Positions 1 through 42,590 of a stretch of 42,590 nt of DNA are shown in pieces. Source of the stretch: Thiobacillaceae bacterium (GTDB taxonomy: Bacteria; Pseudomonadota; Gammaproteobacteria; Burkholderiales; Thiobacillaceae). The stretch is taken from the NCBI GenBank assembly GCA_025458005.1, contig JALOTG010000002.1:1-42590 (forward strand). Reading direction: 5' to 3'. The notes under the pieces were generated by a model. It saw nothing but the letters and a program-made list of their open reading frames with translations, was not told where the DNA came from and did no database searches. Numbering within the stretch: the stretch's first letter is position 1; every line of letters starts with the position of its first letter. The position numbers and the translations under genes are program-made.

Positions 1-1464
1 GGCGACGCCGGCCTGCGCCGCTTCCTCGACTTCATGCGCCAGGGCGGTTGCTACACCCCGGTGCTCTCGGCCAACGTCGAACCCGAGGTGGGCTCGCCCC
101 TGGCGCCCCTGCATCGCGGCGACTACCTGCAACCCTACCTGGTGAAGTGGATCGGCGGCGCGCCGGTGGGCATCATCGGCATCGTCGTGCGCGGCAAGAC
201 CCAGGATTCCTCGCGGCCGTTGCCGACCACCCGCTTCCTCGACGAGGTCGAGACGGCACAGCGCTATGTCGACGAGCTCAAGGCCCGGGGGGTGCGCCAC
301 ATCGTCCTGCTCACCCACCACGGCTACCAGGCCGACCTGGCGCTGGCGGCCAAGGTGAGCGACGTCGACGTCATCATCGGCGGCGACTCGCACACCCTGC
401 TCGGCGACTTCGCCGCCTACGGCCTGGCCGCCGCCGGCCCCTACCCGACGCGCGTCAGGAACAAGGACGGCGACCCGGTTTGCGTCGGCCAGGCCTGGGA
501 ATACAACAAGGTCGTCGGTCGCATGAACGTCCGTTTCGACGCCCGGGGCCGGGTCGCCGACTGCGGCGGGCAGGCTACCCTGCAGATCGGCGACCGCTTC
601 AGCCGCGCCGATGCCGCCGGCAACTTCGTGCCGGTGGACGACGCCACGCGCCAGGACATCCTCGCCGCGCTGGCCGCGCGCCCCGGCGTCAAGGTGGTGA
701 CGCCCGAGCCGATGGCCCAGGCCGAGGTCGAGCGCTACGCCGGCCGCATGGAAGAGCTGACCCGGCGCGTCATAGGCAGTACCGCCGACCCGCTCTGCCT
801 GGTGCGCATCCCCGGCGAGGAGGCCGGCCGGGGCAGCGGCATTGCCGGCTGCGAGGGTGCCAACCAGCTGGCGCGCGGCAGCGACATCGCCCAGGTGGTG
901 GCCGAGGCCTTCCTGGCCGGCAGCAAGCGCGCCGACTTCGCCCTGCAGAACGCCGGCGGGGTGCGCATCTCGCTGCCCGCCGGGCCGATCAGCTACGAGA
1001 ACGCCAACAAGGTCCTGCCCTTCGCCAACGTCCTGATCGAGATGCCGGTCACCGGCGCCCAGCTCGTCGCCACCCTGGAGGACGCCGTCGCCAACCACCT
1101 GGACCAGGGCGGTTCCACCGGCAGCCATCCCTACATGGCCGGCGCGCGCTGGGACCTCGACCTCTCCAGGCCGCGCGGCCAGCGCTTCGCCAACGTCCAG
1201 GTGCGCGACCGCGCGACCGGCGCCTGGGCCGCCATCGACCCCGCGCGCATTTACACCCTGGTCACCAACGACTTCCTGGCCAGCGGCAAGGAAGGCCATG
1301 CCACGCTCGGTGCGATCCACGCCAGCGGCAATTTCGTGAACACCTACCTGCTCTACTCGCAGACCTTCGTCGACTACGTCCAGGCGAAAGGCGCCGTGGC
1401 GCGACCGGCGGCCGAGGACTACAGCCACCAGCGCGTGATGACGCGCGAAGGCAAGGCGCTGTGA
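1..1464 (+). CDS. 5'-nucleotidase / UshA-like metallophosphoesterase family protein, 5'-truncated by the window edge
   Basis: Frame 1 is open from base 1 (GDAGLRRFLDFMRQGG...). Motifs HIVLLTHHGYQADLALA, VDVIIGGDSHTLL and FALQNAGGVRISLPAGPISYENANKVLPFAN are typical of the catalytic and C-terminal domains. Ends TGA at 1464. Confidence 0.88.
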   Translation, partial: GDAGLRRFLDFMRQGGCYTPVLSANVEPEVGSPLAPLHRGDYLQPYLVKWIGGAPVGIIGIVVRGKTQDSSRPLPTTRFLDEVETAQRYVDELKARGVRHIVLLTHHGYQADLALAAKVSDVDVIIGGDSHTLLGDFAAYGLAAAGPYPTRVRNKDGDPVCVGQAWEYNKVVGRMNVRFDARGRVADCGGQATLQIGDRFSRADAAGNFVPVDDATRQDILAALAARPGVKVVTPEPMAQAEVERYAGRMEELTRRVIGSTADPLCLVRIPGEEAGRGSGIAGCEGANQLARGSDIAQVVAEAFLAGSKRADFALQNAGGVRISLPAGPISYENANKVLPFANVLIEMPVTGAQLVATLEDAVANHLDQGGSTGSHPYMAGARWDLDLSRPRGQRFANVQVRDRATGAWAAIDPARIYTLVTNDFLASGKEGHATLGAIHASGNFVNTYLLYSQTFVDYVQAKGAVARPAAEDYSHQRVMTREGKAL

Positions 1465-1571
1465 ATCCCCTGCTGCCCGAGGGCGCCCAACCCGGGAGCC
1501 GAGGTTCCGGGATGCCGCGAGACCACTCGTCATGAACCGTATCCACCCGAGAGGATGCGCATCCAGGCGGT

Positions 1572-1590
1572 CATGGGTTGGAAACCCATG
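1572..1590. repeat. Perfect inverted repeat (8-bp arms, 3-nt loop): CATGGGTT-GGA-AACCCATG
   Basis: Read directly in the intergenic region after the nucleotidase gene. No T-run follows, so it is not called a terminator. Confidence 0.55.
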
Positions 1591-1827
1591 CGCCCGGCCT
1601 GCGACTGGATCGCCCGTCGGCTGCGCCGCCACGCAATGACGTCACCGCGCGCACCCGACCGATAGACATTCGGCCCGCAAGCGGCCTCCTACCGGCTTTC
1701 CAGCTTCATGCGCGCGGGTCGCGCGCTGCGCGCTGGCCCATCCGACCTGGGCAAACCGCGCCTGTCCGCGCAGGGGTGCTGCCGGCCCCCGGGCAGGCCC
1801 CGCCATGAGTCCGGGCAACGGCCTGGC

Positions 1828-2193
1828 TCAACCCTGCTTCTTGCCCTCCAGCATGGCCTTGAGCTCCGCGAAGGGGTTGAAGGTGGCGGACGGGGGGACT
1901 GTTCCGGGGTCCGCGCGGCCCGCCATGTCCTTCAGCTTGGAGTGCTCGTGCTCGTGGCAGTAGGTGCAGAGGAGTTCCCAGTTGCTGCCGTCCGGCGGGT
2001 TGTCGTCGTGGTTGCCGTTCTTGTGGTGGACTTCCAGCAACTGGAGGTTGGCGTGCGTGAAGGTGCGGGCGCAGCGGACGCACACCCACGGATAGAGCTT
2101 CAGGGCCCGCTCCCGATAGCCCGCCGCGCGCTTCTCGGCGTTGCGTCGCGCCTCCAGAACCACCTTGTCGAGCCGGTCGTTTGCTTGTGCCAT
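1828..2193 (-). CDS. yajD: HNH nuclease family protein (YajD-like)
   Basis: MAQANDRLDKVVLEARRNAEKRAAGYRERALKLYPWVCVRCARTF...LEVHHKNGNHDDNPPDGSNWELLCTYCHEHEH: CxxC + HHxxGxxxDN + CxxCHxxEH is an HNH signature. Confidence 0.85.
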   Translation of the reverse strand: MAQANDRLDKVVLEARRNAEKRAAGYRERALKLYPWVCVRCARTFTHANLQLLEVHHKNGNHDDNPPDGSNWELLCTYCHEHEHSKLKDMAGRADPGTVPPSATFNPFAELKAMLEGKKQG

Positions 2194-2388
2194 CGCGTCC
2201 TCGTTCGTGCCAGGTGCCTGGGTGGGGTCATCAGCATACGGCGAAGGGGGGGTAGCGTGGGCGATCGCTCATGAGGTAGCGGGTACCGCCTGCCTTTTCG
2301 CCTATCGCTTGTCGTGCCAACCCTGCAGCCCACCGGCGGCCTTTCCAGTCAACGCGCGCTTGAACAGGCCCTTTCATTCCCGTCCCGG

Positions 2389-2411
2389 CCTTCCCCCTCG
2401 AGGGGGGAAGG
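2389..2411. repeat. Strong GC hairpin CCTTCCCCC-TCGA-GGGGGGAAGG just downstream of ahcY (possible terminator or dispersed hairpin repeat)
   Basis: Inverted repeat read directly. A similar hairpin lies at 3964-3985. Confidence 0.5.
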
Positions 2412-2426
2412 AGCGCGCGGGCGGGG

Positions 2427-3851
<1,425 letters not shown>

Positions 3852-3863
3852 TTCGCTCTCCAT

Positions 3864-3885
3864 AAAAAAATGAACGGGCGCCGTT
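3864..3885 (-). terminator. Candidate intrinsic terminator overlapping the 3' end of the SAH riboswitch
   Basis: On the minus strand AACGG-CGC-CCGUU is followed by CA and seven U residues. The 5' arm is the conserved aptamer 3' segment AACGGCGC. Confidence 0.55.
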
Positions 3886-3949
3886 ACCTCGATGCCCCCG
3901 TCCCGAGCCTGGCCCGCCTTGTGGCAGGTCGCAGCGCCCCTCGGGACGG
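3876..3949 (-). promoter_or_regulatory. S-adenosylhomocysteine (SAH) riboswitch aptamer
   Basis: Minus-strand CCGUCCCGAGGGGCGCUGCGACCUGCCACAAGGCGGGCCAGGCUCGGGACGG...GGUAACGGCGCCC matches the remembered SAH consensus (CCGAGGRGCGCUGCRACC ... CCAGGCUCGG ... AACGGCGC). It lies directly upstream of ahcY. Confidence 0.93.
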
Positions 3950-3963
3950 CGGTCTTCTTGCGA

Positions 3964-3985
3964 CCTCCCCCCGTCGAGGGGGAGG
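3964..3985. repeat. GC hairpin CCTCCCCC-cgtcga-GGGGGAGG between metK and the SAH riboswitch
   Basis: Inverted repeat read directly; related in sequence to the hairpin at 2389-2411. Confidence 0.5.
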
Positions 3986-3994
3986 GGATGCGCA

Positions 3995-5173
3995 TCAGCC
4001 CTGGCGGCGATCGTAGCCCGAGGCGGCGCGCAGCGCGTCCGCCTTGTCCGTGGCCTCCCAGGTGAATTCCGGCTCGTCGCGGCCGAAGTGGCCGTAGGCG
4101 GCGGTCTTGGCGTAGATCGGCCGGAGCAGGTCGAGGGTCTGGATGATGCCCTTGGGCCTTAGGTCGAAGTGCTGCCGCACCAGTTCCTCGATCTGGTGCT
4201 CGGGAATCCTGGCGGTGCCGTAGGTCTCCACCATCAGCGAGACCGGCTTGGCCACGCCGATGGCGTAGGCCACCTGCACCTGGCAGCGGCTGGCCAGCCC
4301 GGCGGCGACGATGTTCTTGGCCACGTAGCGGGCGGCGTAGGCCGCCGAGCGGTCCACCTTGGACGGATCCTTGCCGGAGAAGGCGCCGCCGCCGTGGGGG
4401 GCCGCGCCGCCGTAGGTGTCGACGATGATCTTGCGGCCGGTGAGGCCGGTGTCGCCGTGCGGGCCGCCGATGACGAAGCGGCCGGTGGGGTTGACCAGGT
4501 ACTTGATGTCGCCGTTCAGCATCTCGCGGGGGATCACCGGCTTGATGACCTCCTCGATCACCGCCTCGGTGAGCTGGCCGTGCGAGATCTCTGGATGGTG
4601 CTGGGTGGACAGCACCACGGTGTCCACATGCACCGGCCGACCGTCCACGTAGCGCACGGTGACCTGGCTCTTCGCGTCCGGCCTCAGCCAGGGCAGCCGC
4701 CCGTCCTTGCGCAGTTCGGCCTGGCGCTCCACCAGGCGGTGCGCCAGGAAGATGGGCAGGGGCATGAACTGGGGCGTCTCGTCGCAGGCGTAGCCGAACA
4801 TCAGGCCCTGGTCGCCAGCGCCCTGGTCGAGGAACAGGCCCTCGCCCTCGTTGACGCCCTGGGCGATGTCCGGCGACTGCTTGTGGATGGCCGACATCAC
4901 CGCGCAGTTCTCGGCGTCGAAGCCCATGGCCGGGTCGTTGTAGCCGATGCGCTTGATGGTCTCGCGGGCGATGCTGCCGTAGTCCACCACGGCGTGGGTG
5001 GTGATCTCGCCGGCCAGCACGCACAGGTTGGTGGTCACCAGGGTTTCGCAGGCCACGCGGGCGTGCGGGTCCTGGCTGAAGATGGCGTCGAGGATGGCGT
5101 CCGAGACCTGGTCGGCGACCTTGTCGGGGTGGCCTTCCGAGACGGATTCCGAGGTGAAGAGAAACTCGTTCAT
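3995..5173 (-). CDS. metK: S-adenosylmethionine synthetase
   Basis: 392 aa, [31 protein letters not shown]...[24 protein letters not shown]...[34 protein letters not shown]. Confidence 0.97.
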
Positions 5174-5350
5174 GACTGCTCCTGAAATGACATGGGCCCG
5201 AATTCGCCGGCGTTACCGACTCCGGGCCCAGAGCAGGCGACGCTTTAGCAGTACTTATCGGCATCGGTGTTCGGTGCTTGAAGCCGATCCGCGAGCGATC
5301 CCTGGTCGGGTCGCTTCGTCCGCCCTGCAAGTTGTCCGTTAACTCGGCGG
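5174..5350 (-). promoter_or_regulatory. Long structured 5' leader of metK; candidate SAM-responsive RNA with RBS-sequestering hairpins
   Basis: Predicted leader of about 177 nt. Helices: AGCGACCC/GGG-A-UCGCU (5294-5315), AUCGGC/GCCGAU (5257-5288) followed by AAGUACUGCUAAAGC, GGGCCCG/CGGGCCC (5223-5229 with 5194-5200), and CUGCUC (5231-5236) with GAGCAG in the RBS (5176-5181). Confidence 0.5.
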
Positions 5351-5357
5351 AGACGGC

Positions 5358-5386
5358 ATGCTAGCCTTGCATCCGGCACCGGTCAA
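5358..5386 (-). promoter_or_regulatory. Sigma-70-type promoter for metK
   Basis: Minus strand TTGACC-N17-TAGCAT, read directly. Confidence 0.6.
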
Positions 5387-5491
5387 GAATCCGGCCGCCC
5401 ACCCAGCCATGCCCAAACCGTACCGAATCACGGCCCCGATGTCCTCCCCACGCCCCGCCGCGCACATGCCACGCTCCGCGCGCGCCGCCCG

Positions 5492-6382
5492 ATGCCCATG
5501 AGCCGCCTGGGCCTCCTGCTGCTGCGCCTGCTGCATGCCCTGCTGCCCTACCCGGCCCTCGGCTGGCTGGGCGACCAGCTCGGCCGCCTGCTCCATCGCC
5601 TGGCCGCCGCGCGCCGGCGGGTGGGGGAGATCAACCTGCGCCTGTGCTTCCCCGATCTGGACGAGGCGGCCCGCGCCCGGCTGCTCAAGGCGCACTTCAG
5701 GGCCCTGGGCCGCGCCGCCCTGCAGGAGTCGGTGTCCTGGTGGGGCAGCCGGGCGGAGGTGGAACGGATGACCCGCCTGGAGGGTTGCGAGCACCTGGAG
5801 GCCCACCGCGGCCGGCCGGTGATCCTGCTGGCGCCGCACTTCGTGGGACTCAACATCGGCGGCGTGCGCTTCGCGGCCTATTGCGAGGCGGGCGTTTCCC
5901 TCTACGCACCGATCAAGGATCCCCACCTGGACCGGCTGATGCTGCACGCCCGCACCCGCTTCGGCCGCCAGGAGCTCTACTCCCGCAAGGACGGCATCCG
6001 TCCCGTCCTGCGCGCCCTCAAGCAGGGCAAGCCGTTCTACTACCTGCCGGACATGGACTACGGCGCCCGCGACTCGGTGTTCGTGCCCTTCTTCGGCGTG
6101 CCGGCGGCCACCCTCACCGCCCTGTCGCGCCTGGCCCGAGCCAGCGGCGCGGTGGTGGTGCCCCTGGTCACGCGCCAGACGGCGGGCGGCTACGTGGCCC
6201 GCCACTACCCCGCCTGGGAGGATTTCCCCAGCGCCGACCCGGTCGCCGACGCGCGGCGCATGAACGCCTTCATCGAGGAGCGCGTGCGCGAAATGCCGGA
6301 GCAGTACTTCTGGCTGCACCAGCGCTTCAAGACCCGCCCGCCCGGCGAGGGCGCCAAAAGGAGCCTCTATGCGGGCGGTTGA
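5492..6382 (+). CDS. LpxL/HtrB-family lipid A biosynthesis lysophospholipid acyltransferase
   Basis: MPMSRLGLLLLRLLHALLPYPALGWLGDQLGRLLHRLAAARRRVGEINLRLCFPDL...VILLAPHFVGLNIGG...KPFYYLPDMDYGARDSVFVPFFGVPAATLTALSRLAR...QYFWLHQRFKTRPPGE. Confidence 0.92.
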   Translation: MPMSRLGLLLLRLLHALLPYPALGWLGDQLGRLLHRLAAARRRVGEINLRLCFPDLDEAARARLLKAHFRALGRAALQESVSWWGSRAEVERMTRLEGCEHLEAHRGRPVILLAPHFVGLNIGGVRFAAYCEAGVSLYAPIKDPHLDRLMLHARTRFGRQELYSRKDGIRPVLRALKQGKPFYYLPDMDYGARDSVFVPFFGVPAATLTALSRLARASGAVVVPLVTRQTAGGYVARHYPAWEDFPSADPVADARRMNAFIEERVREMPEQYFWLHQRFKTRPPGEGAKRSLYAGG

Positions 6383-6875
6383 TTACGGGCCGCTGCGGCC
6401 CGAGGAGGCGGAGGCCCTGGCCGCCCTGGCCGGCCTGATCTGGCGCCATGACTACCCGGGCATGATCAGCGCGGAGCAGATCGAGTACATGCTGGCCCAG
6501 CGCTACCACCCGCCCCTGATCCGCCAGACGCTGGCGCGCGGCGACCGCTGGGACGCGGCCCACGCCGACGGTGCCCTGATCGGCTTCGCCCACGCCTACG
6601 CCATCAGCGGCGGCGGCATGAAGCTGGACAAGCTTTACGTGCACCCGGATTGGCAGCGCCGGGGCATCGGCGCGCGCCTGCTGGCGCGCCTGGAGGCATA
6701 CGCCCGCGCCCACGGCCGCCACGCCCTGCTGCTGCGGGTGAACCGCGGCAACGCGCGAGCCATCGCCGCCTACCGCAAGTACGGCTTCGCGGTGGAGCGC
6801 GAGGTGGAGGAGGAGATCGGCGGGGGGTTCGTGATGGACGACTACATGATGATCAAGCAACTGGCGGGGACATGA
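6369..6875 (+). CDS. GNAT-family N-acetyltransferase
   Basis: [76 protein letters not shown] is a GNAT acetyl-CoA-binding pattern. Overlaps the end of the preceding gene by 14 bp. Confidence 0.9.
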
Positions 6876-7022
6876 GCGCTTGTCCGCTGCGCGCCACGAA
6901 CCCCTGCGCACGCCTCGCGGCCGCTCGCACCTGCCCGTCTGCGACGGACTGGCACTGCTCCCTGCTCGCGTTCGCGCTTCGTGATGGACGACTGCATGAT
7001 GATCAAGCGACTCGCACCCTGA
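6828..7022 (+). repeat. Direct repeat pair of about 40 bp (6828-6867 and 6978-7016), 150 bp apart and in the same frame, duplicating the GNAT C-terminal tail
   Basis: [15 protein letters not shown] versus [49 protein letters not shown] occurs at both positions. Confidence 0.85.
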
Positions 7023-7085
7023 TGCCGGGACAGCCCGGCCAACGGGAAAACCCTCGATGGGTACATGACAAAGAAGGAGGTGTGC

Positions 7086-7502
7086 ATGACATTCCAGAAC
7101 CCCTCGCCCGAGGAAATCCGCGCCCTGTTGGGACGCGTCAAGACCATCGCCGTGGTCGGCCTCTCGCCCCGGCCGGACCGGCCCAGCTACACCGTGGCGC
7201 GGGCCCTGCAGCGCTTCGGCTACCGGGTCATCCCGGTGCGCCCGGCGGTCAGGGAAGTGCTCGGCGAGCCGGCCTACGCGCGCCTGGCCGACATCCCCTT
7301 CCCGGTCGACCTGGTGGATGTGTTCCGCGCCGCCGAGCACATCCCGGCCCTGGTGGACGAGTGCCTGGCCCTGGGGCTACCCGCCCTCTGGATTCAGGAG
7401 GGCATCGTCCACGAGGCGGCCGCGGAACGGGCGCGCGTCGCCGGCATGACGGTGGTGATGGACCGCTGCATCCACAAGGACTACGTGGCGCTGATGGTCT
7501 GA
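7086..7502 (+). CDS. CoA-binding domain protein (YccU family)
   Basis: [53 protein letters not shown]...[33 protein letters not shown]. Strong RBS AAGGAGGTGTGC precedes the ATG at 7086. Confidence 0.9.
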
Positions 7503-7594
7503 GCCCGCGCGCGCCGGGCGGTCTTGGTTCGCCGCCGGGGCTGGCTTACACTTGGCCGCATTCCTCCTCGACCAGCACTCGCGACCGGCCTTCC

Positions 7595-8425
7595 ATGCGC
7601 CTCCAGTTCACCAAGATGCACGGCCTGGGCAACGACTTCGTGGTGTTCGACGGCATCCACCAGCAGGTCGCCCTCACCCCCGCCCAGCTGCGCCACCTTG
7701 CCGACCGGCATTTCGGCGTCGGCTGCGACCAGATCCTGCTGGTGGAGGCGCCGACCCGCCCCGACGTGGACTTCCGCTACCGCATCTTCAACGCCGACGG
7801 CGGCGAGGTCAGCCAGTGCGGCAACGGCGCCCGCTGCTTCGTGCGCTTCGTGCACGAGCGGGGCCTGACGACCAAGCGCGCGATCCGCGTGGAGACCGCC
7901 TCGGGGGTGATCGTGCCGTGCCTGGAGGCGGACGGCCAGGTGACCGTGGACATGGGGCCGCCGCGCTTCGCGCCGGCGGACATCCCGTTCGACGCCCCGG
8001 AACGCCGGCTGACCTACGACCTGGAGGTGGGCGGGCGGCGCCTGGAGATCTCCGCCCTGTCCATGGGCAACCCGCACGCCGTCTGGATCGTGGACGACGT
8101 CCATCGCGCCCCGGTGGCCGAGCTGGGGCCCCTCATCGAATACCACCCGCGTTTCCCGGAGCGCGTCAACGCCGGCTTCCTGCAGCTGCTCAGCCGGCGC
8201 GAGGCCCTGCTGCGCGTCCACGAACGGGGCAGCGGCGAGACCCTGTCCTGCGGGACGGGGGCCTGCGCCGCGGCGGTGGCCGGCATGACCCGCGGCCTGC
8301 TGGATGCCGCCGTGACCGTGCACACCCGCGGCGGCGAACTGATCATCCGCTGGTCCGGGGCGGACAACCCGGTGTACATGACCGGCCCGGCGGCAACCGT
8401 TTACCAAGGTGAAATCGAGCTATGA
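7595..8425 (+). CDS. dapF: Diaminopimelate epimerase
   Basis: [21 protein letters not shown]...[21 protein letters not shown]...[22 protein letters not shown] contains both catalytic Cys motifs. Confidence 0.97.
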
Positions 8426-9078
8426 GCCACGTCAATCAAGAGCAGGTCGCCCAGTTCCTCCGCGAGCATCCCGACTTCTTCAACGCCCACGCCGATCTCC
8501 TCACCAGCCTCAGCGTGCCCAACCCCTACAGCGGCCAGGCCGTCTCCCTGGGCGAGCGGCAGGTGCTGCAGCTGCGCGACCGCTCGCGCGGCCTGGAGGC
8601 CAAGCTGCGCGAGCTGATCCAGTTCGCCGAGGAGAACGACGCCATCGGCGAGAAGCTGCACAAGCTGGCCCTCGGCCTGATGCGCGCGCGCAGCCTGGAC
8701 GCCGCCCTGGCCGCCCTCTACCTGAGCCTGCGCGAGGATTTCGCCGTGCCCCATACGGCCCTGCGCCTGTGGACCGAGGACGCCCCGCCGGCCCTGGCGG
8801 AATTCACCCCGGTGAGCGAGAACACGCGCCGGCTGGCGATGGAGCTGGGCCATCCGCTGTGCGGCGCGGAGGCGCCCGACGAGGTGCGCGCTTGGTTCGG
8901 CGAGACCGGGCCGCAGCTGCGCTCCTTCGCCCTGGCCCCGTTGCGCGAGGCGAATTCCGGGGGACTGGTGGTGCTGGCCTCCCAGGACGCGCAGCGCTTC
9001 TACCCGGAGATGGGCACCCTCTACCTGACCTGGCTGGCCGAGCTGTCCGGGGGGGCGTTGAGCCGCTTCCTGCCCTGA
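8422..9078 (+). CDS. DUF484 family protein
   Basis: [79 protein letters not shown] overlap with dapF; located between dapF and xerC. Confidence 0.93.
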
Positions 9079-9091
9079 ACCGCCTGCCGCC

Positions 9092-9982
9092 GTGAGCCTC
9101 GCGCAGGACATCGACGCCTTCCTCGCCCACCTCAGGGGCCGGCACTACAGCCCGCGCAGCGTCGACCTGTACGCCGGCGACCTTGCCCGGCTGGCGCGCT
9201 GCGCCGCCGAGCGGGCGCCGGAGGCGCTGCACCCCCAGGACCTGCGCCGCTGCCTGGCCGGCCTGCACGCCCAGGGCTACGCCGCCAGCAGCCTGGCGCG
9301 CATGCTGTCGGCCTGGCGCAGCTTCTATGCCTGGCTGGGCCGGCAGGGGCGCGTGCCGGCCAATCCCTGCGCCGGCCTGCGCCCGCCCAAGGGTGCCCGA
9401 CGCCTGCCCCACACCCTGTCGCCCGACGAGATGCAGCGCATGCTGGGGGCGAGCGATGCCGGGGCGCCCGACGCACCCCTCGCGCGGCGCGACCGGGCCA
9501 TGTTCGAGCTGATGTATTCCTCCGGCCTGCGCCTGGCCGAGCTGGTCGGCCTGGACCTGGGCGACCTGTCGCGCGACACGGGCGAGGTGACGGTGACCGG
9601 CAAGGGGCGCAAGACGCGCATCGTGCCGGTCGGCCGCCAGGCCCTGGCCGCCCTGGACGACTGGCTGGCGGTGCGTCACCAACTCGCCCGCGACGAGCGC
9701 GCCCTGTTCGTCGGCGCGCGCGGCGCGCGCATCGCCCCCCGCGTGGTGCAGGCGCAACTCGGGCGGCTGGCCCTGGCGCGCGGCATTGCCCAGCGGGTGC
9801 ATCCCCACGCCCTGCGCCATTCCTTCGCCTCCCACCTGCTGCAGTCCTCCGGCGACCTGCGCGCGGTGCAGGAGATGCTTGGCCACGCCAGCCTGTCGAC
9901 GACACAGGTCTATACCCACCTGGACTACCAGCACCTCGCCCAGGTCTACGACCAGGCCCATCCGCGCGCCCGGAAGAAGTAG
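9092..9982 (+). CDS. xerC: Tyrosine recombinase XerC
   Basis: FLAHLRGRHYSPRSVDLYAGDLARL...LMYSSGLRLAELVGLDLGD...TGKGRKTRIVPVG...HPHALRHSFASHLLQSSGDLRAVQEMLGHASLSTTQVYTHLDYQHLAQVYDQAHPRA; R-K-HxxR-H-Y residues present. GTG start. Confidence 0.95.
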   Translation: MSLAQDIDAFLAHLRGRHYSPRSVDLYAGDLARLARCAAERAPEALHPQDLRRCLAGLHAQGYAASSLARMLSAWRSFYAWLGRQGRVPANPCAGLRPPKGARRLPHTLSPDEMQRMLGASDAGAPDAPLARRDRAMFELMYSSGLRLAELVGLDLGDLSRDTGEVTVTGKGRKTRIVPVGRQALAALDDWLAVRHQLARDERALFVGARGARIAPRVVQAQLGRLALARGIAQRVHPHALRHSFASHLLQSSGDLRAVQEMLGHASLSTTQVYTHLDYQHLAQVYDQAHPRARKK

Positions 9983-10083
9983 GCGGGTGCCGGCGGCCGA
10001 CCGCGCCGCGGCATGGGCCGCTCTGCCATTGCGCCTCCAGTCCCTGCGTCAGTCGCCGTTAATGTGGTATGCCTTCGGGCCAT

Positions 10084-10102
10084 ATGCACCATGCCGGTGC
10101 AT
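10084..10102. promoter_or_regulatory. NtrC-type enhancer palindrome ATGCACC-ATGCC-GGTGCAT
   Basis: Perfect 7-bp inverted repeat matching TGCACC-N5-GGTGCA. It lies about 100 bp upstream of the sigma-54 promoter at 10203-10218. Confidence 0.65.
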
Positions 10103-10202
10103 GGCGACCTACCCCTACGCCGCCCGGCGCGGTCCCGGAACGGCGGTGGCACCAAAGCGTGGCAGGGATGTCAAAGAAATCGATACGCGCCGGGGTCGTC
10201 GA

Positions 10203-10218
10203 TGGCACGCGCGTTGCT
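10203..10218 (+). promoter_or_regulatory. Sigma-54 (-24/-12) promoter of the prkA operon
   Basis: TGGCACGCGCGTTGCT matches TGGCACG-N4-TTGCW with correct GG/GC spacing. Confidence 0.85.
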
Positions 10219-10264
10219 AGTAGCAGATACGGCCCGGTCGGCCATCGCAAGGAGAGAGGTGATC

Positions 10265-12184
10265 ATGAGCCTGTTCAACCAGTACATCGCCCGTTATCGC
10301 CGCGAGGAAGAGGAATACTCCCTCGAGGAATTCCTCAACATCTGCAAGACCGACCGCATGGCCTACGCCACGGCGGCGGAGCGCATGCTGGCCGCCATCG
10401 GCGAGCCGACTCTCGTCGACACCCGCCAGGATGCGCGCCTGTCGCGCATCTTCTCCAACAAGGTGATCAAGCTCTACCCCGCCTTCAAGGACTTCTACGG
10501 CATGGAGGAGACCATCGAGCAGATCGTCTCCTACTTCCGCCACGCCGCCCAGGGCCTGGAGGAGAAGAAGCAGATCCTCTACCTGCTGGGTCCCGTCGGT
10601 GGCGGCAAATCCTCGCTCGCCGAGAAACTGAAGCACCTCATGGAGCACGCCCCCTTCTACGCCATCAAGGGCTCGCCGGTGAACGATTCGCCCCTGGCCC
10701 TGTTCTCCGCCGACGAGGACGGCGACATCCTGGAGCAGGAGTACGGCATCCCGCGCCGCTATCTGAACAAGGTGCTGTCGCCCTGGGCGGTGAAGCGCCT
10801 GCATGAATACAACGGCGACATCACCAAGTTCCGCGTCATCAAGCGCTGGCCCTCGGTGCTGGGCCAGGTGGGCATCTCCAAGACCGAGCCGGGCGACGAG
10901 AACAACCAGGACATCTCCTCCCTGGTCGGCAAGGTGGACATCCGCAAGCTGGAGAAATACTCCCAGGACGACCCGGACGCCTACAGCTACTCGGGCGGCC
11001 TCTGCCTGGCCAACCAGGGCCTGATGGAGTTCGTGGAGATGTTCAAGGCGCCGATCAAGGTGCTGCATCCGCTCCTCACCGCCACCCAGGAAGGCAACTA
11101 CAAGGGCACCGAGGGCTTCGGCGCCATCCCCTTCGACGGCGTCGTGCTGGCGCACAGCAACGAGAGCGAGTGGACCGCCTTCCGCAACAACAAGAACAAC
11201 GAGGCCTTCCTCGACCGCATCTACATCGTCAAGGTGCCCTACTGCCTGCGCGTGTCCGACGAGGTGAAGATCTACGACAAGCTGCTCGCCAACAGTTCGC
11301 TCTCGGAGGCGCCCTGCGCGCCGGGCACCCTGGAGATGCTGGCCCAGTTCTCGGTGCTGACCCGCGTCAAGGAGCCGGAGAACTCCAGCATCTACTCCAA
11401 GATGCGCATCTACGACGGCGAGAACCTCAAGGACACCGACCCCAAGGCGAAAAGCTATCAGGAGTATCGGGATTTCGCCGGGGTCGACGAGGGCATGTCC
11501 GGCATCTCCACCCGCTTCGCCTTCAAGATCCTGTCCAGGGTGTTCAACTTCGACCACAGCGAGATCGCCGCCAACCCGGTGCACCTGCTCTACGTGCTGG
11601 AGCAGCAGATCGAGCAGGAGCAGTTCCCGCCCGAGGTGGAGAGCCGCTACGTCGCCTACCTGAAGGAGTACCTGGCGCCGCGCTACGCGGAGTTCATCGA
11701 GAAGGAGCTGCAGACCGCCTACCTGGAGTCCTACTCGGAATACGGCCAGAACATCTTCGACCGCTACGTGACCTACGCCGACATGTGGATCCAGGACCAG
11801 GAGTTCCGCGACCCCGACACCGGCGAGATCCTCGACCGCGCGCAGCTCAACGCCGAGCTGGAGAAGATCGAGAAGCCGGCCGGCATTGCCAACCCGAAGG
11901 ACTTCCGCCACGAGGTGGTCAACTTCGTGCTGCGCGCCCGGGCGCAAAACCACGGCAGGAACCCGGCCTGGACCAGCTACGAGAAGCTGCGCGCGGTGAT
12001 CGAGAAGCGCATGTTCTCCAGCACCGAGGACCTGCTGCCGGTGATCTCGTTCAACGCCAAGGCCTCCAGCGACGAGCAGAAGAAGCACCACGAGTTCGTC
12101 CAGCGCATGGTGGCCAAGGGCTACACCGACAAGCAGGTGCGCCTGCTGGCCGAGTGGTACCTGCGCGCGAGGAAGGCGTCGTGA
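10265..12184 (+). CDS. prkA: PrkA-family serine protein kinase (YeaG-like)
   Basis: MSLFNQYIARYRREEEEYSLEEFLNICKTDRMAYATAAERMLAAIGEP...QILYLLGPVGGGKSSLAEKLKHLME...EGLIEFVEMFKAPIKVLHPLLTATQEGNYKGTE-like region. RBS AAGGAGAGAGG upstream. Confidence 0.96.
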   Translation: MSLFNQYIARYRREEEEYSLEEFLNICKTDRMAYATAAERMLAAIGEPTLVDTRQDARLSRIFSNKVIKLYPAFKDFYGMEETIEQIVSYFRHAAQGLEEKKQILYLLGPVGGGKSSLAEKLKHLMEHAPFYAIKGSPVNDSPLALFSADEDGDILEQEYGIPRRYLNKVLSPWAVKRLHEYNGDITKFRVIKRWPSVLGQVGISKTEPGDENNQDISSLVGKVDIRKLEKYSQDDPDAYSYSGGLCLANQGLMEFVEMFKAPIKVLHPLLTATQEGNYKGTEGFGAIPFDGVVLAHSNESEWTAFRNNKNNEAFLDRIYIVKVPYCLRVSDEVKIYDKLLANSSLSEAPCAPGTLEMLAQFSVLTRVKEPENSSIYSKMRIYDGENLKDTDPKAKSYQEYRDFAGVDEGMSGISTRFAFKILSRVFNFDHSEIAANPVHLLYVLEQQIEQEQFPPEVESRYVAYLKEYLAPRYAEFIEKELQTAYLESYSEYGQNIFDRYVTYADMWIQDQEFRDPDTGEILDRAQLNAELEKIEKPAGIANPKDFRHEVVNFVLRARAQNHGRNPAWTSYEKLRAVIEKRMFSSTEDLLPVISFNAKASSDEQKKHHEFVQRMVAKGYTDKQVRLLAEWYLRARKAS

Positions 12185-12226
12185 GCGTCCAGCCAGCGTG
12201 CGCCGCGCTCCGAGGCACATGAGGCC

Positions 12227-13489
12227 ATGAGCCAGTTCGTCGACCGCCGCCTCTCGGGCAAGAACCGCAGCGCCGTCAACCGGCAGCGCTTCCTGCGCCG
12301 CTTCAAGGGCCAGATCCGCAAGGCGGTGACGGAGGCGGTGTCGGGCCGCAAGGTGGCCGACCTGGAACGCGGCGAGAAGATCTCCATCCCGTCCAAGGAC
12401 CTCAGCGAGCCGGTGTTCCACCACGGACCGGGCGGCAGGCGCTCGATCGTCCATCCGGGCAACCGCGAGTTCGTCACCGGCGACCGGGTGGACCGCCCGG
12501 ACGGCGGCTCCGGCCAGGGCGGCGGGGGCGGCTCGCCGGACGGCGAGGGCATGGACGAGTTCGTCTTCGAGCTGTCCAGGGAAGAGTTCATGAACTACTT
12601 CTTCGAGGACCTGGCCCTGCCGGACCTGGTGAAGAAGCAGCTCACCGCCGTGCCCGAGGTGAAACGGGTGCGCGCCGGCTTCGTCAGCCAGGGCAACCCG
12701 TCCAACCTGCACGTGGTGCGCTCCATGAAGCAGGCCATCGGCCGGCGCCTGGCCATGGCGGCCGGCCCGCGCGAGGCCCTGCGCGAGGCCGAGGAGGCCC
12801 TGGCCGAACTGGAGGCAAAGGGCGAAGGCGCGAGCCCCGAGGCCGACGAACTGCGCGAGGAGATCACCGCCCTCAGGGCACGGGTGGCCGCCGTCCCCTT
12901 CCTGGACACCTGGGACCTGCGCTACGCCAACCGCGCCGACAAGCCGCAGCCCTCCAGCCAGGCGGTGATGTTCTGCCTGATGGACGTGTCGGGCTCCATG
13001 GACGAGGCGCGCAAGGACATCGCCAAGCGCTTCTTCATGCTGCTCTACCTGTTCCTGACGCGCAGCTACGAGAAGATCGACCTGGTGTTCATCCGCCACC
13101 ACACGGTGGCCAAGGAGGTGGACGAGGAGGACTTCTTCGCCTCGCGCGAGACCGGCGGCACGGTGGTCTCCAGCGCCCTGGAGCTGATGCGCGACATCAT
13201 CCGCGAGCGCTACCCGAGCGCGGCCTGGAACATCTACGCCGCCCAGGCCTCCGACGGCGACAACTGGGAGGACGACTCGCCGCGCTGCCGGGAGCTGCTG
13301 CTCCAGGACCTGCTGCCCGCCGTGCAGTACTACGCCTACGTGGAGATCCAGGCCGAGCATCCGCAGAGCCTGTGGCACGAGTACGCGTACGTGAAGTCTG
13401 TCAGCCGCCAGTTCGCCATGCAGCGCATCCTCGGCTTGGAGGACATCTATCCCGTGTTCCGCGAACTGTTCAGGAAGAAGGCGGCATGA
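12227..13489 (+). CDS. yeaH: DUF444 / UPF0229 family protein (YeaH-like)
   Basis: MSQFVDRRLSGKNRSAVNRQRFLRRFKGQIRKAVTEAVSGRKV...AVMFCLMDVSGSMDEARKDIAKRFFMLLYLFLTRSYEKIDLVFIRHHT; DxSxS VWA-like motif. Confidence 0.95.
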   Translation: MSQFVDRRLSGKNRSAVNRQRFLRRFKGQIRKAVTEAVSGRKVADLERGEKISIPSKDLSEPVFHHGPGGRRSIVHPGNREFVTGDRVDRPDGGSGQGGGGGSPDGEGMDEFVFELSREEFMNYFFEDLALPDLVKKQLTAVPEVKRVRAGFVSQGNPSNLHVVRSMKQAIGRRLAMAAGPREALREAEEALAELEAKGEGASPEADELREEITALRARVAAVPFLDTWDLRYANRADKPQPSSQAVMFCLMDVSGSMDEARKDIAKRFFMLLYLFLTRSYEKIDLVFIRHHTVAKEVDEEDFFASRETGGTVVSSALELMRDIIRERYPSAAWNIYAAQASDGDNWEDDSPRCRELLLQDLLPAVQYYAYVEIQAEHPQSLWHEYAYVKSVSRQFAMQRILGLEDIYPVFRELFRKKAA

Positions 13490-15012
13490 TGGAAGAGACG
13501 ACCGACAGGCAGGCGGTCAAGGTGCGCCAATACCTCTCCGAGGGCTCCGAGTGGACCTTCGAACTGCTGCGCCTGTACGACCGCGAGATCGGCCGGGTGG
13601 CCGCCCACTACGGCCTGGACACCTATCCCAACCAGATCGAGGTGATCACCTCGGAGCAGATGATCGACGCCTACTCCTCGGTGGGCATGCCGGTGGGCTA
13701 CCACCACTGGAGCTTCGGCAAGCAGTTCATGTCCACCCAGAAGAACTACAAGCGGGGCCACATGGGCCTCGCCTACGAGATCGTCATCAACTCCAGCCCC
13801 TGCATCGCCTACCTCATGGAAGAGAACACCATGACCATGCAGGCGCTGGTGATCGCCCATGCCTCCTACGGCCACAACTCCTTCTTCAAGGGCAACTACC
13901 TGTTCCGCACCTGGACCGACGCCGAGGGCATCCTCGACTACCTGGTGTTCGCGCGCAACTTCGTCGCCGAGTGCGAGGAGCGCCACGGCGAGGAGGCGGT
14001 GGAGGAGATCCTGGACTCCTGCCACGCCCTGATGAACCATGGCGTCGACCGCTACAAGCGCCCGGCCCGGCTGTCCATGGCCAAGGAGCAGGCTCGCCAG
14101 CGCGAGCGCGAGGACTACCTGCAGTCCCAGGTCAACGACCTGTGGCGCACCGTACCGGTGAAGGAGGCGGCGGAGCAGGCCAGGAAGGAGCGGCGCTTCC
14201 CGCCCGAGCCCCAGGAGAACCTGCTCTACTTCATCGAGAAGAACGCCCCGCGCCTGGAGCCGTGGCAGCGCGAGCTGGTGAGGATCGTGCGCAAGATCGC
14301 CCAGTACTTCTACCCGCAGCGCCAGACCCAGGTGATGAACGAGGGCTGGGCGACCTTCTGGCACTACACCCTGCTCAACCACCTGTACGAGGAGGGGCGG
14401 CTCACCGACGGCTTCATGATGGAGTTCCTGCAGTCGCACACCAACGTCGTCTACCAGCCGCCCTACTACAGCCGCATGTACGGCGGCATCAACCCCTATG
14501 CCCTGGGCTTCGCCATGTTCCGCGACCTGCGCCGCATCTGCGAGCAGCCGACCGAGGAGGACCGCCGCTGGTTCCCGGAGATTGCCGGCACGGACTGGGT
14601 GAAGAGCCTTGACTTCGCCATGCGCAACTTCAAGGACGAGAGCTTCATCGCCCAGTACCTGTCGCCGCGGCTGATCCGCGAGATGAAGCTGTTCAACGTG
14701 GTGGACGACGACCAGGAGGAGCAACTGGAGATCGCCGCCATCCACGACGACGCCGGCTACCGGGCCATCCGCCAGCAGCTGGCCGACCAGTACAACCTCG
14801 GCAACCGGGAGCCCAACATCCAGGTGTGGAACGTGGACGTCTACGGCGACCGCTCGCTCACGTTGCGCCACGCCATGCACAATCGCCGTCCCCTGGGCGA
14901 ATCGACGCCGGAGATGCTGCGCCACATCGCCCGCCTGTGGGGCTACGACGTGCGCATCGAATCAGTGGACGAGACCGGCCGGGCGGAGCTGGCGGGGGAG
15001 TGCGAGGTGTAG
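13486..15012 (+). CDS. spoVR: SpoVR family protein (YcgB-like)
   Basis: WTFELLRLYDREIGRVAAHYGLDTYPNQIEVITSEQMIDAYSSVGMPVGYHHWSFGKQF...MNEGWATFWHYTLLNHLYEEG. ATG overlaps the yeaH stop. Confidence 0.95.
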   Translation: MMEETTDRQAVKVRQYLSEGSEWTFELLRLYDREIGRVAAHYGLDTYPNQIEVITSEQMIDAYSSVGMPVGYHHWSFGKQFMSTQKNYKRGHMGLAYEIVINSSPCIAYLMEENTMTMQALVIAHASYGHNSFFKGNYLFRTWTDAEGILDYLVFARNFVAECEERHGEEAVEEILDSCHALMNHGVDRYKRPARLSMAKEQARQREREDYLQSQVNDLWRTVPVKEAAEQARKERRFPPEPQENLLYFIEKNAPRLEPWQRELVRIVRKIAQYFYPQRQTQVMNEGWATFWHYTLLNHLYEEGRLTDGFMMEFLQSHTNVVYQPPYYSRMYGGINPYALGFAMFRDLRRICEQPTEEDRRWFPEIAGTDWVKSLDFAMRNFKDESFIAQYLSPRLIREMKLFNVVDDDQEEQLEIAAIHDDAGYRAIRQQLADQYNLGNREPNIQVWNVDVYGDRSLTLRHAMHNRRPLGESTPEMLRHIARLWGYDVRIESVDETGRAELAGECEV

Positions 15013-15155
15013 CCCAGCGCCAGCCCGGCCAGCCACCCTCGCCGGGGACGTCCCGGAGACTGCGGCGGCCAGGGCGCTATAACTGGGCGATGGCGTTCTG
15101 ATTCTTTCCCTGTTTCGAGGGCGGTTGAGCGGTTGAGGTCGGGGTTGCGCGGCGT

Positions 15156-18095
15156 TCAGGCACCCAGGTCACGCGAAGTGCCCGCGCGGAGCGGGCGCCG
15201 ACCGGCGGCGAATCCGACCAGACCGAGACCGGCCAGGAGCAGTGCCCAGGTCCGCGGCTCGGGCACCGGGGCCAGGTACAGGTTGTTGCCGCCCTGGGCG
15301 ACGCGATAGCCGGCCAACCCGGCATCGAAATCGAAGCTGGCGGTCTCCAGGCCGGTGATGCCGCCCGAGGCGATCAGGAAGCTCAGGCCGCCGCCATCCA
15401 GCGGCCGGCTGGCGTCCAGCAGGACGAAGCGAAAATGGGCGCCGGCCAACTCGACCTGCCCGCCCACCTGGATGAAATCACCGCCCTGCGGCCCGCCGAG
15501 TTCCACCAGGATCTCGCCGCGGGCCAGGAAATCGCCATCCACCGTCAGCCGGCCCGGCGAGTTGCCGGCACTGAAGCTTGCCCCGTCGGCCACCGTCAGG
15601 TTGCCGCCCACCCGGCCCTTGGCTTCGAACCAGGCGCCCGACAGCACCTCCACGTCGCCGGCGAAGCTGCCATCGACCACCATGCCGCCCCCTTCCACAC
15701 GGGTGGGTCCGATGTAGCCGTGCTCGCCGGCGAGGAACAGCACGCCCTCGCCCAGCTTGGTGACGCCGCCCGGCCCGTCGATGCGGCCGTTCAGGATGAT
15801 GTCGTGGCCGTTGCTGTCGAAGCGGGCGCCTGCCTCGCCGAGCGCCACATGACGGTTGAGGGTGAGCCGGTCGAGGGCCTGCAGGGTGCCGCCGGCGATC
15901 AATAGCCCCGACTGGGGTCCGCCCAGGTTCTCGTCCCGGGCAACGCGCAGGGTGTTGCCGAAGGCGGTGCCGCCTGTGTGGGTGTTGGCGCCGGCGAGGG
16001 TCAGGGCGCCGGGTCCGTAGCTCAACAGGCTGCCGCCGCCGCTGACCCGGCCGGCATAGGTGCCGTCCGCCACCTGGTAGAAGGCCAGACCGGCGTGGGT
16101 CTCGATGTCGCCGGGCAGGCTGGCGGTGTTGCCGATCAGCACGCCCTGTTCCACCACGGTGCCGCCGGTGTGCGTGTTGCGGCCGCGCAGCCAGAGGACG
16201 CCATCGCCGGACTTGACGACCCGCCCGCTGCCCTCGATGTCGCCGGACCAGGCGGCGATGCCGTCCAGGCCGCCGCCCTGATCGAAGACCAGGGTGGCCT
16301 GGTTGACGACCCGTTGGCCCAGGGCCTGGGGCGCCCCCCTCAGGGTGCCGGCGAGGACGAGGGTGGGACCGTCGTAGTCGTTGCTCCCGTACAGGGCCTG
16401 CTCGCCAGTGCCCACCTTGGTGATGCCGCCGGCGCCGGAGAGGGTGCCGAAAAAGCTGGAGCTGTCGCCATCCGCGCCGAGGACCATGCCCGCGCTGCCC
16501 AGCAGGACCCTGCCCGAGCCCTCCAGGCGCCGGATCGTGCGGGCGGCATCCGTCTCCGCGAGGTCCAGCACGCCGTCCACCGTCACGCGCTGGGCGGCGT
16601 CCAGGCTGCCGGCGCCGGACAGCTTGATGCCGCCCGCGGCCACCGTGACCTCCCCGCCGAAGCCGTTTGCCGCCCGCAGGGCCAGGGTGCCCTCGCCCGT
16701 CTTGGTGAGATGGCCGCCGCCGGCGATATGCCCGAGCCAGACCACATCGTGGCCGTCGCTGTCCAGGTTGCCGACGCCGTCCACGCGCAGGGCCTGGGTG
16801 GCATGCATCGGCGCCAGCATGCGCAGCGTGCCGGCATCCAGCCGCACCTGACCCGAGCCCATGCTGGCGGCCTGGCCCACGCCCAGGGTGGTGTTCACCA
16901 CGTTCAGGCCGCCGGAGAAGCTGTTGGCGCCGGTGAGGGCATAGGCCTCGCCGCGCACCGTGACGGCGCCCGCGCCGTCGAGGGCGCCGGCGAAGGAGGT
17001 ATCCACCCAGTCGTATTCGTTGTCGATGTCCAGGGTCAGTCCGCGCTCGCCCAGCAACACCCGGCCTTCCCCTTCCAGGCGGCGCAACACCGGTTCGACC
17101 CCTACCCCGGTCAGGTCCAGCGTGCCCTGCGCCGCCACGAGCAGACGACCCTCGCCGGGTAGCCCGCCCGCCTCCGCCAGGGCGAGGGTGCCCTCGGCCA
17201 CCGTGGTGCCGCCCGTGTGCCGTTGCGCCGCCGTGAGGGTCAGGACCCCCGCGCCGGTCTTGCGCAGGGCGCCGCCGCCGCTGATCTGGTGGCGATAGAC
17301 GCCGTCAGCCTGCTGGTGGAACTCGACCAGCCCCCGGTTGACGATGGCGGTGTCGAGGCTGGCGGCGTCGCCCTTCAGGATCCCGGCGCGCACCTCCGGC
17401 ACGGCGTTCCAGACGTTGGCGCCGGTCAGCCAGAGGGTGCCTTCGCCTTCCTTGTGGAGTTTCTGGTGGGACGTCACCACGCCGGTGATCTTCAGCATGT
17501 GCCAGTCGGTGTCGATGTAGCCGGGTCCCCCGTCGTAAGGGCGCGAAGGGGCGGAGACTCCGCTGGGATTGCCATCCCCGTCCATGAGAATCGGCGCGGC
17601 GAACTGTTCGGATGGCCGATAGTCGGGGCCGTAGGCCGGGTTGCCGATGACGAAGTCGCGCCCGCTGGCGAAGCTGCCCGTCAGCATCAGGCGGGTGTGG
17701 GCCAGCAGGGCCGGCTCGCCCAGCGGGGACAGGTCGGCATCGCTGCCCACCCAGTATTCCTCCGGCGGGGCGGCGAAGTAATCCCAGTCCACCAGGGGGG
17801 GCGTGGTAATGATCACGCCACTCCAGTTGCCGCCACCACCGATGACGACCCCGCCGGAACCGCAAAACCAGCACGGTCCCGGCGGCGTGATGAGGGGCAG
17901 TTCCCGCAGCAGGGGCTTGAGTCCCGCCAGGGCGGCGGCCAGCTTGTCCGGGGTGGCCGGGCCGGCGTAGGCGCCGGTCACCGCCGGGCTGGTCGGGTCG
18001 AAGCCGTCCAGGGCCTGGGCTGGCACGGACGGCAGGCAGGCCGCCAGCGCGGCGGCGAGGGCGGTGGCCCGGAATCTGAGGGGCATTTCGCGCAT
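15156..18095 (-). CDS. Large secreted protein with autotransporter-type beta-strand repeats and a C-terminal PEP-CTERM sorting signal
   Basis: N-terminal signal peptide (MREMPLRFRATALAAALAACLPSVPAQA). Several repeats of the form GxGxLxLxGxNxHTGGTxVxxGxL. C-terminus VPEPRTWALLLAGLGLVGFAAGRRPLRAG is a PEP-CTERM motif. Confidence 0.93.
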   Translation of the reverse strand: MREMPLRFRATALAAALAACLPSVPAQALDGFDPTSPAVTGAYAGPATPDKLAAALAGLKPLLRELPLITPPGPCWFCGSGGVVIGGGGNWSGVIITTPPLVDWDYFAAPPEEYWVGSDADLSPLGEPALLAHTRLMLTGSFASGRDFVIGNPAYGPDYRPSEQFAAPILMDGDGNPSGVSAPSRPYDGGPGYIDTDWHMLKITGVVTSHQKLHKEGEGTLWLTGANVWNAVPEVRAGILKGDAASLDTAIVNRGLVEFHQQADGVYRHQISGGGALRKTGAGVLTLTAAQRHTGGTTVAEGTLALAEAGGLPGEGRLLVAAQGTLDLTGVGVEPVLRRLEGEGRVLLGERGLTLDIDNEYDWVDTSFAGALDGAGAVTVRGEAYALTGANSFSGGLNVVNTTLGVGQAASMGSGQVRLDAGTLRMLAPMHATQALRVDGVGNLDSDGHDVVWLGHIAGGGHLTKTGEGTLALRAANGFGGEVTVAAGGIKLSGAGSLDAAQRVTVDGVLDLAETDAARTIRRLEGSGRVLLGSAGMVLGADGDSSSFFGTLSGAGGITKVGTGEQALYGSNDYDGPTLVLAGTLRGAPQALGQRVVNQATLVFDQGGGLDGIAAWSGDIEGSGRVVKSGDGVLWLRGRNTHTGGTVVEQGVLIGNTASLPGDIETHAGLAFYQVADGTYAGRVSGGGSLLSYGPGALTLAGANTHTGGTAFGNTLRVARDENLGGPQSGLLIAGGTLQALDRLTLNRHVALGEAGARFDSNGHDIILNGRIDGPGGVTKLGEGVLFLAGEHGYIGPTRVEGGGMVVDGSFAGDVEVLSGAWFEAKGRVGGNLTVADGASFSAGNSPGRLTVDGDFLARGEILVELGGPQGGDFIQVGGQVELAGAHFRFVLLDASRPLDGGGLSFLIASGGITGLETASFDFDAGLAGYRVAQGGNNLYLAPVPEPRTWALLLAGLGLVGFAAGRRPLRAGTSRDLGA

Positions 18096-18190
18096 GTGTC
18101 TCTCCCGGTTCGTTGTTCAGATTTTTGTGTATGTGGGCTCCCCGGCCTGGCGGCGCGCCAAGACCTGTCCGATTGCCCAATGCACAACCA

Positions 18191-18206
18191 AGCAAGCGTC
18201 ATGCCT
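18191..18206 (-). promoter_or_regulatory. Candidate sigma-54 promoter for the PEP-CTERM gene
   Basis: Minus strand AGGCATGACGCTTGCT compared with TGGCACGNNNNTTGCW: GG and GC invariant positions present with correct spacing, two mismatches. Confidence 0.5.
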
Positions 18207-18258
18207 GTGCGCAACTGATTGAATCGAAAAGGGGCTCATGCCCCATCGCGGCCGCGAG

Positions 18259-18275
18259 TGTAAAAAATACCGACA
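18259..18275 (-). promoter_or_regulatory. Candidate upstream regulatory motif TGTCGGTATTTTTTACA (TGT-N11-ACA)
   Basis: AT-rich motif in otherwise GC-rich DNA, about 53-70 bp upstream of the candidate -24 element. Confidence 0.4.
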
Positions 18276-18381
18276 GCCCATCCTGGGGGACGCTGGGAGA
18301 TGTCTTGCCGGAAGATCCTGGCTGGCCAAGGGGTCGGCCTTGGGCTCGCTCAGCCCGGGCGTGCAGCGTGAAATATCCCTG

Positions 18382-19131
18382 CTAGAGCTTATAGCCGGTG
18401 TGCAAGGCCACCACGCCGAGGGTGAGGTTGAAGTAGTCCACTTTCGAGAATCCCGCCTGCTCCAGCATCCCTTTCAGGGTCTCCTGGTCGGGGTGCATGC
18501 GGATGGACTCGGCCAGGTAGCGGTAGCTCTCGGCGTCCTTGGCCACCAGCTGCCCGAGGCGCGGCAGGATCCGGAAGGAATAGGCGTCGTAGAGGGGCGC
18601 CAGGGGCCTGGCCACCTTGGAGAACTCCAGCACCAGCAGCTTGCCGCCGGGCCGCAGCACGCGGTGCATCTCCGCGAGCGCCGCGTCCTTGTGGGTCATG
18701 TTGCGCAGGCCGAAGGCGACGGTGACCCGGTCGAAGTAGTCGGCCGGGAAGGGGATGTGCTCGGCGTCGCACTGGGCGCAGGGCAGCAGGCGCCCCTCGT
18801 CGAGCATGCGGTCGCGCCCGACCGCCAGCATGGAGCCGTTGATGTCGGTGAGCCAGACCTCGCCGGTCGGTCCCACGCCGTCGGCCAGCAGCCGGGCGAT
18901 GTCGCCGGTGCCGCCGGCGATGTCCAGGCACCTCATGCCGGGCCGCAGGGCGGCCTGGCCGGCGAGGAAGTGCTTCCATACGCGGTGCAGCCCCATGGAC
19001 ATGAGGTCGTTCATGACGTCGTAGCGCTCGGCCACGGAGTGGAACACCTCGGCCACGCGGCCGGCCTTTTCCGCCTCGGCGACGGTCTGGTAGCCGAAGT
19101 GGGTGGTCTTGTCGGAGGCGGGGTCGGTCAT
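18382..19131 (-). CDS. ubiE: Ubiquinone/menaquinone biosynthesis C-methyltransferase
   Basis: [46 protein letters not shown]...[13 protein letters not shown]...[35 protein letters not shown]. Confidence 0.96.
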
Positions 19132-19153
19132 GGTCTGCTCGGCGGCGGCGGCG

Positions 19154-19423
19154 TCACTTGCCGGGCACGTAGCCCTGCGGCGCGCCGACGCCTTCGCCGA
19201 AGAAGTACTTCTCGGCCTGCTCCATCAGGTACTTGCGGTGCTGGGCGTCGGCCAGGTTGAGGCGGTTCTCGTTGATGATCATGGTCTGCAGCCGGATCCA
19301 GCCCTGCCAGGCCTCCTTGGAGACACCCTCGAAGATCCGCTTGCCCAGATCGCCGGGATAGGGCGGAAAGTCCATGCCTTCGGCCTCGCGGCCCAGTTTG
19401 ATGCATTGCACCATGCGCGCCAT
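19154..19423 (-). CDS. yggX: Probable Fe(2+)-trafficking protein YggX
   Basis: [78 protein letters not shown]. Confidence 0.96.
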
Positions 19424-19483
19424 GGTCGGTACTCCTGAAAGATGGGTCGATGGGGTTGATGGTAGCCCAAGGGGGCCCTGGCG

Positions 19484-19834
19484 TCATCCGCCGGCGGCGG
19501 GGTCGGAGGGTTCCCCGCCAAGCCGCTTCTCCAGCCGCCGGGCGAACACCGTCATTTCCTTGGCGGCCTGGAGGTCCCCCCTGGCCTCGGCCGCGGCGAT
19601 GCCCTGCCGGTAGACCTCAAGCGACTCGGCGAGTTCGCCGGTCTCGGCCAGAGCCTTGCCGAGCAGCTTCCAGGCGGCCGAGTAGTTGGGATCCTGGCGC
19701 ACCGCCTCCCTGAGCTGGACCACCGCCTCGACGTGGCGCCCCAGCTTGGCGTATTCGTTGCCCAGGGAATAGCGCAGCAGGGCGTTGTCGCGCCCCTGGG
19801 CGAGCATCTTCTCGAAGGTTTCCAGCGCACTCAT
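19484..19834 (-). CDS. Small tetratricopeptide repeat protein
   Basis: ALLRYSLGNEYAKLGRHVEAVVQLREAVRQDPNYSAAWKLLGKALAETGELAESLEVYRQGIAAAEARGD is a TPR pattern. Confidence 0.88.
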   Translation of the reverse strand: MSALETFEKMLAQGRDNALLRYSLGNEYAKLGRHVEAVVQLREAVRQDPNYSAAWKLLGKALAETGELAESLEVYRQGIAAAEARGDLQAAKEMTVFARRLEKRLGGEPSDPAAGG

Positions 19835-19846
19835 CCCGTCTCCATT

Positions 19847-21304
19847 TCACTTTCGCCAGAATGCAGGGGTCAGCAGCACGAACAGGGTGAACAGTTCCAA
19901 GCGGCCGAGCAGCATGGCGAAGATGCACACCCAGATCTGGAAGTCGTTCAGCACCGCGTAGGTGGTGGCGGGGCCGACCTGGTTCAAGCCCGGCCCGGTA
20001 TTGTTGATGCTGGCGACCACCGCGGTGAAGGCGGTGATGACGTCGAGGCCGCTGGCGAGCATGACCAGGCTCAGGCTGCAGACGCTGGAGACGTACAGGA
20101 AGAAGAAGGCCAGCACCGCGAAAACGATATTGTTCGGCACCACCTCGTGCCCGACCTTGAGAGGCACTATCGCGTGGGGATGCAGCAGGCGAACCATCTC
20201 GCGCAGACCCTGGCGGAACAGCACGATGGCACGGATCATCTTGATGCCGCCCCCCGTGGAACCGGAACTGGAGGCGAAGCTGGACAGGAACAGCATCCAA
20301 AGCGGGGCGAAGATCGGCCACAGGTTGAAATCGGTGTTGGCGAAGCCGGTGCTGGTGGCGATCGAGACCGTGTTGAAGGCGGCGAAGCGCAGGGCGGTTG
20401 GGTAGTCAGGATAGGTGCCCATCAGGAACAGGTAGAGGGCGACGCCCAGGCAGCTATAGAGGGTGACCAGCCAGAAGCCCTTCGCCTCGACGTCGCGGAA
20501 ATAGGCCTTGAGGCTGCGGCCGCGGAAGGCGACGAAGTGGGTGGCGAAGTTCACCCCGGCCACCAGCATAAAGACGATGGCGATGGCCTCGATGAGGGGC
20601 GAGTTGAAGTAGCCGAAGCTCGCGTCATGCGAGGAAAAACCGCCCAAGCCCATGGTCGTGAAGGTGTGCATGACGGCGTCCGCCCAGTTCATGCCGGCCA
20701 GCCAGAAGCTGAGGCCGCAGGCCGTGGCGATGATCACGTAGACCCCCCACAGACCCTTGGCCGTCTCGGAGATGCGCGCGGTGAGCTTGACGTCCTTCAT
20801 CGGCCCAGGCGTCTCCGCCTTGTACAGCTGCATGCCGCCGACGCCCAGCAACGGCAGCACCGCCACGGCCAGCACGATCAGCCCCATGCCGCCCAGGAAG
20901 ACCAGTTCGCCGCGCCACAGGTTGATCGACACCGGCAGGTCGTCCAGCCCGGAGAGCACCGTGGAACCCGTGGTGGTGAGCCCGGAGACGGTCTCGAAAT
21001 AGGCGTCGGTGAACGACAGGTCGGGTAGGTAGAACATCAGCGGCAGCGTGGCAAACAACGCCAGGGTGGTCCAGATCAGCACGGCCAGCAGGAAGCCGTC
21101 GCGCGGCACCAACTCCCGCTTGGCGTGACGGGTAGCGAGCCAGAGCAGCAGACCGGCCGCGAAGGTGATCAGGATAGCCTCGTCATAGGCGGATTCGGCC
21201 CCGTCCCGGGTCAGGTGGGAAACCACCAGGGGGAACAGCATGGTCAGCGCGAACAGCATCAGCACCTTGCCCAGCACCGACAGGACGGGGAAGAGTCTGT
21301 GCAT
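19847..21304 (-). CDS. trkH: Trk potassium uptake system membrane subunit
   Basis: 485 aa polytopic protein with TTTGSTVLSGLDDLP, GSTGGGIKMIR and NNTGPGLNQVGPATTY selectivity-filter-like motifs. Adjacent to trkA. Confidence 0.95.
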   Translation of the reverse strand: MHRLFPVLSVLGKVLMLFALTMLFPLVVSHLTRDGAESAYDEAILITFAAGLLLWLATRHAKRELVPRDGFLLAVLIWTTLALFATLPLMFYLPDLSFTDAYFETVSGLTTTGSTVLSGLDDLPVSINLWRGELVFLGGMGLIVLAVAVLPLLGVGGMQLYKAETPGPMKDVKLTARISETAKGLWGVYVIIATACGLSFWLAGMNWADAVMHTFTTMGLGGFSSHDASFGYFNSPLIEAIAIVFMLVAGVNFATHFVAFRGRSLKAYFRDVEAKGFWLVTLYSCLGVALYLFLMGTYPDYPTALRFAAFNTVSIATSTGFANTDFNLWPIFAPLWMLFLSSFASSSGSTGGGIKMIRAIVLFRQGLREMVRLLHPHAIVPLKVGHEVVPNNIVFAVLAFFFLYVSSVCSLSLVMLASGLDVITAFTAVVASINNTGPGLNQVGPATTYAVLNDFQIWVCIFAMLLGRLELFTLFVLLTPAFWRK

Positions 21305-21316
21305 GAACGCTCGCGA

Positions 21317-22717
21317 TCAGAAGAAGCCGAAGCCCACCTGCAGCAGCCGCTCCACCTTGGGCACCATGCGCTTGTTGGGGACGAACAGGATGACGTGGTC
21401 CTCGGCCTCGATCACCGTGTCGTGGTGGGCGATGATCACCTCCTCGCCGCGCAGGATGGCGCCGATGGTGACGTCCTCCGGCAGCCCGATCTCCTCGATG
21501 CGGCGCCCGACCAGCTTGGAGGAGCGGCGGTCGCCGTGCGCCACCACCTCCATCGCCTCGGCGGCGCCGCGCCGCAGGCTGTGCACCACGGTGATGTCGC
21601 CGCGCCGGATATGGGTGAGCAGGGGTCCGAGGGTCGCCTGGGCGGGCGACAGGGCGATGTCGATCTCGCCGCCCTGCAGCAGGTCCACGTAGGCGCCGCG
21701 GTTGATCAGGGCGATGACCTTCTTGGCGCCCATGCGCTTGGCCAGCAGCGAGGACATGATGTTGTCCTCGTCGTCGTTGGTCAGGGCGCAGAACACGTCC
21801 ATGCCGGCGATGCTCTCCTGTTCCAGTAGCTCCTCGTCGGTGGCGTCGCCGACCAGCACCAGGGTGTGCCGCAGGCGCTCGGCCAGTTGCTCGGCGCGCT
21901 TCTTGTTGTGGTCCACCAGCTTGACCTCGTAGTCCTCTTCCAGGGCCTCGGCCAGGCGGCTGCCGATGTTGCCGCCGCCGGCGATCATCACCCGGCGCAC
22001 GGACTGGTCGGCGCGGTGGATCTCCTTCAGCACGGCGCGGATGTTCTCGGTGGCGGCCAGGAAGAACACCTCGTCGCCCTCCTGCACCACGGTGTTGCCG
22101 GTCGGCACGATGGAACGATCCTGGCGATAGATGGCCGCCACCCGCGCGTCGACCTTCTCCAGCTGGGGGCGTTCGCGCAGCACCAGATGCAGATGCTCGC
22201 GCAGGTAGCGCAGCTCGTGGCCGACCAGGAAGCCGCCGTGCGCCCGCACCGCCACCAGGCGGATGCGGCCGTCGGCGAAGTCCATCACCTGCAGGGCCTC
22301 GGGATAGTCGATGAGGCGGCGCAGATAGGCGGTGATCTCCTGCTCCGGGCTGATGGTGTAGTCCACCGCCAGGTGCTCGGGCCCGAACAGCTCGGGGTGC
22401 CGCATGTAGTCAGCGGAGCGGATGCGGGCGATCTTGGTGGGGATGTTGAACAGGGTGGCGGCCAGCTTGCAGGCCACCATGTTGGTCTCGTCGGACAGGG
22501 TGACGGCCACCAGCATGTCGGCGTCCTGGGCGCCGGCCGCCCGCAGCACCGAGGGCTGCGAGCCATGCCCGAGGACGGTGCGCAGGTCGAAGCGGTCCTG
22601 CAGGGTGGCGAGCTTGGCCGCGTCGACATCCACCACGGTGATGTCGTTGGCCTCAGAGACCAGGCTGGCGGCCAGGTTGGAGCCGACCTGGCCGGCGCCG
22701 AGGATGATGATCTTCAT
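21317..22717 (-). CDS. trkA: Trk system potassium transport NAD-binding protein
   Basis: MKIIILGAGQVGSNLAASLVSEANDITVVDVD...RVMIAGGGNIGSRLAEALEEDYEVKLVDHNKKRAEQLAE: two Rossmann (RCK_N) domains. Confidence 0.96.
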   Translation of the reverse strand: MKIIILGAGQVGSNLAASLVSEANDITVVDVDAAKLATLQDRFDLRTVLGHGSQPSVLRAAGAQDADMLVAVTLSDETNMVACKLAATLFNIPTKIARIRSADYMRHPELFGPEHLAVDYTISPEQEITAYLRRLIDYPEALQVMDFADGRIRLVAVRAHGGFLVGHELRYLREHLHLVLRERPQLEKVDARVAAIYRQDRSIVPTGNTVVQEGDEVFFLAATENIRAVLKEIHRADQSVRRVMIAGGGNIGSRLAEALEEDYEVKLVDHNKKRAEQLAERLRHTLVLVGDATDEELLEQESIAGMDVFCALTNDDEDNIMSSLLAKRMGAKKVIALINRGAYVDLLQGGEIDIALSPAQATLGPLLTHIRRGDITVVHSLRRGAAEAMEVVAHGDRRSSKLVGRRIEEIGLPEDVTIGAILRGEEVIIAHHDTVIEAEDHVILFVPNKRMVPKVERLLQVGFGFF

Positions 22718-22813
22718 GTGTCGAGGGCCGAGCGGGCAGGGGCGCGGTGGAGGGAGCGGGGCGGGGCAGGCGGCCCGCGTCGCGTCGCGCGGCGAAGGCC
22801 CTGCGCCGACCTG

Positions 22814-24070
22814 TCAGTCATTCGTGCGATGGGGCAATTCTATGCCCAGGGACTTCAGCTTGCGATAGAAGGCGGTGCGTTCCATGCCGGCCCGGGTGGC
22901 GGCCTTGCTCACCGCCCAGCCGCACGCCTCGAGCAGGGCGACCAGGTAGGTGCGCTCGAATTCGTCGCGCGCGTCCTTGAGCGGCATGTCGATGCGCAGG
23001 CCCATGGCCACCGGGGTGTCGTGCTCGGACACGCCGAGCATGGCGTTGACGTCCGCCGCCTCGATCACCTCGCCGTCCGCCGCCACGGCCAGACTGCTCA
23101 CCACGTTGCGCAATTCGTCCAGGTTGCCCGGCCACGCATGCGCGCCCAGGACCCGCAGCGCCTCGGCGGAAAAGCGCCGCGGCGTGCCGCCGTGCTGCTC
23201 CGCGACCTGGGCCAGCACCCGGTTCGCCAGGATGGGGATGTCCTCGGCGTGCTCGCGCAAGGGGGGCACGCGCACCGCCACCCGGGCCAGGGCGTTGTAG
23301 AGGTCGCGCGAGTAGCCGCCCTGGGCGGCCTTCTCCGCCAGGTTCACCGAACTGGCGCAGACCACCCGGGCGGCATACTCCGACCGCCTGGCCAGGATCA
23401 TCTGCAGGCCGCGCTGCTGGAAGGGCGTGAGGTTGCCCACCTCGGGGATGAACAGCAGGCCGCCCTTGGCCTCGGCGAGCAGTTCCAGCGGCCTGTCCGC
23501 CAGCCGGTTGAGGTCAGCGGCCACCACCCAGGGGGTCTTGGGCTGGCGCAGGAACTGGGCGCACTCCTCGGCGCCGGCGCCGGGCTCGGCGGACAGCAGG
23601 ATGGGGCCCTCGCTGGCCGCGGCATGCCTGAGCTTGTTGAGCATCAACTGCACCGCCTCGCCCTCGCCAAGTGCCGCCAGATTCGCGGGCAGTTCGGCGG
23701 GCTTGGGCGCCTGGCGCAGGGCGCGCTCGACGGTCTCCAGCAACCGCTTGTAGGGGACCGGCTTCTCCAGGAAATCGAAGGCGCCCAGTCGAGTGGCCTC
23801 GACGGCGGTATGCACCGTGCCGTGGCCGGACATCATCACCACCGGCATGCCGGCCTGGCCGGTGCTGACCCATTCCTTGAGCAGGCTGATGCCGTCCAGG
23901 TCGGGCATCCAGATGTCCAGCAGCACGAGATCGGGCTGACGTTCGAGCATGGCCTGGCGGGCGGTCTCGCCGTTCTCGGCGAGACGCACCTCGTAGCCTT
24001 CCTCTTCCAGTATCTCCTGGACCAGGGTACGGATACCCGGTTCGTCATCCACCACCAGGATTTCACTCAT
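22814..24070 (-). CDS. NtrX-like response regulator with a degenerate AAA+ domain and a Fis-type C-terminus
   Basis: Receiver domain MSEILVVDDEPGIRTLVQEILEEEGYEV...LVLLDIWMPDLDG...PVVMMSGHG...FLEKP. NtrC-family remnants GGLLFIPEVGNL...VRVPPLREHAEDIPIL...AWPGNLDELRNVV. HTH AVSKAATRAGMERTAFYRKLKSLGI. Confidence 0.92.
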   Translation of the reverse strand: MSEILVVDDEPGIRTLVQEILEEEGYEVRLAENGETARQAMLERQPDLVLLDIWMPDLDGISLLKEWVSTGQAGMPVVMMSGHGTVHTAVEATRLGAFDFLEKPVPYKRLLETVERALRQAPKPAELPANLAALGEGEAVQLMLNKLRHAAASEGPILLSAEPGAGAEECAQFLRQPKTPWVVAADLNRLADRPLELLAEAKGGLLFIPEVGNLTPFQQRGLQMILARRSEYAARVVCASSVNLAEKAAQGGYSRDLYNALARVAVRVPPLREHAEDIPILANRVLAQVAEQHGGTPRRFSAEALRVLGAHAWPGNLDELRNVVSSLAVAADGEVIEAADVNAMLGVSEHDTPVAMGLRIDMPLKDARDEFERTYLVALLEACGWAVSKAATRAGMERTAFYRKLKSLGIELPHRTND

Positions 24071-26192
24071 GGTTCGACTCCAGTACGGGCAGGGTCACGC
24101 ACACCTGGGCGCCGCCGCCCTCCAAATTACGCACCTCGATCACGCCATGGTGCTCTTCAACGATCTTTCTCACCACCGCCAGACCCAGGCCGGTACCCTT
24201 GGCCTTGGTGGTGGCGTAGGGCTCGAACAACCGGCTGAACAGCTGCTCCGGGAAGCCCGGCCCGTTGTCGGTCACGCATAACTCGACGCCGTCTTCCGCC
24301 AGGCGGGTGGCGACGCGCAGGAGGGGATTCTCCACCTCCGCGAGGGCCTCGTCAGCGTTCTTGAGCAGATTGTGCAGCACCTGGCGCAGCAGGGCCGCGT
24401 CGCCCGCCACCGGCGGCAGGCCCTCGCTCAGCGCCAGGCTGAGATGGGTATGGCTTTCGTACAGCACGGCCACCTCGTTGATCAGGTCGTTCAGGTCCAG
24501 TCGCTCGATGCGCGGCGCGGGTAGTTTCGCATACTGGGAGAAGGCATCCACCAATCCCTTGAGGGCCGCCACCTGGTTGATGATGGTGTCGGTGGAGCGC
24601 ACCAGGGTGGCGCGCGAGGCGTTGTCCAGCCGATCGGCGAGCTTCACCTGCAGGCGCTCGGCGGACAGCTGGATGGGGGTGAGTGGATTCTTGATCTCGT
24701 GAGCCAGGCGGCGGGCCACCTCGCCCCAGGCCGCGTCGCGCTGGGCCTGCACCAGACGGGTGATGTCGTCGATGACCAGGGCGTAATCGGGCGTGGCGTG
24801 GGCGGTGAGCGGCGCCCCGCGCATGATCAGGGCGCGCACGCCCTCGCCGCGGACATATTCCCATTGCCCCTGCCAGCTGCTGGTGGCGGCGCGCTGGAAG
24901 TGTTCCCGGATGACCATCGCCAGGTGATGCAACGGACTGCCAGGGTCCCCCCAGCGGTCCAGGGGCCGCCCCTCCAGGCTGGCGCGTTCCACGCCCAGGA
25001 TGGCGGCGGCGGCGGGATTGACGATGCGCGCCACCAGCTGCTCGTCCAGGGTCACCACGCCGGTGGTCAGTCGGGCCAGCACCCCCTCCAGGTAGGCCTT
25101 GGCCTCCTGCAGCCGGTCCTGGTGCTCCTGGGCGGCCGTGTGCGCCTCGGCCAACTGCTGGGTCATGCGGTTGAAGGACTGGGTGAGCATGCCCAGCTCG
25201 TCGCGGCTGGACACGGTGTGCACCTGGCTGAAATCGCCGCGCGCCACCGCCCGGGTGCCGCGGGCCAGGGCGCGCAGCGGCGCGGCCAGCCGCTGGGAGA
25301 GCAGGAAGCCCAGCGAGATGGCGGTGAACAGGGCGATCGCCAGGGCCAGCGTCAACGACAGGCCGTACAGTCGCTTCAGCCCCAGGCGGGAGACCGCCAG
25401 TTCCTGGTATTCGGCGCGCGCCTGCTCCACCTGCAGGGCGGCCAGGGCCATGTTGGCGGGCACCGGCTGGGTCACCTGCAGCACGCGCAGGGGATCGGAG
25501 AAGGAGACCACGTTGACCGGCGCCGCCACCCGCACGCTCAGGCCGTGGCTGGCGGGGCTCGCCTCCACCCGCGACCAGGGCTGCTGCAGGCGCACCTGCC
25601 AGAGGGCCCCCTGGTCCAGGGAGGGGGGCATGAAGCCACCCTTGTCCGCCGAGGCGAAGCCGAGCAGGCGGCCGTCCATGCCGAACAGGGCCAGCTCCTG
25701 GACCCCGGCCGTCTCGCGCAGTTCGTTCAGGTCGTCCAGCTGCTCCGCGGCGGGCAGGTCCGAGAGGCGCTGGGAGAGCCCCTCCGCCTTCTTGACGAGG
25801 TCCCGCTCCAGGTACTCCAGGGCCGACTGGCCCAGGGACAGGCCCCCCTCCAGGGCCTTTTCCAGCCGCACGTCGAACCAGGACTCGATGGACTTGATGA
25901 TGAACTGCACCGACACGGCGTAGACCACCAGCCCCGGCACCAGGGCCATCAGCACGAACAGGCGGGTCAGGCGCGCGGTGAGCTTGGCGCCGAACAACCC
26001 GGCGCGGATGCGCCGGCGCAGGACGTAGACCTGGTAGACGATGAGCAGCGCCAGGGCCACCACGGCCACCGCGTTCATGCCCAGCAGGAGGGGGAAATTC
26101 TCCGCGAACAGGGCGGTGTCCGCGGCGGCCACCGAGAGCAGGGCGATCAGCGATCCGCCCACGATCACGCCGCCGACGATCAGATAGATCAT
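24063..26192 (-). CDS. NtrY-like sensor histidine kinase
   Basis: N-terminal TM segments, HAMP, PAS-like region, HisKA ARRLAHEIKNPLTPIQLSAERLQVKL, HATPase CVTDNGPGFPEQLFSRLFEPYATTKAKGTGLGLAVVRKIVEEHHG. 8-bp overlap with the response regulator gene. Confidence 0.95.
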   Translation of the reverse strand: MIYLIVGGVIVGGSLIALLSVAAADTALFAENFPLLLGMNAVAVVALALLIVYQVYVLRRRIRAGLFGAKLTARLTRLFVLMALVPGLVVYAVSVQFIIKSIESWFDVRLEKALEGGLSLGQSALEYLERDLVKKAEGLSQRLSDLPAAEQLDDLNELRETAGVQELALFGMDGRLLGFASADKGGFMPPSLDQGALWQVRLQQPWSRVEASPASHGLSVRVAAPVNVVSFSDPLRVLQVTQPVPANMALAALQVEQARAEYQELAVSRLGLKRLYGLSLTLALAIALFTAISLGFLLSQRLAAPLRALARGTRAVARGDFSQVHTVSSRDELGMLTQSFNRMTQQLAEAHTAAQEHQDRLQEAKAYLEGVLARLTTGVVTLDEQLVARIVNPAAAAILGVERASLEGRPLDRWGDPGSPLHHLAMVIREHFQRAATSSWQGQWEYVRGEGVRALIMRGAPLTAHATPDYALVIDDITRLVQAQRDAAWGEVARRLAHEIKNPLTPIQLSAERLQVKLADRLDNASRATLVRSTDTIINQVAALKGLVDAFSQYAKLPAPRIERLDLNDLINEVAVLYESHTHLSLALSEGLPPVAGDAALLRQVLHNLLKNADEALAEVENPLLRVATRLAEDGVELCVTDNGPGFPEQLFSRLFEPYATTKAKGTGLGLAVVRKIVEEHHGVIEVRNLEGGGAQVCVTLPVLESNHE

Positions 26193-26226
26193 CGGCGCGG
26201 TCGCCCGATCCGACCGATGGCCAAGG

Positions 26227-26793
26227 TCACGGCTGGAAGGTCCATTCCCGCCAGCCGCTGTCCAGCTGCCAGCGCTGCGAGGCCACGGCGTTCACCTGCA
26301 GCGGCTTGGGCAACTGGGAGGTGTCCAGGTACATGCGCACGGCCAGGTCGTAGCTGTGCCTGCGCCGGACCTGGGACTGGTGCAGGACGGCCCAGTCGCT
26401 GAAGTCGCCGGCGAAGTCCAGGGCGTCGTCGAGACTGGTATGGGTGGCGCTGACCCCGCCGACCGTCACGTAGTACTGGCGCAGCAGGGCGTTGTAGGAC
26501 ACCCGGATGACGCGGGACAGCTCGGCGATGTCCTCGGCGAACCAGTAGCTGCGTGGCCGCGTGGCTTCGAATTCCTGCACGAAGGTGAGCTGCACGCCGC
26601 GCCTGAGGGCGTCCTCCAGGGTACGCGAGAGGTGGATCCGGAATCCGCCCGACAGCTGCCAGATCTCGCCGCGCTGCTCGATCTCCACCGCCAGCAGCTG
26701 GATGCCCTCCGCGCCGGCCGTCCGCGGCAGGCCGAGGGCGACGGCGCAGGCCACGGCGGCGCGGAGAAAATCACGTCTTGACCAGGCGGGCAT
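26227..26793 (-). CDS. DUF4390 domain protein
   Basis: Signal peptide followed by IQLLAVEIEQRGEIWQLSGGFRIHLSRTLEDALRRGVQLTFVQEFEATRPRSYWFAEDIAELSRVIRVSYNALLRQYYVT. Lies between rsmB and ntrY. Confidence 0.85.
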   Translation of the reverse strand: MPAWSRRDFLRAAVACAVALGLPRTAGAEGIQLLAVEIEQRGEIWQLSGGFRIHLSRTLEDALRRGVQLTFVQEFEATRPRSYWFAEDIAELSRVIRVSYNALLRQYYVTVGGVSATHTSLDDALDFAGDFSDWAVLHQSQVRRRHSYDLAVRMYLDTSQLPKPLQVNAVASQRWQLDSGWREWTFQP

Positions 26794-27988
26794 AGAAGAA
26801 TCCGTCGTGAAGTTCGTTCGGCAGCAATTGGCCGGCTCGACCGCCGGGCAGGTCCAGGGGCTCTTCCACGGCTTCCGGGTGGCGCGCGAGGAAGGTGGTT
26901 ATCCGGTCCCGATTCTCTTCCCGGAACAGGCTGCAGGTGGCGTAGAGCAATTTACCACCCACGCCGAGCAATGGCCAAAGGGCCTCCAGCAATTCGGCCT
27001 GCCGCGCGGCCAGGGCTGTTGCATCCCCGGAACGCTTGAGCCACTTGCCGCCGGGATGGCGGCGCACCACGCCGGAGGCGCTGCAGGGGGCGTCGAGCAG
27101 GATGCGGTCGTAGGGCAGGCCGTCCCACCAGTCCCGTGGCCGCGCGGCATCGCCGGCCAGGATCGGCGCCACGAGGCCCAGTCGGGCAAGGTTGTCCTTC
27201 ACCCGCCCGAGGCGCCCGGCGTCCGCGTCCAGGGCGGTGAGCCGCAGGCCCCACGCCTCCAGCAGATGCCCCGTCTTGCCGCCCGGCGCGGCGCAGGCGT
27301 CCAGGACGCGCATGCCCTCCGCGCATTCCAGGAGGGGCGCCGCGTACTGGGCGCCGAGGTCCTGCACCGAGACCAGCCCCTCGGCAAAGCCGGGCAGGTC
27401 CGCGACGCTGACCGGGCGGGCGAGGGTGAGCGCCCACTCACCGGTCTGTTCCGCTTCCATCCCGGCCTGGCCGAGGCGGTCGCGATACCCGGCGAGGCTC
27501 GCGCGGCGCCGGTTGACGCGCAGGGTCATGGGGGGATGGCCGTTGCAGGCCTCGAGGATGACCTGCCAATGCTCGGGATATTGGTCGCGCAGCCGGTCGA
27601 TCCACCAGCCCGGGTGGTTCCAGCGCGCCACCGGGTCTTTCCGGGCGGCCTCCAGCAGCGCCTCGCGCCGTCGCTGGAAGTTGCGCAGCACGGCGTTGAC
27701 CAGGCCGCGGGCGCGGGCCGGGGCGGCGGCCACGGTCTCGTTGACCACGGCATAGGCCGGCGTCTCGCCCGCCAGCAGCTCTTGGAGGCCGACCAGCAGC
27801 AGGTATCTGAGGGGCGGATCACTCAGGGGGCGATCGAGCAGGGCGTCCAGCAACGCCCGCAGCAGGCCGTACTGGCGCAGGACGCCATAGCTCAGGTCCA
27901 TCACGGCGGCGCGCGTTCGCCCGGCCAGCCGCAGCGATTCCAGGGCTCGGTCAAGGCTGCGGCGCTCCTCGATGACCGCGCCCACCAC
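26771..27988 (-). CDS. rsmB: 16S rRNA (cytosine967-C5)-methyltransferase RsmB/Sun; the true start may lie upstream of the GTG at 27988
   Basis: VLDACAAPGGKTGHLLEAW...YDRILLDAPCSASGVVRRHPGGKWLKR...LLYATCSLFREEN. The reading frame remains open upstream into the end of htpX. Confidence 0.93.
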   Translation of the reverse strand: MVGAVIEERRSLDRALESLRLAGRTRAAVMDLSYGVLRQYGLLRALLDALLDRPLSDPPLRYLLLVGLQELLAGETPAYAVVNETVAAAPARARGLVNAVLRNFQRRREALLEAARKDPVARWNHPGWWIDRLRDQYPEHWQVILEACNGHPPMTLRVNRRRASLAGYRDRLGQAGMEAEQTGEWALTLARPVSVADLPGFAEGLVSVQDLGAQYAAPLLECAEGMRVLDACAAPGGKTGHLLEAWGLRLTALDADAGRLGRVKDNLARLGLVAPILAGDAARPRDWWDGLPYDRILLDAPCSASGVVRRHPGGKWLKRSGDATALAARQAELLEALWPLLGVGGKLLYATCSLFREENRDRITTFLARHPEAVEEPLDLPGGRAGQLLPNELHDGFFYARLVKT

Positions 27989-28052
27989 CCGGCCGGCCAG
28001 GCGGCGGATGTTGCCGTCGGCCGTGCCCGCCGGGGGTGCGTCTCGCTCCAGT

Positions 28053-28904
28053 TCAGACCCCGCGCCGGGCCAGTTCCAGGAGGCGGCGGACGCGCTCCTC
28101 GGTGGCCGGATGGGTGCGGAACAGGCCGGCCAGGTCGCCCCCCGACAGGGGGTTGATGATCATCATCTGGGCGGTCTCCGGGTGTCGCTCCGCAGGGTCC
28201 AGGGGCAGTCCGCGGGCATGGGCCTCGATCTTGCGCAGGGCGCTGGCGAGGGCCTCGGGGTCGCCGGAGATCTGCGCGCCGCCCCGGTCGGCGCCGTATT
28301 CCCGCGCCCGGGAGATGGCCATCTGGATGAGCATGGCCGCCAGGGGGGCGAGGATCAGGATGATGAGCCGCGCCACCGGGTGCGTCCCGCCCTCGCGGCT
28401 GCCGCCGCCGAACAGCATGCCGAACTGGGCAAGCGACGAAATCGCCCCGGCCACCGTGGCGGACAGGGTGGAGATGAGGGTGTCGCGGTGCTTCACGTGG
28501 GCCAGCTCGTGCGCCATCACCCCGCGCAGCTCCCGCGCGCTGAGCATCCTCAGGATGCCGGTGGTGGCGGCCACCGCGGCATGCTCGGGATCGCGGCCGG
28601 TGGCGAAGGCGTTGGGCTGGTCCTGGTCGATGAGGTAGACGCGCGGCATGGGCAGTCCGGCGCGCCGGGCGAGCTCCGCCACCAGGGCGTGGAACTCGCC
28701 GCCGGACCGGGCGTCGACCTCGCGGGCCTGGTACAGGCGCAGGACCATGCGATCGGAATTCCAGTAGGCGAACAGGTTCAGGGCGCCGCCGATCAGCAGG
28801 GCGACGAGCATGCCCCAGGCGCCGCCGATGGCCATGCCCACGGCGCCGAACAGGGCGACGATGGCGGCCATCAGGAGGGTGGTCTTGAGCCAGTTGCTCA
28901 GCAC
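28053..28904 (-). CDS. htpX: Zinc metalloprotease HtpX
   Basis: [23 protein letters not shown]...[57 protein letters not shown]; HExxH present. Confidence 0.97.
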
Positions 28905-28961
28905 GCCGTGCTCATCTCCATGCAGCGAATCGGGGCATTAGATAACGCACCGGCCGCGAAT

Positions 28962-29894
28962 TCAACGCGCTTCGCCCAGCCGCTGGCCGGGCCGCAGGTC
29001 CTGGCCGGCCAGGAAGGCGGCGGCCTCCAGGCGCCGGCCGCCGGCCCGCTGCAGCTCCAGCAGGACCAGGGCCGCGTCGCCGCAGGCCACCGTGATGCCC
29101 GCCGGACCGACCGCCAGCACGCTGCCCGGTTCGCCCCGGCCGGCGACGGGACGGGCGCGCCAGACCTTGAGCGGCTCCCCGGCCAGTTCGGTCCAGGCGC
29201 CGGGGAAGGGGTTGAAGGCCCGCGCCTGCCGGTCGATCTCCGCCGCCGACCGGCGCCAGTCGATGCGCGCGTCCGCCTTGCCGATCTTGGCCGCGTAGGT
29301 GGCGAGGCGCTCGTCCTGAGGCGCGGCCGCGACCTCGCCGGCCGCCAGCCGGGGCAGCCAGGCGACGATCTCGCGGGCACCCAGCTCGGCCAGCCGGTCG
29401 TGCAGGCTGCCGGCCGTCTCGTCGGCGGCGATGGCCAGCGGCGCGCGGGCGAGAATGGGACCGGTGTCGAGGCCCGCCTCCATGCGCATCAGGGTGATGC
29501 CGGTCTCGGCGTCGCCCGCCTCGATGGCCCGCTGGATCGGCGCGGCGCCCCGCCAGCGGGGCAGCAGGGAGGCGTGGATGTTGACGCAGCCCAGGCGCGC
29601 GATGTCCAGCACGGCCTGGGGCAGGATGATGCCGTAGGCCGCCACCACCATCACCTCCGGCGCGGCCTCGACGATGGGCCGGCGCGCCGCCTCGTCCTTC
29701 AGGCGCTCCGGCTGGCTGACCGGCAGGCCGTGCTTCAGGGCGACGGCCTTGACCGGGCTGGCCTGGAGCTTCATGCCGCGACCGGCCGGCCGGTCGGGCT
29801 GGGTGAGCACCAGGGCGATGTCATGACCCGCCGCGATCAGCGCCCGGAGGGCCAGGGCGGCGAATTCGGGGGTGCCGGCGAAGACGATGCGCAT
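28962..29894 (-). CDS. fmt: Methionyl-tRNA formyltransferase
   Basis: [49 protein letters not shown]...[44 protein letters not shown]. Confidence 0.97.
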
Positions 29895-29958
29895 GGAGGG
29901 GTGAGGGGTGAGGGGTCAAAGGTGAGGGGGGTTCTCCTCAAGCCTGACGCCTCGCGAT

Positions 29959-30462
29959 CTACATCGTTTCCCGCTGCTGCTTCTTCAGCTTGTTGCGGAT
30001 GCGCTCCTGCTTGAGGCGCGACAGGTATTCGACGAACACCTTGCCGTCCAGGTGGTCGATCTCGTGCTGGACGCAGACCCCCAACAGGCCGTCGGCCTCC
30101 AGTTCGAACGGCTCGCCCTGGAGGTTCAGCGCCCGCACGCGGATGCGCTCGGCGCGCTGGACCTTGTCGTAGATGCCCGGCACCGACAGGCAGCCTTCCT
30201 CGCCGACCGCCTCGCCCTCCCTGGCGACGATCTCCGGGTTGATGAACACTCTGAGGTCGTCCCGCTTCTCGCTCACGTCCACCAAGATCATGCGGATGTG
30301 CCGGTCCACCTGGGTGGCGGCCAGGCCGATGCCCGGCGCGGCGTACATGGTCTCGGCCATGTCGGCGGCCAATTGACGGATGCCGTCGTCGACCCGCTCG
30401 ACGGGCTTGGCCACGGTATGCAGACGCTTGTCCGGATAGTGCAGTATCTTCAGCAATGCCAT
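29959..30462 (-). CDS. def: Peptide deformylase
   Basis: [53 protein letters not shown]...[12 protein letters not shown]...[22 protein letters not shown]. Confidence 0.97.
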
Positions 30463-30582
30463 GCGCGTGTCTTCCGATTTCGACGGCCAGCCACCAGTCC
30501 GCCGCGACGGCCCTCTCGCCAGGCGGAGGGGGAAGGGACAGGTGCAAAATCCCGCGAATTAAATTAAGTTCGGATCTGGCCG

Positions 30583-30588
30583 ATTATA
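30583..30588 (-). promoter_or_regulatory. Perfect -10 box (TATAAT on the minus strand) in the def/LysM divergent intergenic region
   Basis: Minus strand CGTTATAATCGG. The -35 is poorly conserved. A plus-strand TATAAC overlaps the same site. Confidence 0.4.
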
Positions 30589-30635
30589 ACGATTAGGTCA
30601 TCCGACGCTCTCGACTATACCCACCAGGTGAGACC

Positions 30636-31721
30636 ATGCGCATTCCCGCTTTGTTCATGACCCTGATGCTGGCCCTGGCCGCCCATGCCGGAGGCGTAAC
30701 GCTCAAGGAAACCGCGCCCGACCGCCACACGGTGGTCAAGGGCGACACGCTCTGGGACATATCGGCCCGCTTCCTGAACGACCCCTGGAAGTGGCCGGAG
30801 GTCTGGCAGCTCAACCGCGAGGAGATCCGCAATCCGCACCTGATCTACCCCGGCGACATCATCCACCTGATCCGCGGCGATCAGCCGCGGCTGGTCCTGG
30901 AACAGGGCATGCGCACCGTCAGGCTCTCGCCCCAGGTGCGCGCCGAAGCCCTGGAGCTCGCCGACACGGGCATCCCCAGCATCCCCTACAAGGTCATCGC
31001 CCCGTTCATGAGCCGGGGCGGCATCACCGCGCCCGGCGGCCTGGGCGATGCCCCCGCCATCCTCGGCTCCAGCGATGACCGGGTGCTATTCGGTGTCCAT
31101 GACCAGGTCTATGCGGGCGCGGGCGACCCCAGCGTCGACAAGTGGCAGATCGTCCGCGAGGGGGCAGCCCTGCGCGATCCGGTCAGCGGCGAGGTTCTCG
31201 GCCACGAGCTGGTCCATGTGGGCGAGGCCCGCACCGTCAAGCCCGGCGCGCCGCAGCTGGTCAGGATCACCCACGCCAGCCAGGAAGTCCTGGAGCAGGA
31301 TCGCCTGACGCCCCTGTTCGAGGACACGGAACTGCATTTCGCCCCGCGCGCGCCGGACCAGGCGGTGGATGCCCGGGTGCTGGCCGTCCTGGGCGGTGTC
31401 GACGGGGCCGGGACCTACAGCACCGTCGTCCTCAACAAGGGACGCGCCGACGGCCTGGAGGCGGGGCATGTGCTGGGCCTGTTGAGGGCTGGCCGCTCGA
31501 TCGCCGATCCGAAATGCATCCGGGCCAGGAAGCTGGCCTTCATGTCCGCCGGTCTGGACGGCAGCACCGACTGCCAGCCCAACCCGGAGGATGACGCCGC
31601 CCTGCCGGATCGCCGCATCGGCCTGCTGTTCGTCTACCGGGTCTTCGATCGCGCCGCCTATGCGCTGGTCATGGCCAGCGAGGAGCCGGTCTACATCATG
31701 GACGCGGCCAGGAATCCCTGA
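30636..31721 (+). CDS. LysM peptidoglycan-binding domain protein
   Basis: Signal peptide followed by DRHTVVKGDTLWDISARFLNDPWKWPEVWQLNREEIRNPHLIYPGDIIHL (LysM). Located immediately upstream of dprA. Confidence 0.93.
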   Translation: MRIPALFMTLMLALAAHAGGVTLKETAPDRHTVVKGDTLWDISARFLNDPWKWPEVWQLNREEIRNPHLIYPGDIIHLIRGDQPRLVLEQGMRTVRLSPQVRAEALELADTGIPSIPYKVIAPFMSRGGITAPGGLGDAPAILGSSDDRVLFGVHDQVYAGAGDPSVDKWQIVREGAALRDPVSGEVLGHELVHVGEARTVKPGAPQLVRITHASQEVLEQDRLTPLFEDTELHFAPRAPDQAVDARVLAVLGGVDGAGTYSTVVLNKGRADGLEAGHVLGLLRAGRSIADPKCIRARKLAFMSAGLDGSTDCQPNPEDDAALPDRRIGLLFVYRVFDRAAYALVMASEEPVYIMDAARNP

Positions 31722-31724
31722 TCC

Positions 31725-32798
31725 TTGAGCCCGAGCCCCGCCGAGACCCGCTGCTGGCTGGCCCTGGAGGCCATCCCGGGTCTGGGGCCAGAGGCCGCGC
31801 GTCGCCTGCTGGAAGCCTTCCCGGATCCCTGCGCCGTCCTGTCCGCGCCGCGCGGGCTGCTCGCCGCGGTGGTGGGTGAACGCCTGTCCACCGCCCTGGC
31901 CACCATCGTTGCCGAGGAGCAACAGACGGCCACCCTGGACTGGCTGGCGCAGCCCGGCAATCACTTCATCCCCATCACCGACCCCGCCTATCCCGCGCGC
32001 CTGAAGAGCCTGCCCGATGCCCCGCCGTGGCTGTATCTGAAGGGCGACACCGCGCTGCTCGATCGACCCATGCTGGCCATCGTCGGCAGCCGCAACGCCA
32101 CGCCGCAGGGGCTGCGCGATGCGCGCGCCTTCGCCCAGACCCTGGCCGAGGCCGGCCTGGTCATCGTCAGCGGCCTGGCCCTGGGCGTCGACGCCGCCGC
32201 CCACGAGGGCGGCCTGGCCGGCGGCACCAGCCTGGCGGTGGTGGGCACGGGACTGGACCGAGTCTATCCGGCCCGGCACAAGGAACTGGCGCACCGCCTG
32301 GCGGCGCAGGGCGCCATCCTGTCCGAATTCCCCCTCGGCACCCCGCCCCGGCCCGGCCATTTCCCGCGCCGCAACCGCATCATCAGCGGCCTGGCGCTGG
32401 GCGTGCTGGTGGTGGAGGCGGCCGTGGACAGCGGCTCGCTGATCACCGCGCGGCTGGCGGCGGAGCAGGGCCGCGAGGTGTTCGCCCTGCCCGGCTCCAT
32501 CCACTCGCCCCTGGCCAAGGGCTGCCACCGGCTCATCAAGGAGGGGGCGAAGCTGGTCGAATGCGCCGAGGACCTCCTCGAGGAACTGCGCTGGCAGTGG
32601 ACGCCGCCCGCCCCGATCCCGGCCGAACAGCCGCGCGACGGGCTGCTCGAACTGATGGGCGCGCAGCCGGTCGCCCTGGACAGTCTGGCGCTGCGCTCCG
32701 GCTTGACGGTGGAAAACCTTTCGGCGATGCTACTTTCACTCGAATTGGACGGCCGGGTGGCAAGCCTGCCCGGCGGTCTCTACCAACGCCTCTATTGA
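31725..32798 (+). CDS. dprA: DNA-processing protein DprA
   Basis: YPARLKSLPDAPPWLYLKGDTALLDRPMLAIVGSRNATPQGLRDARAFAQTLAEAGLVIVSGLALGVDAAAHEGGL...FPRRNRIISGLALGVLVVEAAVDSGSLITARLAAEQGREVFALPGSI. TTG start. Confidence 0.95.
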   Translation: MSPSPAETRCWLALEAIPGLGPEAARRLLEAFPDPCAVLSAPRGLLAAVVGERLSTALATIVAEEQQTATLDWLAQPGNHFIPITDPAYPARLKSLPDAPPWLYLKGDTALLDRPMLAIVGSRNATPQGLRDARAFAQTLAEAGLVIVSGLALGVDAAAHEGGLAGGTSLAVVGTGLDRVYPARHKELAHRLAAQGAILSEFPLGTPPRPGHFPRRNRIISGLALGVLVVEAAVDSGSLITARLAAEQGREVFALPGSIHSPLAKGCHRLIKEGAKLVECAEDLLEELRWQWTPPAPIPAEQPRDGLLELMGAQPVALDSLALRSGLTVENLSAMLLSLELDGRVASLPGGLYQRLY

Positions 32799-32818
32799 TT
32801 GGGGCCACCCCTTAAAGC

Positions 32819-33277
32819 ATGTTCGACATCATCGAATACCTCTACGACAACTATCTGGTCGACGATCATTATCCCGACGCGCAGGCCCTGGCCCTCAAGC
32901 TCTCGGCGGCCGGCTTCGAGCAGGACGAGATCGAGCAGGCCCTGACCTGGCTGGACGGACTTACCCAGCTGGGTGCCGGCGAGCACGAGGACTTCGACCA
33001 GACCGGCCTGCGCGTGTACAGCGACCATGAAATCGCCCGTCTCTCGGCCGAGGGGCGCGGCTTCATCACCTATCTGGACAACGCCGGCCTGCTCTCCCCG
33101 CATGCGCGGGAATGGGTCGTCGAACGCGCCCTGGCCCTGGAGGAGCGGGAGGTGCCGGCGGAAAAGATCAAGTGGATCGCCCTGCTCGCCCTGTGGAAGC
33201 TGCGCGGCGCCCTGGAGGCCCTCTGGCTGGAGGACCTGGTGCGGGACGAGGGCGAAGACCCCGCCACGCTGCACTGA
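32819..33277 (+). CDS. smg: DUF494 family protein Smg
   Basis: MFDIIEYLYDNYLVDDHYPDAQALALKLSAAGFEQDEIEQALTWLDGL. dprA-smg gene order. Confidence 0.94.
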   Translation: MFDIIEYLYDNYLVDDHYPDAQALALKLSAAGFEQDEIEQALTWLDGLTQLGAGEHEDFDQTGLRVYSDHEIARLSAEGRGFITYLDNAGLLSPHAREWVVERALALEEREVPAEKIKWIALLALWKLRGALEALWLEDLVRDEGEDPATLH

Positions 33278-33306
33278 TTCCCGACCATGCCCAGGCCCAT
33301 CGCCAT

Positions 33307-33324
33307 GTCGCCCAAGGGGGCGAC
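33307..33324. repeat. Hairpin GTCGCCC-aagg-GGGCGAC in the smg-topB intergenic region
   Basis: Inverted repeat with 7-bp arms read directly. Confidence 0.45.
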
Positions 33325-33398
33325 GACCTCCTGTTCCCGCCCCCGCCGGGCAGCCCCGCCCATCGCGGGCGGACGGGCGTCCACCCGCTGACCGCGCC

Positions 33399-36104
33399 GT
33401 GGCCAAGCAGCTGATCATCGCCGAGAAGCCGTCGGTCGCCCAGGACATCGCCCGGGCGCTGGGCGGCTTCCACAAGGAGAAGGACCACTACGAGTCGGAG
33501 GGATACGTGCTGTCCTCCGCCATCGGCCACCTGCTGGAGCTGACCGTGCCGGAGGAGTACGAGGTCAAGCGCGGCAAGTGGTCCTTCGCCCATCTGCCGG
33601 TGATCCCGCCCCATTTCGCCCTGGCGCCCATCGAGAAGAGCGAGGACCGGCTCAGGCTGCTGACCAGGCTGATCCGGCGCAAGGACGTCGAGGGCCTCAT
33701 CAACGCCTGCGACGCGGGGCGCGAGGGCGAGCTGATCTTCAACTACATCGTCCAGCACAGCGGCGCGAAGAAGCCGGTGCGCCGGCTGTGGTTGCAGTCG
33801 ATGACCCAGACCGCCATCCGCGCCGGCTTCGCCGCCCTGCGCGACGCCGGCGAGGTCGAGGGGCTGCGCACCGCCGCCATCTGCCGCGCGGAAAGCGACT
33901 GGCTGGTGGGCATCAACGGCACCCGCGCGATGACCGCCTTCAACTCCAAGACCGGCGGCTTCCACCTGACCACCGTCGGGCGCGTGCAGACGCCCACCCT
34001 GACCATCGTGGTGGAGCGGGAGGAGCGCATCCGCAAGTTCGTGCCGCGCGACTACTGGGAGCTGGAGGGCCGCTTCCGGGGCGGCAAGGGCGAGTACGCC
34101 GGGCGCTGGTTCGACGAGGACTTCAGGAAGCGCGACGACGACGAACACGCCACCGCCTACCGGCTGTGGGACCCGGCGCGCGCCGAGGCGATCCGCGCCG
34201 CCTGCCTGGGCCAGCCGGCGACGGCCACGGAGGAGACCAAGCCGTCCAGCCAGCTCTCGCCCCTGCTCTACGACCTCACCAGCCTGCAGCGCGAGGCGAA
34301 CGGACGCTTCGGCCTCTCCGCCAAGACCACCCTGAGCCTCGCCCAGGCGCTGTACGAGAAGCACAAGGTGCTCACCTACCCGCGCACCGACGCGCGCGCC
34401 CTGCCCGAGGACTACCTGGGCACGGTCCGGGAGGTGCTGGGCAACCTGCCCGAGGACTACGCGCCGTTCGCCGGAACCATCCTGGAAAGCGGATGGGTGA
34501 CGCCCAACAAGCGCATCTTCAACAACGCCAAGATCTCCGACCACTTCGCCATCATCCCCACCGGCGCGGCGCCGAAGTCGCTCAACGAGCTGGAATGGAA
34601 GCTCTACGACCTGGTCACGCGGCGCTTCCTGGCGGTGTTCTACCCGGCCGCCGAGTACGCGGTCACCACCCGTGTCACGCGGGTCGCCGGCCACGCCTTC
34701 AAGACCGAGGGCAAGGTGCTGGTGAATCCCGGCTGGCTGGCGGTCTACGGCAAGGAGGCGCAGCCCGAGGACGAGGCGGGCGGACCGTCCCTGCCGCCCC
34801 TGGTCCCCGGCGAGACCCTGGCCACCCTGGCGGTGGACCTCAAGGCGGCCAAGACCCGTCCGCCGCCGCGTTTCAACGAGGCCACCCTGCTCTCCGCCAT
34901 GGAAGGCGCCGGCAAGATGGTGGAGGACGAGGAGCTGCGCGCCGCCATGGCCGAGCGCGGCCTCGGCACGCCGGCCACCCGGGCGCAGATCATCGAGAAC
35001 CTGATCGCGGAGAACTACCTGCACCGCGAGGGTCGCGAGCTGGTCCCCACCGCCAAGGCCTTCTCCCTGATCACCCTGCTGCGCGGCCTGAAGGTGAAGG
35101 AACTGATCTCGCCCGAGTTGACCGGCGGCTGGGAGCACAAGCTGGCCCAGATGGAACACGGCAGGCTCAGCCGCGACGAGTTCATGGCGCACATCGTGGC
35201 GCTGACCCGGGAGATCGTCGAGAAGGCCCGTTCCCACGAATCGGACACCGTGCCGGGCGACTTCGCCACCCTGGCGGTGCCCTGCCCGAAGTGCGGCGGC
35301 GTGGTGAAGGAGAACTACAAGAAGTTCGCCTGCCAGGCCTGCGACTGGAGCGCCTGGAAGATCGTCGCCGGCCGTCAGTTCGAGGTGGAGGAGATGGAGA
35401 CCCTGCTGCGCGAGGGCCGGGTCGGGCCGCTGACCGGCTTTCGCAACAAGATGGGCCGGCCGTTCGAGGCCGAGATCCGCCTCAACGACGACCGGCAGCC
35501 GGAGTTCGACTTCGGCCAGCCGCGCGAGGGGGAGGCGGCCGAGGCGGTGGACTTCTCCGGCCAGGCGTCCCTGGGCGCCTGCCCCAAGTGCGGCGGTCCG
35601 GTCTACGAGCACGGCGCGGCCTACGTCTGCGAGCGCAGCGTCGGCCCCGACAGAGCCTGCGACTTCCGCAGCGGCCAGGTCATCCTGCAGCAGCCGGTCG
35701 CGCGCGAACAGATGCACAAGCTGCTCGCCGAGGGCCGCACCGACCTGCTGACCGGCTTCGTCTCCGCGCGCACCCGGCGCAAGTTCTCCGCCTACCTGGT
35801 GCGCGACCAGGAGGGCAAGGTGGGCTTCGAGTTCGAGCCCCGCCCCGCCAAGGGCGCGAAACCCGCCGCGTCGCCCGGCCGCGAGCTGGGTCCCCACCCC
35901 GCGGACGGCAAGCCGGTGCTGCTGAAGGACGGCCGCTACGGTCCCTACGTCAGCCACGGCCAGGTCAACGCCACCCTGCCCAGGGATCTCGCCCCAGACG
36001 CCCTCACCCTGGACCAGGCGCTGGATCTCATCGCCGCCAAGGCCGCCGGCGGCGCCAAGCCCACCGCCAAGCCCCCGCGCAAGACCGCCAAGCCCACCGC
36101 CTGA
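33399..36104 (+). CDS. topB: DNA topoisomerase III
   Basis: GTG start; VAKQLIIAEKPSVAQDIARALGGF...INACDAGREGELIFNYIV...LTYPRTDARALPEDY...C-terminal zinc-ribbon-like CPKCGGVVKENYKKFACQACDW and CPKCGGPVYEHGAAYVCE. Confidence 0.95.
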   Translation: MAKQLIIAEKPSVAQDIARALGGFHKEKDHYESEGYVLSSAIGHLLELTVPEEYEVKRGKWSFAHLPVIPPHFALAPIEKSEDRLRLLTRLIRRKDVEGLINACDAGREGELIFNYIVQHSGAKKPVRRLWLQSMTQTAIRAGFAALRDAGEVEGLRTAAICRAESDWLVGINGTRAMTAFNSKTGGFHLTTVGRVQTPTLTIVVEREERIRKFVPRDYWELEGRFRGGKGEYAGRWFDEDFRKRDDDEHATAYRLWDPARAEAIRAACLGQPATATEETKPSSQLSPLLYDLTSLQREANGRFGLSAKTTLSLAQALYEKHKVLTYPRTDARALPEDYLGTVREVLGNLPEDYAPFAGTILESGWVTPNKRIFNNAKISDHFAIIPTGAAPKSLNELEWKLYDLVTRRFLAVFYPAAEYAVTTRVTRVAGHAFKTEGKVLVNPGWLAVYGKEAQPEDEAGGPSLPPLVPGETLATLAVDLKAAKTRPPPRFNEATLLSAMEGAGKMVEDEELRAAMAERGLGTPATRAQIIENLIAENYLHREGRELVPTAKAFSLITLLRGLKVKELISPELTGGWEHKLAQMEHGRLSRDEFMAHIVALTREIVEKARSHESDTVPGDFATLAVPCPKCGGVVKENYKKFACQACDWSAWKIVAGRQFEVEEMETLLREGRVGPLTGFRNKMGRPFEAEIRLNDDRQPEFDFGQPREGEAAEAVDFSGQASLGACPKCGGPVYEHGAAYVCERSVGPDRACDFRSGQVILQQPVAREQMHKLLAEGRTDLLTGFVSARTRRKFSAYLVRDQEGKVGFEFEPRPAKGAKPAASPGRELGPHPADGKPVLLKDGRYGPYVSHGQVNATLPRDLAPDALTLDQALDLIAAKAAGGAKPTAKPPRKTAKPTA

Positions 36105-36115
36105 ACTCGGCCGGG

Positions 36116-36141
36116 GCTGCCACGGTCCATGCCCTGGCAGC
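36116..36141 (+). terminator. Hairpin downstream of topB (GCTGCCA-N12-TGGCAGC); weak terminator candidate
   Basis: 7-bp inverted repeat just after the topB stop. No U-run. Confidence 0.3.
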
Positions 36142-36160
36142 GGCATGACGCGATGCCCCT

Positions 36161-36178
36161 GCCAATCGTACGGTTGGC
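36161..36178. promoter_or_regulatory. 18-bp near-perfect palindrome GCCAATCGTACGGTTGGC overlapping the gltB -35; candidate operator
   Basis: Read directly. Only the T/G pair at positions 6/13 deviates from perfect dyad symmetry. Confidence 0.45.
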
Positions 36179-36203
36179 GGCAAGCCCTTGTCCGCGCTAG
36201 AAT
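36174..36203 (+). promoter_or_regulatory. Candidate sigma-70 promoter for gltBD
   Basis: TTGGCG-N18-TAGAAT located 47 bp upstream of the gltB ATG. Confidence 0.45.
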
Positions 36204-36249
36204 TTCCGCCCTTTTACCCTGACCCCGCGTCTGGCGCTCAAGAACACAA

Positions 36250-42133
<5,884 letters not shown>

Positions 42134-42137
42134 GCGA

Positions 42138-42158
42138 CCCCGCCGCGCGCGGGGTTTT
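42138..42158 (+). terminator. Intrinsic terminator after gltBD
   Basis: CCCCGC-CGCGC-GCGGGG followed by TTTTCC, 5 nt after the gltD stop. Confidence 0.75.
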
Positions 42159-42176
42159 CCTCTTTCCGGATGCGGA

Positions 42177-42590
42177 CTAGAAGCGCTCCCCCTCGCGCAG
42201 GAAGCGCCACTGGCCAAGCGGCAGGTCGCCCAGCCGTACTTGCCCGATGCGCACCCGCTTGAGCCCCACCACCTTCAGCCCGACCAGCTCGCACATGCGC
42301 CGGATCTGACGCTTCATGCCCTCGCGCAGCACGAAGCGCAGCTGATCCTCGTTCAGCCACTCCACCCGCGCCGGCCGCAGCTTGCGGCCGTCGAGGCTGA
42401 GGCCGTGGTTGAGCAGGGCCAGCCCGTCGGGCGCGATGCACCCCTCGACGCGCACCAGGTATTCCTTCTCGATCTCGGAGTCCTCGCCGATCAGCTGGCG
42501 GGCGACGCGGCCGTCCTGGGTGAGCACCAGCAGCCCCGTGGAGTCGATGTCCAGCCGTCCGGCCGGCGCGAGGCCCCTGAGGTTGGCGGG
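42177..42590 (-). CDS. RsuA/RluF-family pseudouridine synthase, N-terminus beyond the window edge
   Basis: Open to the edge: [50 protein letters not shown]...[44 protein letters not shown]. Confidence 0.92.

Follow-up and report, generated by a model that had tools for sequence, protein, structure and literature searches.

A predicted SAM-II-type riboswitch in the leader of metK in a Thiobacillaceae bacterium and other Betaproteobacteria

The metK locus and its conserved leader

The window analyzed here is a stretch of 42,590 nucleotides from a Thiobacillaceae bacterium, and the features described below lie on its minus strand unless stated otherwise. The methionine adenosyltransferase gene metK occupies positions 3995-5173 (TIGR01034, 620 bits). 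An SAH riboswitch (3869-3948), located 46 nt downstream of metK and 5' of ahcY, was assigned to RF01057 with 64.5 bits (E 9e-10), whereas at least 37 bits are required for membership. Upstream of metK, the initial annotation had proposed the promoter TTGACC-N17-TAGCAT (5386-5358), which is of the sigma-70 type. This was the sole promoter-like site found within 3700-5600, where shuffled sequences averaged 0.2, and it predicts a transcription start near 5351. The metK leader had a folding energy of -73.2 kcal/mol, somewhat better than chance (z = -1.9). The leader sequences named in the initial annotation were all present on the minus strand where it had placed them, namely CUGCUC (5236-5231), GAGCAG (5181-5176), ACUGCU (5252-5247), AGCAGU (5180-5175), AUCGGC (5288-5283), GCCGAU (5262-5257), and the GGGCCCG/CGGGCCC pair. 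The same genome has a second metK-like gene (L002, G000:C80:5142-6317), about 41-42% identical, which does not carry the leader element.

The 5' end of the predicted aptamer coincides with the predicted transcription start. Its P1 stem pairs UCCGCC (5346-5351) with GGCGGA (5319-5324), and the third (triplex) strand GAGUUA spans 5340-5345. The P2 pseudoknot consists of GAC and UUGCAG paired with CUGC-U-AA and GUC. In P2a, the 5' strand GAC (5334-5336) pairs with the 3' strand GUC (5241-5239), and in P2b, the 5' strand UUGCAG (5325-5330) pairs with CUGC(U)AA in the 3' strand CUGCUAAA (5244-5251), which has the core GCUAAA. The L3 linker (5253-5318) carries a lineage-specific two-hairpin insert that includes AUCGGC/GCCGAU. 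In relatives, this insert ranges from 7 to 125 nt and differs in sequence, mostly forming a different hairpin when it is at least 30 nt long. As the two halves of the aptamer are 66 nt apart in the window, the initial annotation caught the 3' half alone and overlooked the 5' half (5351-5319).

For the comparison among relatives, we sampled the 350 nt upstream of metK at 111 loci, both in the window's family and in other Betaproteobacteria. A near-invariant element was found in 87 of these regions, with the consensus [U/C]CGC[C/U]-GAGUUA-n-GACAA-CUUGC-RNGGCG[A/G]-n-AAAUNC-N-GCUAAAGCGU(U)CGCC. The sampled metK leaders of Gallionella, Nitrosomonas, Neisseriaceae, and the Chromobacterium type had no such element.

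After removal of the variable insert, 49 dereplicated betaproteobacterial elements were aligned and evaluated against a single specified structure consisting of P1 and the pseudoknot P2a/P2b. Paired cells accounted for 90.4% of the alignment, versus 36-47% with the partners slid. At ten pairs both partners had changed, and the covariation score was 0.280 versus 0.144 in shuffles, a value reached by none of 500. One P1 pair was UA in 25 leaders and CG in 24, never unpaired, and the P2b column A5326-U5250 was AU in 21, GC in 19, and GU in 3, again never unpaired. Further key columns likewise held no unpaired cell (P2b, GC 43, AU 5, and UA 1; P2a, GC 36, AU 10, and GU 3), and GAC/GUC of P2a covaried with GRRC/GUUC. 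On the metK protein tree, four key pairs switched state 9, 12, 4, and 5 times with no unpaired cell, and hence the covariation signal does not reflect one inherited event. Covariation among related metK leaders, on which the initial annotation had let its proposal depend, is clearly present. The leader of metK is a genuine structured RNA with wide conservation.

The covariance model R1 was built from the 49-leader alignment, with the window itself among the training sequences. Of 200 genomes of the order, R1 matched 119 at E<=0.001, with some of the matches not at metK. Within the window's family, 94 of 98 near-complete metK genes were preceded on their own strand by the element, at a distance of 51-157 nt. 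In the window, R1 did not give one match spanning the whole element; it detected two pieces (5304-5353, 42.9 bits; 5233-5289, 25 bits), presumably due to the long L3 insert. In 35 of the 49 leaders, the 24 nt 5' of P1 contained a hexamer matching TATAAT at 5 or more of its 6 positions, versus 3 of 147 control windows. The initial annotation had also suggested that one operon would carry separate SAM and SAH sensors if both switches work, and its placing of a SAM-type sensor upstream of the SAH sensor of ahcY is supported. At 28 of the 87 element-bearing loci, ahcY lay within about 1.5 kb of metK; the combination of a predicted metK SAM-type switch with an adjacent ahcY is therefore not unique to the window. 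The SAH switch was detected at four (L006, L009, L055, L111) of 14 scanned loci with ahcY near metK.

Relation to SAM-II and other SAM riboswitches

A search of 5150-5500 with all Rfam 15 families gave no SAM-family match at E<=10. The window leader thus matched none of the SAM-II, SAM-V, SAM/SAH, and SAM-Chlorobi models in which the initial annotation had looked for a hit, and the SAM-II long loops model gave no match either. Permissive matches in the leader segment to radC, nhaA-II, and a microRNA family were taken as chance. The radC RNA match (5187-5356) lies on the plus strand, opposite the leader, and is probably chance with 23.2 of 40 bits (E 0.013).

Among the metK leaders examined, the best score against RF00521 (SAM-II, also SAM_alpha; Corbino 2005, PDB 2QWY) was 22.1 bits (L071), below the gathering cut-off of 36 bits. 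The RF00521 fold, a P1 stem with an H-type pseudoknot P2, is present in these leaders, with covariation in P1, P2a, and P2b. The RF00521 core is also present, as the third-strand UU, UUGC, and GCUAAA were invariant in the 49 leaders and identical in the alphaproteobacterial SAM-II loci examined. The order of core elements is GAUUUG...CUUGC...GCUAAA in these alphaproteobacterial loci and GAGUUA...CUUGC...GCUAAA in the metK leaders. The SAM-II-like 3' core recognized by the initial annotation was borne out. GCUAAAG was invariant in the alignment, and CUUGC and GAGUUA were invariant or nearly so across betaproteobacterial metK leaders, a conservation beyond chance.

In the crystal structure of SAM-V, the core that binds SAM can be overlaid almost exactly on its SAM-II counterpart, and the SAM site comprises two third-strand uridines, the 5'-strand UU, and the 3'-strand UAAA (PMC6061858). 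According to our alignment, which is not a solved structure, the equivalents of these bases are invariant in the metK leaders except for an adenine-adjacent third-strand G, and the two U of GAGUUA correspond to the SAM-contacting uridines of SAM-II and SAM-V. In nearly all metK leaders, this G takes the place of the third-strand U that faces the adenine-contacting U (U8 in SAM-V), and within the group it is shared by some metZ-type leaders (L122, L129, L131).

Two metZ leaders, L112 and L113, link the metK element to accepted RF00521 members. They scored 45.2 and 40.2 bits against RF00521, above the cut-off, and matched R1 with E values of 2e-5 and 3e-6. Alphaproteobacterial SAM-II was out of direct reach of the metK-trained R1, which scored it at 7.8 bits at best (E = 2). 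Because the metZ leaders match both models, we call the metK element SAM-II-type and consider it probably homologous to SAM-II, while by score it is no Rfam SAM-II member. The gene directly downstream makes SAM, which counts for this assignment; P2a has merely 3-4 bp and is set apart from P2b by unpaired bases, which counts against it.

The metK element shares with SAM-II the H-type pseudoknot, P1, the third strand, the P2b core CUUGC/GCUAAA, the short P2a, and the -10 box before P1, which has the same placement directly ahead of P1 in SAM-II (Corbino 2005, PMC1273637). However, it falls below the Rfam cut-off, has GAGUU instead of GAUUU in the third strand and a different P1 sequence, and harbors an optional L3 hairpin, an RBS hairpin of its own some 60 nt away from the aptamer, and metK as its target. 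Corbino 2005 reported few SAM-II cases beyond the alphaproteobacteria, among them Bordetella bronchiseptica (PMC1273637). With SAM-V (RF01826), the metK element is predicted to share the geometry of the SAM pocket, translational control, and a short P2a, but the Shine-Dalgarno sequence of SAM-V is in or adjoins P2a, whereas that of the metK element is in the distant hairpin, and RF01826 gave no match. The SAM-II long loops family (RF01726) combines the SAM-II core with long loops, yet it comes from Bacteroidetes and marine sequences and was not matched in the window leader. The SAM/SAH riboswitch (RF01727) also has metK downstream, an H-type pseudoknot, and a translational mode, but it is restricted to Rhodobacterales, has another core, and did not match the window leader. 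Finally, the metXZ RNA element (Leyn 2014, PMC4239095) resembles the metK element in its taxa, its methionine genes, and its pseudoknot with an alternative fold, whereas it precedes metX/metZ and has a terminator.

Expression platform and proposed switching mechanism

In the platform, the RBS segment GAGCAG (5176-5181) is masked by the anti-RBS arm CUGCUC (5231-5236), as the initial annotation had proposed. This hairpin is conserved and coevolving, with a mean own pairing energy of -18.3 kcal/mol versus -13.0 (sd 0.42) for species-swapped partners; since the own pairing is far stronger than the swapped one, the hairpin is considered real. In 82 of 87 leaders, the Shine-Dalgarno region pairs with sequence immediately 3' of the aptamer. 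The second anti-RBS segment of the initial annotation, ACUGCU, did not hold up: its own energy was -4.65 kcal/mol versus -4.18 for swapped partners, AGCAGU occurred in just 5 of 49 leaders, and ACUGCU is a strand of aptamer P2b.

A motif GGYNACG(C/U), minor variants included, was found in the platform of 35 of the 49 leaders and is complementary, with one mismatch, to the aptamer 3' end GCGUCGCC. In the window, this conserved and coevolving motif is GGUAACGC (5210-5217), and its partner (5236-5243) is the proposed strand of a SAM-free helix overlapping P2a. The helix, which was noticed and tested in the same leaders, had an own energy of -10.87 kcal/mol versus -9.99 for swapped partners (sd 0.17, minimum of 300 swaps -10.44) and -8.13 for shuffled ones. 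As GCGUC doubles as the 3' strand of P2a, this helix and P2a are mutually exclusive. The sequence comparison suggests that the GCGUCGCC/GGUAACGC pairing (5243-5236 / 5217-5210) is a better-supported competitor than ACUGCU, with coevolution weaker than that of the RBS hairpin. Another candidate for the SAM-free helix, the P1 3' strand with CGCCUGC, reached -14.2 kcal/mol in the window, but its own energy was -12.99 versus -13.05 for swapped partners; due to this lack of coevolution, the GCGUCGCC/GGYNACGC helix is preferred. In a thermodynamic model that includes no pseudoknot energy, the two states were nearly equal (-70.1 and -68.8 kcal/mol), and in the forced ON state of this model GGAG was still weakly paired to the 5' end.

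Eight metK leaders (L033, L035, L036, L041, L047, L072, L082, L091) have a platform in which a U-run follows a GC-rich hairpin, pointing to transcription termination instead of RBS masking. Such terminator-like hairpins occupy the same platform position in some Rhodocyclaceae-type leaders, and thus both control modes may occur.

We interpret the metK leader as a diverged SAM-II-type riboswitch that would act as a translational OFF switch for metK, with an estimated probability of about 0.85. We infer SAM as the ligand as well as the direction of switching. When SAM is abundant, P1 (UCCGCC/GGCGGA) and the H-type pseudoknot P2 would form, with GAGUUA in the P2 groove holding SAM. The SAM-bound fold would lock GCGUC in P2a, and the platform would then form CUGCUC/GAGCAG, hiding the RBS. 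When SAM is scarce, P2a would open and GCGUCGCC would pair with GGUAACGC, trapping the anti-RBS arm in the loop and leaving the RBS free.

The third-strand base beside the adenine, a G and not a U, gives rise to a competing interpretation, in which a SAM-II-like fold has changed its ligand, for example, to SAH or to SAM plus SAH. The third strand reads GNGUUA in nearly all of the 49 leaders, versus GAUUUG in the alphaproteobacterial SAM-II sampled; however, GCUAAA and the two uridines that lie beside the ligand in SAM-V are invariant, the same G is seen in the metZ-type leaders mentioned above, and metK is a natural SAM target. We therefore regard a changed ligand as unlikely. Even less probable is control of metK by a conserved structured leader or protein-binding site independently of SAM binding: it would fit the strong conservation of some platform motifs, but invariance falls on the positions of the SAM pocket, and the sister elements before metZ are recognized as SAM-II.

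We give the least credence to the arrangement in the initial annotation, in which the AUCGGC/GCCGAU helix and an AGCA/UGCU pseudoknot accompany a competition of ACUGCU and CUGCUC for the RBS. All these sequences exist and pair on paper, with -7.7 kcal/mol for ACUGCU/AGCAGU in the window. Nevertheless, the helix and the proposed pseudoknot fall within the L3 insert that varies between relatives, UGCU belongs to the covarying P2b, and the pairing of ACUGCU with the RBS is weak across relatives. The location of the element 3' of the -10 box, together with its covariation as an RNA pseudoknot, also spoke against a DNA operator. The preferred reading remains the SAM-II-type translational switch.

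Related elements and significance

Elements of this kind also occurred away from metK. The leaders of metZ-like genes (L112-L120, L122, L123) match SAM-II, several with terminator-like hairpins. They are likely the metXZ element of Leyn 2014, which would then be SAM-II. In the genome of the window, several SAM-II-like elements lie within 1 kb (L121, G000:C270, at 1440, 1552, and 2290); the second scored 30.6 bits against RF00521, and the 218-aa protein downstream has no Pfam match. In Burkholderiales, R1-type elements precede a small protein (MYDC.../MFDCYLDE...) at L162, L163, L175, L176, L178, L179, L181, and L131, with two elements in tandem at L131. No Pfam family matched the small protein of L162, and a MATE exporter comes next after the small protein wherever the locus is long enough (PF01554 in L162). 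Three loci (L211, L212, L215) from a single family that belongs to the class but not to the order matched R1 with E values of 1e-5 to 2e-4 upstream of a protein of about 105 aa. This protein matches Methyltransf_11 only below the threshold (E 0.065 in L212) and is followed in L215 by a gene that, by sequence reading, is polyphosphate-kinase-2-like.

A more tentative idea, possible but rather doubtful, is that Betaproteobacteria hold a large unrecognized SAM-II-derived regulon. It would comprise the metK subtype with the GCGUCGCC/GGYNACGC switch and relatives, sometimes in tandem, before Burkholderiales MATE exporters and small methyltransferase-like proteins elsewhere in the class, and the ligand specificity of some of these relatives might be altered.

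Leyn 2014 found SAM_alpha confined to Rhizobiales and Rhodobacterales, reported metXZ as a distinct RNA element of beta-proteobacteria, and noted that beta-proteobacterial metK was under no known regulator, attempts to find an element having failed (PMC4239095). A Herbaspirillum RNA survey named the SAH switch and did not mention metK. We found no description of the metK element in the main texts of openly licensed papers, and priority is accordingly not certain.

If the proposed reading is true, the gap in beta-proteobacterial metK control stated by Leyn 2014 (PMC4239095) would be filled, and the reach of SAM-II would go well past detection by the Rfam model. The known members of the class mostly use terminators or direct Shine-Dalgarno occlusion, and the metK leaders would offer a testable expression platform. 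Much of the Betaproteobacteria would then exert direct RNA feedback on SAM synthesis, and this metK feedback would often adjoin a switch that senses SAH and controls the SAH-removing enzyme.
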